The translations under genes and the position numbers were made by a program. DNA of 64,000 nucleotides, taken from positions 36,715-100,714 of the forward strand of contig JAJYYG010000007.1 of the NCBI GenBank assembly GCA_021801235.1, given 5' to 3'. Position 1 is the first letter of the stretch. Each line of letters begins with the position of its first letter. The stretch is from Actinomycetes bacterium (lineage in GTDB: Bacteria; Actinomycetota; Acidimicrobiia; Acidimicrobiales; RAAP-2). Below the pieces are notes generated by a model, which saw nothing but the letters and a program-made list of their open reading frames with translations, did not search any database and had not been told where the DNA came from. Shown here one piece after another: positions 1 to 64,000 of the stretch.

Positions 1-1
1 G

Positions 2-784
2 GCCGACAGCAAGGAACTGGTCGATCTCGACTACGCCCTGTTCATCTCATCGAGTGCGACCGACTCGATTCTCGACCAACTTGCATCTGCCATTGACGGG
101 CAACTCCTCGATGTCGATGCAATGAGGATGGCCATGGGTCGCGGGCACTCTCTTGATGTCGCGCTCTTTGGACGCATGGTTGCAGATACGCCCGATCTGA
201 ACGTCGATGCCGCCTGCCAAGTGGCCCACGCCATTTCAACACACCGCGTCTCATCAGAGTTTGACTTTTACACGACCGTGGACGATCTGGCCGGGTCGGA
301 CGAGTCCGGAGCCGCCATGATGGGTTACGTCGAGTTCAACTCGGCCACCCTCTACCGCTACGCCAACATCAGCCTGGGAAATCTCGGGGACAACCTGGGC
401 GATCCGTCGGCGGTGGCCGCGGGCGTGCGGTCCTTTGTAGAGGGGTTCGCCCGCAGCCTTCCCACCGGTCGACAGAACACGTTCGGGGCGATGACGCTGC
501 CGGACGTGGTCTTCGTGTCGTTGCGCACCGATCAGCCGGTCAGCCTTGTAGGAGCCTTCGAGGCACCGGTCGAAGCGACGGAAGGATACGTCACCGAGTC
601 TGCCCGGCGGATGGCTTCTCACGCGACGCACATTGACGATCTGTACGGATCGCCGCGCACGGATGGTTGGGCAACCTACATGCCTGTCGTCGGTGATCTA
701 AGCCAGCATTTCGGAGCGTCCTTGCCGTTCCCTGAACTGTTGGACCGGGTCGAGCTGGCCGCCCAGGCCCAGATGGCGTCATGA
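2..784 (+). CDS. cas7e: Type I-E Cascade backbone protein Cas7e (Cse4/CasC), 5' end outside window
   Basis: Open frame from base 2: ...ALFGRMVADTPDLNVDAACQVAHAISTHRVSSEFDFYTTVDDL..., a Cas7e signature; followed directly by cas5e. Confidence 0.95.
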   Translation, partial: ADSKELVDLDYALFISSSATDSILDQLASAIDGQLLDVDAMRMAMGRGHSLDVALFGRMVADTPDLNVDAACQVAHAISTHRVSSEFDFYTTVDDLAGSDESGAAMMGYVEFNSATLYRYANISLGNLGDNLGDPSAVAAGVRSFVEGFARSLPTGRQNTFGAMTLPDVVFVSLRTDQPVSLVGAFEAPVEATEGYVTESARRMASHATHIDDLYGSPRTDGWATYMPVVGDLSQHFGASLPFPELLDRVELAAQAQMAS

Positions 785-1542
785 GCGTGTTGACGATGCG
801 GCTCGGGGGCCCTCTTCAGGCATGGGGGTCGAGTAGCCGACTCGACCGGTATCGCCGGACGGAGGGGTTCCCGACGAAATCCGCCGTCGTCGGTCTGCTT
901 GCGGCGGCTCTCGGTCGAGCCCGCACCGACCCAATCGAGGACCTCGTGAGGTTGCGCTTCGGAGTGCGCGCGGATCGTCCTGGTGAGATATTGCGTGACT
1001 TCCACACGGTATCGAGCCTCTTCGACGAGAAGCGACGCTTCGACCCGGCCAACGGCCGGCTTCCCAAGGCAGGAGGCGGGTACCGCCGCGCTGCGACCAG
1101 CACCCAGGTGACCGAGCGGTTCTACCTGACCGACGCCTGCTTCGTGGCGGGGATGGAGGGCGACGGGCGGCTGCTCGACGACCTCGACCGCTCGCTCTCC
1201 TGTCCGGTCTTTCCGCCGTTCCTCGGACGGCGCTCGTGCCTGCCCGATGCTCCACTTCGCCTCGGCATCCACCCTGGTTCGCTGGTCGAGGTGCTTCGGA
1301 CTGTGCCGTGGCAGGGTGGGGTGCACGCCAAGTCTGCCGCTTATTCGGTGCGTTGCGAAGCTGTGATCGAGGATGAGCATGGGGACCGGGAACGCTTCGA
1401 CGAGGTGCGTAGTTTCGATCCGGTCAACCGATCCTACGGAAGGCGAAGGGTGCGCTACCACTACTTCGACGTGGTGAACTCAGCAAGCGAACGCGGCAGC
1501 CTCGACGGCCACGACCCGATGGCATTGCTGGGAGGGGACTGA
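781..1542 (+). CDS. cas5e: Type I-E Cas5e (CasD)
   Basis: MSVLTMRLGGPLQAWGSSSRLDRYRRTEGFPTKSAVVGLLAAALGR; overlaps cas7e stop (ATGA). Confidence 0.95.
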   Translation: MSVLTMRLGGPLQAWGSSSRLDRYRRTEGFPTKSAVVGLLAAALGRARTDPIEDLVRLRFGVRADRPGEILRDFHTVSSLFDEKRRFDPANGRLPKAGGGYRRAATSTQVTERFYLTDACFVAGMEGDGRLLDDLDRSLSCPVFPPFLGRRSCLPDAPLRLGIHPGSLVEVLRTVPWQGGVHAKSAAYSVRCEAVIEDEHGDRERFDEVRSFDPVNRSYGRRRVRYHYFDVVNSASERGSLDGHDPMALLGGD

Positions 1543-1543
1543 G

Positions 1544-2212
1544 ATGTTCCTCACGCGCTTCAACATCAACCCGAGAACCCAGTTGGGTGCGCGGTACCTC
1601 CAGAACCCCCAGAAAGTCCACGCAGCGATCTACGGGGCTATGCCGACGCAGCCTGTTGTCGCCACGGAAGGCGGTCGTCCCCTTTGGCGGATGGATTGTG
1701 GGGATCCCAAAGCACCGGTTCTTTGGGTTGTCAGCCCTGAACGACCAGCGTTCGATCAGCTCGCCGACGAGGCGGGTCGCGCTGTCGAAGGACGCGTGTA
1801 CCAGACGCGCCCGTATGTCTCGTTCCTCGATCGCCTCGCTGAAGGACAGGTGTACGCCTTCAGGCTCGCGGCCAACGCCTCGCATTCGGGCCGGAGATCC
1901 GTAGAATCCGCCCAAACCCAGCGCTTCGGTCACGTCACTGCAGCCCAGCAACTTCAGTGGCTCCTCCTTCGATCGGATCGGAGCGGGTTTTCGTTCCCTT
2001 TGACGGCAGGCAACGAACCGGACGTGGCTGTTGTCGGCCAGCGCAAGAGTTCCTTTCGGCGCGACCAAGGTCGGGTGACGGTGACAGTGAGCGAATTCAT
2101 GGGTCATCTCCAAGTGATCGACCCGAACGCATTGCGCCACACGTTGACCAGCGGGATCGGCCATGCCCGGGCCTACGGTTGTGGTTTGCTGACCCTTGCT
2201 CTTCCCCGATGA
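1544..2212 (+). CDS. cas6e: Type I-E crRNA endonuclease Cas6e (Cse3/CasE)
   Basis: MFLTRFNINPRTQLGARYLQNPQKVHAAIYGAMP...; C-terminal GIGHARAYGCGLLTLA glycine-rich loop. Confidence 0.93.
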   Translation: MFLTRFNINPRTQLGARYLQNPQKVHAAIYGAMPTQPVVATEGGRPLWRMDCGDPKAPVLWVVSPERPAFDQLADEAGRAVEGRVYQTRPYVSFLDRLAEGQVYAFRLAANASHSGRRSVESAQTQRFGHVTAAQQLQWLLLRSDRSGFSFPLTAGNEPDVAVVGQRKSSFRRDQGRVTVTVSEFMGHLQVIDPNALRHTLTSGIGHARAYGCGLLTLALPR

Positions 2213-3171
2213 CAATGAAGCAAAATGCGCCTGAGCGGCTGAGTGCCGACCGCGTCCCCTTATCGGCGTTGCAACCGATCTCGAAGCGGGCAAGTTTTGT
2301 CTACATGGAACGTTGTCTGGTGCATCGGGATTCCAACGCCATCGTCTCCATGAGCGAGTTGGGCACGGTCCACCTTCCGGCCGCTTCGTTCGGGACACTG
2401 CTGCTGGGTCCGGGTACAAGGATCACGCATCAGGCCATGAATCTCCTTAGTGAGTCCGGCGTTGTTACCTGCTGGGTTGGCGAAGGGGCTGTCCGTCTAT
2501 ACGCGAGTGCGCCCTCCCTGTCCAAGTCAACCAAACTCCTCCAGGAACAGGCACGGCTTGTCTCCAATCGATTGTCGCGACTTACTGTCGCCAGGCGCAT
2601 GTACGGGATGAGGTTCCCTGGAGAGGACGTGAGCAAGGCGACAATGCAGCAGCTACGCGGAATGGAAGGAGCGAGAATCCGCAAGGAGTACCGGGAACAA
2701 GCTGCGCGCACGGGGGTGGAATGGAAGGGTCGGCACTATGACCCGAGCAATTGGTCATCGGGGGACACCGTAAATCGGGCACTCTCCACTGCCAATAGTT
2801 GCCTGTACGGCGTGATCCACTCAGTGGTCGCAGCGGTGGGCTGTAGTCCAGGTTTGGGGTTCGTTCACACCGGACATGCGTTGGCGTTCGTGCACGACAT
2901 TGCAGATCTGTACAAGGTTGAGGTGACGATACCGGCCGCATTCGAGTCGGCTTCCGACGGAGATTCGGACTTGTCCTCCCGCGTTCGACGTGACGTGCGC
3001 GAGCATGTCCACCAAGGCCGCATCCTCGAAAGAGCTGTCGACGACATCCACTTCGTCCTGCGCGGGCACAAGGGAGGAGAGCAGGACGAGCCAGATCGCG
3101 ATGAGGTCGTCCTCTGGGATGATGAAGGGGGATCAGTCCAAGCGGGAGTGGCCTATGGCGATGAAACGTGA
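2209..3171 (+). CDS. cas1: Type I-E integrase Cas1e
   Basis: ATG at 2209 overlaps cas6e stop; LLGPGTRITHQAMNLLSESGVVTCWVGEGAVRLYA, EYREQAARTGVEWKGRHYDPSNW, GLGFVHTGHALAFVHDIADLYK. Confidence 0.95.
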   Translation: MTMKQNAPERLSADRVPLSALQPISKRASFVYMERCLVHRDSNAIVSMSELGTVHLPAASFGTLLLGPGTRITHQAMNLLSESGVVTCWVGEGAVRLYASAPSLSKSTKLLQEQARLVSNRLSRLTVARRMYGMRFPGEDVSKATMQQLRGMEGARIRKEYREQAARTGVEWKGRHYDPSNWSSGDTVNRALSTANSCLYGVIHSVVAAVGCSPGLGFVHTGHALAFVHDIADLYKVEVTIPAAFESASDGDSDLSSRVRRDVREHVHQGRILERAVDDIHFVLRGHKGGEQDEPDRDEVVLWDDEGGSVQAGVAYGDET

Positions 3172-3449
3172 CCGTTGTCGTGTTGACAGCGGTGCCGGTT
3201 GGGCTGCGGGGCCACCTCACTCGGTGGCTCTTTGAGGTTGCTCCGGGTGTCTTCGTTGGCCGTGTCACGGCCAGAGTGAGGGACCACCTCTGGTCCAGGA
3301 TCTGCAAATACGCAGGCGAGGGCGGCCGTGCTGTGATGATCCACTCGGCAAGGAACGAGCAGGGACTCTCCTTCAGAGTGCACGGTGGCACTTGGTCACC
3401 TGTTGATCTTGACGGATTGATGCTGATTCAGCGATCCTTGACAAGATAA
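3168..3449 (+). CDS. cas2: Type I-E Cas2e
   Basis: 93 aa, MTVVVLTAVPVGLRGHLTRWLFEVAPGVFVGRVTARVRDHLW; overlaps cas1 stop. Confidence 0.93.
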   Translation: MTVVVLTAVPVGLRGHLTRWLFEVAPGVFVGRVTARVRDHLWSRICKYAGEGGRAVMIHSARNEQGLSFRVHGGTWSPVDLDGLMLIQRSLTR

Positions 3450-3464
3450 CCCAGGTCACAAAGA

Positions 3465-5383
<1,919 letters not shown>

Positions 5384-5654
5384 GGTTCCTTGGGGGAAAC
5401 ACGCCGGCGGTGGTGCTCCCCGCGTCTTCGGCGCCTACGGTGATGATCGCGTAACCGCCCGCACACGACGGCCTACTTTGGGCGGTTCCCAGGTCCGGGG
5501 GTCAACCCTCATGAGCGTTCGCACCGGTGACGCCGTACGAGCGTGGGCTCGCGCATGCGGCACCACCGTCTCCCTGTCCGACGCGACCGGCAGCCTCGCT
5601 CCAACGTCGAGTGGCACATGCGGCGCAATGAGGCGGCGCGAGGAGGCGGCGCGA

Positions 5655-6101
5655 TTACGGCGACGGCGTGTCCCTCTCGGTGGTCGCCGGCCGGATCACC
5701 GCCACCGTCTTGGTCGGGTCGTCGGGATCGAAGTGGAGGTCGATCGGTCCCTGCGGGCCGTCGGGCTCGCCCGACGCCTGGATGACGAAGGCGGGATGCT
5801 GCCTGGGCAGTTCGAGGGCCTCCTGGAGGCCGATGGCGATGCCGGTCATCATCACGCCTGCGGCCGACGTGCGCATCCGGTCGAACCGCGTGCGCTCCGG
5901 ACCGGGATCCTCCGGACCGGTCTCCTCGGTCCCGGCGCCCTCTCCGCTCACCGGCTCCGGACGGGTGGGCTCCCCCGCCTCGGCGCCGGTGAGGGCGTCT
6001 ACCTCTACCTCTCCCTCCCCCGTCTCCGCCTCGGGGCCGGTGCGTTCGTCCACCACCCCACGGTAGTGCCCGGACTCCCGATCCCGGAGCCCGTCCGGCA
6101 C
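5655..6101 (-). CDS. Hypothetical protein, C-terminal ~70 aa ordered-looking (GIAIGLQEALELPRQHPAFVIQASGEPDGPQGPIDLHFDPDDPTKTVAVIRP)
   Basis: Open minus-strand frame divergent from the MAO gene; GTG at 6101 is a guess. Confidence 0.45.
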   Translation of the reverse strand: MPDGLRDRESGHYRGVVDERTGPEAETGEGEVEVDALTGAEAGEPTRPEPVSGEGAGTEETGPEDPGPERTRFDRMRTSAAGVMMTGIAIGLQEALELPRQHPAFVIQASGEPDGPQGPIDLHFDPDDPTKTVAVIRPATTERDTPSP

Positions 6102-6162
6102 AGGCAGCACAGGCGGCACAGGCGGCCTGAGGAGCGGTCCGTCCGAACGACCGGGGGCTACG

Positions 6163-7617
6163 GTGACAGCGACACAGACAGCGACACAGACAGCGACGGG
6201 GGGCGCCGTGGGCGATGGTGGAAGGGAAGCCGACGTGGTGGTCGTCGGCGCCGGGTACGCGGGGCTCAGCGCGGCCCGCAACCTGGTCGATGCCGGGCTC
6301 GACGTGGTGGTCCTCGAGGCGCGGGGCCGGGTGGGAGGCCGGGTCTGGTCGGAGACCACGCGGGCCGGAGCCCTGGTCGACCACGGGGGCCAGTGGATCG
6401 GTCCCGGCCAGCACCACCTCCAGGGATGGGCCGACGACCTCGGCGTGACCACGTTCCCCACGTTCGGCGACGGCGCGAACGTCGAGATCCGGGAGGGACG
6501 GCGCCACCTCTTCACCGGCCTGGTGCCCACCTCGGACCGCGAGGGCAGCGCGGACGCGGTGGCCGCCCTCCTCGAGCTCGACCTGCTGGCCCACGAGGTT
6601 GCTCCCGGGGAGCCGTGGACGCATCCCGACGCCATCGCCCTGGACCGCCGCACGTTGGGCGATTGGGTGGTCTCCGAGGTCGGCTCGGCCGCCGCGCGCG
6701 CCATGATCACGACCGCGACCCTCGGCGTCTTCGGGGCCGAGCCGTGCGAGCTGTCGCTGCTGTACGCCCTGGCCTACGCCCACGGCGGGGGGAGCATGTC
6801 GGCGCTGCTCCGCACGGCGGGCGGCGCCCAGGAGCGTCGGTTCCACGGCGGGGCCCAGCAGATGGCGGTCCGGGTGGCGGAGGCGCTGGGCGACCGGGTG
6901 GTGCTCGACGCCCCGGTCTCCTCCGTCCGGCACGGGCCCGGCCGGGTGTCGGTCACCGCCGATCGCGTCACCCCTGACGGGCACCGGCGGCCGTGGCGGG
7001 TGGACGCGGACCGGGTCGTCGTCGCCATCCCGCCGGCCACCCAGGGGCGGATCGCCTTCGATCCTCCCCTGCCCGGCAGAAGGGACCAGCTCGTGCAGCG
7101 CTCGCCGATGGGCTCGGTCACCAAGATCCATGCCGTCTACGAGCGGCCTTTCTGGCGCGACGAGGGGCTCTCTGGTCAGGTGGTCGCCGACACCGGCGCG
7201 CTCCGGCTGGTGTTCGACGACTCGCCGGACGACGCCTCGCACGGGGTGCTGATGGGGTTCCTCGCCGGCCATGAGGACCGCATCCTCGACGGCTCCGGGA
7301 CGGCCGGGCGCGCGGCGGTCGCCCTGGCCGAGCTGGCGGCCGCCTTCGGGCCGGTGGCCGGTTCCCCGATCGAGGTCGTCGAGCAGCACTGGTCCGCGGA
7401 GCCGTTCACCCGCGGCGGCCCGGTCGCATGCCTGGGCCCCGGCGTCCTGACCGGCTGCGGCCCGGCGCTGCGGGAGCCGGTGGGTCCGGTCCACTGGGCG
7501 GGGACCGAGACGGCGACCGCGTGGAGCGGCTACATCGACGGGGCGATCTCCTCGGGTCTGCGGGCGGCCGACGAGGTCACCGCCGCCCTCGGCCGCCCGG
7601 TGCGACAGGGGGCGTGA
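6163..7617 (+). CDS. Flavin monoamine oxidase family protein
   Basis: ADVVVVGAGYAGLSAARNLVDAGLDVVVLEARGRVGGRVWSE...GGQWIGPGQ...VHWAGTETATAWSGYIDGAISSG; GTG start 6163 or 6208. Confidence 0.92.
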   Translation: MTATQTATQTATGGAVGDGGREADVVVVGAGYAGLSAARNLVDAGLDVVVLEARGRVGGRVWSETTRAGALVDHGGQWIGPGQHHLQGWADDLGVTTFPTFGDGANVEIREGRRHLFTGLVPTSDREGSADAVAALLELDLLAHEVAPGEPWTHPDAIALDRRTLGDWVVSEVGSAAARAMITTATLGVFGAEPCELSLLYALAYAHGGGSMSALLRTAGGAQERRFHGGAQQMAVRVAEALGDRVVLDAPVSSVRHGPGRVSVTADRVTPDGHRRPWRVDADRVVVAIPPATQGRIAFDPPLPGRRDQLVQRSPMGSVTKIHAVYERPFWRDEGLSGQVVADTGALRLVFDDSPDDASHGVLMGFLAGHEDRILDGSGTAGRAAVALAELAAAFGPVAGSPIEVVEQHWSAEPFTRGGPVACLGPGVLTGCGPALREPVGPVHWAGTETATAWSGYIDGAISSGLRAADEVTAALGRPVRQGA

Positions 7618-7982
7618 GCGACGTGGCGACCGCAGACGAGCTCGCCGAGGCCTACGGCGACTGGCGGGGGCGCTGCAACGCGAACCCGCGCCTGGCGAAG
7701 ATGCTGCGGGGCTGGGACCGCACGGTCCATCTGGTCACGTCGGACACCGGCGAGGGGTACACCCTGTCGGTCGCCGGCTCGGTGCTCGGGGAGCTCCGCT
7801 CCGGCCTGGTGGGTGCGCCCGACCTGGTGGTGACCGCCACCAGCGAGGACTTCACCGACCTCTTCTGGGGGGACCTGAACCCGTCGGAGAAGTACCTGAA
7901 CGGCGAGATCGTCCTCGCCGGCTCCTCCGAGGACGTGATGCGGCTCGACGCCATGTCGATGGTCGCCTTCCTCGACCAGTGA
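7614..7982 (+). CDS. SCP2 sterol-binding domain-like protein
   Basis: DLVVTATSEDFTDLFWGDLNPSEKYLNGEIVLAGSSEDVMRLDAMSM. Confidence 0.65.
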   Translation: MSDVATADELAEAYGDWRGRCNANPRLAKMLRGWDRTVHLVTSDTGEGYTLSVAGSVLGELRSGLVGAPDLVVTATSEDFTDLFWGDLNPSEKYLNGEIVLAGSSEDVMRLDAMSMVAFLDQ

Positions 7983-7995
7983 CCGCCCGGGCCTG

Positions 7996-9465
7996 GTGAC
8001 CCCGGTGCCCACGGGTGGTGCCGGCCCCGCTCCGCCCCCGGGGGCCGCCGGGCTGCGGCGGGCGATGGGGCTCCGGACCGCGGTGTCCACCTCGACCGGC
8101 CTGGCGTTCGCCGCTCTCCAGTACCTGGCCGCTGCCGGGCTGGTCGCCTACGTCGCCGGGGACTCGGCGTGGATCTCGATCGGGGTCGCCGGGCTCCTCG
8201 CCCTCCTCGCCTGGGGGTTCTTCGGCGAGCTGAACGGGATGTTCCCGACCGCCGCGGCGATCCGGCGCTACATGGGCCAGGCGATGGACGACCGGGTCGC
8301 CCTCTCGATCACGTTCACCTACCTCACGACCATCGTCCTGGTGGTCGCCGCCGACGCCTTCATCGTCGGCGCCGCGCTCACCCACGTGCTCCATGTGCCG
8401 GCCGGTCTGACCACCCTGTGGACCCTGGTGCTCCTCGGACTGGCCGTCGGTTCGAACCTGCGCGGCGTGAAGGTGGCCGGCTGGGTCCAGGACGTCGCCA
8501 CCACTCTCGTGCTGACGGTGACGGCCGTAGTCTCGGTGGTGGCGCTGGCCCGCTCGGGGACCCCGCTGCACACGCCGCTCCAGCCGTTCCACCACCGGTC
8601 CGGGACCGACTTCGTCGAGTCGGTCGCCCTCGGGATCTTCCTCTACAGCGCGTTCGAGTGGGTCACGACCAACGCGGAGGAGGTGCGGGACCCCCGGCAC
8701 ATCCACCGGGCGATGTTCCTCGCGGTCTGCATCCTCTTCGCGGTGTGCGCGGTGATGACCACCGCCATGAGCCACCTGCTCGACCACGGACAGCTCACGT
8801 CGCCCTATCCCCAGCTCCCCCTGGGCGAGCGGGCGTTCGGCGGGACGGGCGTCTGGCTGATGACCGCGATCACCGCGATCACCGCGGTCAACACGTTCAA
8901 CGGGGGGTTCGTCACCGCGTCCCGCTTCCTCTACGCCACGGCCAGGGAGGGGAGCCTCCCACCGGTGCTCGCCCGCCTGAACGACCGTGCCGTGCCGTGG
9001 GTCCCCGTGGTGGCCCTCGGCGTCGCATCGTTCTCCGTGGCGGTGGTGGTCGAGGTGGTCGGCGGCTCCGAGTGGCAGGTGCTGGTGGCGATGGGCGCCG
9101 CCCTGGAGGCGATGATCTACGCCGTGGCCGCGTTCTGCGTCCTGCGGCTCCGGGGACGCCTGGCGGACCACCACCGGCCGTTCCGGGTTCCCCTGGTCAG
9201 GGTGCTGGCGGTCCTCGGCATCGTCGTCTTCGGGTTCCTCGGCGTGGTCGCCTCCGTGTCCGTCTCCAACCGCTTCGACCCGGTGCCGTTGGTGATCATC
9301 CTCGTGCTCGGGGCCGCATCCGGCGTCTACACCGTCCGGGTCGTCCCCCGGCTCCGGGCGGCGGAGCTCGAGCGCCGTGCGGCGGTCAGGCCCCGACGGA
9401 GACCGCCCTCCGGCGGGCGCGGCCCCGGGACCGACGCGGTGGCCGGTCCCGGTCCGGCGCCGTAG
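7996..9465 (+). CDS. APC-family amino acid permease
   Basis: ~12 hydrophobic segments; MGLRTAVSTSTGLAFAALQYLAAAGLVAYVAGDSAWISIGVAGLLALLAWGFFGELNGMFPTAAAIRRYMG. Confidence 0.88.
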   Translation: MTPVPTGGAGPAPPPGAAGLRRAMGLRTAVSTSTGLAFAALQYLAAAGLVAYVAGDSAWISIGVAGLLALLAWGFFGELNGMFPTAAAIRRYMGQAMDDRVALSITFTYLTTIVLVVAADAFIVGAALTHVLHVPAGLTTLWTLVLLGLAVGSNLRGVKVAGWVQDVATTLVLTVTAVVSVVALARSGTPLHTPLQPFHHRSGTDFVESVALGIFLYSAFEWVTTNAEEVRDPRHIHRAMFLAVCILFAVCAVMTTAMSHLLDHGQLTSPYPQLPLGERAFGGTGVWLMTAITAITAVNTFNGGFVTASRFLYATAREGSLPPVLARLNDRAVPWVPVVALGVASFSVAVVVEVVGGSEWQVLVAMGAALEAMIYAVAAFCVLRLRGRLADHHRPFRVPLVRVLAVLGIVVFGFLGVVASVSVSNRFDPVPLVIILVLGAASGVYTVRVVPRLRAAELERRAAVRPRRRPPSGGRGPGTDAVAGPGPAP

Positions 9466-9475
9466 GATCGGGGCC

Positions 9476-10135
9476 ATGCTCGACCGATTCCACCCGCCGG
9501 TCGAGGAGTACCTCGAGGCCATCTTCTCCCTCCAGGAGGAGGGCATCCCGGTGATCCAGGCCCGGCTGGCGGAGCGGCTGGACAAGGCGGCGCCCTCGGT
9601 CTCCGAGATGCTGGACCGGCTGGAGGACGACGGGCTCATCGCCCGGAGCGCCCGGCAGATCTCGATGACGCCGGAGGGGGCCGCGCTGGCGACCGGCGTG
9701 GTGCGCAAGCACCGGTTGGCCGAGCGCCTGCTGGTCGACATCATCGGCCTCGACTGGGACAAGGCGCACCTCGAGGCGGGACGGTGGGAGCACGTGATCT
9801 CCGACGAGGTGGAGGACCGGCTGGTGGTCCTGCTCGGGAACCCGACCACCTGCCCGCACGGGAACCCGATCCCGGGGACGGCTCCGGCCGGCGCCGCCCA
9901 GCGGCCGCTTTCCGAGGCCCAGCCCGGCGAGCGCATCAGGCTGGAGCGCATCACCGAGAGCATCGAGCACGACACGGCGTCCCTGACCTATCTGCGGGAG
10001 CACGGCCTGCAGCCGGGGGTGACGGCCACGGTCGAGGTGCGCGCACCCGACGGCACCCTCACGCTGGCCATGGGGTCGGCCTCCGTGGCGCTCGGTCCGA
10101 CGATCGCCCGGCAGCTGTTCATCGCCGCTCCCTGA
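9476..10135 (+). CDS. DtxR/IdeR-family metal-dependent transcriptional regulator with FeoA-like C-terminus
   Basis: MLDRFHPPVEEYLEAIFSLQEEGIPVIQARLAERLDKAAPSVSEMLDRLEDDGLI...HRLAERLLVDIIGLDWDKAHLEAGRWEHVISDEVE. Confidence 0.92.
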   Translation: MLDRFHPPVEEYLEAIFSLQEEGIPVIQARLAERLDKAAPSVSEMLDRLEDDGLIARSARQISMTPEGAALATGVVRKHRLAERLLVDIIGLDWDKAHLEAGRWEHVISDEVEDRLVVLLGNPTTCPHGNPIPGTAPAGAAQRPLSEAQPGERIRLERITESIEHDTASLTYLREHGLQPGVTATVEVRAPDGTLTLAMGSASVALGPTIARQLFIAAP

Positions 10136-10213
10136 CCGTGCTGCCCACCGGCCTGACCGGGCGGGGACCGCGGGTGGCCGGCGACGTGCGGCCCGGCCTG
10201 CACGCCGACTCGG

Positions 10214-10240
10214 CGAGCACTCGGTAGGATGGAGTGCCAG
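10214..10240. promoter_or_regulatory. CIRCE element (HrcA operator)
   Basis: CGAGCACTC-N9-GAGTGCCAG upstream of hrcA; consensus TTAGCACTC-N9-GAGTGCTAA with substitutions in the outer bases of each arm. Confidence 0.85.
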
Positions 10241-10340
10241 CGGGACGGGCAGGCCCCGTCGTCGTCCCGCGGAGAGCAGGCCCTGCACGGGGCGTGGAGC
10301 ACGGGGCGTGGAACGACCCCGGGAGGGTCACCCGATCACG

Positions 10341-11405
10341 ATGAAGACCGCTGACGACATGGGAACCGACGGAGGACCGTCCGAGCCGGAGATCCTGGAC
10401 GCCCGCAAGGCGGCCATTCTCAACGCGGTGGTGACCGAGTACATCAGCTCGGCCCAGCCGGTCGGATCGCAGCACCTGGTGGACGCGCCGGGGGTGGCAG
10501 TGTCGTCGGCCACGGTACGGTCGGACATGGCCGCCCTCGAACGCGAGGGGTACCTGACCCAGCCCCACACCAGCGCCGGCCGGGTGCCCACCGACAAGGG
10601 GTACCGCTTCTTCGTCGACCACCTCGCCGGCCCTGCCATGCTCGACCCGGTCGGCCGCCAGCAGGTGCGGCGGTTCTTCGCCCACGCCCACGGCGAGATC
10701 GAGTCCATGCTCGAGCGGACCTCGGGGCTCCTGGCCGACCTCACGGACTGCACGGCGATGGTGGTGGGCCCTTCCCACGAGTCGACGCCGATCCGGTCGA
10801 TCCAGCTGGTGGGGCTGGCGCCGCGCGTCGCCCTGCTCGTGGTGGTGCTCGCCGACGGTTCGGTGCGCAAGCAGTCGGTCGAGCTGGCGGCCGACACCGA
10901 CGACGAGCGGCTGGCCGAGGCGGCCCGGGTGCTGACCGTCCACTGCCTGGGGCGTCCCGTTGCCCAGGTGGACGGGGAGTGCGGGACCACCGGCGACCCG
11001 GACACCGACGGGGTGCTGGCGGCGTGCGCCGGCGCCCTCGCCACCCTGGGGTCGGAGGAGGGGGCCGAGCAGCTGTTCGTCGGGGGGTCCTCCCGGATGG
11101 CGGCGGCGTTCGACGCGGTCGACACGGTCCGATCCGTCCTCACCATCCTCGAGCAGCAGCTGGTGGTGGTCACCTTGCTGCGTGACGTCTTGGACCGGGG
11201 GCTCTCCGTGGCCATCGGCTCCGAGCACGGTGTGGAGCCGTTGGCCTCGTGCGCACTCGTGGTCATGCCGATCTCCGTCGACGGCGCCGAGGCCGGCACC
11301 ATCGGACTGCTCGGCCCCACCCGGATGAACTACCCCCAGGCGCTGGCGGCGGCCCGGGTGGTCGGGGACCGCCTGAGCAGCCACCTCAGTGAGGTCGGCC
11401 GATGA
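10341..11405 (+). CDS. hrcA: Heat-inducible transcription repressor HrcA
   Basis: ILNAVVTEYISSAQPVGSQHLVDAPGVAVSSATVRSDMAALEREGYLTQPHTSAGRVPTDKGYRFFVD. Confidence 0.97.
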   Translation: MKTADDMGTDGGPSEPEILDARKAAILNAVVTEYISSAQPVGSQHLVDAPGVAVSSATVRSDMAALEREGYLTQPHTSAGRVPTDKGYRFFVDHLAGPAMLDPVGRQQVRRFFAHAHGEIESMLERTSGLLADLTDCTAMVVGPSHESTPIRSIQLVGLAPRVALLVVVLADGSVRKQSVELAADTDDERLAEAARVLTVHCLGRPVAQVDGECGTTGDPDTDGVLAACAGALATLGSEEGAEQLFVGGSSRMAAAFDAVDTVRSVLTILEQQLVVVTLLRDVLDRGLSVAIGSEHGVEPLASCALVVMPISVDGAEAGTIGLLGPTRMNYPQALAAARVVGDRLSSHLSEVGR

Positions 11406-12559
11406 CCGATTCCGACCTCTACGAGCTGCTCGGCGTGGGGCGGGACGCCACCGACGACGAGCTCAAGCGGGCCTACCGGCGCAAGGCCCGCGAGTTCCAC
11501 CCCGATGCCAACCAGGGCGACGGGGAGACGGAGGAGCGGTTCAAGGAGATCAGCCTGGCCTACGAGGTCCTGCGCGACCCCGATCGCCGGTCCCGCTACG
11601 ACCGGTACGGGGCCCAGGGCGTGTTCGGCCCCGCTGCCGGCCAGGGGGGGCAGCCGGGCGACCCCTTCGCCGGGGGTCTGGGCGACCTCTTCGACGCCTT
11701 CTTCAACGGCGGCGGGTTCGGGACCGCCGCGGGCTCCGGGGGTGGCCGCGGGCGTCGTTCCGGCCCCACACCCGGTCCCGACGCGGAGGTGGTGCTCCGG
11801 CTCACCTTCCGGGAGGCGGTGTTCGGCGTCCACCGCGAGATCACGGTGCAGACGCCGGTGCACTGTGACACCTGCGAGGGGACCGGGGCCCGCCCGGGGA
11901 CCGCGCCGACCCGGTGCCCCGAGTGCCAGGGCACCGGGGAGCTGCGCCGGGTCCGCCAGTCGATCCTCGGACAGGTGATCACGGCGGTGCCCTGCGGGCG
12001 CTGCCAGGGGACCGGTCAGGTGATCGAGTCCCCGTGCACCGTCTGCGGCGGGGACGGCCGTCACAACGAGGAGCGCACCCTCACGGTCGACGTCCCGGCG
12101 GGCGTCGACGACGGGTCGACGCTGCGGCTCTCCGGGCACGGGCCGGCGGGGTTCCGGGGCGGTCCCAACGGGGCCCTCTTCGTGCACCTCTCGGTGGAGC
12201 CGGACCCGGTGTTCGAGCGCGACGGGGTCGACCTGCACGGTTCGGTCCAGGTGGCGATGACCCAGGCCGCGCTGGGCACGGTGGTCGCCTTCGACACCCT
12301 GGACGGCGAGCGCGACCTGACGCTCGCGCCGGGGACGCAGACCGGAGCGGTGATCCACCTCAAGGGGCTGGGGGTCCCGCGGCTGCGGGGGCGGGGACGG
12401 GGCGACCTGTTCGTGCACGTGGTGGTGGAGACGCCCACGGACCTCGACGATCGCCAGCGCGAGCTGCTCGCCGCTCTGGCCGGGGAGCGGGGCGAGCACC
12501 TCGAGGACGTACCTCACGGCGAGGGGATCTTCTCCAAGCTGCGCTCCGCGCTCGGCTGA
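11402..12559 (+). CDS. dnaJ: Chaperone DnaJ
   Basis: J domain with HPDANQGD, G/F region, four CxxCxGxG zinc motifs. Confidence 0.97.
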   Translation: MTDSDLYELLGVGRDATDDELKRAYRRKAREFHPDANQGDGETEERFKEISLAYEVLRDPDRRSRYDRYGAQGVFGPAAGQGGQPGDPFAGGLGDLFDAFFNGGGFGTAAGSGGGRGRRSGPTPGPDAEVVLRLTFREAVFGVHREITVQTPVHCDTCEGTGARPGTAPTRCPECQGTGELRRVRQSILGQVITAVPCGRCQGTGQVIESPCTVCGGDGRHNEERTLTVDVPAGVDDGSTLRLSGHGPAGFRGGPNGALFVHLSVEPDPVFERDGVDLHGSVQVAMTQAALGTVVAFDTLDGERDLTLAPGTQTGAVIHLKGLGVPRLRGRGRGDLFVHVVVETPTDLDDRQRELLAALAGERGEHLEDVPHGEGIFSKLRSALG

Positions 12560-12560
12560 C

Positions 12561-13349
12561 GTGGGGCGCGGGTCGCCACCGGTGGCCGGCGACGCGGCAT
12601 CGCCCGACCCCCTGCTGGTCGCAGCGTCCGCCATGGTCTTCGTCGACGAGCCCGGGGCCCCGATCCTCGAGGTGGAGGACCTCCGGCACCTGCTCGACGT
12701 GCTCCGGCTGCGGCCCGGCCAGGCGGTGGTGGCCTCGGACGGCAGGGGTGCGTGGGTACCCTGCCGGGTCGCCGCCTCCGCCGCGGGCGGCGCCCGGCGC
12801 GCCGATCCGTCCACGGTGCTCGAGGTGGTCGGCGAGGTGGTCCGGGTACCGGCGGCGGAGCCGTCCCTGACCGTCGCCTTCGCGCCGGTCAAGGGCGACC
12901 GCCCGGAGTGGGTCGTCCAGAAGCTGACCGAACTGGGCGTCGATCGCATCGTCCCGCTCCGCACCAGCCGGTCGGTGGTCCGCTGGGACGGGGAGCGCGC
13001 CCTCCGGGCGGGGGAGCGGCTCCGGCGGGTCGCCCGGGAGGCCGCGGCGCAGTGCCGTCGGTCGTGGCTACCCGAGATCGCGCCGATCTCGTCGGTGGGG
13101 GACCTGTCGGCGCTGACGGCGCACGAGGGCCGGTCCGTGGCGCTCGCCCATCCCGGCGGGCCGCGACCGACGCTCCGTACCCCGGTGATCGCCATCGGGC
13201 CCGAGGGCGGGTGGGACGACGACGAGCTCGGCCGGGTGGGACGCACGGTGGGGCTGGGCCCGACGGTCCTGCGCGCCGAGACGGCGGCACTGATGGCCGG
13301 GGCGCTCCTCACCGGGCTCCGTTCCGCGGTCGTCGGACCCCTTGCATAA
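12561..13349 (+). CDS. rsmE: 16S rRNA (uracil1498-N3)-methyltransferase RsmE
   Basis: KGDRPEWVVQKLTELGVDRIVPL...VIAIGPEGGWDDDELG...LGPTVLRAETAALMAGALLTGLR; downstream of dnaJ. Confidence 0.95.
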   Translation: MGRGSPPVAGDAASPDPLLVAASAMVFVDEPGAPILEVEDLRHLLDVLRLRPGQAVVASDGRGAWVPCRVAASAAGGARRADPSTVLEVVGEVVRVPAAEPSLTVAFAPVKGDRPEWVVQKLTELGVDRIVPLRTSRSVVRWDGERALRAGERLRRVAREAAAQCRRSWLPEIAPISSVGDLSALTAHEGRSVALAHPGGPRPTLRTPVIAIGPEGGWDDDELGRVGRTVGLGPTVLRAETAALMAGALLTGLRSAVVGPLA

Positions 13350-13471
13350 CCACGCTGCGTGGGCGAGACTCGTCGGACGGGAGGGGGTCCGGCGGTGGCG
13401 ACTGTGGCCGTCGTCTCGGGTGCCGGGATGGTCCGGTCGCGGTGGGCCGGAGCCTGGGGCGGAAGTGAGGG

Positions 13472-14071
13472 GTGCGCATGTCGATAGCGGAGAAGCGGGT
13501 CGGAGTCGAGGACGACGACGAGGAGGAGGAGTCCGCCCGGATCGCCTATGCCCGGGCGGTGGGCGGGAGGCTGCGGACCATGCGGAAGCAGATGCGCCTG
13601 TCGCTGCAGGCGGTCGAGGCCATGTCCGAGCACGAGTTCAAGGCGTCCGTGCTGGGAGCGTACGAGCGGGGCGAGCGGGCCATCTCGGTCCCGCGGCTCC
13701 AGCGCCTCGCCCGGCTCTACGACGTGCCGGTCGACCAGCTGCTCCCACCGGACGAGGATGCGACGACCCGGTGGGGCTCCTCGGCGAGCAGACCCGACGC
13801 CGCCCCGATCCGGGCGCGCCGTGCGCTCCAGAGCTCGGCCGGGATGGAGAAGGTCACCATCGACCTCACCAAGCTCCACACGGTCAGTGGCCCTGAGCGC
13901 GACCTCCTGCGACGGTTCCTCTCGATGATCCAGGTGCACCGGCAGGACTTCAACGGGCGGATGATCACGATCCGCGCCGAGGACGTGCGGGCGATTGCCT
14001 GCCTGTTCGGGATCACCCCCGAGGCGATGGGCAAGCGACTCGACGACCTCGGGCTGCTGGTGGCTCCCTGA
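13472..14071 (+). CDS. BldD-like transcriptional regulator (XRE HTH + BldD-type C-terminal domain)
   Basis: HTH (RTMRKQMRLSLQAVEAMSEHEFKASVLGAYERGERAISVPRLQRLARLYDVPVDQLLP) and CTD RFLSMIQVHRQDFNGRMITIRAEDVRAIACLFG. Confidence 0.85.
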   Translation: MRMSIAEKRVGVEDDDEEEESARIAYARAVGGRLRTMRKQMRLSLQAVEAMSEHEFKASVLGAYERGERAISVPRLQRLARLYDVPVDQLLPPDEDATTRWGSSASRPDAAPIRARRALQSSAGMEKVTIDLTKLHTVSGPERDLLRRFLSMIQVHRQDFNGRMITIRAEDVRAIACLFGITPEAMGKRLDDLGLLVAP

Positions 14072-14142
14072 CGCTGCGGGCGGCGCGCCGGAGCGGAGTC
14101 CGGAGCGGGTAGAAAGGGGGACATCATGCGAGCGACGGTGCG

Positions 14143-14400
14143 ATGACGGAGCCGATCACCTGGCTGAGCACCAAGGAGGCATCCGAGCAGCTCGGCATCA
14201 CCCTCCGCAGCCTCTACCGGTTCATCGACGAAGGGGATCTGGTGGCATACAAGTTCGGGAGGGTGATCCGCATCCAACAGGCGGACGTCGAGCGCTTCAT
14301 CCGGAGCAGCCGGATCGAGCCAGGCAGTCTCGAGCATCTGTACCCCGAGATGAAGCGGACCGGTCGCGGCGGCGGGCGCTCTCCCGGAGGGGCTTCGTGA
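14143..14400 (+). CDS. Small excisionase-type/MerR-like HTH DNA-binding protein
   Basis: WLSTKEASEQLGITLRSLYRFIDEGDLVAYKFGRVIRIQQADVERFI. Confidence 0.85.
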   Translation: MTEPITWLSTKEASEQLGITLRSLYRFIDEGDLVAYKFGRVIRIQQADVERFIRSSRIEPGSLEHLYPEMKRTGRGGGRSPGGAS

Positions 14401-14747
14401 GCGACTGCCTGTTCTGCGGGATCGTCGCCGGCGAGGTGCCGGCCACGATCGTCCGGTCGGACGAGCGCACGGTCGCGTTCCGTGACCTTCACCCGGCGGC
14501 GCCCGTCCATGTCCTGGTGGTACCCCGCCGGCACATCGCCGACGCCTCCTCGGTCGACGTCCAGGACGCCGCCGACCTGGCGGCCCTGTTCGTGGCCGGC
14601 AAGGAGGTGGCGGACGCCGAGGCGATCGGATCGTCCGAGCGCGGGTACCGGCTGGTGTGCAATGTCGGTCCGGATTCGGGAAACTCCGTTCCCCACCTCC
14701 ACCTGCACGTGCTCGGCGGGCGCAGCCTCGGCTGGCCACCCGGCTGA
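14397..14747 (+). CDS. HIT-family (histidine triad) protein
   Basis: CLFCGIVAGEVPATIV...NVGPDSGNSVPHLHLHVLGGRSLGWPPG (HxHxH triad). Confidence 0.95.
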   Translation: MSDCLFCGIVAGEVPATIVRSDERTVAFRDLHPAAPVHVLVVPRRHIADASSVDVQDAADLAALFVAGKEVADAEAIGSSERGYRLVCNVGPDSGNSVPHLHLHVLGGRSLGWPPG

Positions 14748-14810
14748 GTGACCCTCAGCTCCCGGACTCCCCCGCTCCGGCCCCCTGGTAGGGTCGCGCC
14801 CAGAACGCCC

Positions 14811-15773
14811 GTGGCATCCTCCCAGGTCAAAATCCTCGTTCCCGGCAACCACCTCATGGCCGGCCTGCTGGGCCAGCGTGACGAGTTGCTGCGCCTCGTG
14901 GAAGAGGCGCACCCGGAGGCGACGATCTCGGTCCGGGGCAACGAGATCTCGATCGCGGGGGGCGACGCCGCCGGCATCGGCCGCCTGTTCGAGGAGATGA
15001 TCCTCCTGCTCGAAGCCGGTCACGCACTCGACACCACCCAGGTCCGGCGCACGATCGAGATGATCGGTGAGGACGTCCGGCCGTCGGAGGTGCTCACCTC
15101 GGAGCTCGTCCGGTCGGCGCGCGGGCGGACCGTGCGTCCGAAGACCGCGGGGCAGAAGCGCTACGCGGACGCGATCGCCTCCAACATCGTGACCTTCGGC
15201 ATCGGACCGGCGGGGACGGGGAAGTCCTACCTGGCGGTCGCGCTCGCCGTCCAGGCGCTCCAGGCGCACCAGGTGTCGAAGATCATCCTGACCCGCCCGG
15301 CGGTGGAGGCCGGCGAGCGGCTGGGGTTCCTCCCCGGCGACCTGATGGCGAAGGTCGACCCCTACCTCCGCCCCCTCTACGACGCCCTCCACGACCTGGT
15401 CGAGCCGGAGGGAGCCCAGCGGCTGCTCGAGCGGGGGACCGTCGAGGTGGCGCCGCTTGCCTTCATGCGGGGACGGACGCTGAATTCGAGCTTCATCATT
15501 CTGGACGAGGCCCAGAACACCTCCCCCGAACAGATGAAGATGTTCCTCACCCGTATCGGGTTCGGGTCGAAGGCCGTCATCACCGGGGACGTCACCCAGG
15601 TCGACATCCCGGGTGGCCGGTCCGGGCTGCGGGGGCTGGAGCCCATGCTCTCCGGCGTCCAAGACCTGGCGTTCGTCCACCTGGGTGCACGGGACGTGGT
15701 CCGCCACCGCATCGTCGCCGACATCGTCGCCGCCTACGAGGCCCACGGTGGGGACGGTCCCGATGAGCGTTGA
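14811..15773 (+). CDS. phoH: PhoH family ATPase (YbeZ-like)
   Basis: FGIGPAGTGKSYLAVALAVQALQ, LTRPAVEAGERLGFLPGDLMAKVDPYLRPLYDAL, FIILDEAQNTSPEQMKMFLTRIG. Confidence 0.95.
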   Translation: MASSQVKILVPGNHLMAGLLGQRDELLRLVEEAHPEATISVRGNEISIAGGDAAGIGRLFEEMILLLEAGHALDTTQVRRTIEMIGEDVRPSEVLTSELVRSARGRTVRPKTAGQKRYADAIASNIVTFGIGPAGTGKSYLAVALAVQALQAHQVSKIILTRPAVEAGERLGFLPGDLMAKVDPYLRPLYDALHDLVEPEGAQRLLERGTVEVAPLAFMRGRTLNSSFIILDEAQNTSPEQMKMFLTRIGFGSKAVITGDVTQVDIPGGRSGLRGLEPMLSGVQDLAFVHLGARDVVRHRIVADIVAAYEAHGGDGPDER

Positions 15774-16269
15774 CGTCTACGCGGCCGACGAACAGTCGGA
15801 CGTCGTCGTGGCGGTCGAGCGCTGGTCGGCGCTGGCCCGGGCCGTCCTCGCCGCCGAAGGAGTGGTCGGCGACACCGAGGTGTCGCTCCTGTTCGTGGAC
15901 GAGCCGACCATCGCGGAGTTGAACCAGCGCTTCCTCGGGCGTCCCGGCCCGACCGACGTCCTCGCCTTCCCCATCGAGGACGAGGCGGAGCCCGGCGGCC
16001 GCTTCCCCGACCGGGGAGGCCCCGGACCGGGGGCGGTGCGACCGGAGGAGGACCGGCTCCTCCTCCTCGGCGATGTCGTCATCTGCCCGGCGGTCGCCGT
16101 CCGCAACGCTGCCGACCACCAGGTCACGGTGGACGACGAGCTCGCCCTCCTGGTCGTCCACGGGATCCTCCACCTGCTGGGGATGGACCACGAAGAGGAC
16201 GGGGAGGCGGAGCGCATGGAGCAGCGCGAACAGCAGCTCCTCGCCCGCCACCATCGCGACCTGCCATGA
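15763..16269 (+). CDS. ybeY: Endoribonuclease YbeY
   Basis: FLGRPGPTDVLAFP...LLGDVVICP...LVVHGILHLLGMDHEED zinc-binding HGxLHLxGxDH. Confidence 0.95.
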   Translation: MSVDVYAADEQSDVVVAVERWSALARAVLAAEGVVGDTEVSLLFVDEPTIAELNQRFLGRPGPTDVLAFPIEDEAEPGGRFPDRGGPGPGAVRPEEDRLLLLGDVVICPAVAVRNAADHQVTVDDELALLVVHGILHLLGMDHEEDGEAERMEQREQQLLARHHRDLP

Positions 16270-16329
16270 GCCGCGGCCGAGCCCCGCGGGCTGTGCCATG
16301 AGCCGCGGCCGAGCCCCGCGGGCTGTGCC
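16266..16329 (+). repeat. Perfect 2 x 32-bp tandem duplication at the ybeY/corC junction
   Basis: ATGAGCCGCGGCCGAGCCCCGCGGGCTGTGCC repeated at 16266 and 16298; the next ATGAG starts at 16330. Confidence 0.95.
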
Positions 16330-17646
16330 ATGAGCCCGCCGCTCGCCGCCACCGGGATCACCCTGGTGGACGGGGCGCTCCTCCTCCTGGTCGTGGTGCT
16401 GCTCGCCGCCTCCGCCCTCCTGGCCCTGGCGGAGACCAGCCTGGTCCGGATGAGCCGGGCAAAGGCGGCTGCCCTCGCCGACGACGGCCGGCGTGGCGCG
16501 CGGGACCTGGTGCGCCTCACCGAGAACCCGCAGGGGTTCCTGAACCCGGTGCTCCTGCTCGTCCTGATCTGCCAGCTGGTGGTGGCGACCGTGGTGGGCC
16601 TGCTGGCGGCGCGCTGGTTCGGCGTGTGGGGGGTGCTGGTGGCGACCGGCTTCGAGATCGCCGCCATCTTCGTCCTGGGAGAGGCGGTCCCGAAGAACTG
16701 GGCCGTCCACCACCCGGAGCAGGCGGCCCTCTTCAGCGCCCCGCTGGTGTCGGCCATGGTCCGGTTCTGGCCGATCCGGGTGCTCTCCGGTGCCCTCATC
16801 GGCCTGGCGAACCTGCTGATCGGCCACGAGGGGCCCGGGCACGGGACCGACGTGACCGAGTCGGAGCTGTTGGCGATGGCGGACGTCGCCCTCGAGGACG
16901 AGGTGATCGAGACCGAGGAGCGGGCCCTCATCCACTCGATCATCGAGTTCGGGGACACGGTGGTGCGCGAGGTGATGGTGCCCCGTCCCGACATGGTGAC
17001 CATCGAGTCCGACGAGACGGTCGAAGGCGTGCTGGAGCAGGCCCTGGCCGCCGGCTACAGCCGCCTGCCCGTGCTCGATCCCGGCGGGGACGACGTGGTC
17101 GGGATCACCTACACCAAGGACCTCATCCGGGCGGCGCGGTCCGGCCGGGACCACGACGCGGTGCTGGCCCACATGCGCCCCCCCCACTTCGTCCCCGAGA
17201 CGAAGCGGGTGTCGGCCCTGATGCGCGAGATGCAGTCGGAGAAGTTCCACCTGGCGATCGTGGTGAACGAGTACGGAGGCACCGCGGGACTGGTGACCCT
17301 GGAGGACCTGATCGAGGAGCTGGTGGGGGAGATCGTCGACGAATTCGACGTCGAGGAACCGCCCGTCGAGCGGCTCCCCTCCGGCGACGTGAGCGTCAGC
17401 GGTCGGATGGTGGTGTCGGAGGCGAACGAGCTCTTCGACGCCCACCTGCCGACCGGGGCGTGGGACACGGTCGGCGGTCTGCTGTTCGACCTCCTCGGCC
17501 ACGTCCCGGCCGTGGGCGAAGAGGTCGAGGTCGGCCGGCTCCGGCTGGTGGCCGACCGGGTGAGCGGGCGCCGGATCGAACGGGTGCGGATCACGCCCCT
17601 CCCCGGCGCCGGGGTGCAGGGGACGTCGGACGCGAGTCACCGGTGA
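16330..17646 (+). CDS. Hemolysin/CNNM-CBS-CorC_HlyC family protein
   Basis: N-terminal CNNM TM domain (ALAETSLVRMSRAKAAAL), CBS pair (VMVPRPDMVTIESDETVEGVLEQALAAGYSRLPV), C-terminal CorC_HlyC. Confidence 0.92.
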   Translation: MSPPLAATGITLVDGALLLLVVVLLAASALLALAETSLVRMSRAKAAALADDGRRGARDLVRLTENPQGFLNPVLLLVLICQLVVATVVGLLAARWFGVWGVLVATGFEIAAIFVLGEAVPKNWAVHHPEQAALFSAPLVSAMVRFWPIRVLSGALIGLANLLIGHEGPGHGTDVTESELLAMADVALEDEVIETEERALIHSIIEFGDTVVREVMVPRPDMVTIESDETVEGVLEQALAAGYSRLPVLDPGGDDVVGITYTKDLIRAARSGRDHDAVLAHMRPPHFVPETKRVSALMREMQSEKFHLAIVVNEYGGTAGLVTLEDLIEELVGEIVDEFDVEEPPVERLPSGDVSVSGRMVVSEANELFDAHLPTGAWDTVGGLLFDLLGHVPAVGEEVEVGRLRLVADRVSGRRIERVRITPLPGAGVQGTSDASHR

Positions 17647-18734
17647 CCGTCCCCTTCCGTTCCGGGTTCGCGGCTGTGGTCGGCCGTCCCAACGTCGGCA
17701 AGTCGACCCTGGTGAACCGTATGGTCGGCTCCAAGGTGACCATCACCTCGCCCCGCCCCAACACCACGCGGTCCCAGGTCCGCGGGGTGCTGAACCGCCC
17801 CGGTTCCCAGGTCGTGTTCGTGGACACGCCGGGCCTCCACAAGCCGCGGACGCCGCTCGGCCAGCGGATGAACGAGTCGGCGACTTCGTCCCTCGACGAC
17901 GTCGACGTGGTGCTCGCCCTGGTGGAGGCCAGTGGGCCCATCGGACCGGGTGACCGCATGGTCCTCGCGCACGGGGTGGACCGGGTCCGGTCGCTCGTCC
18001 GGACCTGGTCCCGTCCGACCCGCCCCAGTGCGCCGTCGGGGGTGCCGGGTGGCGTCGGGCAGGCGGGCGGGGCGGACGACGGGGACGCGGGGGTGCCGGG
18101 TGACGACGGGGAGGCGGGCCTACCGGGCGACGGGCAGGCGGGCGGGGCGGACGACGGGGAGGCGGGCGGGGCGGACGGTCCCGGCCCCACCCTCCTGGTG
18201 GTCGTCAACAAGATCGACCGGGTCGGGGACGACGGGGTGCTGACCCACCTGGCGGAGGCCTCGGCGGTGGTGGACGAGCTGATGGGCCGGCCGGGGTCGG
18301 GACCGGTCCCCGTGGAGTACTTCCCCATCTCGGCGACCGAGGGCAGCGGGGTGGACGCACTGGTCGACGCAGTCGTGGAGCGGATGCCCGAGGGTCCCCG
18401 GTACTACCCCGAGGGGATGGTCACCGACGTGGCCGAGGCCTGGTGGGTGGCGGACCTGGTGCGCGAGCAGTTGCTGCACCGGGTCGAAGAGGAGCTCCCG
18501 CACAGCATCGCCTGCCGGGTGACCGAGTGGGAGTGGCCGCGCATCCGGTGCGAGATCCTGGTCGAACGCGACTCCCAGAAGGGCATCGTGATCGGCCGGG
18601 CGGGCTCGGTCCTCAAGGACGTCGGGACCGCGGTGCGTGCCCAGCTCCCCGCCGGGGCCTACCTCGAGCTCTTCGTCCGGGTGGAGCGCCGCTGGCAGCA
18701 CCGGGAGGACGCGCTGGACCGCCTGGGGCTCTGA
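17643..18734 (+). CDS. era: GTPase Era with low-complexity insertion in the G domain
   Basis: GRPNVGKSTLVNRMVG, DTPGLHKPRTPLGQ, NKID, C-terminal KH domain ILVERDSQKGIVIGRAGSVLKDVGT. Confidence 0.97.
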   Translation: MTVPFRSGFAAVVGRPNVGKSTLVNRMVGSKVTITSPRPNTTRSQVRGVLNRPGSQVVFVDTPGLHKPRTPLGQRMNESATSSLDDVDVVLALVEASGPIGPGDRMVLAHGVDRVRSLVRTWSRPTRPSAPSGVPGGVGQAGGADDGDAGVPGDDGEAGLPGDGQAGGADDGEAGGADGPGPTLLVVVNKIDRVGDDGVLTHLAEASAVVDELMGRPGSGPVPVEYFPISATEGSGVDALVDAVVERMPEGPRYYPEGMVTDVAEAWWVADLVREQLLHRVEEELPHSIACRVTEWEWPRIRCEILVERDSQKGIVIGRAGSVLKDVGTAVRAQLPAGAYLELFVRVERRWQHREDALDRLGL

Positions 18735-18841
18735 GCCACGCCCCTCGCCGGACCGCGGGGAGAACCTTCGTCGCGCCCCCCGTTCCCCCTTGCGCCCCCC
18801 GAGGTCGGTGGTACCCGTGTGGCCCACGTGCCCGCGGCAGC

Positions 18842-20920
18842 TCAGGTGACCCCGGCGCTCCGCCCGGAGACCCCGGTCGTCACCTCCCGGAGGAACGCCT
18901 CGGTCTCCGATCGGTCCAGCGAGCGGCGCATCGGGGGCACCCGCGCCAGGAGCGCCCGCCGGTAGGAGGCGGTGGCGAGCCGGCTGTCGAGCACCGCCAC
19001 CACCCCCCGGTCCTCGCCGGAACGGATGAGCCGTCCCGCACCCTGGGCCAGCAGGGTGCCTGCCCGGGGCAGGTCGATGGCCCCGAACGCGCCGGCGCCC
19101 GCCCGGTCCCGGCGGGCCTGCAGCACCGGGTCGTCGGGACGGGGGAACGGGATCCGGTCGATGGTCACCAGGGAGAGGGTGGCCCCCGGGACGTCGACCC
19201 CCTGCCAGAAGCCGAGGGTGGCGAAGAGGCACGAGGACTCCTCGGAGCGGAACGCCTCGACCAGGGCGGGCTTCGGGAGGTCTCCCTGGGTGAGCAGGGT
19301 GAAGGGGACCCGGGTCCGGACGCGCTCCGCGGTGGCGTTCATCGCCCGCCAGCTGGTGAAGAGGGCCAGCGTGCGCCCGCCGGCCGCCGTGATGAGCGAG
19401 ACCAGCTCGTCGGCGATCGCCGGCTCCGCCTCCGGCTTCCTCCGATCGGGGAGGGACCGGGCCACGTAGAGCATGGCGTGCTCCCGGTAGTCGAAGGGGG
19501 AGCCGACATCGAGCTCGTCGGTGCCGGCTTCGGGGAGGCCGAGGCGGCCCACCAGGCCGATCGGGATGGTGGCCGAGGTGAGCACGGCGGTCACCCCGTC
19601 CCACAGCTGCTCCGACAGGAGGGGCCCGACATCGACGGGGGAGACCCGCAGGCTCGCGGAACGGCTCCCCCCGTCGACCCAGGCCACCTCCCCGTCCGTC
19701 GGCGCCGCCAGCCGGGCCAGGTCGCCGGCCAGTGCCCCCGCCGCCCGGAGCGCCCGGTCGCGCCGTGTCACCTCGGCTGCGTCCTGGTCGTCCGGCGCCT
19801 CGCGTTCGGCCTGCCGGAGCAGGTCCACCAGCCGCCCCACCCGTCCGGTGGCCAGCGCGACCGCGGCGGCGAGCTCGCCGGCACCGCCGGAATCTTTCCT
19901 TCCGGGGTCCCCGCCGGCACCCTCCCCACCGGGATCCCCGCTGTTCGGGCTCGCCGGGGCGGGGACCAGCGCCCCGTCGGGGATCCGGCGTCCGACGAAC
20001 GGGCGGATCGCCCGCTCCAGCACCTCCCCCGCCTCCGCCACCTGGTCCACGGCCGCCGCCGGCGCCCCGGTGCCGAGCGCGCCTCGTGCCCCGGCCGCCA
20101 GCGCCCGGAACCGTCCCGGCCCGATCTCCAGCCCCAGGCTGTCGGTCATCACGTCTTCGACCTCGTGTGCCTCGTCGAAGACGACGATGTCGTGGTCGGG
20201 GAGCACGGCGCCGCCGCTGGCGACGTGGGCCCCGTAGAGGTGGGTGTTGACCACCACGACATCGGCCTGAGCGGCGCGGGTCCGGGCATCCTCGGCGAAG
20301 CAGTCGCGCCCCGAGGGGCAACGGAACGCGCCCGGGCACTCCCGTGCCGTGGTCGAGACCATGCCCCAGGCCCGGGAGTGCGGCTCGAAATCGAGCTCGG
20401 CGCGGTCGCCGGTCAGTGTCTCGTCCGCCCACCGGAGCAGCCGCCGGATCTGGGACTCGAGCCGACCGTCGTCAGCGGTGACCGTCCCCTCGTCGTCCAG
20501 GGGGTCGTCGCCGGCGCCCGGCGGCGGTGTCGCCTGGCTGTCCAGGTCGAGCCGGGGTGCCTGTCCCCCCACCTCCGAGATCCGTTGCCGGCACAGGTAG
20601 TTGCTCCGACCCTTCAGGACCGCGAATGACAGGTCGTCGCGCACGGTGGCGGCCAGCAGGGGGAGGTCCTTGTCCGCCAGCTGGTCCTGCAGCGCCTTGG
20701 TGGCGGTGGCCACCACGACCTTCTCGCCCGAGAGCACCGCAGGGACCAGGTAGGCGAGCGACTTGCCGGTGCCCGTCCCCGCTTGCACCACCACATGCCG
20801 ACGGTTCGCAATGGCGGCCGCCACCGCCGCGGCCATGTCCGTCTGGCCCGGGCGGGCCTCCCCGCCGCCGGGCAGGGACCCGGCCGCCTCGGCGAGGGCG
20901 GCGGTCACCGGGTCGGCCAT
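18842..20920 (-). CDS. DinG-like ATP-dependent DNA helicase
   Basis: RPGQTDMAAAVAAAIANRRHVVVQAGTGTGKSLAYLVPAV...VVFDEAHEVED...GAGRLIRSGEDRGVVAVLDSRL. Confidence 0.92.
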   Translation of the reverse strand: MADPVTAALAEAAGSLPGGGEARPGQTDMAAAVAAAIANRRHVVVQAGTGTGKSLAYLVPAVLSGEKVVVATATKALQDQLADKDLPLLAATVRDDLSFAVLKGRSNYLCRQRISEVGGQAPRLDLDSQATPPPGAGDDPLDDEGTVTADDGRLESQIRRLLRWADETLTGDRAELDFEPHSRAWGMVSTTARECPGAFRCPSGRDCFAEDARTRAAQADVVVVNTHLYGAHVASGGAVLPDHDIVVFDEAHEVEDVMTDSLGLEIGPGRFRALAAGARGALGTGAPAAAVDQVAEAGEVLERAIRPFVGRRIPDGALVPAPASPNSGDPGGEGAGGDPGRKDSGGAGELAAAVALATGRVGRLVDLLRQAEREAPDDQDAAEVTRRDRALRAAGALAGDLARLAAPTDGEVAWVDGGSRSASLRVSPVDVGPLLSEQLWDGVTAVLTSATIPIGLVGRLGLPEAGTDELDVGSPFDYREHAMLYVARSLPDRRKPEAEPAIADELVSLITAAGGRTLALFTSWRAMNATAERVRTRVPFTLLTQGDLPKPALVEAFRSEESSCLFATLGFWQGVDVPGATLSLVTIDRIPFPRPDDPVLQARRDRAGAGAFGAIDLPRAGTLLAQGAGRLIRSGEDRGVVAVLDSRLATASYRRALLARVPPMRRSLDRSETEAFLREVTTGVSGRSAGVT

Positions 20921-20967
20921 CGCCACGACCCTACTCCCGGCCCCCGGTCGGCCAGACCGGTGCGCCC

Positions 20968-21726
20968 TCAGAACCACGCCACGGCGAGGGCCACCGCCAC
21001 CGCCGTGCCGACCACGACGATGACCCACCGGAGCGTCTCGGCGGGCAGGCGTTGGCCGATCCGGCCGCCCACCTGGCCGCCGATGATCGATCCCGCCGCG
21101 ATCAGCCCGGCGACCGGCCACGCGACGTGGGAGAGGAGCACGAAGACCACACCGGCCACGGCGTTCACCACCATGGCCAGGACGTTCTTGACGGCGTTCA
21201 ACCTCTGGAGCCCGTCGTCGATGAGCACGGCGAGCAGGGCGATGAGCACCACGCCCTGGGCTGCGCCGAAGTAGCCGCCGTACACCCCGGTCAGGAACAC
21301 CCCGACCGCCAGCGCCACCCCGCCGTCCCCGGTCCGTCCGCGGCGCCGTTCGACCGCCCGGACCAGGCGCGGCTGCAGTGCCATCAGCACCGCCGCGAAC
21401 AGGATCAGTCCCGGCACCGCGTCCCGGAACACGCTGGCCGGGAGCACCAGGAGGCCCAGCGCCCCGGCGACGGCTCCGGCCGCGGAGGCCGAACCGAGCA
21501 CCACGGCACGCGACCGCTGGCCCGTCAGCTCGCGGCGGTAGGCGATGACCCCGCTGACGTTGCCGGGGATCAGCCCGACGTTGTTGGACACGTTGGCGAC
21601 CACCGGGCCGTAGCCCAGCGCCAGGAGGACCGGGAAGGTGACGAGCGACCCTGCCCCGACGATCACGTTGGCGGTGCCGGCGGCCAGGCCGGCGGCGAAG
21701 ACGGCCAGCGCGGCCCACGGGGACAT
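20968..21726 (-). CDS. TauE/SafE family sulfite exporter-like membrane protein
   Basis: AGLAAGTANVIVGAGSLVTFPVLLALGYGPVVANVSNNVGL...GVYGGYFGAAQGVVLIALL. Confidence 0.9.
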   Translation of the reverse strand: MSPWAALAVFAAGLAAGTANVIVGAGSLVTFPVLLALGYGPVVANVSNNVGLIPGNVSGVIAYRRELTGQRSRAVVLGSASAAGAVAGALGLLVLPASVFRDAVPGLILFAAVLMALQPRLVRAVERRRGRTGDGGVALAVGVFLTGVYGGYFGAAQGVVLIALLAVLIDDGLQRLNAVKNVLAMVVNAVAGVVFVLLSHVAWPVAGLIAAGSIIGGQVGGRIGQRLPAETLRWVIVVVGTAVAVALAVAWF

Positions 21727-21853
21727 CCCGAGTGCTTAGCCGCCGGGGCTCCCGGGCCTCAAACCGCGGCCCTCCCACCGGGACCCCGACCCGGCGGTCC
21801 CGGGCCCCCGACGGCGGGGGAGTCCGACAGCGCGGCCGGACGGAGGCTATAGG

Positions 21854-22630
21854 TTGCTAGCTGTGCAATCCGAGTACCGCGAGCCCGGGGACCGGTCGGC
21901 GGACCTGCCCTCCGTGGTCGCCGCCGACCTCCTCGGTGGGCCGGTGCCGAGGCACGTGGCCTGCATCATGGACGGCAACGGGCGGTGGGCGAGCCGGCGG
22001 GGCCTGCCCCGCACCGAGGGGCACAGTGCCGGGGAGGCCGCCCTGCTGGACGCGGTGGAAGGTGCGCTCGAACTGGGGATCCCCTGGATCACCATGTACG
22101 CGTTCTCCACCGAGAACTGGCGCCGGCCGGCCGACGAGGTGCGCTACCTCATGGGGTTCAACGAGAGCCTGCTGGCCCGCCGCCGCGACGAGCTGAACGA
22201 CAAGGGCGTCCGGATCCGGTTCGCCGGGCGTCGCGACTGGCGGGTCCCCAAACGGGTGCTGCGGCGGATGGACGAGTCGGTGGCGCTGACCGCGGGGAAC
22301 CGGCGGTCCACCCTCACCATGGCGTTCAACTACGGGGGCCGGGCCGAGATCGTCGACGCCGTGCGGTCGCTGGTCGCCGACGGCGTCCCGGCGGCGAAAG
22401 TCGACGAGAAGGCCATCCGCTCCCGCCTCTACTACCCGGACCAGCCGGATCCGGACCTGATGATCCGGACCTCGGGCGAGGAGCGGATCTCCAACTTCCT
22501 CCTGTGGCAGCTGGCCTACAGCGAGCTGGTCTTCACGGAGGTGCTCTGGCCCGACTTCCGCCGCCAGCACCTCTTCGAAGCGGTGCGCGAGTACCAGCGC
22601 CGACAGCGCCGCTACGGCGGCGTGGCGTGA
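21854..22630 (+). CDS. uppS: Isoprenyl (undecaprenyl) diphosphate synthase
   Basis: HVACIMDGNGRWASRRGLPRTEGHSAG, YAFSTENWRRP, PDLMIRTSGEERISNFLLWQLAYSELVFTEVLWPDF. Confidence 0.97.
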   Translation: MLAVQSEYREPGDRSADLPSVVAADLLGGPVPRHVACIMDGNGRWASRRGLPRTEGHSAGEAALLDAVEGALELGIPWITMYAFSTENWRRPADEVRYLMGFNESLLARRRDELNDKGVRIRFAGRRDWRVPKRVLRRMDESVALTAGNRRSTLTMAFNYGGRAEIVDAVRSLVADGVPAAKVDEKAIRSRLYYPDQPDPDLMIRTSGEERISNFLLWQLAYSELVFTEVLWPDFRRQHLFEAVREYQRRQRRYGGVA

Positions 22631-23052
22631 CGGACACCCCGCCAGCCGGCGGCCGGCGGCCCTCCGAGCGCCGGTCACGGGACGACGCCGGCGGGGTGTG
22701 GATCCGGGTCGGCATCGCCGGCGGGGTGCTGGTGTACCTCGGGGTGCTGGTATTGCTGCACGCCGGGTTCACCGCCATCCTCCCGTTCGCGGTCATCCCG
22801 CCGGTGCTGCTCGTGCTGATCGCGGCCAACAGCCTGCTCGGCGGGCCGCGCCGCCCCCGGCCTCCGGCCCGCCCGATCCGGCCCACCGACCGGGGGATCG
22901 TGCCGCCGGACACGACCGGTCCGCAGGGCAACGGGCGTTCGGGCAGGCTTCCCGACCCGCCCGGCACCGCCGGCACCGCCGACCCACCCGGCACCGCCGG
23001 CACCGCCGACCCACCCGGCACCGCCGGCAGCGGTGGAGGGACGTCCGGGTGA
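22627..23052 (+). CDS. Small membrane protein with tandem DPPGTAGTA C-terminal repeats
   Basis: GTG overlapping uppS stop; two TM segments then (DPPGTAGTA)n. Confidence 0.65.
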   Translation: MTDTPPAGGRRPSERRSRDDAGGVWIRVGIAGGVLVYLGVLVLLHAGFTAILPFAVIPPVLLVLIAANSLLGGPRRPRPPARPIRPTDRGIVPPDTTGPQGNGRSGRLPDPPGTAGTADPPGTAGTADPPGTAGSGGGTSG

Positions 23053-23774
23053 CCCTCTTCCGCGACCACGGCGTGGTGCTGCGGACCATCCGGCTGGGCG
23101 AGGCCGACCGGATCGTGACCCTGATGACCGAGCGGTCGGGGAAGGTGCGGGCGGTGGCCAAGGGCGTGCGACGGACGGGGTCCAAGTTCGGGGCCCGCCT
23201 CGAGCCGCTCAGCCACGTCGCCCTCCTCGGGTGGCAGGGGCGCGGCGACCTCGACATCGTCAACCAGGTCGAGGTGGTCGACACCTTCCGGCCCGTCCGG
23301 GAGGACCTGGACCGGATGCAGGTGGCGATGGCGATGCTCGAGGTGGTCGACCAGGTCGGCCAGGAGCGCCACGCCAACCCCCGGCTCTACGCCATGTTGG
23401 TCGGAGCGCTCCGCGCCCTGGCGGTCCAGGGCACGCCCATGGTCGCCCCCGCGTTCTTCCTCAAGGTCCTGGCACTGGAGGGCTCGGAACCGGTCCTCGC
23501 CGCCTGTGTGTCGTGCGGCGAGGACGCCCCGGGCGCGCTGGTGGCCTTCGACCTGGTGGAGGGGGGGGTGCTGTGCCGGGCCTGCCGGCGTGGTCGGCCC
23601 GTCTCCCCGGAGGCGTTGACGCTGCTGCGCCGGATCATGGGGGGCGGGGTGGCCGGTGTCCTGGCCGAAGGCCGGACCGAGGCCGGCGACGAGGTGACGG
23701 TGCTCGCCAACGAGGCGATGGAGGTGCACCTCGACCGCCGCCTGCGGTCCCTGCGCTCCGGCTCCCTGCTGTGA
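23049..23774 (+). CDS. recO: DNA repair protein RecO
   Basis: LFRDHGVVLRTIRLGEADRIVTLMTERSGKVRAVAKGVRRTGSKFGARLEPLSHV; CxxC...CRAC. Confidence 0.96.
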   Translation: MTLFRDHGVVLRTIRLGEADRIVTLMTERSGKVRAVAKGVRRTGSKFGARLEPLSHVALLGWQGRGDLDIVNQVEVVDTFRPVREDLDRMQVAMAMLEVVDQVGQERHANPRLYAMLVGALRALAVQGTPMVAPAFFLKVLALEGSEPVLAACVSCGEDAPGALVAFDLVEGGVLCRACRRGRPVSPEALTLLRRIMGGGVAGVLAEGRTEAGDEVTVLANEAMEVHLDRRLRSLRSGSLL

Positions 23775-25180
23775 GCCGGTCCGGGGACGCGAAGGCCGAG
23801 GTGATGTGGTTCCGCCGGGACCTGCGCGTCGCCGACCACCCGGCGCTGGCGGCCGCAGTGGCCGGGGCGGCGGACCTCGGCCGGCCGGTGGTCCCCCTGT
23901 TCGTGGCGGACGACCGGATCCTGGCCGGGGCGGGTGCCAACCGGAGGGCCTTCCTGGCCGGGAGCCTCGCCGAGCTCGACCGGTCCCTGGAGGGATCCCT
24001 GGTCCTCCGCCGGGGCCGCCCGGAGGAGGTGGTCCCGGCCTTCGCCGCGGAGGTGGGCGCCACCACCGTCTTCGCCACCGGCGACTGCACCCCCTACGGC
24101 CGCCGTCGCGACGCGCGGGTGCGGTCCCCGTTGGAGGCGGCAGGTCGCGGCCTGGCGCTCGTCGGCTCCCCGTACGCCGTCTCCCCCGGAAGGGTGGTCG
24201 GGCGGTCGGGCGCGCCGTACCAGGTGTTCACCGCGTTCGCCCGGGCCTGGGCCGCGCACGGATGGCCGCCGCCCGTCCCGGCCGCGACGGTCGGGCGGTG
24301 GACCACCCGCCCGTCGGACTCCACCCCCGCGGAGGTGGTGTCCGGACTGCCGGGCCCGAGGACCGGACTCGTGTCCCCGCACCTCCCCGAGCCCGGGGAG
24401 GGGGCCGCCCGACGCGCCCTGGAGCGGTTCGTGGGCGGTCCGCTCGCCGCCTACGGCGCCCAGCGGGACCAGCCTGCCGTCGAGGGAACCTCCCGACTGT
24501 CGCCCTACCTCCGCTTCGGATCCCTCCATCCCCGCCAGGTCCTCGACCTCCTCCCCGACACCCCCGGCACCGCCACCTTCCGGTCCGAGCTGGCCTGGCG
24601 GGAGTTCTACGCCGACGTCCTCTGGCACCACCCGCGGTCCGCCTGGGAGTCGCTGAACGCGACGGGAGCGATGCTCCGGTGGGACGAAGGCCCTGAAGCC
24701 GACGAGCGGTTCCGGCGGTGGACCGAGGGGACGACCGGGTTCCCGTTGGTGGACGCGGGGATGCGGCAGCTCGCCTCGGAGGGATGGATGCACAACCGGG
24801 TGCGGATGGTCGCCGCCTCGTTCCTGGTCAAGGACCTGCATCTCGACTGGCGGCGCGGTGCCCGCTGGTTCCTCGACCGGCTGGTCGACGGGGACGTGGC
24901 CTCCAACAACCACGGTTGGCAGTGGGTCGCCGGTACCGGGACCGACGCGGCACCCTTCCACCGGATCTTCAACCCCACCGTCCAGCGCGAGCGCTTCGAT
25001 CCGGACGGGGCCTACGTGGGCCGGTACGTGCCGGAGGCCGGGTCGTCCGCCTACCCGGACCCCATGGTCGACCACGGGGCCGAGCGCCTGGAGGCGCTGT
25101 CCCGCTGGACCGACGCCAAGTTGGCGGCCGGGGAAGCCGGCCTGGGCCCGGCAGTGCCCCCCCGGCCGGGGTGCCGGTGA
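23771..25180 (+). CDS. phrB: Deoxyribodipyrimidine photolyase/cryptochrome family protein
   Basis: VMWFRRDLRVADHPAL...EGTSRLSPYLRFGSLHPRQVL...ELAWREFYADVLWHHP...DGDVASNNHGWQWVAGTGTDAAPFHRIFNP. Confidence 0.96.
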   Translation: MSRSGDAKAEVMWFRRDLRVADHPALAAAVAGAADLGRPVVPLFVADDRILAGAGANRRAFLAGSLAELDRSLEGSLVLRRGRPEEVVPAFAAEVGATTVFATGDCTPYGRRRDARVRSPLEAAGRGLALVGSPYAVSPGRVVGRSGAPYQVFTAFARAWAAHGWPPPVPAATVGRWTTRPSDSTPAEVVSGLPGPRTGLVSPHLPEPGEGAARRALERFVGGPLAAYGAQRDQPAVEGTSRLSPYLRFGSLHPRQVLDLLPDTPGTATFRSELAWREFYADVLWHHPRSAWESLNATGAMLRWDEGPEADERFRRWTEGTTGFPLVDAGMRQLASEGWMHNRVRMVAASFLVKDLHLDWRRGARWFLDRLVDGDVASNNHGWQWVAGTGTDAAPFHRIFNPTVQRERFDPDGAYVGRYVPEAGSSAYPDPMVDHGAERLEALSRWTDAKLAAGEAGLGPAVPPRPGCR

Positions 25181-26313
25181 TCGCGCCGGCTCCCGGGCCC
25201 ACCCCGTCCCGCCCCGCCGCTGTGGGCGGGACGCCGTTCGGGGTCTACGTCCACGTGCCCTTCTGCCGTGAGCGCTGCGACTACTGCGCGTTCGCCACCT
25301 ACACCGACCGGGACCACCTGATGGAGCGCTACGTCGACGCGTGCGTGGCGGAGATCGCCAGGGCGGTGGGCGAGGAGGAGCTACCGCCGGCCACGTCGGT
25401 GTTCTTCGGAGGAGGGACCCCGTCGCGCCTCCCCGCCGACGAGCTCGCCCGCATCCTCGACGCGGTCCCCATGGCCCCGGGGGCCGAGGTCACCGTGGAG
25501 TGCAACCCGGAGGACGCCACCCCCGACCGGATGGCGCGCTACCGGGCGGCCGGGGTCACCCGCGTCTCGCTCGGCGTGCAGTCGACCGTTCCACACGTGC
25601 TGGCCGCGCTCGGGCGCCGTCACGGGACCGGTCAGGTGCGACGGGCGGCAGGCGCGGTGGCCGGTGCCGGGTTCACCTCGTGGAGCGTCGACCTCATCAT
25701 CGGGGCGTCGGGCGAGACGGACGCCGACTGGAGGAGGAGCCTCACCGACCTGCTCGAGCTCCCGGAGCCGCCGCCCCACCTCAGCGCCTACGCCCTCACG
25801 GTCGAAGCGGGCACACCCCTGGCCGCCGACCCGGAACGGCATCCCGACGATGACGTCCAGGCTGCGCGCTACGAGGAGACCGACCGCATCCTCACTGCGG
25901 CCGGCTACCGGTGGGAGGAGATCTCCAACTGGGCGCGACCGGGCCACGAGTGCCGCCACAACCGTCTCTACTGGGACCAGGGCGACTACCGGGGGATCGG
26001 GTCGGCCGCCCACTCCCACCGCCGCGGGCGCCGGTGGTGGAACGTGCGCACGCCGGACCGTTACCTCAGGGAGATTGCCGCCGGCCGGACGGCGACTGCC
26101 GGCGAGGAGCGGTTGAGCGCGGAGACCAGGGCGTTCGAAGCGCTCGCGCTGCGTCTCCGCACGCGCCACGGTGTCCCCGCCACCGCCCTGCCGGACGATC
26201 CGGACCTCGCGCCCCTGGTGGAGCGGGTAGACGGGTCGGCGGTCCTGACGGTGCGTGGCCGGCTGCTGGCCAACCGGGTGACCCAGTACCTCACCGCGGC
26301 GCCCCCCGCCTGA
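25177..26313 (+). CDS. hemW: Radical SAM heme chaperone HemW-like protein
   Basis: VYVHVPFCRERCDYCAFATYTDR (CxxxCxxC), FFGGGTPSRLPADEL, VECNPEDATPDRMARYRAAGVTRVSLGVQS. Confidence 0.95.
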   Translation: MIAPAPGPTPSRPAAVGGTPFGVYVHVPFCRERCDYCAFATYTDRDHLMERYVDACVAEIARAVGEEELPPATSVFFGGGTPSRLPADELARILDAVPMAPGAEVTVECNPEDATPDRMARYRAAGVTRVSLGVQSTVPHVLAALGRRHGTGQVRRAAGAVAGAGFTSWSVDLIIGASGETDADWRRSLTDLLELPEPPPHLSAYALTVEAGTPLAADPERHPDDDVQAARYEETDRILTAAGYRWEEISNWARPGHECRHNRLYWDQGDYRGIGSAAHSHRRGRRWWNVRTPDRYLREIAAGRTATAGEERLSAETRAFEALALRLRTRHGVPATALPDDPDLAPLVERVDGSAVLTVRGRLLANRVTQYLTAAPPA

Positions 26314-26401
26314 GCAGCCGGCGCCCTTGTGCCGGAGCGCGGTCCAGCCGGCCGGAGCCGGCGGTCCGGTCCCGTCCGGGCAACCGGTACCATCTCCCCC
26401 C

Positions 26402-27781
26402 ATGTCCGACGAGGCCCCTTCCCACCCCGGCCGGCCCGGCCCGGAGGGAGCCGCTGCGCCCGCCACCGGCGGCCCCGCTTCCGAGGACCTGATGGAGCGC
26501 GTGGTCGGCCTGTGCAAGCGGCGGGGGTTCATCTTCCAGTCGGCCGAGATCTACGGCGGCTTCCGCTCCACCTACGACTACGGCCCGCTCGGGGTCAACC
26601 TTCTCCGGAACGTGAAGAACGCCTGGTGGGAGGCGATGGTCCAACGCCGGACCGACGTGGTCGGTCTCGACGCCGCCATCCTCTCGCCACCGGCGGTGTG
26701 GCAGGCCTCGGGCCACCTGGCCAACTTCACGGACCCGCTGGTGGACTGCCGGGCGTGCCACCAGCGCTGGCGCCAGGACAAGATCGGCGGCGTCTGCCCG
26801 AACTGCGGCTCCACCGAGTTCACCGAGGCCCGGGCGTTCAACCTCATGTTCAAGACCCACGCCGGACCGTTGGAGGACGAGGGCGCGGTGGCCTACCTTC
26901 GCCCGGAGACCGCCCAGGGCATGTTCGTCAACTTCGTCAACGTCCTCCAGACCACGCGGAAGAAGCCGCCGTTCGGCATCGCCCAGGTGGGCAAGTCCTT
27001 CCGCAACGAGATCACCCCCCAGAACTTCGTGTTCCGCACCCGCGAGTTCGAGCAGATGGAGATGGAGTACTTCGTACCCCCGGCCGAGGCCCAGCACTGG
27101 TTCGAGTACTGGTTGGCCGAGCGGTTCAACTGGTACCTGGGCCTGGGCATCCCCGCCGACAAGCTCCGCCTGCGCCACCACGATCCCGACGAGCTCTCCC
27201 ACTACTCGGCCGGCACCGCCGACGTCGAGTTCCTCTTCCCCTGGGGGTGGGACGAGCTCGAGGGCATCGCTAACCGCACCGACTTCGACCTCAAGGCCCA
27301 CGCCGCCGCCTCGGGGGAGAAGCTCGACTACTTCGATCCGACGACCAACGAGCGGTACACGCCCTACGTGATCGAGCCGGCGGCCGGTGCCACCCGGACG
27401 ATGATGGCCTTCCTGCTCGCCGCCTACGACGAGGACGAGGTGGGCGGCGAGCCCCGTACGGTGCTGCGGATCCACCCCCGGCTCGCCCCGTACCAGGTGG
27501 CGGTGCTCCCCCTCTCGAAGAAGGACAGCCTCGAGCCGCTGTCCCGGCGGGTCCTCGAGCTGCTGCAGCCGCACCTGATGGTCGACTACGACGTCACCCA
27601 GGGGATCGGCAAGCGCTACCGGCGCCAGGACGAGATCGGCACCCCGTGGTGCGTGACGATCGACTTCGACTCGCTGGAGGACGGCGGGGTGACGGTGCGG
27701 GACCGCGACTCCACCGAGCAGGTGCGCGTGCCGGTGGACGGGCTCCTCGACGAGCTCCGGGGGAGGCTGGACGCGCGCTGA
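26402..27781 (+). CDS. glyS: Glycine--tRNA ligase (dimeric type)
   Basis: AEIYGGFRSTYDYGPLGVNLLRNVKNAWWEAMV, LRPETAQGMFVNF, AQVGKSFRNEITPQNFVFRTREFEQMEMEYF. Confidence 0.97.
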   Translation: MSDEAPSHPGRPGPEGAAAPATGGPASEDLMERVVGLCKRRGFIFQSAEIYGGFRSTYDYGPLGVNLLRNVKNAWWEAMVQRRTDVVGLDAAILSPPAVWQASGHLANFTDPLVDCRACHQRWRQDKIGGVCPNCGSTEFTEARAFNLMFKTHAGPLEDEGAVAYLRPETAQGMFVNFVNVLQTTRKKPPFGIAQVGKSFRNEITPQNFVFRTREFEQMEMEYFVPPAEAQHWFEYWLAERFNWYLGLGIPADKLRLRHHDPDELSHYSAGTADVEFLFPWGWDELEGIANRTDFDLKAHAAASGEKLDYFDPTTNERYTPYVIEPAAGATRTMMAFLLAAYDEDEVGGEPRTVLRIHPRLAPYQVAVLPLSKKDSLEPLSRRVLELLQPHLMVDYDVTQGIGKRYRRQDEIGTPWCVTIDFDSLEDGGVTVRDRDSTEQVRVPVDGLLDELRGRLDAR

Positions 27782-27881
27782 GGTGCCGGCGCCGGGCGGG
27801 GGGGTAGGCTCGATCCCCTGCGCCTGCGCAGTGCCGAGCCCACACCCCTGTCCGCAACCCCAGCTCAGGAGACCCTCCCCG

Positions 27882-30722
27882 ATGCCGTTCGTCTACGACT
27901 TCGACCACAAGCACCGCAAGCCCCCGATGGAGATGAAGGACCTCCTCGGGGGCAAGGGAGCGAACCTGGCCGAGATGACGTCGGTGCTCGGCCTCCCCGT
28001 CCCGCCCGGCTTCACCATCTCCACCGACGCCTGCCGGGCGGCCATGGCCGGCGGCTGGCCCGACGGCCTCACCGCCGAGATCGCCAGGGCCCGTGCCCGG
28101 CTCGAGAAGACCATGGGAAAGCGGATCGGCGACCCCTCGGACCCGTTGCTCGTCTCGGTGCGCTCGGGGGCCAAGTTCTCGATGCCCGGGATGATGGACA
28201 CCGTGCTCAACCTGGGGCTCAACGACCGGTCGGTCGAAGGGCTGGCCCGCCAGACCGACGACGAGCGGTTCGCCTACGACTCCTACCGCCGGTTCGTCGC
28301 CATGTACGGCCGCATCGTCCTCGGGATCCCCGGGGACGAGTTCGACACCCTGCTCGAGGCGGCCAAGGAGCTGGCCGGCACCGACTCCGACGCCGGGGTG
28401 CCCACCGAGCTCCTCCGGTACCTGGTCGACGCCTACCAGCAGATCGTGGAGCGCCACACCGGCAAGCCGTTCCCCCAGAGCCCGGACGACCAGCTGCGGG
28501 GCGCGGTGGAGGCCGTCTTCGAGTCGTGGAACGGCCCCCGGGCGATCGCCTACCGGAACCAGGAGCGCATCGCCCACGACCTGGGGACCGCGGTCAACGT
28601 CCAGGCCATGGTGTTCGGGAACCGCGACGACGCGTCGGGCACCGGCGTGGGCTTCACCCGCGACCCGGCCACCGGGGCACGGGGCGAGTACGGCGACTTC
28701 CTGGTCAACGCCCAGGGCGAGGACGTGGTGGCGGGCATCCGCAACACCGAGCCGCTCTCGGCGCTCAAGGACCACTTCCCGGCGATCCACAAGGAGCTGC
28801 TGGGCATCTTCGCCCGGCTCGAGGCCCACTACCGCGACATGTGCGACACCGAGTTCACCATCGAGCAGGGCAAGCTGTGGATGCTGCAGACCCGGGTGGG
28901 CAAGCGCACCGGGGCGGCCGCCCTCCGGATGGCGGTCGACATGGTCGGCGAGCGGGCCATCAAGCTGACCCGCGAGGAGGCGGTGGGCCGGATCACCGGG
29001 GACCATCTCGACCAGGTGCTCCATCCCCAGTTCGCCGGCTCGGGCCATACGGTCCTGACCAGAGGGCTCGGCGCATCGCCGGGGGCGGCGGTCGGCCGGG
29101 TCTACCTCACCGCCGACGCGGCGCAGGCGGCGGCCGAGGCGGGGGAGCCGGTGGTGCTGGTCCGGAGTGAGACCTCCCCCGAGGACGTCCACGGGATGCT
29201 GGCCGCCGAAGGGATCCTGACCGCCCGGGGCGGGCTGGTCAGCCACGCAGCGGTGGTGGCGCGTGGCTGGGGCAAGCCGGCCGTGGTCGGCGCCGAGGGC
29301 CTGCGCATCGCCGGGAGCTCGTTCTCGGTCGGCGACACCGTGGTGGAGGAGGGCGACTGGATCTCGGTCGACGGCACCAGTGGCACCGTGGTGCTGGGCA
29401 AGGTCGCGCTCTCCCAGGGCGAGACGCCGCCGGAGTTCGACACCATCCTGGGCTGGGCGGACGCCATCCGCACCGGCCACCTCGGGGTCCGGGCGAACGC
29501 CGACAACGGTCCCGACGCCACCAACGCCCGGAACCTCGGGGCCGAGGGCATCGGGCTGTGCCGGACCGAGCACATGTTCCTCGGCGAGGACCGGCTCCCG
29601 GTGGTCCGCCGGATGATCCTGGCGTCGACCCCGACGGAGGAGGAGCACGCCCTCGAGCAGCTCCGGCTGGCCCAGAAGGCCGACTTCGAGGAGATCCTCG
29701 AGGCGATGGACGGCCTGCCGGTGACCATCCGGCTGCTCGACCCGCCGCTGCACGAGTTCCTCCCGGACACCCAGGAGCTGGCCATCAAGGAGGCCACCAC
29801 CGGCCTGACCGCCGAGGAGGCCCGCCTCTACGAGGCGGCCAAGGCCTGGCACGAGTTCAACCCGATGCTCGGGACCCGCGGTGTGCGGCTGGGGGTCATC
29901 AAGCCCGGCCTCTACGCCATGCAGGTGCGGGCGCTGATGGAGGCCGCCCTGGCCAGGGTCGCGGCCGGCGGCCACCCCATCGTGGAGATCATGATCCCGT
30001 TGACCGTGACCCGCGAGGAGCTCGCGCTCGCCCGGTCGTGGGTGGAGTCGGCGGTGGCCACCGCCCTGGAGGAGGGCGCACCGACCCAGGGTCGCAAGGG
30101 TCGCAGGGCCCCTGCCTCCGGCGCCCTCGAGGTGCTCATCGGCACGATGATCGAGACCCCCCGGGCTGCGCTGCGGGCGGCGGAGATCGCGGAGGAGGCC
30201 GAGTTCTTCTCGTTCGGGACCAACGACCTGACCCAGATGACCTTCGGCTTCAGCCGTGACGACGTGGAGGGACGCATGATGTCCGCCTACCTCGAGCTGG
30301 GGCTGCTCAAGCGCAACCCCTTCGAGGTGGTCGACCCCGACGGTGTCGGCGAGCTGGTGCGGCTCGGCGTCGAGCGCGGTCGTGCCACCCGTCCCGGCCT
30401 GAAGATCGGTGTCTGCGGCGAGCACGGGGGCGATCCCGAGTCGATCCGGACCTTCGCCAGGGCCGGGCTGGACTACGTGAGCTGTTCGCCCTTCCGGGTG
30501 CCGATCGCCCGACTGGCGGCGGCCCAGGCCGTGCTGGCCGGTGACGTGCCGGCGCGCACTGCCGCCCCGGTTAAGAAGGTGGTGGCCAAGCGCACCGCCC
30601 CGGCGAAGGCGGTGGCCAAGCGCACCGCCCCGGCCAAGAAGGCAACAGCCAAGCGCACCGCACCGGCCAAGGCGGCGGCCAAGCGCACTGCCGCCCCGGG
30701 GGCCGGTCGGAGCCGCCGCTGA
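27882..30722 (+). CDS. ppdK: Pyruvate, phosphate dikinase with Lys/Ala-rich C-terminal tail
   Basis: LLGGKGANLAEMTSVLGLPVPPGFTISTDAC; TARGGLVSHAAVVARGWGKPAVVG phospho-His; tail AKRTAPAKx repeats. Confidence 0.96.
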   Translation: MPFVYDFDHKHRKPPMEMKDLLGGKGANLAEMTSVLGLPVPPGFTISTDACRAAMAGGWPDGLTAEIARARARLEKTMGKRIGDPSDPLLVSVRSGAKFSMPGMMDTVLNLGLNDRSVEGLARQTDDERFAYDSYRRFVAMYGRIVLGIPGDEFDTLLEAAKELAGTDSDAGVPTELLRYLVDAYQQIVERHTGKPFPQSPDDQLRGAVEAVFESWNGPRAIAYRNQERIAHDLGTAVNVQAMVFGNRDDASGTGVGFTRDPATGARGEYGDFLVNAQGEDVVAGIRNTEPLSALKDHFPAIHKELLGIFARLEAHYRDMCDTEFTIEQGKLWMLQTRVGKRTGAAALRMAVDMVGERAIKLTREEAVGRITGDHLDQVLHPQFAGSGHTVLTRGLGASPGAAVGRVYLTADAAQAAAEAGEPVVLVRSETSPEDVHGMLAAEGILTARGGLVSHAAVVARGWGKPAVVGAEGLRIAGSSFSVGDTVVEEGDWISVDGTSGTVVLGKVALSQGETPPEFDTILGWADAIRTGHLGVRANADNGPDATNARNLGAEGIGLCRTEHMFLGEDRLPVVRRMILASTPTEEEHALEQLRLAQKADFEEILEAMDGLPVTIRLLDPPLHEFLPDTQELAIKEATTGLTAEEARLYEAAKAWHEFNPMLGTRGVRLGVIKPGLYAMQVRALMEAALARVAAGGHPIVEIMIPLTVTREELALARSWVESAVATALEEGAPTQGRKGRRAPASGALEVLIGTMIETPRAALRAAEIAEEAEFFSFGTNDLTQMTFGFSRDDVEGRMMSAYLELGLLKRNPFEVVDPDGVGELVRLGVERGRATRPGLKIGVCGEHGGDPESIRTFARAGLDYVSCSPFRVPIARLAAAQAVLAGDVPARTAAPVKKVVAKRTAPAKAVAKRTAPAKKATAKRTAPAKAAAKRTAAPGAGRSRR

Positions 30723-30798
30723 GGCGGCCTCCCTGGTCCGGGTGGTCGGGACCCTGTCACGGACGGGGTTACCGGTCGACGCGGTACCGTCGTGGCCT

Positions 30799-32745
30799 AT
30801 GGGCATTCCGGATGAGGATGTCGCCCGGGTGCGGGCGGCGACGGACATCGTCGCCCTGATCGGCGAGCATGCCGCCCTCAAGCGCCAGGGTCGGCGGTGG
30901 GTGGGGCTCTGCCCCTTCCACGCGGAGAAGACCCCCTCGTTCAGCGTCAACGCCGAAGAGGGCTTCTACTACTGCTTCGGTTGCCAGGCCAAGGGGGACG
31001 CGATCACGTTCGTCCGGGAGACGGAGCACCTCGACTTCGTCGACTCCGTGCACCGCCTGGCGGACCGGTCGGGCATCGTCATCCGCGACGACGGTGAGGC
31101 GAACGGCACAGGGGTCCGGCGCAAGCCGTACCTGGACGTGATGGAGCAGGCCACGCAGTGGTACCACCATCGCCTCCTCACCGGGCCCGACGCCGGCGCG
31201 GCGCGGGACTACCTCCGGTCGCGCGGCTACGACGGCGACGTGGTGCGGAAGTTCCGGCTGGGGTGGGCCCCCGACGGCTGGGACGGCCTCTGTGCCGCCC
31301 TCCGTCTGGACGAGGAGCTGGCCGTCGGCGCAGGTCTCGGTTTCGTCAACCGCCGGGGGAAGCTCCAGGACGCCTTCCGGGCCCGTGTGCTGTTCCCGAT
31401 CTGCGATCCCTCGGGGAAGCCGGTGGCCTTCGGCGGGCGGATCCTCCCCGGGAGCCCGGATCCCGCCAAGTACAAGAACTCGTCCGAGACGCCGGTCTAC
31501 TCCAAGCGGAAGGTCCTCTACGCGCTCAACTGGGCCAAGGACGGCATCATCTCGGCCGGCGAGGTGGTGGTGTGCGAGGGGTACACCGATGTGATCGGCT
31601 GCTTCGAGGCCGGGATCGGACGGGCGGTGGCGACCTGCGGGACCGCGCTGGGGGACGAGCACTTCCGGTTGCTGCGGAACTTCGCGCGACGGATCGTCCT
31701 CGCGTTCGACGCCGACGGCGCCGGCCAGTCGGCCGCCTCGCGGTTCTACGAGTGGGAGCGTCGTCACGAGGTGGACGTGGTGGTGGCCGACCTCCCCCCG
31801 GGCTCGGACCCGGGGGAGCTGGCGCGGACCGACCCGGACCGCCTCCGGGCGGCGATCGGCGGTGCGAAGCCGTTCCTCGGCTTCCGGGTCGACCGCGTGC
31901 TGGCCGGCGCCGACCTGACCACGCCGGAGGGCCGGGCCAAGGCGGCCGAGGCGGCCCTGGCCATGGTGGCGGAGCACCCGGTGGACCTGGTGCGCGACCA
32001 GTACGTGATGGCCGTCTCCGGGCGCTGCCACCTGCCCCCGGAGTCCCTGCGCGGGCTCCTCGAGCGGATGCGCAGGGAGGGGCCGCGCCCCGACGGAGGT
32101 CAGGGTGGCGGTCGCGGGAAGGCGGGAGCCCGGCCCGGCACCGGCAGCGGGGGCCCCCCGGAGCCCGGCCGGATCGCCCCCGGCGGGACCGGCGACGACT
32201 GGGTCCGCGACCCGGACGACGGGGATCCGGGATCGTCCTTTGGCCCTCCGGGTCGGTCGGGGTCGGGTCCGACCGCCGGACGGCTGTCCGCGGGTGGGAA
32301 CGGGCGGTTCCCCCCGGGCCTCGAGGCGCTGCGGCTGGCCATCCACCGGCCGGAGGACGTCGCCCGGTGGCTCGAGCCGGTGCTCTTCCGCGACGACCTC
32401 CAGCGGTCCGCCCTGGAGGCGCTGCTCTCCGCCGACGATCTCCACCAGGCGGTGGACCGAGCCGAACCCGAGGTGCGCGCGCTCCTGGTCCGGCTCGCCG
32501 TGGAGGACCCCATCGCCGAGCCGGAGGAGGTGGTACTGCAGCTGGTCCGCGAGGCCACCCGTCAGGAGCTGGCCGTCGTGACCCGCGAACCGGGCATCGC
32601 TGCGGCTACGGTGTCGGATGCGGCCACCGCGACTCTCTGGTTGCAGCAGCTCGACGACCCGTCGACGGCGGGGGATGCCACCGCCCGATTGGTAGCCTGG
32701 TTGAGCGGGCGGGGTCGAGACGCTTCCGTCCTGGGGGAACCGTGA
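30799..32745 (+). CDS. dnaG: DNA primase DnaG
   Basis: [41 protein letters not shown] zinc finger; toprim [14 protein letters not shown]. Confidence 0.97.
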
Positions 32746-34163
32746 CCGCTGACGAGACGACCGAACTGACGCCGGGGGTGGTCCCCGGGCTGCCCGCCGC
32801 CGAGCTCGACGGCCTCCTCCGTCTCGGCCGCCTGCGGGGGATGCTGACCCAGGACGACGTCGTGACGGTGCTGCGCTCCGTGGAGCTGGAGGCGGACCTG
32901 ATCAGCGACGTGGTGGGTCGGATCAGGGCGGAGGGGATCGCGTTCGAGTACGACGCCGACGAGGCGACCGTCGTCCCCCCGCAGCGGGAGGCTTCCGGAC
33001 CGGCGCGTGAGGGGAAGACCGCTCGGGCGTTGCAGGTGGTCGGAGGATCGTCCCCCACGGTCAAACGCCGCCCTCCCCCCAAGGTCCGTGCCCTCGGGGA
33101 CGCCGGCGATCCGGCCGACGGGGCCGTCAACCGGCCGCCGACCGTCTCTTCCGGCGCCGGGCCCTCCCGGTCCCGCCAGGCCCGAGCCGACCGGCGGGCC
33201 CCAGTCGAGGTCTACGCCGGAGGCGACCGGTTCGCCGGGTCGGCGGCCGACCCGGTGCACACGTACCTCAAGGAGATCGGCAAGGTGAAGCTGCTCGACG
33301 GCGCCCTCGAGGTGGAGCTCGCCGAGCGCATCGTCGCCGGCAACGAGGCGGCGGAACGGCTGGTGGCCCCCGATCCCGGGCACCTGCCGACTGCCAGGGA
33401 GCGAGCCGCCGACCGGGTTCTCGTCCGGAGGGGTCAGCAGGCCAAGGAGGCCCTCATCGAGGCCAACCTCCGCCTGGTGGTCTCCATCGCCAAGCGCTAC
33501 CGGAACCGCGGCCTCGCGTTCCTCGACCTGATCCAGGAGGGCAACCTGGGCCTCATGCGGGCGGTCGAGAAGTTCGACCACACCAAAGGGTTCAAGTTCT
33601 CGACGTACGCCACGTGGTGGATCCGCCAGGCGATCACCCGCGCCATCGCCGACCAGGCGCGGACGATCCGCATCCCGGTGCACATGGTCGAGACCATCAA
33701 CAAGGTCGTGTGGGCGCAACGCCAGCTCCTCCAGGAGCTCGGTCGGGAGCCGACCGCCGAGGAGGTCGCGCGCCAGGTGGACTTCTCGATCGAGCGGGTC
33801 CGGGAGATCCAGCGCATCAACCAGGACACCGTCTCGTTGGAGCAGCCGATGGGCGACGAGGACGACTTCAGCCTGTCCGACCTGATCGAGGACCGGGGGG
33901 CGGTCGTGCCCGACGACGCCGCCACCCGGATGATGCTGGACGAGGCGGTGCGCGAGGCGTTGGGCCATCTTTCGCCCCGGGAACAAGATGTCGTCCGTCT
34001 CCGGTTCGGCCTCGAGGACGGCAAGATTCGCACCCTCGAGGAGGTCGGCAAGGCGTTCGGGGTGACCCGGGAGCGGATCCGCCAGATCGAGGCGAAGACG
34101 CTGGCAAAGTTGCGCCGACCGGACTCCGCTCACCTCCTGCGCGACTACCTCGACGAGGCCTGA
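32742..34163 (+). CDS. rpoD: Primary RNA polymerase sigma factor RpoD/SigA type
   Basis: [61 protein letters not shown]; region 4 [39 protein letters not shown]. Confidence 0.97.
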
Positions 34164-34247
34164 GCCACCGGCCGACCGTCCACCGGCCGACCGTCCGCCG
34201 GCCGGCGGGCTCCGGGCACAGGGCGCCCGGTGGTGCTCCCGACCTGC

Positions 34248-34484
34248 CTACTCGTCGGTGCGGGGGTGCAAGCGGGAGCCGACGGCGTCCCGGGCCCGTT
34301 CCACCCCGAGGGATGCCAACGCCCGCGCCTTGTCCCCGGCGAGCACGACGGTCCCCTGCACGGGTGCCGACCGCCCGATGGACGCGGCGGACCTGCTGAG
34401 CTGCCGGTACCGTTCGTGCCCCGCCTTCGACCCAAGCACGTACCCGGCCCCGAAGGCGACGACAGCGACGATCCGTAGTTTCAC
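34248..34484 (-). CDS. Small hypothetical membrane-anchored protein
   Basis: VKLRIVAVVAFGAGYVLGSKAGHERYRQL..., one N-terminal TM. Confidence 0.6.
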   Translation of the reverse strand: MKLRIVAVVAFGAGYVLGSKAGHERYRQLSRSAASIGRSAPVQGTVVLAGDKARALASLGVERARDAVGSRLHPRTDE

Positions 34485-34630
34485 CCTCCCATTGTTGCCG
34501 CTCGGCAAGCCCGGCGGGAACCCGACCGGCGCCGACGGGGAGGGGGCCGGGGCCGTGAGGGTGCCGACGGGTGCGGGCGCACCGGCTAGTGTCCACTGGC
34601 ACGCCTCCCGAGCCGGAGGCGGATCTGCAT

Positions 34631-34703
34631 TCCGGGGTAGCTCAATCGGCAGAGCGAGCGGCTGTTAACCGCTAGGTTGAGAGTTCGAGTCTCTCCCCCG
34701 GAG
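34631..34703 (+). tRNA. tRNA-Asn (GTT)
   Basis: TCCGGGG...CCCCGGAG acceptor, TTCGAGTCTC T-arm, anticodon GTT at 34664-34666. Confidence 0.96.
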
Positions 34704-34781
34704 CGACGGCCCGTCAGGGGCGCACGGCGGTACACTCCCGGCTGGAACGTCGGTGCCGGACCGACTCCTCGGGGGTGTGTG

Positions 34782-35369
34782 GTGAGGACACAGGACGCAG
34801 GACGTATCGGAATCCGTCGGACGGGTCTGGTGGCCCTGGTCGCCCTGGGGGCCCTGTTGCTGGGCGCCTGCGGATCGAGTGCGAGCTCGAGCGCGTCGAC
34901 CACCACCGCCCCGCCGTCCGGCACCTCGCCGTCGTCCTCGGCCTCCGGTGGCGGGGCGGCGACCGTGGCGAGCCGCTCGTCCTCCTACGGGACGATCCTG
35001 GTGAACGGGTCGGGGATGGTCCTCTACCTGAACGTCGACGACACGGCCACCCACAGCGCCTGCACCGGCGCGTGCACCACGATCTGGCCCCCGTTGACCA
35101 CCAGCGGATCTCCGGTGGCGGGTGCCGGGGTGACGCAGTCGCTGCTCTCGACGAAGACGCTGTCCGGCGGCACGAAGCAGGTCGTCTACGACGGCCACCC
35201 CCTCTACACCTACTCGGCGGACCAGACCCCCGGGGCCACCCAGGGCCAGGGCATCGAGGGGATCTGGTTCGTGGTGTCCGCGGCGGGCGCCCCGGTGAAA
35301 TCGGCACAGGCCGCCGGGTCCGGGGGCAGTTCGACCACGACGACCGTTGCTTCCGGGGGCGGCTACTGA
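34782..35369 (+). CDS. Putative lipoprotein, COG4315-like repeat family
   Basis: Lipobox LLLGACGSS; YGTILVNGSGMVLYLNVDDTATHSACTGACTTIWPPL...GGTKQVVYDGHPLYTYSADQTPGATQGQGI. Confidence 0.85.
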   Translation: MRTQDAGRIGIRRTGLVALVALGALLLGACGSSASSSASTTTAPPSGTSPSSSASGGGAATVASRSSSYGTILVNGSGMVLYLNVDDTATHSACTGACTTIWPPLTTSGSPVAGAGVTQSLLSTKTLSGGTKQVVYDGHPLYTYSADQTPGATQGQGIEGIWFVVSAAGAPVKSAQAAGSGGSSTTTTVASGGGY

Positions 35370-35438
35370 ATCCACCGGGCCCGGGGGGATGCGGCCACGG
35401 GCGCGATCGACGTGCCGGCACCCGGGTACCGTTGCGGT

Positions 35439-35600
35439 ATGGACGTCGACCGAGCGGACCCCGGTGCCTGCCCGGTGTGCGGTCACCAGGACCGTCACCG
35501 GCCGGCGGGCTCCGAGGGAAACGGGGACCGGTTCTGCGACGCGTGTGACCGGTGCTGGGCGGAGCTGCAGTCCCGGGGACGGCCTCCCCACCACGTCTGA
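35439..35600 (+). CDS. Small CxxC...CxxC zinc-ribbon-like hypothetical protein
   Basis: MDVDRADPGACPVCGHQDRH...DRFCDACDRCWAEL. Confidence 0.5.
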   Translation: MDVDRADPGACPVCGHQDRHRPAGSEGNGDRFCDACDRCWAELQSRGRPPHHV

Positions 35601-35660
35601 CCCGTGGAGCCCGGGGGCGGCGCGTGCGGAGGGCTTGCGCCGGGTGCGCACCGAACGCCC

Positions 35661-35712
35661 TGTCGGCTCCGCATGTCGGCTCCGCATGTCGGCTCCGCAT
35701 GTCGGCTCCGCA
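35661..35712. repeat. 13-bp tandem repeat (TGTCGGCTCCGCA) x4
   Basis: Four perfect copies at 35661, 35674, 35687, 35700. Confidence 0.95.
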
Positions 35713-35823
35713 TGTCGGGACCCGGTACCCTTCGCCATCTGGGAGCACGCCGTTCGGCTCGCCACCCCCCGTGAGGGGATCCGTCGCGGGAGAGGAGCAG
35801 ATGGAAGGCGGACGTCCAGGTCA

Positions 35824-35896
35824 GGGGCAGTAGCTCAGTGGTCAGAGCAGGGGACTCATAATCCCTCGGTCGCAGGTTCGATCCCTGCCTGCCCCA
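35824..35896 (+). tRNA. tRNA with CAT anticodon (Met-like; Ile2 not excluded)
   Basis: GGGGCAG...CTGCCCCA acceptor, GGTTCGATCC T-arm, CAT at 35857-35859. Confidence 0.93.
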
Positions 35897-36076
35897 CCGG
35901 GACGGGGAGTCCGCCGGGACACGGCTGATTCCGGGGATCCGTCGTGGACCGACACCCGGTGGGCCTCGGACCCGGCCAGGGGGCCCGTCCGTTCCTGGGC
36001 AGGGTAACGTCACCCGGGTGGTCATCCCGGCAACCGGGGGGCCGGAGCGACGCAGTGCCGAGGGGACGGGAGCCCG

Positions 36077-36442
36077 ATGAACATCGAGGAGTTCTACAGC
36101 GCCGACGAGCGACGCCGGCAGTCGCCGGAGATCGAGCTCGGCACCGAGTGGTTCGATGCCAAGGGGAACCGGTACGAACTGAGCTGGGTGGAGGACACCG
36201 GCGAGCTGTACGCCATGCTCGAGCTGGTCCCGGAGGCCGACTCGTGGACCCCGTTCGGCGACATCGAGGTGGAGGACATCCCGCTGGACCGGGTGGTGGT
36301 CACGGTGATCGGTGCCGTGCCGACCCGGGAGGAGTTGGAGTCCGTGCTCGACGGATGGCAGCAGGAGATGGCCAAGCCGAACGGCGTCGCGTGGGTTGCC
36401 GAGCGCCTGCGGGCGGCCGGTCTCGCCACCTCGACGGTCTGA
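36077..36442 (+). CDS. Conserved hypothetical protein
   Basis: MNIEEFYSADERRRQSPEIELGTEWFDAKGNRYELSWVEDTGELYAMLE; good RBS and codon structure. Confidence 0.75.
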   Translation: MNIEEFYSADERRRQSPEIELGTEWFDAKGNRYELSWVEDTGELYAMLELVPEADSWTPFGDIEVEDIPLDRVVVTVIGAVPTREELESVLDGWQQEMAKPNGVAWVAERLRAAGLATSTV

Positions 36443-36477
36443 GCGGTCGGGGCACCGGCCGTCCGGCCGCAACGCTG

Positions 36478-37353
36478 ATGCGATTCTCCTACGCGGAGTC
36501 GATGGTCGACCCGGCGCACTACCTGCCCCTCGCCCGGGCGGCCGAGGACGCCGGCTACCACTCGATGGTGGTCCCGGACAGCATCTGCTATCCGCAGGAG
36601 TCGGACTCGACCTACCCCTTCTCCCCCGACCACTCGCGGGAGTTCCTCGAGGACAAGCCGTTCATCGAGCCCTTCTCGCTCATCCCGGCCATGGGGGCGG
36701 TGACCCGGTCGATCCGGTTCGTGACGTTCGTGTTGAAGCTCCCGATGCGCCACCCGCTCCTGGTGGCCAAGCAGGCGACCTCCGTCGCGGTGATGACCGG
36801 CAACCGGCTCTCGCTCGGGGTCGGGACGAGCCCGTGGCCCGACGACTACGCGCTCTGCGGCATCCCCTGGGAGGGTAGGGGGCGCCGGATGGACGAGGCG
36901 CTGGCCATCGTGGAAGGACTGTCGGCCGGCGGCTACTTCGAGTTCCACGGCGAGGTCTTCGACCTCCCGCCGGTGAAGATCGCGCCGGTGCCGAGCGAGC
37001 GGATCCCCCTCCTGGTCGGAGGCCACGCGCCGGCTGCGCTGCGCCGGGCGGCCAGGGCCGACGGCTGGCTCCACGGCGGGGGAGCGCCCGAGGAGCTGCC
37101 CGGCCTGCTGGCTGCGCTGAGGCGCATCCGCGGCGAGGAGGGGACCGCCGATCGGCCGTTCGAGGTCCACGTGATCTCGGCCGACGCGTTCACCGTCGAC
37201 GGCGTGCGGCGGCTCGAGGACCAGGGGGTCACCGACGCCATCGTGGGCTTCCGGTGGCCCTACGGCCTGGCGCCGGACACCGAGCCGCTCGGGCACAAGA
37301 TCGACAACCTTCGTCGGTTCGCCGACGACGTGATGGGAAAGGTGGAGGGATGA
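36478..37353 (+). CDS. LLM-class (F420-dependent type) oxidoreductase
   Basis: MRFSYAESMVDPAHYLPLARAAEDAGYHSMVVPDSI...LSLGVGTSPWPDDYALCGIPWEGRGRRMDEALAIVEGL. Confidence 0.92.
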   Translation: MRFSYAESMVDPAHYLPLARAAEDAGYHSMVVPDSICYPQESDSTYPFSPDHSREFLEDKPFIEPFSLIPAMGAVTRSIRFVTFVLKLPMRHPLLVAKQATSVAVMTGNRLSLGVGTSPWPDDYALCGIPWEGRGRRMDEALAIVEGLSAGGYFEFHGEVFDLPPVKIAPVPSERIPLLVGGHAPAALRRAARADGWLHGGGAPEELPGLLAALRRIRGEEGTADRPFEVHVISADAFTVDGVRRLEDQGVTDAIVGFRWPYGLAPDTEPLGHKIDNLRRFADDVMGKVEG

Positions 37354-37748
37354 CGAGGACTGCACGGGAGCTGGGCCAGGCATCGATGGCGGCGGTCGAG
37401 GCCCACGACCGCGAGGCGTGGCTCGCCCTGTTCACGGAGGACTCCGTCGTCGAGGATCCGATCGGACCGTCCGCCCTCGACCCCGAGGGCAAGGGCCACC
37501 GGGGGCTCGAGGCGATCGCCGCGTTCTACGACAACGTCATCGCCACCAACGAGTCGATCCGGTTCACGATCCACCAGTCGTTCCTGTGCGGCGACGAGGT
37601 GGCGAACGTGGGCATCATCCGCATCGCGTTCGCCGGTGGCACGGTGGTCGAGGTGGACGGGGTCTACACCTACCGCCGGTCGGCCGGAGGGCGGCTCGCC
37701 GCCTTGCGCGCCTACTGGGAGCCGGACGCGATCCGCACGGTGTCCTAG
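37350..37748 (+). CDS. SnoaL-like/NTF2-fold protein
   Basis: MAAVEAHDREAWLALFTEDSVVEDPIGPSALDPEGKGHRGLEAIAAFYDNVI. Confidence 0.85.
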   Translation: MTRTARELGQASMAAVEAHDREAWLALFTEDSVVEDPIGPSALDPEGKGHRGLEAIAAFYDNVIATNESIRFTIHQSFLCGDEVANVGIIRIAFAGGTVVEVDGVYTYRRSAGGRLAALRAYWEPDAIRTVS

Positions 37749-37844
37749 CCGGCCCCGGCGGCACCGGGCCCGGACGGTCCGTTCGTCGGGCCCCGTGTGC
37801 CACGCGGTCTCCTGCGGCGTGGAGGCGGGTAGGCTTAGTGCTAA

Positions 37845-38786
37845 ATGCTTGACAACCACGAAGCAGACGGCGTGCCCGACGCCACCCTCACGCTCGCCGA
37901 AGCGGCCGACGTGCTCGGGGTCCACTACATGACCGCCTACCGCTACGTCCGCACCGGGCGCCTCGAGGCGTCGAAGGTGGGCGGGGAGTGGCGGGTGCCC
38001 ACCGAGGCGGTGGACCGGTTGGTACCGGGTCCGTCCCCGGAGCGGCACGCCCTCGCGGGTCCGGGGCCCGCCACCGGGTCGGGGCCTGTTGCCGGGCGGA
38101 CGGGTCAGGCCCGGGCGCGGTACCGGGTGCGTCTCGAGGACCGCATGGTCGCCGGGGACGAGGCGGGGGCCTGGGCGGTGGTGGAGGCGGCCCAGGCCGG
38201 CGGGGCCGACCCCGCCGACCTCTATCTCGACCTGCTCATCCCGGCGCTGCGCTCGCTCGGGGACCGGTGGGAGGCGGGCGCGCTCTCCATCGCCGACGAG
38301 CACCGGGCCTCGGTGGTCGCCCTCCGGCTGATCGGCCGGCTGGGGCCGCGCTTCGCACGACGCGGGCGCAAGCGCGGGACGGTCGTGATCGGTGCCCCTG
38401 CGGGGGAGCGCCACGCCATCCCGGTGGCCGTCGTGGCGGACCTGCTCCGCCAGGTGGGCTTCGAGGTCGTCGATCTCGGTCCGGACACCCCGCCGGCATC
38501 CTTCGTCGAGGCGGTGGCGCTCGCCTCGGCCACCGGGCGCCTGGTGGCCGTGCTCATCGGCGTCACCGTGCCCGCCGGCCTCGAGGCGGCGCGGACGACC
38601 GTCGGGGCGCTGGCCGCATGGTCCGAAGGCTCGGGCGACCCGGTCCCCGTCCTGGTCGGAGGGGCGGCTGTCCGCGACGCGACCGCGGCCGCCGGGTTCG
38701 GGGCCAGTGCCTACACCGGGGTCACCGGGGCGGATGCGGTCGCCGCCGTCGAGCGTCTGGTGGAGCTCACGCGCTCCGGGTCGTGA
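37845..38786 (+). CDS. HTH + B12-binding (CarH/LitR-type architecture) transcriptional regulator
   Basis: HTH TLAEAADVLGVHYMTAYRYVRTGRLEASKVGGEWRVP; Wx9EH (WEAGALSIADEH); GERHAIPVAVVADLLRQVGFEVVDLGPDTP cobalamin-binding region. Confidence 0.88.
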   Translation: MLDNHEADGVPDATLTLAEAADVLGVHYMTAYRYVRTGRLEASKVGGEWRVPTEAVDRLVPGPSPERHALAGPGPATGSGPVAGRTGQARARYRVRLEDRMVAGDEAGAWAVVEAAQAGGADPADLYLDLLIPALRSLGDRWEAGALSIADEHRASVVALRLIGRLGPRFARRGRKRGTVVIGAPAGERHAIPVAVVADLLRQVGFEVVDLGPDTPPASFVEAVALASATGRLVAVLIGVTVPAGLEAARTTVGALAAWSEGSGDPVPVLVGGAAVRDATAAAGFGASAYTGVTGADAVAAVERLVELTRSGS

Positions 38787-39984
38787 GAGGCGGCCGCCAG
38801 CCCGGCATCGCCATCACCATCTGCACGTCGCTGATGTGGCGGGCGAGGAACGCGCCCTCGCAGTAGGCCAGATAGAGGTCCCAGGTGCGCAGGAAGGCCT
38901 CGTCGAGCCCGAGCCCGGCGATCTGGTCCCGGTGGGCGGTCACGTTGCGCCGCCACCGCCGGAGGGTCTCGGCGTAGTGCCGCCCGATGTCCTCGAGGTC
39001 GACCACGACCAGGGGCGTCGACCGCCGCAGGGACCGGGTGATCGACGCCACCGACGGGATGCACCCCCCGGGGAAGATCAGCTCGGTGACGAAGTCGGAG
39101 GTGTTCTTCGCCCGCTCGTAGCTCCGGTCGTCGATGGTGATCGCCTGGAGTGCCATCAGGCCTCCCGGTCGGAGCAGGCCCGCGCACGTGGCGAAGAACC
39201 GGTCGTGGAGCCGCCAATCGACGGCCTCGATCATCTCCACGGAGACCAGCTTGTCGTACGTGCCCGTGAGGTCCCGGTAGTCGTCGGCGAGGACGGTCAC
39301 CCGGTCGGCGAGCCCGGCCTCGGCCACGCGCTTGGAGGCGAGCTGGAACTGGGCGTCGGAGATGGTGGTCGTCGTGACCCGGCACCCGTAGCGGGTGGCG
39401 GCGTGGATCGCCAGACCACCCCAGCCGCTGCCGATCTCGACCAGGTGGTCGTCCGGTCCGAGGTGGAGCTTGGTGCAGAGCCGGTCGAGCTTCGCCCGTT
39501 GGGCGTCGGCCAGGCTCATCCCGGGCCGCTCGAACACCGCGGCCGAGTAGAGCATCGTCTCGTCGAGCATGAGGGCGAAGAACTCGTTGGAGAGGTCGTA
39601 GTGCGCCCGGATGTTGCGCCGATCGGTGGGCGCATCCGGAGGGTGCAGGCGGCGCCACCAGTCGCCCGCCTTCGCTGAGGCCAGGCCGACGCGATCCTGG
39701 AGGGCGGTGACCGGCTCGAGAGCGGTGGTGAGCAGCGTGACGAGCCCGGGCAGGTCGTCGCAGTCCCACCCCCCGGTGGCGTACGTCTCGGCGAACCCGA
39801 TCGACCCGTGCCGGAGCAGTGCCAGGTACACGGCGCGGTCGTGGACGGTCACCGCCACCTCGGGCGTCCCGCTGCCCAACCGGTAGGTGCCTCGGTCGTC
39901 GGTCAGCACGAGCGTGCCTCCCCGCATGCGGCGTCCCAGCGATCTGACGAGCCTGGCGGACGGTCCGGCGAGCTGTGGCGTCAT
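38767..39984 (-). CDS. Cyclopropane-fatty-acyl-phospholipid synthase-family SAM methyltransferase
   Basis: NIRAHYDLSNEFFALMLDETMLYSAAVFERPGMSLADAQRAKLDRLCTKLHLGPDDHLVEIGSGWGGLAIHAA. Confidence 0.94.
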   Translation of the reverse strand: MTPQLAGPSARLVRSLGRRMRGGTLVLTDDRGTYRLGSGTPEVAVTVHDRAVYLALLRHGSIGFAETYATGGWDCDDLPGLVTLLTTALEPVTALQDRVGLASAKAGDWWRRLHPPDAPTDRRNIRAHYDLSNEFFALMLDETMLYSAAVFERPGMSLADAQRAKLDRLCTKLHLGPDDHLVEIGSGWGGLAIHAATRYGCRVTTTTISDAQFQLASKRVAEAGLADRVTVLADDYRDLTGTYDKLVSVEMIEAVDWRLHDRFFATCAGLLRPGGLMALQAITIDDRSYERAKNTSDFVTELIFPGGCIPSVASITRSLRRSTPLVVVDLEDIGRHYAETLRRWRRNVTAHRDQIAGLGLDEAFLRTWDLYLAYCEGAFLARHISDVQMVMAMPGWRPPLTTRSA

Positions 39985-40808
39985 CGGTGCCCCCTCTTCC
40001 CGTCCCCTCTCTTGTCCGGATGACGGTAGAAGGGCGCGCCCTTGATGCGCAGGTTCAGGGCCTGACGATAGATGCCGAACGAGACCCGTGCCGTCATCAG
40101 CGGGAACCGCCAGAGCACCCGCCCCAGCTCCCGGCGGGTGGCGGGCACTCTCGTGAGGTGCATCGACGCTGCGAAGACGACCCGTCCGTCTTCGAGATCG
40201 TCGGTGCCGAGCACCAGCTCCGTGCCCGGCTCGCCGACGACGAACCGGTGGGTGAGCTCCATCGGGAGGAAGGGCGAGACGTGCATCGCCTTGTCCACCA
40301 GGTGGGTCCCGGTCCCCGGGAGGACGTAGGCGGTCCGCTGGTGCCACGGGGTGTTGGAGACTTCGATCACCACCGTCTCCACCGAGGTGCCGTCCTCGCC
40401 GAGGCAGTAGTAGGTGCTGATCGGGTTGAACAGCCACCCCCAGGTCCTCACGTGGGTGAGGAGGGTGACCGGGCCGGTCGGGCGCCGGCCGGTGCGCTCC
40501 TCGACCAGGTCGCGCACGGCGGTGTCGATCGGCACGGACGGGTCCCCGAGGTAGTCCCGCCGCCGGAAGGAGACCGCGTTGGCGCGCTCGACCGACCAGA
40601 GGGGGTGGCGCCGGCAGAGGGCGTCCACCTCGGAGAGGTCGAGGTAGGTCATGGTGATCCGGTAGCGGAACCGGTGGTCCACCGGCTCGAACCGATGGTG
40701 GGTCACCGTGCCCTCGTAGAGGGCGGACCGCAGCTCGGTGTCCGGGCCGACCGGTCGGGCGACCGGCGGGACCCGCGCCGTCGTCTCGGGAGGCGGCAGC
40801 AGGCTCAC
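39981..40808 (-). CDS. DUF1365 family protein
   Basis: SALYEGTVTHHRFEPVDHRFRYRITMTYLDLSEVD...GWLFNPISTYYC...VEVSNTPWHQRTAYVL. Confidence 0.93.
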   Translation of the reverse strand: MSLLPPPETTARVPPVARPVGPDTELRSALYEGTVTHHRFEPVDHRFRYRITMTYLDLSEVDALCRRHPLWSVERANAVSFRRRDYLGDPSVPIDTAVRDLVEERTGRRPTGPVTLLTHVRTWGWLFNPISTYYCLGEDGTSVETVVIEVSNTPWHQRTAYVLPGTGTHLVDKAMHVSPFLPMELTHRFVVGEPGTELVLGTDDLEDGRVVFAASMHLTRVPATRRELGRVLWRFPLMTARVSFGIYRQALNLRIKGAPFYRHPDKRGDGKRGHR

Positions 40809-42055
40809 AGGGTCTCCCCCGCAAGCCGGGCGCACACCCGCAGCGCGCTCTGCACCCCGTCCTCGTGGAAGCCGTACCCCCAGTACGCGCCGCAGAACCA
40901 GGTCCGGCGCTCCCCGTTCAGCTCCTCGTGACGCCGCTGGGCGGCGATGGCGGGGGGGTCGAAGACCGGATGGGCGTAGTCGAACCCGGCGATCACGCGG
41001 TCCTCCCGGATCGCGTCGTCGCGGTTCAGCGTGACCAGCAGCTCGTGGCGGCTGGCGATGCCCTGGAGGCTGCGCAGGCGGTAGGTGAGGGTGGCGAGGC
41101 TCGGCTGGTCGACCAGGCGATGGTAGTTCCAGCTCGCCCAGGCCCGCGGGTTGCGGGGCAGGAGCCGCTCGTCGGTGTGCAGGGTGGCGCGGTTCGGCTG
41201 GTAGCGGATGGCCCCCAGCACCTCGCGCTCGAGGCGGGACGGGTCGGACAGGAGCGACAGCGCCTGGTCGCTGTGGGCCGCCACCACCACGTGGTCGAAG
41301 CGCTCGGGCCCCATCGGCGACAGGAGCTCGACCCCACCGTCGTGCCGGGTGATCTTCTCGACCGGTGACGAGAGGCGGACCCGGTCGCCGAGCGGGGCGA
41401 GGACGGCCTCGACGTAGCGCCGCGAGCCACCGCTCACCGTCCGCCACGACGGCTGGTCCCCGTAGGTGAGGAGGCCGTGGTTGTCGAAGAACCGGGCGAA
41501 GGTCACCGCCGGCATGTCCATGAAGGTGGTCGGGTCGGCGGACCAGATGGAGGAGCCCATCGGGATCAGGTACCACTCGACGAACGGTTCCGACCAGCGT
41601 CCCTGGCGCAGGAGGTCGCGCAACGAGAGGGAGAGGTCCTCCTCCGGGTCGGTGAGCAGCTGCCGGGCCTTGCGGTTGAAGCGCACCACGTCGACCAGCA
41701 TCCGGAGGAAGTCCGGCCGGGCAGCGTTGCGCCGTTGGGCGAACAGGGTGGAGAGCGAGGTCCCCTTCCACTCGATGCCGGTGCCGTCGTCCGAGACGCT
41801 GAAGCTCATGTCGCTGGCCTTGGTCTCCACGCCGAGCTCCGAGAACAGCCGGACCAGTCCGGGATAGTTCCGCTCGTTGTAGACGAGGAAGCCGGTGTCG
41901 ACCTCGTGCGTCTCGTCGGGGAGGTCGACCCGCACCGTGTGGGCGTGGCCGCCGGGCCTCCGGTCGGCTTCGAACACGGTGACCTGGTGCCGCCGGCCCA
42001 GCAGGTGTGCGCAGGTCAGCCCGGCCACACCGGTTCCTACAATGGCGATCCGCAT
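40805..42055 (-). CDS. FAD/NAD(P)-binding oxidoreductase (amine-oxidase-like)
   Basis: MRIAIVGTGVAGLTCAHLLGRRHQVTVFEADRRPGGHAHTVRVDLPDETHEVDTGFLVYNERNYPGLVRLFSELGV. Confidence 0.93.
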   Translation of the reverse strand: MRIAIVGTGVAGLTCAHLLGRRHQVTVFEADRRPGGHAHTVRVDLPDETHEVDTGFLVYNERNYPGLVRLFSELGVETKASDMSFSVSDDGTGIEWKGTSLSTLFAQRRNAARPDFLRMLVDVVRFNRKARQLLTDPEEDLSLSLRDLLRQGRWSEPFVEWYLIPMGSSIWSADPTTFMDMPAVTFARFFDNHGLLTYGDQPSWRTVSGGSRRYVEAVLAPLGDRVRLSSPVEKITRHDGGVELLSPMGPERFDHVVVAAHSDQALSLLSDPSRLEREVLGAIRYQPNRATLHTDERLLPRNPRAWASWNYHRLVDQPSLATLTYRLRSLQGIASRHELLVTLNRDDAIREDRVIAGFDYAHPVFDPPAIAAQRRHEELNGERRTWFCGAYWGYGFHEDGVQSALRVCARLAGETL

Positions 42056-42107
42056 CTGAGTGGTCGGCTCCTTCGCTGCATCGTGTCGTCGGTCATGCAC
42101 TGCGTCT

Positions 42108-42132
42108 CGTCCCGTCCCGTCCCGTCCCGTCC
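42108..42132. repeat. Pentanucleotide microsatellite (CGTCC)5
   Basis: Five perfect CGTCC units in the divergent intergenic region. Confidence 0.95.
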
Positions 42133-42325
42133 CGTCACGCCGGCGGCGGGTCCGCGGCGTCCCGGTCATCAGGCCCGGCTCCTCCCGTGTGCTTCGGATC
42201 CGACCCCGGGAGCGGATGCCCCCACGGCGCCGAACGTTCCCGATCGGTTGCCGTCGTCGGCCGGTATATTTACTACTAAATGTAGCCGGACCGTCCGCCG
42301 GACGATCCGCCGAGGAGGCCCGACC

Positions 42326-42808
42326 ATGGCGCGTTACCGGGGAACCGTGTCCACGACCCGAAGCATCGAGGACGTCTTCGACTACCTGGCCGAGTTCTCC
42401 AACGCCGCGGAGTGGGACCCCGGTGTGACCGGAGCCGAGCGGCTCGACGCCGGACCCGTCCGCCTGGGGAGCGTCTTCCGCCTCCACGTGCGGACGGGGG
42501 TCCGCACGTCGCCGTTCGACTACCGCATCGTGGAGTACCGGCGGCCGGAGCGGGTCGTACTGCTCGGCACCCACGGGTCGATGCGCTCGGAGGACACGAT
42601 CACCTTCGAGCCGGCCACATCGGGCGGCACGACGCTCACCTACGACGCCGACTTCCGCTTCACCGGCGTGGCCTCGTTGGCGAACCCCCTCCTCGCCGTC
42701 CCCTTCCGGCGGATCGCCGACCGGGGCCTCGCCGGGCTCCATCGCGCCCTGACCGATGCGGGCGGGGCGCCCGGAGCGGAGGCGGACGCCGGAGAGGCGG
42801 CGCCGTGA
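42326..42808 (+). CDS. SRPBCC family protein
   Basis: YRGTVSTTRSIEDVFDYLAEFSNAAEWDPGVTGAERLDAGPVRLGSVFRL. Confidence 0.92.
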   Translation: MARYRGTVSTTRSIEDVFDYLAEFSNAAEWDPGVTGAERLDAGPVRLGSVFRLHVRTGVRTSPFDYRIVEYRRPERVVLLGTHGSMRSEDTITFEPATSGGTTLTYDADFRFTGVASLANPLLAVPFRRIADRGLAGLHRALTDAGGAPGAEADAGEAAP

Positions 42809-43824
42809 GCGGGACGGCACCCGCCCGCCTGGTCGACGAGGTGCTCGAGGCGACGGTGGTCGGGAGCTTCTCGAGGATCGGCCCGATGGTCCGCAGCCGG
42901 ACCGCCCGGTGGGATCCGCCGGAGCGCCTCGACGGGCGCACGGTGCTCGTGACCGGTGCCACGTCGGGCATCGGGTTGGCCGCTGCGGTCGGTTTGGCCC
43001 GGGCCGGGGCGACGGTGCGCTTCACGGCCCGGGGCCGGGAACGGGCCGACCGGGCGGTATCCCACGTCGTCGAGGCGGCGCCCGGAGCGGATGTCGACTA
43101 CCTGCTCGCCGACCTCAGCGACCTCGACCAGGTGCGCCGGCTGGCCGAGTCGTTCACCGCCGGACACGACCGCCTCGACGTGCTGGTGCACAACGCCGGG
43201 GCGCTGACCCGTTCCTACCGGACGGCCCCCGACGGGTCCGAGGTGACCGTCGCCACCCAACTGCTGGCGCCCTTCCTCCTCACCGGGCTGCTGTTGCCCG
43301 CCCTCGAGGCGGCGGGGTCCGCCCGGGTCCTGCAGGTCTCCTCCGGGGGCATGTACACCCAGCGGTTCGACCTCGACGCGCTCGAGATGCCCCCAGACGC
43401 CTACGACGGGACGGTCGCCTACGCCCGGGTCAAGCGCGCCCAGCTGGTGCTGCTCCACGAGTGGGCCCGGCGGCTGGTGGGACGGGGCGTGACGGTCAAC
43501 GCCATGCACCCGGGGTGGGCCGACACCCCGGGCATCCGGTCCGGGCTCCCGGGGTTCTCGCGGGTGATGGGGCCGCTGCTCCGGTCCGAGGAGGAGGGTG
43601 CGGACACCCTGGTCTGGCTGGCGTCGTCGCCGGAGGGCGCGTCGACCACCGGACGCTTCTGGCTGGACCGCAGGCCCCGCTGGGAGCACAAGGTCCCGTG
43701 GACCCGGCTCGACCATGGGAGCTTCGTGGCCGCGGGCTCGGCACTGTGGGCCTGGTGTGCCGAACGGACGGGCTGGGACGGTCTCCGTCCGGCGGGCCGG
43801 GAGGCGGCTACTCCCAGCCGGTGA
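42805..43824 (+). CDS. Short-chain dehydrogenase/reductase
   Basis: RTVLVTGATSGIGLAAAVGLARAGATVRFTARG...VHNAGALTRSY...YARVKRAQLVLL. Confidence 0.94.
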   Translation: MSGTAPARLVDEVLEATVVGSFSRIGPMVRSRTARWDPPERLDGRTVLVTGATSGIGLAAAVGLARAGATVRFTARGRERADRAVSHVVEAAPGADVDYLLADLSDLDQVRRLAESFTAGHDRLDVLVHNAGALTRSYRTAPDGSEVTVATQLLAPFLLTGLLLPALEAAGSARVLQVSSGGMYTQRFDLDALEMPPDAYDGTVAYARVKRAQLVLLHEWARRLVGRGVTVNAMHPGWADTPGIRSGLPGFSRVMGPLLRSEEEGADTLVWLASSPEGASTTGRFWLDRRPRWEHKVPWTRLDHGSFVAAGSALWAWCAERTGWDGLRPAGREAATPSR

Positions 43825-44920
43825 ACCCGTACTGCTGGTGGGGTCCCATGACGGCGCACTCGAACATCCCGTAGCCGACCTCGCCGTCGCAGGTGAACCG
43901 GGCCGCGTACTCGGTCAACCCCCAGTTCATGTAGCCGGCATCCACCGGGGGGATGGTCTGCCCCTCGACCACCAGGTCTCCCTGGTACATGCCATGCCTC
44001 CACTCCGGTTCGAGCCCGTAGCCGGTGCCGAGCAGGAGCGGGAACGCCAGGAGGGTCTCCACCTCGACCTCGGCCGCCCTCTTCCCGTGGGGTCCGAAGT
44101 ACGACAGGGTGGCGCCGACGACCCTCCGGGTCCCCGGCTCGAAGCGGAGCTCGTGCTCGGGCCGGCCCAGCCACTCCGGGGCGCGGCCGGCACCGACCGG
44201 GAAGGCCCGGTGCGCGTCCTGGAGGATCCGCTCGCCGTCGGGCCGCTCCTGGACGATGGTGACGAGGGCGTGGTCGGCGAAGCGGACCGGCGCGTAGATC
44301 CAGAAGAACCCCGCCCCGGTGTCGGTCGCCCTGATCCCGGGTGGCTCCGGCTCGCCCACCGGGCGGATCCCCCACGACCGGTCCCGGGTCCCCCACCAGC
44401 GGTCGGGGGTCAGGTGCTGCTCGCGGTCACCGACCCTGAGGGTGCCGGACCACGATCCGACCTGGGCGAACCGCGTGGAGTCGAAGGTGACCCGGCTGAA
44501 CTGACGGTCGAAATGACGGGACTCGAGCAGCGCTTCGGAGAACCCGTCGTAGACCGCGTCGAGCTCGATCCCGTGCTCGTTCGGCTCGACCACCACCCGC
44601 ACCCGGCGCAACCCCTCCTGCACCTCGACCCGGATGGGCCCCACCGAGGCGTCCATCCGGTCAGCACCGAGCGTCCGGGACGACCGCACCACCCGATGGT
44701 CGTCGCCCCACAGCACCGACACGAACGCGTCCGCCACCGACAGGTTGGGATACTGACCCACCCCGACCACCGCGAACAGCTCGTCGTCGGTACCGTGGAC
44801 GCCGGCGGCCCCGTGGATGTTGAAGTAGTACCGGTCGTAGAAGTTCCGGTCCGAGGTGCCCACGTGGCGCATCGGCTCGGAGATCTGGTGGACCGGGTAG
44901 TCGTCGAGCGGTGAGAGCAC
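43808..44920 (-). CDS. Conserved hypothetical protein (lipocalin/CrtC-like beta-rich fold possible)
   Basis: 371-codon frame, coherent aromatic-rich sequence (RNFYDRYYFNIHGAAGVHGTDDELFAVVGVGQYPNLSVADAFV...). Confidence 0.8.
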   Translation of the reverse strand: MLSPLDDYPVHQISEPMRHVGTSDRNFYDRYYFNIHGAAGVHGTDDELFAVVGVGQYPNLSVADAFVSVLWGDDHRVVRSSRTLGADRMDASVGPIRVEVQEGLRRVRVVVEPNEHGIELDAVYDGFSEALLESRHFDRQFSRVTFDSTRFAQVGSWSGTLRVGDREQHLTPDRWWGTRDRSWGIRPVGEPEPPGIRATDTGAGFFWIYAPVRFADHALVTIVQERPDGERILQDAHRAFPVGAGRAPEWLGRPEHELRFEPGTRRVVGATLSYFGPHGKRAAEVEVETLLAFPLLLGTGYGLEPEWRHGMYQGDLVVEGQTIPPVDAGYMNWGLTEYAARFTCDGEVGYGMFECAVMGPHQQYGFTGWE

Positions 44921-45127
44921 GGCTCCTCCTCGTGGTGCGGATCACCGTGGTGCGGGTCACCGGCGCGACGGCTGCGACGGCCCGGTACGGCAGCCGGGGG
45001 GTCCGGCGGCCCGAGCGTACCGGCCGCCTGCCGCGCCGGCGAGGCCGTCGGGCTGTCCCCGGGACCCCGTGGCTGGCTACCATCGGGGCGGGAGGAGAAC
45101 AGGTTCTCCTTCGACGAGGGAGGGGTC

Positions 45128-46585
45128 ATGCACGCGTACGAGCGACTGTTCATCGGGGGGGAGTGGGTCGGACCGTCCTCCGACGCCACGTTCGACGTGC
45201 ACTCGCCCACCAGCGGGGAGCTGGTCGGGCGGGTCCCCGAGGCCCGGGAGGCGGACGTGGACCGCGCGGTGGCGGCGGCCCGGCAGGCGTTCGAGGGAGG
45301 GCCGTGGCCCCGCATGACGCCTACCGAGCGTGCCGTCGTCCTGACCAAGGCGGCGGAGGCGATCCGCAATGACATGCAGGGCATGTCCGAGCTGATCTCC
45401 AACGAGATGGGCTCGCCCGTGTCGTGGGGGTCTCTGGCCCAGGTGTTCGCTCCCACGATGATCCTCGACTACTACGCCGGGCTGGGTTCGACGTTCGCCT
45501 TCGACACCGTGAAGGTCGGACTGCTCGGCCCGGTGATGGTCACCAAGGAGCCGGTCGGGGTGGTGGCGGCGATCACCCCGTGGAACGTGCCGCTCTTCCT
45601 GGCCGCGGCCAAGCTCTCCCCGGCGCTGCTCGCCGGCTGCACCGTGGTCTTCAAGCCGGCCCCCGAGACGCCGCTCGACGCCAACCGCCTGGCCGAGATC
45701 CTCGCCGATGCCGGCCTCCCGGCCGGGGTGCTGAGCGTCGTTCCCGCCGGGCGCGAGGTGGGGGATCACCTGGTGAACCACCCGGGCGTCGACAAGGTGT
45801 CGTTCACCGGGTCCACCGCGGCCGGCAGGAAGATCGGAGCCGCGTGCGGCGCCAACCTGAAGCGCTGCAGCCTCGAGCTCGGGGGGAAGTCGGCGGCCAT
45901 CCTGCTCGACGACGTGGACCTCGAGACCAGCCTGCCGCTGTTGATGCCGAACGCCATCATGAACAACGGCGAGGCGTGCATCTCGCTGACCCGCATCCTC
46001 GCCCCGCGGGACCGCTACGCGGAGGTGACCGACGCCCTGGTCGAACAGGTCAGGGCGCTCAAGGTGGGGGACGCGCTCGATCCGGCGACCGAGGTGGGCC
46101 CGTTGGTGGCCGAGCGCCAGCGCGAGCGGGTCGAGGGCTACATCCGGATCGGCCAGGAAGAGGGGGCCAAGGTGGCGATCGGCGGTGGGCGGCCCGCCGG
46201 CCTCGACTCGGGCTGGTTCGTCGAGCCCACCGTGTTCGTCGACGTCGACAACGGCATGCGCATCGCCCGGGAGGAGATCTTCGGTCCGGTGCTCTCCGTG
46301 ATCCCCTACGACGGCGAGGAGGACGCGGTGCGGATCGCCAACGACTCCGACTACGGCCTGTGCGGGGCGGTCTTCACCGCCGACAACGACCGCGGGGTCA
46401 AGGTCGCCCGCCAGGTGCGGACCGGCACCTACATGGTCAACTCCAACATCCCCATCGACTTCTCCTCGCCGTTCGGCGGCTACAAGGCGTCGGGGGTCGG
46501 GCGTGAGTTCGGCGAGGACGGCCTCGAGCTGTTCCTCGAGAAGAAGACGATCAACCTCCCCGCCGGGTACTCGCCGGACGTCTGA
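45128..46585 (+). CDS. Aldehyde dehydrogenase
   Basis: FIGGEWVGPSSDATFDVHSPTSGELVGRV; TPWNVPLFLAAAKLSPALLAGCTVVFKPAPETP; LELGGKSAAILLDD; NNGEACISLTRI. Confidence 0.96.
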   Translation: MHAYERLFIGGEWVGPSSDATFDVHSPTSGELVGRVPEAREADVDRAVAAARQAFEGGPWPRMTPTERAVVLTKAAEAIRNDMQGMSELISNEMGSPVSWGSLAQVFAPTMILDYYAGLGSTFAFDTVKVGLLGPVMVTKEPVGVVAAITPWNVPLFLAAAKLSPALLAGCTVVFKPAPETPLDANRLAEILADAGLPAGVLSVVPAGREVGDHLVNHPGVDKVSFTGSTAAGRKIGAACGANLKRCSLELGGKSAAILLDDVDLETSLPLLMPNAIMNNGEACISLTRILAPRDRYAEVTDALVEQVRALKVGDALDPATEVGPLVAERQRERVEGYIRIGQEEGAKVAIGGGRPAGLDSGWFVEPTVFVDVDNGMRIAREEIFGPVLSVIPYDGEEDAVRIANDSDYGLCGAVFTADNDRGVKVARQVRTGTYMVNSNIPIDFSSPFGGYKASGVGREFGEDGLELFLEKKTINLPAGYSPDV

Positions 46586-46823
46586 CGTTCCCCGGTCGGC
46601 CGGGGGGCCGCCGGGCCCCGGTTCCGGGGGCGGATGCCGGGTGCCGGTGCCCGGCGGCGGATGCCCGGTGGTGGGTGCCGGTGGCAGATGTCGGCTGGTG
46701 GCGCCAGCTCCCGTCAGGGTTCTGCGACAATGTGCGGGTGAGGAGCTCCGGTCGGTCGCGGGGTGGCTGCGGCCCTGAGCCCGGGGCCGGTCCCGTCGCT
46801 CCAGGTCCGCGGAGACCGTCCCG

Positions 46824-49139
46824 GTGAGCCGCGCCGCCCATGCGGCCACCAAGGCCACCGCGACGGACGCGGCCGGGCCCGGACGGCGCGGCCGGCCGGT
46901 GGTCTTCGGGTTCATCCCCGCCCTCGACGGCTTGCGGGCGCTGGCGGTGCTCGGGGTGATGATGTACCACGGCGGCGCCCCCATCCTCGGCGGGGGGTTC
47001 TTGACGATCGACGTGTTCTTCGTCCTGTCGGGCTTCCTGATCACGTCCCTGCTGATCGGGGAGTGGCGCAAGAAGCTGACCATCCGCCTTGGCCAGTTCT
47101 GGGCCCGGCGGGCGCGTCGCCTGCTGCCCGCGCTCCTGGTGATGCTGCTGGGCGTGGCGCTCTACGCCCGGTTCCTGGCCACCCCGGGCGAGTTCGCCAA
47201 CCTCCGGCTCGACGCCCTCTCCACCCTCTTCTACGTGGCGAACTGGCACTTCATCTACGCCGGCACCAACTACTTCAACCTCACCGCCCAACCGTCGCCC
47301 CTGCAGCACATGTGGTCGCTCTCGATCGAGGAGCAGTTCTACCTGGTCTGGCCGCCGGTGGTCCTCGGCATGCTCTGGATCGGTAACCGCCTGCGCCCCG
47401 CCCGGCGCCTGTGGCCGCTGATGGCGGCGGCCTGCGTCGGTGCGGTGGCCTCGGCGGTCGACATGGCGCTGCTCTACCACGGCCCCTCGTCGGTGATGCG
47501 GGTCTACGAGGGGACCGACACCCGTGCCCAGGACCTCCTCGTGGGAGCGGCGCTCGCCATCGGGATGGCCCTGTGGGCGGAGCGGCGCCGTCCGCTTCCG
47601 GTGGTGGCGGAGCCCGGTTCCGGACCTGCCGCGGCGCGGACCGCCCGGGCCCATCCGTCGGCAGGCACGGCGGGGATGGCGAACCCGCCCTCCCACCGCC
47701 GCGATCTCCGTCGGCGACGGGGCCCGGCGCTCCGGCCGATCAGCGCCTGGGAGATCACCCCCCGGTGGGCGCGCGTCGGGCTGCAGGTGCTGGGGTGGTC
47801 GGCAATCGCGGCCTTCGCGTATCTCTGGTCCCACCTCAGCGCGCCCACCCCGTTCCTCTACCGGGGCGGCTACCTGCTGGTGGCGGTGGGGGTGGCCGTG
47901 GTCATCTTCACCGCGGTGACCAACCAACTGGGCGGCGTCTCGCGGGCGCTCGGCAACCCGGTCTTCCAGTACGTGGGCAGGATCTCCTACGGGACCTACC
48001 TGTGGCATTTCCCGCTGTTCGCCGCCCTGTCCGCCGCCCGCATGCACCTCTACGGGTACCCGCTCCTGGCGCTCCGCATGGGCGTCACCCTGGCGGTCGC
48101 CACCGCGTCCTTCTACGCGGTGGAGGAGCCGATCCGGCGCGGCCGGATGCGCACGCTGACCGAGTGGCGGGCCTGGTTGGCCACGTCGGCCGCGTTCCTG
48201 GTGGTGGTGGCGGTCACGGTGGCGGCCACGTTGCCGACGGTGGCCGACGCCGCCCCGGTGCCGGTGGGGCGCCAGGTGGGCGCCCAGTACCAGGGTCCCC
48301 CGGTCAAGCTGGCCATCTTCGGCGACTCGGTCGCTTCGCGGCTGGGACTCGCCATGCTGCTCGACGACCCCCTGCAGGGCTACGACGTGGAGATCGACAA
48401 CGGGGCCATCGTGGGATGCGGAGTGGTGCGGAGCACCGAGTACCTGGGCCACGGGGTACCCGAGACGATGACCGCGGCGTGCAACTCGTCGACGCCGGTG
48501 GACCAGCAGTGGCCGGCCCAGTGGGCCGGCGACCTGCGCCAGTTCCGGCCGAACGTGTCGATCGTGCTGGTGGGCCGGTGGGAGGTCACCGACCGGCTGA
48601 TCGACGGTCAGTGGATGCACATCGGTCAGCCGGCCTATGACGCCATCCTGAAGAAGTCGCTGGAGCAGGCGGTCGCCACCGCGTCGTCGACGGGGGCCCT
48701 GGTGCTGTTCATGAACGCCCCCTGCTTCAGCTCCGGGGAGCAGCCCGACGGGCAGCCGTGGCCCGAGGACTCGCCGGTGCGCCTGGCGGAGTACAACGCC
48801 ATGGTCGACCAGGTCGCCGCCGAGCATCCGTCGACGGTCGAGGTGTTCAACCTCGATGCCCTGCTCTGCCCGGGCGGCAGGTTCTCCCTCTCCCTGGACG
48901 GGGTCCAGATCCGCGACGCCGACGGGGTGCACATCGTTCCGACCGCGGCGGCCGGTCAGTGGCTGGCCGCCCGGGTGCTTCCCGAGGTGGTCCGGCTCGG
49001 GCGGCTTCAGATGGCCGGCCAGCGGCTGACTCCGTCCACCCGGGTGGCGGCGAGCCCCGCCGTCACCATCCCCACCGCAGCGTCCGGCCGGCGATCGTCG
49101 GCACCGTCTCGCGTAGAGCCGGGCAGGGGATCGCCCTGA
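46824..49139 (+). CDS. Acyltransferase 3 (OafA/YrhL-like) fused to C-terminal SGNH domain
   Basis: FIPALDGLRALAVLGVMMYHGGAPILGGGFLTIDVFFVLSGFLITSLL; C-term LAIFGDSVASRLGLAMLLDDP. Confidence 0.93.
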   Translation: MSRAAHAATKATATDAAGPGRRGRPVVFGFIPALDGLRALAVLGVMMYHGGAPILGGGFLTIDVFFVLSGFLITSLLIGEWRKKLTIRLGQFWARRARRLLPALLVMLLGVALYARFLATPGEFANLRLDALSTLFYVANWHFIYAGTNYFNLTAQPSPLQHMWSLSIEEQFYLVWPPVVLGMLWIGNRLRPARRLWPLMAAACVGAVASAVDMALLYHGPSSVMRVYEGTDTRAQDLLVGAALAIGMALWAERRRPLPVVAEPGSGPAAARTARAHPSAGTAGMANPPSHRRDLRRRRGPALRPISAWEITPRWARVGLQVLGWSAIAAFAYLWSHLSAPTPFLYRGGYLLVAVGVAVVIFTAVTNQLGGVSRALGNPVFQYVGRISYGTYLWHFPLFAALSAARMHLYGYPLLALRMGVTLAVATASFYAVEEPIRRGRMRTLTEWRAWLATSAAFLVVVAVTVAATLPTVADAAPVPVGRQVGAQYQGPPVKLAIFGDSVASRLGLAMLLDDPLQGYDVEIDNGAIVGCGVVRSTEYLGHGVPETMTAACNSSTPVDQQWPAQWAGDLRQFRPNVSIVLVGRWEVTDRLIDGQWMHIGQPAYDAILKKSLEQAVATASSTGALVLFMNAPCFSSGEQPDGQPWPEDSPVRLAEYNAMVDQVAAEHPSTVEVFNLDALLCPGGRFSLSLDGVQIRDADGVHIVPTAAAGQWLAARVLPEVVRLGRLQMAGQRLTPSTRVAASPAVTIPTAASGRRSSAPSRVEPGRGSP

Positions 49140-49277
49140 GCATCGCCTTGGGCTCGGGCGGGCTCGGGCGGGGCTCGGGCGGGCGCGGGCGGGGGGTGCC
49201 CTCGTGGTCGCCTCGATCGTCGCCCGGGTCTCGGGTGGGCTCGGGCGACTCCCCCTGGTGTCGGGCGCCTCCGCCGT

Positions 49278-49721
49278 CTAGGAGCCGGTCGGTCCCACGG
49301 CGGGAGGGGGGACGGAGGACGGGGGCGGCGGCAACCCCGGGTTGGCGCTGTTCGCCATCGCACACTGGGCGGTGAGCGCGGTGACCAGGTCGCTCTCGGG
49401 GACCCGGTTGCTCTCCGAGATGGTGGTCATGAGCGCCTGCCACTGCCCGTTCTGCGACGCGGCCTGTGCCGCCAGGGGGAGCGCCTCGCGAAGCTGGAGG
49501 TACGCCTGCTGGGAGAGATCGTTGGCCAGCGCGGGGTCCGTACCGGTCCGCGACGCCTGGTCGGTCAGGGTCAGCGACTGGTGGATGTGCCCGCACGCCT
49601 GGCGGGCCAGCGCGACCCCACCGTCCCCGCAGGCGGTGAGGGCGGCTCCTCCGCCGAGCACCACCGCCAGGCCCAGCGCCCAACGGGGCAGTGCCCTCCC
49701 GAACCGGCCCCGGGTCCTCAT
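49278..49721 (-). CDS. Putative lipoprotein
   Basis: MRTRGRFGRALPRWALGLAVVLGGGAALTACGDGG lipobox. Confidence 0.75.
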   Translation of the reverse strand: MRTRGRFGRALPRWALGLAVVLGGGAALTACGDGGVALARQACGHIHQSLTLTDQASRTGTDPALANDLSQQAYLQLREALPLAAQAASQNGQWQALMTTISESNRVPESDLVTALTAQCAMANSANPGLPPPPSSVPPPAVGPTGS

Positions 49722-50275
49722 CCGAGCCAGCTACCGGACGAATCGAGCAGGTAGCGGCTCACGGCCAGGCACCGGTCGAAGACGTCGCACATCATCTCCT
49801 CTCCGGCCAGGATGTGCGTCAGCGAGACCGGTGAGCGGGCCACGATGGTGAGGCGTCGCTCCGCCGCGTCGGTCGCCGAGGCGTAGGAGTCGATCGCGGA
49901 CACCTCGAGCGGGAGCTCGATGCCACCCACCCCGGCCAGATCGATGGCCAGCCGCAGCAGGTCCGGCCCGTGGGGGAGCGGGGGGAGCGCCCAGGTGAAG
50001 GTGAGCGGGAAGTGGAACTCGTCCGGAGGTTCCTCGTCGTCGGGGAGGCCGAACACCGCGTCCTCGAACGCCAGGAGTGTCCTCGGGTCCACCTCGAGAG
50101 CCAGATGGATGTCGAGGGGCCCCCCGCAGCCGTCCTCGGGGTGGAGCTCGACCTCCCAGACCTGGCGCAGCGAGTAGGTCTCCACGAAGTGCCGTTCGTC
50201 GTGGACGTGGAAACCATGGTCGACCGAATGGTCCTTGAGGTCGGCCACGTACCCGGCAACATCGATGACAGCCAC
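49718..50275 (-). CDS. Conserved hypothetical protein
   Basis: MAVIDVAGYVADLKDHSVDHGFHVHDERHFVETYSLRQVWEVELHPEDGCGGPLDIHLALEVDP. Confidence 0.75.
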   Translation of the reverse strand: MAVIDVAGYVADLKDHSVDHGFHVHDERHFVETYSLRQVWEVELHPEDGCGGPLDIHLALEVDPRTLLAFEDAVFGLPDDEEPPDEFHFPLTFTWALPPLPHGPDLLRLAIDLAGVGGIELPLEVSAIDSYASATDAAERRLTIVARSPVSLTHILAGEEMMCDVFDRCLAVSRYLLDSSGSWLG

Positions 50276-50323
50276 AGGGAGCCGATCCTACCGGTCGTCG
50301 GTCGTCTTCGGTAACGTCACCCC

Positions 50324-51085
50324 ATGGACGACGGGTCGTTGCTCGACACCCTCCACCGTGCCGCGACCTCGGTCGCCGAGGTGCTGGCCGACCTGGAGGA
50401 CTGGGGGCTGGCCGGTACGAGGGCGGGGCAGTACCGGTCGGACCTGGCGGCCGACGAGGCGGCCCTCGCCGTTCTCCTCGACGCCGGCCTCGGCGTGATG
50501 TCCGAGGAGTCCGGACTGACCGAGGGGGAACGGGAGGTCGTCGTCGCCCTCGACCCCGTCGACGGCTCCACCAACGCGGCCCGGGGGATCCCCTGGTACG
50601 CGACCAGCCTCTGCGCCGTGGATGCATCCGGGCCGCGAGCGGCGGTGGTGGTGAACCAGGCGTCCGGCGTGCGCTTCGAGGCGAGCAGGGGCGGGGGTGC
50701 CCGGCGGGACGGGCACGCGATCCGGCCGTCGGGCTGCCGTCTCCTGGGTGAGGCGATCGTCGGGTTCTCCGGTTATCCGCCCCGCCACCTGGGATGGTCG
50801 CAGTACCGGGGGCTGGGGGCGGCAGCACTCGACCTCTGTGCGGTGGCCGAGGGAGCCCTGGATGGCTACGCCGTCGTCGGAGGGTCGTCACTCGGTCCGT
50901 GGGACTACCTGGGCGGGATGCTGGTGTGCACGGAGGCGGGGGCCGTCGTGGCCGAGGCCGGCGGTCGGGCGCTGGTGACATTGGACCACGGAGAGCGGCG
51001 CATGCCGATCGGGGCGGCCACGACGGGGCTGCTCGGGGAGCTGCTGGCGTCCATGGGCGGTAGCGTTGGCACCCCGGGCGCTTAG
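50324..51085 (+). CDS. Inositol monophosphatase family protein
   Basis: VMSEESGLTEGEREVVVALDPVDGSTNAARGIPWYATSL...GALDGYAVVGGSSLGPWDYLGGMLVCTEAGA. Confidence 0.94.
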   Translation: MDDGSLLDTLHRAATSVAEVLADLEDWGLAGTRAGQYRSDLAADEAALAVLLDAGLGVMSEESGLTEGEREVVVALDPVDGSTNAARGIPWYATSLCAVDASGPRAAVVVNQASGVRFEASRGGGARRDGHAIRPSGCRLLGEAIVGFSGYPPRHLGWSQYRGLGAAALDLCAVAEGALDGYAVVGGSSLGPWDYLGGMLVCTEAGAVVAEAGGRALVTLDHGERRMPIGAATTGLLGELLASMGGSVGTPGA

Positions 51086-51149
51086 CTCAGCTGGTCAGAG
51101 CAGCTGCCTTACAAGCAGCAGGTCGTGGGTTCGAGTCCCGCAGCGCCCA
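51076..51149 (+). tRNA. tRNA-Val (TAC); likely integration site of the downstream element
   Basis: GGGCGCT...AGCGCCCA acceptor, CTTACAA anticodon loop, GGTTCGAGTCC T-arm. Confidence 0.96.
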
Positions 51150-51301
51150 CAGTAAGTCCAGGTCAGAGTGGGTGTCGTCTATGGCCGGCGGGCGGGCGGT
51201 CGGGCCGTGGTTGCCACGCGGTTGCCACCGGGCGGACTTTTCTGGACGGGGACGGACGGGAGAGCCGGGACACTTCCGCGACGTCGGTGGATAGAGGTCG
51301 C

Positions 51302-51637
51302 ATGGAACTGACCTCGCTGACCAAGCCATCCACCGACAAGCTGTCCCCCGCCGCGGCGTTGGCCCGCCTCCGCCAGATCGAGGGGGCGATGTCCGCCGCC
51401 GTCCACGAGCTGTCGACGCTCCGGGCCGAGATGGAGAAGACGATGGTCTCGGCCTCGCCCTCTTCGTCGGCCAGCCTCTTGACCGTCGAGGAGGCGGCGG
51501 CGGAGCTTCGGGTCGGGCGGACCACCGTGTTCAACATGATCCAGTCCGGCGACCTTCGTGGTGTGCGTCTCGGGAAGAAGCGGTGCGTCACCCGGGCCAG
51601 TCTGGATGCCTTCGTCGCCAGCCTGAGCGCGGCCTGA
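51302..51637 (+). CDS. Excisionase-type HTH protein
   Basis: LLTVEEAAAELRVGRTTVFNMIQSGDLRGVRLGKKRCVTRASLDAFVASL, immediately upstream of integrase. Confidence 0.88.
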   Translation: MELTSLTKPSTDKLSPAAALARLRQIEGAMSAAVHELSTLRAEMEKTMVSASPSSSASLLTVEEAAAELRVGRTTVFNMIQSGDLRGVRLGKKRCVTRASLDAFVASLSAA

Positions 51638-51641
51638 GCGC

Positions 51642-52832
51642 ATGGCCGGGTCCAAGGCCGCCAACGGGCGGTCCTCCATCTATCGGGACGGGAATGGGAG
51701 ATGGCATGGCTACGTGAGCTTCGGTGCAGACGCCGTGGGCTCGCGCCGCCGCAAGCACGTCCGGGGCACCACCAAGCGGGAGGTGGCCGAGAAGGTCGAC
51801 CGACTGGAACGTCAGAGGTCCGGCGGCTTGACGGGCGGCCCGTCGACCACGGTCGGGCAGTGGTTGGAGGCATGGATCGACTACCGGTCCATGACGGTGC
51901 GTCCGTCGACGCTGCGCGGTTACCGGATCGACCGGTCGCACATCGAGCGGGAGCTGGGCACCGTCAAGCTGGACCGGCTGACCCCCGCCCACATCGACGG
52001 CCTCTGGTCGGGGGTCCTGGCCTCCGGCGCTGGCGCCGCCACCTGCGCCCATGTCCGGCGCACCCTCTCTGCTGCGCTGACCACGGCGGTGGATCGAGGC
52101 CTCATCGTCCGCAACCCCGTCCGTCTGTCGCCACCTCCGAGGTACGACCCAGAGGAGGTCGATCCACTCTCCGAGGCGGAGGCTCGACGTGTCCTGGCCG
52201 CCGCCGCCAACGACCGCAATGGCGTCCGCTGGTCGGTCGCCCTAGCCCTCGGGTTGCGCCAGGGGGAGGCCCTGGGGCTGCGCTGGGAGGACGTCGATCT
52301 GGAGGCTCGCCAAATCCGGGTACGACAGCAGTTGCAGCACCTCCAGTGGCGTCACGGATGCGACGGGCGGTGCGGGCGGACCCCTGGTCGTTGCCCCTCG
52401 CGGGTGGGCGGCGGTCCCGTGCTTGCTCCGGTGAAGTCCCGCGCCGGCCGCCGGCAGATAGCGATACCCCAGCCGATGGTCGAGCAACTCCGTACCCATC
52501 AGGCCCGCCAGGCCGGCGAGCGGCTGCGGGCGGGGAGCATGTGGCAGGGCTGGGGGCTGGTCTTCTCCGAAGAGGACGGGTCCCCCATCCGCAGCGAGTT
52601 CGACAGCCGTCAGTGGCACCGGCTTCTGGAGCGGGCCGGGGTCCGTCAGGCCCGACTGCACGACGCCCGGCACACCGCAGCGACGCTCCTACTCGTCCAA
52701 GGGGTGCCGACCGGAGTCGCCATGCGGATTCTCGGCCATGCGGACCCCAAGATGCTCAGCCGCTACAGCCACCTGGTCGAGCAGGCGCAGAGGGACGCCG
52801 CCGATCGGATGGGGACCGCCCTGTGGGGCTGA
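51642..52832 (+). CDS. Tyrosine recombinase/integrase
   Basis: ALGLRQGEALGLRWEDVDL; HDARHTAATLLLVQGVPTGVAMRILGHADPKMLSRYSHL. Confidence 0.96.
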   Translation: MAGSKAANGRSSIYRDGNGRWHGYVSFGADAVGSRRRKHVRGTTKREVAEKVDRLERQRSGGLTGGPSTTVGQWLEAWIDYRSMTVRPSTLRGYRIDRSHIERELGTVKLDRLTPAHIDGLWSGVLASGAGAATCAHVRRTLSAALTTAVDRGLIVRNPVRLSPPPRYDPEEVDPLSEAEARRVLAAAANDRNGVRWSVALALGLRQGEALGLRWEDVDLEARQIRVRQQLQHLQWRHGCDGRCGRTPGRCPSRVGGGPVLAPVKSRAGRRQIAIPQPMVEQLRTHQARQAGERLRAGSMWQGWGLVFSEEDGSPIRSEFDSRQWHRLLERAGVRQARLHDARHTAATLLLVQGVPTGVAMRILGHADPKMLSRYSHLVEQAQRDAADRMGTALWG

Positions 52833-52992
52833 CCGGGATGGCGGCATGTTGCAAAAGGTGTCGGGGCGGAGTCGCGGCCGAAAGTGGGTGGCTCCCGACG
52901 TCCTGCGGGCACTAGGCGATTTTGCAGAACGAGTGGGCGTCGCAGCCGAATCTAACCGGCTCCAAGAGACGGCCCAGAAGTGACCGCTACGC

Positions 52993-55900
52993 ATGGTCTG
53001 GGGTATGGCCCAGAGACGCAGGAACATGCCCGAGCGGGACGTCACCCCGGTCATCGTGGTCGTGGGGGTGGTCGGCATCGGTGTGGCAGCGTGGTTCCGG
53101 CTCCCCGGGCTCCCCGTTCTCTGGGTGGCCCTGATCGTCGCTGCCTGGATGATCCAGGCCCCTCCGCTGACGGGCAAGAAGGACGCCAACGGGTACCCGT
53201 CGCCGGCCAATGCCGCCGAGGAGCGCAAGCTCTCCACCTACCGCTCCGCCAAGGAGCTCCAGACGTCCCTCATCCTCCCGATCCAGGACATGACCCCTTC
53301 GTGGCCCGTCCGGGCGGCCTGGTTGGCCGGGCTCTGGGCGGCGGCGGTCGGCTACCTGTTCCCGGTGATCGGCTCCAAGTCCATCCCCCGCTCCGACGGG
53401 AGGATCATCGACGCCGTGGCGGCCTTCGTCATGGTGGTGGCAGTCAGCGGGTCCAGGAGACGGGCACTGGGATCGGACAACCCGGGTGTCCGGCTGGACT
53501 CGTTGAAGGACACCTTCGACGAGCACCCGCTCGGGGTGGTGGTCGGCTCCATCTTCGGGTTCGGCCTCGGGTTCGGCGCCGGGGTGGTGGCCACCCTGGC
53601 CGCCTACCGCTACGGCCCCGGGTTCGGCCAGCCGGCCGCCCACTCCCATGTCCACCCGGGCCTCCCGATGTGGCACCCGCTGGTCTTGTGGCTCCTCTTC
53701 GGGCTGGGTGGGGCGTTCGCTCTCGTCGGCCCGCTCTGGAAGCAGGTCGCACTCGCCGACTGGCGGGTGGTCACCGATGCGAGGGAGCAGTGGAAGAGCC
53801 GATGGGAGAGCCTGAAGTACGACATCCCCCCAGTGCTGGTGAGCAGGAAGACGACGAACTACCAGTCGGCGGGCGGGCCGGCCGAGGTGGTGGTCGACAC
53901 GTTCGAGGCTCCCGCCCACCTGGGCGCCATCGAGTTCACGAAGCTGGAGAAGCGGCTCGACCCGATGGTCGGTGCCGGGATGAAGGTGGCGGTGCTCTCG
54001 GCGCCGGACACCGACGGAGTGAACCCGATCCCGGGGACCTGGAATGGGACGAGGTTCCAGGTGGTGGCGTGGCCGGCGCTCAGCCCGCCCGACCTCTCGG
54101 CACCGGGGGTCATGCCCGACGACGGGGCGAGGCGGCGCAGGTCGCAGGAGGCCGAGACCCAGGACGAGGCTGACTGTCGGCTGGCCGACCTGTGGATCCG
54201 ATCGGCACTCGCCTGGGTGGCTCACGGCATGGGGGTCTTCCCCGAGCCGGCCAACGTGTCGACGGAGGACATCCACGGTGGGGGCGTAGAGAGCGACGAC
54301 CTGATGGACAAGCTCCACCAGGCAGCCACCTCGTCGAGGGATGGCCGGGTGGTGGAGCTTGTCCGCCCCTCCTTTGTGAAGTCAGCCCTCGGCTCGCTCT
54401 GGAGTGCGATGAAGGTCCCCCCGGGCGGTCCGGAGGGCACGCTGGCAGCAGCCATCCGGGAGGAGGGCCAAGACGGTAGCCAGGCCCGCCCCATGCCCGA
54501 CGGCGGCTTCGACGACCAACCCGAGTCGTACGGGGAGCCGGAGCCGGGGATCGAGCCGGAACCGCAGAGCGGAGCCGTCTGGAAGACGGACTGGACGTAT
54601 CCGGTCAACTTGGGGGCCAAGTACCTCCGGGAGAACTCGACGGACGCCCTCGCTTCCACCGTGCTCGCCACGACCGTCATCGACCACCGCAGCGGGACGA
54701 TCTACTTCGGAGCGAGCGAAGACGGCGATAACGTCGACCCGGCGTACCGGGTGGTGGTCGCCAACCTCCTTCTGGAGGACCGATGGCGGGCGGTGTGGAC
54801 CAACACCTTGAAGCAGGGGGCGAACATCCCCAAGGTCCAGCCGAAGACGGTGGCGCAGGCAGAGCTCGCCAACCGGTCCGTCGTCCACCGCACCGCGTTT
54901 GCGGTCAACGAGGGGAACAACCCCCGGGAGTACAAGGGCGTCGAGGAGAACCTGGCCAGCGCGCTGAAGGGGGCGAAGTTCGTCGCCATCACCGGCTGGT
55001 ACGACGCCAACCAGGGCGGTCGACCCGGGGACCGCCATCCTCAGGCCCTCTGCGTCTACTGGTCCAACGACCCGGTCCCGTTGACGCCGAAGTGGCTGGT
55101 CCCCTCGGCGTCCCCCGCCAACCGGTGGGTCCTGTCGGGGATCGTCAACCAGGTGTTCGCCACCATCAAGCTGCCCCCACCGGAGGTGGTCGACACCCGC
55201 CCGCTCACCAATCTCGGCGCCGATGTTCACGCGTGGGAGGTGGCACTGCGCCTCTACGGCAACGTCACCACCGGACAGCTCCGGGGGCAGGGCCAGCGGA
55301 TCGCCGAGTCGTTGGCCGTTCCCTGGGTACGGGTGACCGACTCTGACGACGGCTGCCTGATGTACTTCGGCGGGGTGCTGGCCGACGAGGACCTGGCCAG
55401 GTCCTCCGATCGGGAGCTCATCACCTCGCTCGACTGGGAGCAGGCGTTCTTGGCGTCGGGCGTCGTCGGGTCGACCGGGCGGGTTCCCGTGCTGGCCGCG
55501 ACCGACGCCATGCCGGCGAACCGGGCCGTCATGGTCCTCGACTTCGTCCTCCCGCCGGGTCTCTCGGTGTCCGCTGTGCGCGCCGCCACCCCCAAGTTGC
55601 GGACCTCGACGGGGAACGCCTACGTGGAGGTGCTCGACTCGCCCAATGGCCCGACCCAGGTCCGCATCCGGGCGTGCAGGGAGAACCCCCTCCCCAACTC
55701 GGTCCCGTTCGACTTCGCAGTGGCGGACCAGGTGGATGGGTATGCGTTCGCCACCGGGGTGGACGGCGAGCCGGTCTCTTTCGTCCCGACCCGGGCGGTA
55801 CACGCGGCCATCATCGGTGGCACCGGATCGGGGAAGTCGACGACGGCCCGGTCGGTGCTCTACGGGGCGGCGATCAAGGGGTCGGACATCTACATCGTCG

Positions 55901-57030
55901 ACCCGAGCAAGGGGGCCGCCGACTTCCAGTTCATCCGGCCCTACGCCAAGGGGATCTTCACGACCGTCGCCGACTCCGCCGCCGCGCTGCGGGCCATCTA
56001 CCAACAGGTCGTGCAGCGCAAGGACGTCAACGCCGCGCATGGCGCCGGCTCGTACCTCGAACTGCCCGAGGCCATCCGACCTCCCCCGATCACGGTGATG
56101 ATCGACGAGTTCACCTCCCTCATCACCGCCGACAAGGTCGAACGCAGGGAGATCGACGACCCGGAGTTGGAGGCGGAGCGGCTGGCCCAACTGGCGGACG
56201 CCAACGATCGGCGGACCATCGGGGTGTACACGGGCAAGCTGGCCCGTGAGGCCCGCAGTGCTGGTGTGACGGTGCTGCTCGGGACCCAGAAGCTCATGGC
56301 CGCCTCCATGGAGGGTATCGCCGGCGGCGGGGACCTGAAGTCGAACCTCTCGCGCATCCTCTTGGGGAGCACGTCCCCGGGCGACCGGATGTCGGCGCTC
56401 CGGTCGTTCGACTCGGCCCCCGACATCGGGTCGCCCGTCCCCATCGGGAGGGGTATCTGGGAGTCGATCGAGTCGGTGGGCCAGGTGATCCAGGGGTGGT
56501 ACGCCACCTCTGAGCAGTTTGCCGAGGAGATCGCCCGGCGACTCCAGCCGCTCGCCGCCGACGAGGTGCTCGACCTCACCCCCTTCCTCAACCGCCGCGC
56601 AGACACGGGGATGGCGGTGCTGGATCCGGACGGCGAAGCGGCCGTCCAATCCCTGGCGCCGACCCGGCCGGACGCACCCGACGAGGTCGACCTCGGAGAG
56701 CTGGAGTTCAGCTTGGACGACCTGGACGACTTGGATCGTCCGGACGGCCTGGAAGCGGGACCTTTCGACTCGTCGGTCCCAGCCCCAGTGCCGGAGCTGC
56801 CCCCGCAGTCGGAGCAGGACCCGTGGGATGTCCCCGACCCGCCACCGGAAACCGAGATTGCCGGCGACTGGGCGCTCGACTGGGCTGTCCAGTCAGATCC
56901 CGTCCAGTCAGATCCCGTGTCGGCGATCGAGACCGACGACGACCCGTTCGCCGAGCCTCCCGCCTTCCGTCTGCCGGCCGCAGCAGCGAGGACGACGGCG
57001 TCGAAGCCCGACGACGACCCGTTCGCCTAA
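52993..57030 (+). CDS. Large FtsK/TraB-like DNA translocase
   Basis: N-terminal TM segments; Walker A AAIIGGTGSGKSTTARSVLYG; Walker B ITVMIDEFTSLI; VTVLLGTQKLMA; 1345 aa. Confidence 0.88.
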   Translation: MVWGMAQRRRNMPERDVTPVIVVVGVVGIGVAAWFRLPGLPVLWVALIVAAWMIQAPPLTGKKDANGYPSPANAAEERKLSTYRSAKELQTSLILPIQDMTPSWPVRAAWLAGLWAAAVGYLFPVIGSKSIPRSDGRIIDAVAAFVMVVAVSGSRRRALGSDNPGVRLDSLKDTFDEHPLGVVVGSIFGFGLGFGAGVVATLAAYRYGPGFGQPAAHSHVHPGLPMWHPLVLWLLFGLGGAFALVGPLWKQVALADWRVVTDAREQWKSRWESLKYDIPPVLVSRKTTNYQSAGGPAEVVVDTFEAPAHLGAIEFTKLEKRLDPMVGAGMKVAVLSAPDTDGVNPIPGTWNGTRFQVVAWPALSPPDLSAPGVMPDDGARRRRSQEAETQDEADCRLADLWIRSALAWVAHGMGVFPEPANVSTEDIHGGGVESDDLMDKLHQAATSSRDGRVVELVRPSFVKSALGSLWSAMKVPPGGPEGTLAAAIREEGQDGSQARPMPDGGFDDQPESYGEPEPGIEPEPQSGAVWKTDWTYPVNLGAKYLRENSTDALASTVLATTVIDHRSGTIYFGASEDGDNVDPAYRVVVANLLLEDRWRAVWTNTLKQGANIPKVQPKTVAQAELANRSVVHRTAFAVNEGNNPREYKGVEENLASALKGAKFVAITGWYDANQGGRPGDRHPQALCVYWSNDPVPLTPKWLVPSASPANRWVLSGIVNQVFATIKLPPPEVVDTRPLTNLGADVHAWEVALRLYGNVTTGQLRGQGQRIAESLAVPWVRVTDSDDGCLMYFGGVLADEDLARSSDRELITSLDWEQAFLASGVVGSTGRVPVLAATDAMPANRAVMVLDFVLPPGLSVSAVRAATPKLRTSTGNAYVEVLDSPNGPTQVRIRACRENPLPNSVPFDFAVADQVDGYAFATGVDGEPVSFVPTRAVHAAIIGGTGSGKSTTARSVLYGAAIKGSDIYIVDPSKGAADFQFIRPYAKGIFTTVADSAAALRAIYQQVVQRKDVNAAHGAGSYLELPEAIRPPPITVMIDEFTSLITADKVERREIDDPELEAERLAQLADANDRRTIGVYTGKLAREARSAGVTVLLGTQKLMAASMEGIAGGGDLKSNLSRILLGSTSPGDRMSALRSFDSAPDIGSPVPIGRGIWESIESVGQVIQGWYATSEQFAEEIARRLQPLAADEVLDLTPFLNRRADTGMAVLDPDGEAAVQSLAPTRPDAPDEVDLGELEFSLDDLDDLDRPDGLEAGPFDSSVPAPVPELPPQSEQDPWDVPDPPPETEIAGDWALDWAVQSDPVQSDPVSAIETDDDPFAEPPAFRLPAAAARTTASKPDDDPFA

Positions 57031-57327
57031 CTCCAATCAATCGCGGGAATCGCTGGAGGTGGTCCCTGCACATTGGGAGACCGTTCATCGGTACTTCGTT
57101 GTCCATGTTGGACTTGTGGTGACCGGTGGAACCCGTCACCACGGGGGTTGCTCTGGTAGTTTCCAGCTCGTAGGTGCCCTCTTCTGTCAGGAACCGGCTG
57201 GCATGCAACCCGGGTTCTCCCCGCCAAGACGGAACGTACGCGGACACGCGCCGATCAGGTCAAGCGGTCCCATAAGCGATTGGGGTGAGTAGTAGATCGA
57301 GAGAGAGACGGTAGAGAGGAATCGGTC

Positions 57328-58155
57328 ATGAAGAACGGAAACCTGAAGAGGAACATCGGACGGATCGCGGGAGCGGCGACGATCGTCGCTGGCATCGCAC
57401 TGATCACCGTGCCGTCGCCGACCGGTGCAGTCACCGCCACCGTCGCAGATTCGGCCCCGGCTCCTCGGCTCGCCACGCCGGGGGCCACTCCGGTCGAGCA
57501 GCTCATGGGAACCCAGACTATCCAGTACCTGAACCAGGAGCGGGCCGCCGTCGGCAGCCCTCCCCTCCAGGAGAACGAGTACCTGGACGCGATGGCCCAG
57601 GCGTACGTGAACTACGAGACCAACCTGAACAACCCGCCCGCAGGCGGCGACGGCAACAACCGCTGGGACGACCCCAGTGCTCAGTGGGAGTCGCAGTACA
57701 TCTCCACCCACCCGTGCACCGAAACGTACCCGACATGCCCGACGGCAGCACTCGTGAACGGCACCACTCCGGGAGGCCCTCCGACGTACCAAGGGGCGAC
57801 GACCAGTACACAATTCGGCGGGGACCTGTATACCGCAGGCGACATCGTCCTCGGGTACATGTCCTCCATCCCCCACCAGGAGAACGAGCTCACCGCTGCC
57901 TGGACGCTGGCCGGCTCAGGTACTGCATGCGTCTCCGGAACTCAGATGAACGTGATGGCCTTCAGCTACGACAGCATCAACAAGTTTCCGTCTGAGCTCT
58001 TCTACCCGCCCATCACGATGGCACAGGCCGAGGCGGTCATCCCGCCGAACTCCGCCACCGGCGCTAGCTGCGACGGAAGCGGCGCCCCGACTCCTCCGCC
58101 GAACCCTGGAGGGGTGCGAACAGTTGTCACACCTCCGATCCACACTGAGCGGTGA
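57328..58155 (+). CDS. Secreted CAP/SCP-like domain protein
   Basis: Signal peptide MKNGNLKRNIGRIAGAATIVAGIALITV; TIQYLNQERAAVGSPPLQENEYLDAMAQAYVNYE. Confidence 0.65.
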   Translation: MKNGNLKRNIGRIAGAATIVAGIALITVPSPTGAVTATVADSAPAPRLATPGATPVEQLMGTQTIQYLNQERAAVGSPPLQENEYLDAMAQAYVNYETNLNNPPAGGDGNNRWDDPSAQWESQYISTHPCTETYPTCPTAALVNGTTPGGPPTYQGATTSTQFGGDLYTAGDIVLGYMSSIPHQENELTAAWTLAGSGTACVSGTQMNVMAFSYDSINKFPSELFYPPITMAQAEAVIPPNSATGASCDGSGAPTPPPNPGGVRTVVTPPIHTER

Positions 58156-58742
58156 TGAACTTGGCTGAGTGGGCCGACTCCCAGAACATCCATCCCCAGA
58201 CCGCCTATCGGTGGTTCCGACAAGGCCGGCTGCCGGTCCCCGCACGGCGGGTGGGCGGGCTCATTCTGGTCGGGAGCCTGTCTGGCGCTGGCCCGCAACC
58301 TGACGGGACGACCGCCGTCTATGCCCGCGTTTCCTCGGCTGACCAGAAGGCCGACCTTGACGCCCAGGTAGCGAGAGTGACTGCTTGGGCCACCTCCAAT
58401 GGCTACTCGGTCAATCAGGTGGTGACCGAGGTCGGCTCTGCACTCAACGGGAGGCGGCGGAAGTTCCTGGGACTCCTTCGAGACCCCACGGTGACGACCA
58501 TCATCGTCGAACACCGGGACCGCTTCGCCAGGTTCGGGGCAGAGTACGTGGCCGGCGCCCTGGATGCCGGGAATCGCCGCATGGTGATAGTCGATGACGG
58601 AGAAGTCGACGACGACCTGGTGCGGGACATGACCGAGCTGATGACCTCGCTGTGCGCTCGCCTCTACGGCCGGCGTTCGGCCGCTCACCGGGCGGCCAAG
58701 GCTGTCGAAGTGGCCACGAGCGGCGGTGGTCACGATGGCTGA
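58152..58742 (+). CDS. tnpA: IS607-type serine recombinase TnpA
   Basis: HTH AEWADSQNIHPQTAYRWFRQGRLPVPARRVGGLILV; catalytic TAVYARVSSADQKADLDAQVARVTAWA; VEHRDRFARFGAEYV. Confidence 0.93.
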   Translation: MMNLAEWADSQNIHPQTAYRWFRQGRLPVPARRVGGLILVGSLSGAGPQPDGTTAVYARVSSADQKADLDAQVARVTAWATSNGYSVNQVVTEVGSALNGRRRKFLGLLRDPTVTTIIVEHRDRFARFGAEYVAGALDAGNRRMVIVDDGEVDDDLVRDMTELMTSLCARLYGRRSAAHRAAKAVEVATSGGGHDG

Positions 58743-60204
58743 GGTGGCGGCGCTCAACGGAACAGCGGCCGAGGTGGCGAGCACGCCCAAGAAACGCTCC
58801 CCTGGGGGGAAGTTCGCCATCCCCGATGGATGGATCGCTCGGGGATTCATGTTCGAGGTCGCCTGGCCGGACGACCCCGAGGCCGCCTCCCGGGTCCGCT
58901 CGCACTTCGGTGGTCGCCGGTTCGCCTACAACTGGGCGCTCGGCCAGGTGAAGGCCGACATGGATGCGAAGAAGGTCGATCCCTCCCACACATCGGTGCC
59001 GTGGAACCTCTACGCCCTGCGCAAGCGCTTCAACGCCGAGAAGACGACCGTCGCCCCGTGGTGGGGTGAGAACTCGAAGGAGGCGTACTCCACGGGGATC
59101 GCCGACCTGTGTGTCGCCCTGAAGAACTGGTCTGACTCAAAATCCGGCAAGCGCAAGGGTAGAAAGGTCGGGTTCCCGAAGCTCCGGTCCCGCAGGAAAG
59201 ACCAGGCCAGGGTGCGTTTCACCACCGGGGTCATGCGGGTCGAGCCGGATCGGCGGACCATCACCTTGCCGGTGGTGGGTGCCCTCCGGTCGATGGAGAA
59301 CACCCGCCGCCTCGAACGCCTGGTCCACTCGGGTAAGGCCCGAGTCCTCAACGCCACCCTGAAAGAGAGATGGGGACGGCTGTTTGTCTCGTTCTCCTGT
59401 CTCGTCGAGGACCACCCACGCCCGGGTCCGACCAAGGATGGCCGTGCGGGGGTCGACCTCGGGCTACGGGTGCTCGCCACCATCGCCGACTCGAACGGCG
59501 ACATCACCGAAGTCGAGAACCCCGCTCCACTGCGGGCGACGCTCGTCGAGCGCCGTCGGGTGGGCCGCTCACAGATCAGGCGTATCCCCGGATCCCGAGG
59601 ACATGATGCGGCGAAAGCCAAGCTCGCATCCCTCGACCGGAGATGCGTCTCCCTGCGCAAGCAGGCATCCCACCAGCTCACCACGATGCTGGTGGACACC
59701 TACAGCGAGGTGGTCATCGAAGATCTCGACCTCGCTGCCATGAAAAAGAGCATGGGCCGGCGGGCATTCCGGCGGTCCGTGTCTGACGCTGCACTCGGCC
59801 AGATCAGGCCACAGCTCACCTACAAGATGGCGTGGAGAGGAACCACCCTGACGGTCGCCGACCGCTGGTTCTCCTCATCGAAGATCCATCACGCGTGTGG
59901 TTGTCGGTTGATCGAGCCGAAGAAGCTCGCCAAACAACTCGTCTGTGTGTTGACCGGCGAGTTGGTTGACCGAGACGCCAATGCAGCAAAAAACCTCCGC
60001 GACTGGCCGGACATTGCCAGTTGCAGCTCAGTTGGAGCTGCGGCCCCGAAGCCCAGCAGTCCCACCGGTAGCGGTGGGGGACTCGGCTCTGATGTCGGAC
60101 CATCCGGCACCGGAGGAGGGAGCGTAAGACCTTCGCAGTCTCGGAAGGCCGCCTCCGGTGAGGCCAGAACCCGCAAGGGAACCCCGAGAAGGGGTGTGGC
60201 ATGA
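58735..60204 (+). CDS. tnpB: TnpB RNA-guided nuclease-family protein (IS607-associated)
   Basis: RuvC-I GVDLGLRVLATIAD, RuvC-II VVIEDLDLAAM, RuvC-III VDRDANAAKNL; ATG 58735 or GTG 58726. Confidence 0.93.
   Translation: MAEVAALNGTAAEVASTPKKRSPGGKFAIPDGWIARGFMFEVAWPDDPEAASRVRSHFGGRRFAYNWALGQVKADMDAKKVDPSHTSVPWNLYALRKRFNAEKTTVAPWWGENSKEAYSTGIADLCVALKNWSDSKSGKRKGRKVGFPKLRSRRKDQARVRFTTGVMRVEPDRRTITLPVVGALRSMENTRRLERLVHSGKARVLNATLKERWGRLFVSFSCLVEDHPRPGPTKDGRAGVDLGLRVLATIADSNGDITEVENPAPLRATLVERRRVGRSQIRRIPGSRGHDAAKAKLASLDRRCVSLRKQASHQLTTMLVDTYSEVVIEDLDLAAMKKSMGRRAFRRSVSDAALGQIRPQLTYKMAWRGTTLTVADRWFSSSKIHHACGCRLIEPKKLAKQLVCVLTGELVDRDANAAKNLRDWPDIASCSSVGAAAPKPSSPTGSGGGLGSDVGPSGTGGGSVRPSQSRKAASGEARTRKGTPRRGVA
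60181..60195 (+). ncRNA. Candidate terminal hairpin of an omega-RNA/reRNA overlapping the tnpB 3' end
   Basis: ACCCC-GAGAA-GGGGT perfect 5-bp stem at the tnpB stop region. Confidence 0.35.
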
Positions 60205-60215
60205 GTGACCGCTCA

Positions 60216-61397
60216 CTATCGATCACTCGGCTGCAACGGTTCGATGATGGTTTCCATCATCGCCGACAAGGTCTGGGCGACCTGGGCCGGGGTGACCCCG
60301 AGAGACTCCACGCCTCGCTGGACGAGGGAGACGACGGTCTGGTGCCAGGCCAGCTCGTCCTTGGCCCGCTGCACTGCCGGCTTGGGCTCGACGGCCTCTC
60401 CGGCCCGGTACTCGGACCCGCACGCCTCGGTGGTCACGTCGACCCACCGGCGGACCAGCCCCCCGACGGCATGGCTCCCACCGACCTCCGGGTAGGAGGC
60501 GAGGAGCGCACTCCTCAGGGCCGAGCAGTGGGGCTGTACGGGCGGGGGTGAGGGGGTGAGGGCGGCGAGTGCGATGCGCTGGCTGGCGATCGCGGGGACC
60601 TCGGCGATCTCCGAGAGCTCTGCCAAGGACCATCCCTCGAACACCACTGCCAGGCCGCGGTAGCCATGGTCCATGTCCTCGATGGTGTCCATCACGTCGT
60701 CCTGGACCGCACACTCGTCCCCCTCCAACCGTGCGAGCAGGGCGACCCGGTTGGGGAGGTAGACGCACCGGCGGGGGGAGGACAGCCCATAGGTGCGGCA
60801 GAGCGTCCTGGCTGAGAGGTGGATCCGCTCGTTCGCGCGACGGTTGCTGGCGGTCTTGGCGTAGGCGGCGGCAGCGGAGAGGAACGACTCCGCCCTCTCC
60901 TCCCCCTGGGGTCCACTCCACTCGGAGTCGACGCACGAGGAGTCGACGATCTTCCGGTCGAACGGGTCGACGGGGATAGGCCGGGACTTGTGCCCTCGGC
61001 CGAGTTCCAGGACGTGGAAGCGGGCGAAGGGAGACCGGAGCAACTGGCGAGACCAGCCGGAAATGCTGGCCCCGTTGGCAATCCTCTGGACGTCGAGGTT
61101 GGGATTGGTGCCCGCGATCTTGTCGATGAGGAGGGCGCGCAGGTGCTCCTCGGCGTCGGCTTGGAGCTGCCGGTTCTCCGAGACGATCTCTCGACTGACG
61201 GAGGCCGGGATGTCCTCGGTCAATACGATCGAAGCGATCTTCCATCGGCCCTCTGCCTCGGTCAGCTCCCCCGCCAGCACTGCTTGGGCCACGACCCGGG
61301 CCGCCTCGTCGTTGGCGTCGCTGATCGGGCTGTGCCGGGCGGCTGGCCGAGTGGCTGAGCGAACAGTGGACCGGGTTCCTGCGGAGGTGCCGTTCAT
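60216..61397 (-). CDS. Element-encoded hypothetical protein
   Basis: MNGTSAGTRSTVRS...DANDEAARVVAQAVLAGELTEAEGRWKIASIVLTEDIPASVSREIVSENRQLQADAEEHLRALLIDKIAG... Confidence 0.75.
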   Translation of the reverse strand: MNGTSAGTRSTVRSATRPAARHSPISDANDEAARVVAQAVLAGELTEAEGRWKIASIVLTEDIPASVSREIVSENRQLQADAEEHLRALLIDKIAGTNPNLDVQRIANGASISGWSRQLLRSPFARFHVLELGRGHKSRPIPVDPFDRKIVDSSCVDSEWSGPQGEERAESFLSAAAAYAKTASNRRANERIHLSARTLCRTYGLSSPRRCVYLPNRVALLARLEGDECAVQDDVMDTIEDMDHGYRGLAVVFEGWSLAELSEIAEVPAIASQRIALAALTPSPPPVQPHCSALRSALLASYPEVGGSHAVGGLVRRWVDVTTEACGSEYRAGEAVEPKPAVQRAKDELAWHQTVVSLVQRGVESLGVTPAQVAQTLSAMMETIIEPLQPSDR

Positions 61398-61615
61398 GCC
61401 CACCCTGTCGGGGGCGCCGGCGGTATCTGCAACGTCCGGCCGATGGCTGCGCAGATGGCGCACACGAACTCAGCGGGAGCCCGGCTCCCCTGTTGGTCGC
61501 GGTGGATCGACCACCGCTTCGCCCCGCACTCGCACCGCTGTGGCACGCAGGCCGACATCCTCGGACGGGGTGGTGCCGGGTGCTGCGGTTGCTGCGGTTG
61601 CCCCCTGTACTCCAT
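61394..61615 (-). CDS. Small zinc-ribbon-like hypothetical protein
   Basis: CVPQRCECGAKRWSIHRDQQGSRAPAEFVCAICAAIG (CxC...CxxC); overlaps start of downstream gene. Confidence 0.6.
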   Translation of the reverse strand: MEYRGQPQQPQHPAPPRPRMSACVPQRCECGAKRWSIHRDQQGSRAPAEFVCAICAAIGRTLQIPPAPPTGWA

Positions 61616-61696
61616 GCCCGGTCAGAGGGCGGCAGTTGTCTCGGATTCGAGAGAATTTCTCTGCTGGCAGTCGGTCAGGTTGCGTGGCGGCGAGCC

Positions 61697-62680
61697 CTAG
61701 TCGGCCTGGTCGGCGTAGTTCTCGATTAGCTCGCTCGGGGCTGCCACTCCGACGGGGAAGAGGCGTGCTCCGACGGCGGCGGCGGCTCGCGCCGGGCCGA
61801 GGTCGTCCGACGGGTAGGCGCGGTTGTAGTCGGCCACGAAGTCGGCGTAGCTGGCATGCCGGCCGGTGTTGTATAGGTGCCGGACCTTCGGTCCGATGTG
61901 GGGGTCGCCGATCACCCTTCGGACCTCCTCCTCGGCGTCTCGCCTGAGGGCAATCGAGACGTACCGCAGGGGGTCGACCATCCGGAAGGTGCCCGGCTGC
62001 ATGCACCGGTCGATCAGCCGGGTGACCCGGCTCCCCGGCTCCCCGGGGCGCCCGTAGACGAGCGAGTCGACTACGCCCTCCAGCCCGATGTCGTCGAGGA
62101 CCTGGGGTACGAACAGTGCGTCGGTCTCCCCGCTGATCTCGGCAGCGACGTACCTCCGGGCCTTCGAGGCGACGGCCTCCACGTAGGTCCGGAGGTGTTC
62201 CATTAGGCCCCAGTTCGCCTGGGATCCCAGCTCGACCAGGCTGTTCAGCCTGCTCATCGCCAGGCCGTAGGACAAGAGGGGGAGATGGAGGTCGACTGGC
62301 ATGTCGGGGTGCTGGTGGCGCCCCTCGTCCCAGTCGTCGTACGCCTCGGGGCTGGCAGTCACCGTGATCGTCCCAGCGAGCTGGACCCCGAGACCGGAGG
62401 CCGACCAGGGGACCTGGAGGGACTCACCCCGCCGGACGGCAATCACGTTCTGCTCCCAGTCGATCCTCACCGGGAACGAGAGCGAGCCACCGGTGTCCCG
62501 GTCGCGCTGCTTCTTGCCCATCGGGGTCTTCGGAGCGACCCACGCCCACGTCGGGAGGGCGGCGATCCCCATCGCCGCCCTCGACGACCGGAGATGGGGA
62601 CGGAGGTCGGCTGCGGCCCGGCCGGCCATGGCGGCGCCGACGAGGTCACAGAAGTGGGAGTTCCAGGGGTGTCGGGGCAT
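61697..62680 (-). CDS. Element-encoded hypothetical protein
   Basis: MPRHPWNSHFCDLVGAAMAGRAAADLRPHLRSSRAAMGIAALPTWAWVAPKTPMGKKQRDRDTGGSLSFPVRIDWEQNVIAVRRGES... Confidence 0.7.
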   Translation of the reverse strand: MPRHPWNSHFCDLVGAAMAGRAAADLRPHLRSSRAAMGIAALPTWAWVAPKTPMGKKQRDRDTGGSLSFPVRIDWEQNVIAVRRGESLQVPWSASGLGVQLAGTITVTASPEAYDDWDEGRHQHPDMPVDLHLPLLSYGLAMSRLNSLVELGSQANWGLMEHLRTYVEAVASKARRYVAAEISGETDALFVPQVLDDIGLEGVVDSLVYGRPGEPGSRVTRLIDRCMQPGTFRMVDPLRYVSIALRRDAEEEVRRVIGDPHIGPKVRHLYNTGRHASYADFVADYNRAYPSDDLGPARAAAAVGARLFPVGVAAPSELIENYADQAD

Positions 62681-62691
62681 CTGGGCCGCGG

Positions 62692-63177
62692 TCAGCGGTC
62701 TGCGTCCGAGCTGACGGCGGCGATCCGGTCGGCGGCCCGGCCGGGGGTGAAGTAGCAGTCCCGCTCGACCGGACCCCAGCGGGTCGCGACCCCCTCCAGC
62801 TCCCGGAGGTCGACGTACCCCCACTCCGGGAATCCCATCCCCAGGTCGCAGTGGCCGAACGCCAACCCCGTCTCCCGGTCGAGCTCGGCGACGTACCAAT
62901 CGCAGTTCGAGGAGAAGTAGTGGAGTGTGACCACCTTGTCCGGGAAGGGGATCTCCTCGCCAGAGTAGAGCGGCGGCGTGGCCTCGACGTCGGACTGTCG
63001 CAGGAACTTGTGCCCCCGCCGCCTACGTTGCGACTCCCCGTCAGGGAAGATGCTCTCGACGGCCTGCTTGCCGGAGAGCATCCCGGCCGGGTCGAGGTCG
63101 AGGTCGGGCTCCGGGTTCGCCTGTGGGGCGAACTGCCCGCCGTTCGGGGTCCCTCGTGGTTGGCGCACAGCGATCAT
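62692..63177 (-). CDS. DUF2958-like protein
   Basis: KVVTLHYFSSNCDWYVAELDRETGLAFGHCDLGMGFPEWGYVDLRELEGVATRWGPVERDCYFTPGR. Confidence 0.75.
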   Translation of the reverse strand: MIAVRQPRGTPNGGQFAPQANPEPDLDLDPAGMLSGKQAVESIFPDGESQRRRRGHKFLRQSDVEATPPLYSGEEIPFPDKVVTLHYFSSNCDWYVAELDRETGLAFGHCDLGMGFPEWGYVDLRELEGVATRWGPVERDCYFTPGRAADRIAAVSSDADR

Positions 63178-63222
63178 GCGCTGATAGATGGCGGCAGATC
63201 ACGGGAATTCGAGAATTGGCGG

Positions 63223-63248
63223 GGAATTCTTGCGAACGGAAGAATTCC
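63223..63248. promoter_or_regulatory. Perfect 9-bp inverted repeat upstream of cas3 (candidate operator)
   Basis: GGAATTCTT-GCGAACGG-AAGAATTCC. Confidence 0.6.
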
Positions 63249-63311
63249 AGGGCCGCTGGATTCAAACTGACCCACTACCCGATGGTTACACCCACATGCT
63301 CTACTGGTCGG

Positions 63312-64000
63312 GTGGCCGCCCCGAACGCAGTACCGCATACTGTGTCCGTCCGTCCTGACCTCGGGATCTGGGGGAAGTGGGGAGACGACGGGGCTTTCCG
63401 CTACCCCCTCCTTGCCCATCTGCTCGACTCGGCGGCGACGGCGCAGGCGATCTTCCGGTCGTGGATGCCCGAGCGCCTGGTTCTCCAGATGGACGGCAGG
63501 CTCGCCGGAACCGGTTGCTCGTTCGAGCAGGTCGTCGTCACCGCAGCGGGACTGCACGACCTCGGCAAGATCAGTCCAACCTTCCAAGGGCAGCTCGTCG
63601 GGAGGCGTGCAGGCGAATTTGCAGCCCAGACGGAGCTACTCCGCGAATCGGGCTACTGGATCCCCTCTGGGCCGCTCCTTCGTCCCTCTCCAGGGAGGGA
63701 GCGCGAGTTCGTGGCAAGGCACGAAGTGGCGTCGACGGTACTCCTGCGCCAGGTCACCGGCGCCGAACCAACCGGCTTCGACTGCGTGGTTGGCGGCCAC
63801 CACGGAAAGTGGCGTTCGTTCGGCGGGTTGGAGTGCGACCCAGGCACATACCCCGTGGCTTGCGAGTTCTACGATCGTCTTCTCGGCGACGAGCGGTGGC
63901 GGGCACAAGCCGACGCACACACCGTCGCACTGCTCGACGTGCTCGGACAGGCGGCCTGCGACACCCGCATCGAGTTCGACCGCGCCGCCGTCCCCATCCT
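63312..64000 (+). CDS. cas3: Type I CRISPR helicase-nuclease Cas3 (N-terminal HD domain), 3' end outside window
   Basis: GTG 63312, frame open to window end: IWGKWGDDGAFRYPLLAHLLDSAATA...AAGLHDLGKISPTFQGQLV...FVARHEVAS...VVGGHHGKW (HD-nuclease H, HD..K, H, HH); absent from supplied ORF track. Confidence 0.9.
   Translation, partial: MAAPNAVPHTVSVRPDLGIWGKWGDDGAFRYPLLAHLLDSAATAQAIFRSWMPERLVLQMDGRLAGTGCSFEQVVVTAAGLHDLGKISPTFQGQLVGRRAGEFAAQTELLRESGYWIPSGPLLRPSPGREREFVARHEVASTVLLRQVTGAEPTGFDCVVGGHHGKWRSFGGLECDPGTYPVACEFYDRLLGDERWRAQADAHTVALLDVLGQAACDTRIEFDRAAVPI

Follow-up and report, generated by a model that had tools for sequence, protein, structure and literature searches.

The right end of the window holds an element that begins at the 3′ end of a tRNA-Val gene and runs to the contig end, where a cas3 gene starts. 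The window is the whole 64,000-nucleotide stretch analyzed here, bases 36715–100714 of contig C85 (100714 bp) in a draft genome of 176 contigs and 88% completeness. Its last base is the end of C85, so nothing to the right of position 64000 can be read in this assembly. ARAGORN and Pfam reproduced the gene order given in a preliminary description of this DNA, namely tRNA-Val, xis, integrase, translocase, IS607, orphan genes, DUF2958 and a cas3 HD domain, and placed a gene for a secreted CAP-domain protein between the translocase and IS607:

51076–51150, + strand: tRNA-Val(TAC) (ARAGORN, Rfam), with the element’s attL junction at its 3′ end
51302–51637, + strand: xis-like HTH_17 protein, 111 aa (Pfam HTH_17, 1e-11)
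51642–52832, + strand: tyrosine integrase, 396 aa (Pfam Phage_integrase, 5.2e-20)
52993–57030, + strand: FtsK/TraB-like DNA translocase, 1345 aa (Pfam FtsK_SpoIIIE, 5e-5, a weak match)
57328–58155, + strand: secreted CAP-domain protein (Pfam CAP, 1.8e-5), reading frame ending inside IS607
about 58108–60240, + strand: IS607-family insertion (Pfam), its ends fixed by IS607 copies in genomes G002, G004 and G036
58152–58742, + strand: IS607 serine recombinase (resolvase; Pfam)
58726–60204, + strand: IS607 TnpB (Pfam)
60216–61463, − strand: orphan protein A, up to 415 aa, no Pfam family, 3′ end entering IS607
61697–62677, − strand: orphan protein B, 326 aa, no Pfam family, homologues on plasmids
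62692–63177, − strand: DUF2958 protein, 161 aa (Pfam, 5e-14)
63285–64000, + strand: cas3, HD-domain part only (Pfam Cas3_HD, 2e-21), open at the contig end

Base composition follows the pattern described earlier, with a GC content of about 0.68 at 51–64 kb and 0.60–0.65 over the left cas genes (1–4 kb) versus about 0.73 in the 6–51 kb core.

Comparison with relatives places the left boundary of the element at the last base of the tRNA. In five relatives (G001–G004 of the same genus and G018 of the same family), DNA similarity to the left of the tRNA runs to that base and stops at window position 51150/51151; the tRNA 3′ end is therefore the junction between chromosome and element. The xis-like gene and the integrase gene adjoin it. 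No attR follows in the visible 12.8 kb, as the preliminary description had also found: a search of positions 51231–64000 returned no second tRNA-Val 3′ end (best 33-mer match 20/33) and no recurring 11-mer of tRNA-Val. That description had reasoned that cas3 may lie inside the element, a placement that an attR before 63.2 kb would have countered; none was found there. Because 51231–64000 holds no attR and synteny stops at the tRNA 3′ end, cas3 sits on the element side of the one junction that can be seen. A cas3 at the same locus in genomes without the integrase or FtsK gene, which would also have spoken against carriage by the element, was found in none, but contig ends interrupt the sites in G001 and G004. 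Outside 51231–64000, the only matches to the tRNA end in the assembly were a second tRNA (contig C16) and an unrelated sequence with three mismatches (C64), and neither an attR nor the right chromosomal flank was located. Contig C42 was considered as the right flank and rejected, as no attR was found on it.

Three loci (L037 1379–1440, L038 19132–19179 and L043 194–206) show that insertions have repeatedly used the tRNA-Val 3′ end in this genus: the tRNA end is doubled in G001 and G002, and G004 has a split tRNA and an attR-like copy. In G004, the intact tRNA stands at the edge of contig C67, and contig C53 carries the attR-like copy, which is 48 bases long and matches the tRNA end at 44 of them; after this copy comes the sequence found directly behind the tRNA in G002. 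The G004 site is used by another insertion.

Searches of 72,556 plasmid records connect the element to actinobacterial megaplasmids. The translocase has homologues in 16 records, all from Actinomycetota, with the best matches (36–40%) on megaplasmids of 375–607 kb from Pseudarthrobacter, Arthrobacter, Paenarthrobacter and Curtobacterium. Significant matches to protein B occur in eight of the 72,556 records, and all eight also carry the translocase; these Micrococcales megaplasmids are mutually related and so do not count as independent cases. A search of 395 other genomes of the class found no protein B. Of the four best plasmid matches of DUF2958, three lie on megaplasmids of this same group, and protein A has weak homologues on two Curtobacterium megaplasmids. 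Neither cas3 nor protein B nor the translocase had a relative among viral contigs. The predicted cargo is megaplasmid-like, because homologues of the translocase, protein B, DUF2958 and protein A are found on the same megaplasmid group, and a cargo of this kind would fit the absence of an attR within 13 kb. The integrase is 40% identical to an integrase on a 14.6-kb Saccharopolyspora plasmid record.

This affinity changes the picture of a conjugative integrative element proposed earlier. Integration at tRNA-Val stands, but the cargo resembles that of 375–607 kb actinobacterial megaplasmids more than that of a small AICE-like element. One translocase is the only candidate transfer gene that Pfam reveals on the visible part, and its nearest NCBIfam model, plasmid_TraB, is matched weakly, at 35 bits (5.6e-9) where the cut-off is 800. 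The same protein (52993–57030) matches the PADLOC model mad8 of the MADS defense system (2.5e-12), which probably reflects shared ATPase ancestry. Separately, the N-terminal stretch of DUF2958, RQPRGTPNGGQFAPQA (63080–63177, − strand), resembles N termini at five places on the Pseudarthrobacter megaplasmid pACHL01 (L049 24689–31110), perhaps as a shared tag.

The cas3 gene at the right edge encodes a type I-E-like HD domain. About 238 codons are visible before the contig ends, forming an intact open frame in the window, and the HD-domain residues H, HD and HH are common to this protein, the Euzebya Cas3 and the host Cas3. The product passes NCBIfam TIGR01596 cas3_HD (49.7 bits, cut-off 43.45), and its best PADLOC model is Cas3e (5.4e-20). 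The nearest protein found is the type I-E Cas3 of Euzebya pacifica plasmid pEDY32-46I (NZ_CP031166, 571 kb), at 40% identity; the tree fork uniting the two is not strongly supported. Among 396 genomes of the class there is no close relative, none of the eight protein B megaplasmids appears by name among the Cas3 matches listed, and no other piece of the gene occurs in the assembly. The preliminary description spoke of an element carrying a CRISPR-Cas locus. The cas3 HD domain is indeed on the element side of the junction, but a complete locus did not emerge: the sole cas7e in this 88% complete assembly is the host’s own, contig C85 ends inside the right cas3, and the sole array is the host’s, with no repeats next to the right cas3 (63170–63420).

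The left cas genes belong to the host’s own chromosomal I-E locus and are not part of the element. This operon is complete and lies on the same contig, to the left of the element and outside it:

L005 13500–19001, left of the window on the same contig: host cas3, cas8e and cas11e
1–3449: host cas7e, cas5e, cas6e, cas1e and cas2e
3465–5321: host CRISPR array, 31 repeats and 30 spacers

In the tree, the host Cas3 groups with chromosomal homologues of its order. We rejected the right cas3 as a repeat-driven duplicate of the left one: the proteins are about 34% identical and blastn found no shared DNA between the genes. None of the 30 host spacers matches the element, and against plasmids they gave only one 25-nt match at E=4, with no convincing target. 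An 18-nt match between spacer 7 and pACHL01 was dismissed as chance (20/33 over the full spacer).

A second, independent assembly preserves the order from IS607 to cas3 at 100% identity. Sequence JAJZAC010000148.1 (5353 bp, coverage 1.98) belongs to MAG FK5.bin72, which represents another genus of the family, and is 100% identical to window positions 60180–63405. Past 63405 it joins, inverted, the stretch from window 60240 to 58111 (L019 3224–3226), and contains two identical copies of the 2.1-kb IS607, which is present once in the genome studied here. Other copies of IS607 also have their right end at the base corresponding to 60240, so the simplest interpretation is that a second copy, inverted, has entered cas3 after about codon 40; a mere chimera is less likely. 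Such identity implies that the element was shared recently or, alternatively, that the contig was misbinned. In the window itself, the convergent CAP gene and gene A reach the ends of IS607 (58108 and 60240) with no stop codon of their own, a hint of some deletion or rearrangement connected with IS607.

These observations are probably best explained by a large, partly megaplasmid-related element that is integrated at the tRNA-Val 3′ end and continues past the contig with a I-E operon. Recombination by the tyrosine integrase would have placed a large mobile element in the tRNA-Val 3′ end. Beyond the contig end, the element would continue with a plasmid-type I-E effector operon (cas8e-cas11e-cas7e-cas5e-cas6e), perhaps also with cas1-cas2 and an array. 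Going by the protein families, crRNA-guided Cascade would recruit the right Cas3 to degrade competing plasmids or phages, and this interference may act separately from the host’s chromosomal I-E system. A complete second CRISPR system and inter-element conflict stand as hypotheses. A bolder version, in which a megaplasmid relative with a complete second I-E system has integrated and IS607 switches cas3 off in part of the population, is possible though doubtful.

Three rival accounts were weighed against this one. The element might carry a decaying or partial cas remnant, either cas3 alone or a truncated locus with no working effector complex, that IS607 inactivates further. The visible cas content of a single gene, the lack of a second cas7e or array in the assembly and the IS607 copy interrupting cas3 after about codon 40 in JAJZAC010000148.1 all agree with decay, as does the finding that plasmids carry incomplete cas loci more often than chromosomes do (PMC9071438). 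Yet the window cas3 is an intact open frame with conserved HD-domain residues, and, with an assembly only 88% complete and a contig that stops at this very point, the missing genes may simply be unassembled; we consider a remnant unlikely. Misassembly through the repeated IS607 is a further step down in plausibility and strikes us as improbable. Here, 60241–64000 (protein A, protein B, DUF2958 and cas3) would come from elsewhere, such as a free plasmid. An element of 2.1 kb with two identical copies in the FK5 sequence could mediate such a join, the one at 58108 rests on one contig only, and the CAP gene and gene A lack their own stops at the IS607 ends. Against this, only one IS607 copy is seen in the genome, and the translocase to its left and protein B to its right both lead to one and the same group of plasmids.

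It is more improbable still that the element ends before cas3, at a diverged attR between DUF2958 and cas3, and that cas3 belongs to a second chromosomal CRISPR locus. About 110 bp separate the two genes and the right chromosomal flank was not located in the assembly, which leaves room for such a boundary. However, this interval lacks a tRNA-end repeat, whereas the attR-like site of G004 keeps 44/48 bases, and genes with megaplasmid homologues reach up to cas3. The host Cas3 is of another lineage, and the 396 genomes of the class offer no close relative of the right Cas3.

An integrated, megaplasmid-related element with its own I-E operon would put two interference systems in one cell. If the operon is complete, a resident and a mobile I-E system with separate origins would coexist, making their compatibility, their cross-talk and competition between mobile elements testable. 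The combination of megaplasmid genes with a tRNA-integrating integrase also suggests that large plasmids of this group, or parts of them, can live in the chromosome.

Several known systems resemble this element in part. AICEs use a tRNA site, a xis-like gene, a tyrosine integrase and a TraB-like translocase. The first three have counterparts here, but the present translocase, at about 1345 aa, is only weakly TraB-like, and the cargo appears megaplasmid-like. None of the Pfam families of a replication initiator (RepSA, RepAM or Prim-Pol) was found in the ten visible proteins of the element. On the megaplasmids of Pseudarthrobacter (pACHL01), Arthrobacter, Paenarthrobacter and Curtobacterium the translocase and protein B recur, in part together with DUF2958 or protein A. 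Unlike the element, these 375–607 kb replicons are extrachromosomal, carry the shared genes far apart and are absent among the Cas3 matches listed. Euzebya pacifica pEDY32-46I is likewise a large actinobacterial replicon, with the nearest Cas3 (40%) and a weak translocase match; protein B was not found on it, including next to its cas3. There, on a free plasmid, Cas3 heads a complete I-E operon with repeats, whereas here the element is integrated and only cas3 is visible.

Plasmids and ICEs are already known to carry CRISPR-Cas, and the present case is incomplete in the assembly. Plasmid-borne systems are biased towards plasmid targets (PMC9071438), and a Streptomyces linear plasmid has been described with a type I-E system (PMC12231136). 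On ICEs and other integrated elements, type I-C occurs in Pseudomonas aeruginosa and type III-A in Staphylococcus aureus (PMC9841420). Those elements and the one described here are alike as integrated mobile elements with cas genes; they differ in being of other subtypes, in other hosts and with complete systems.
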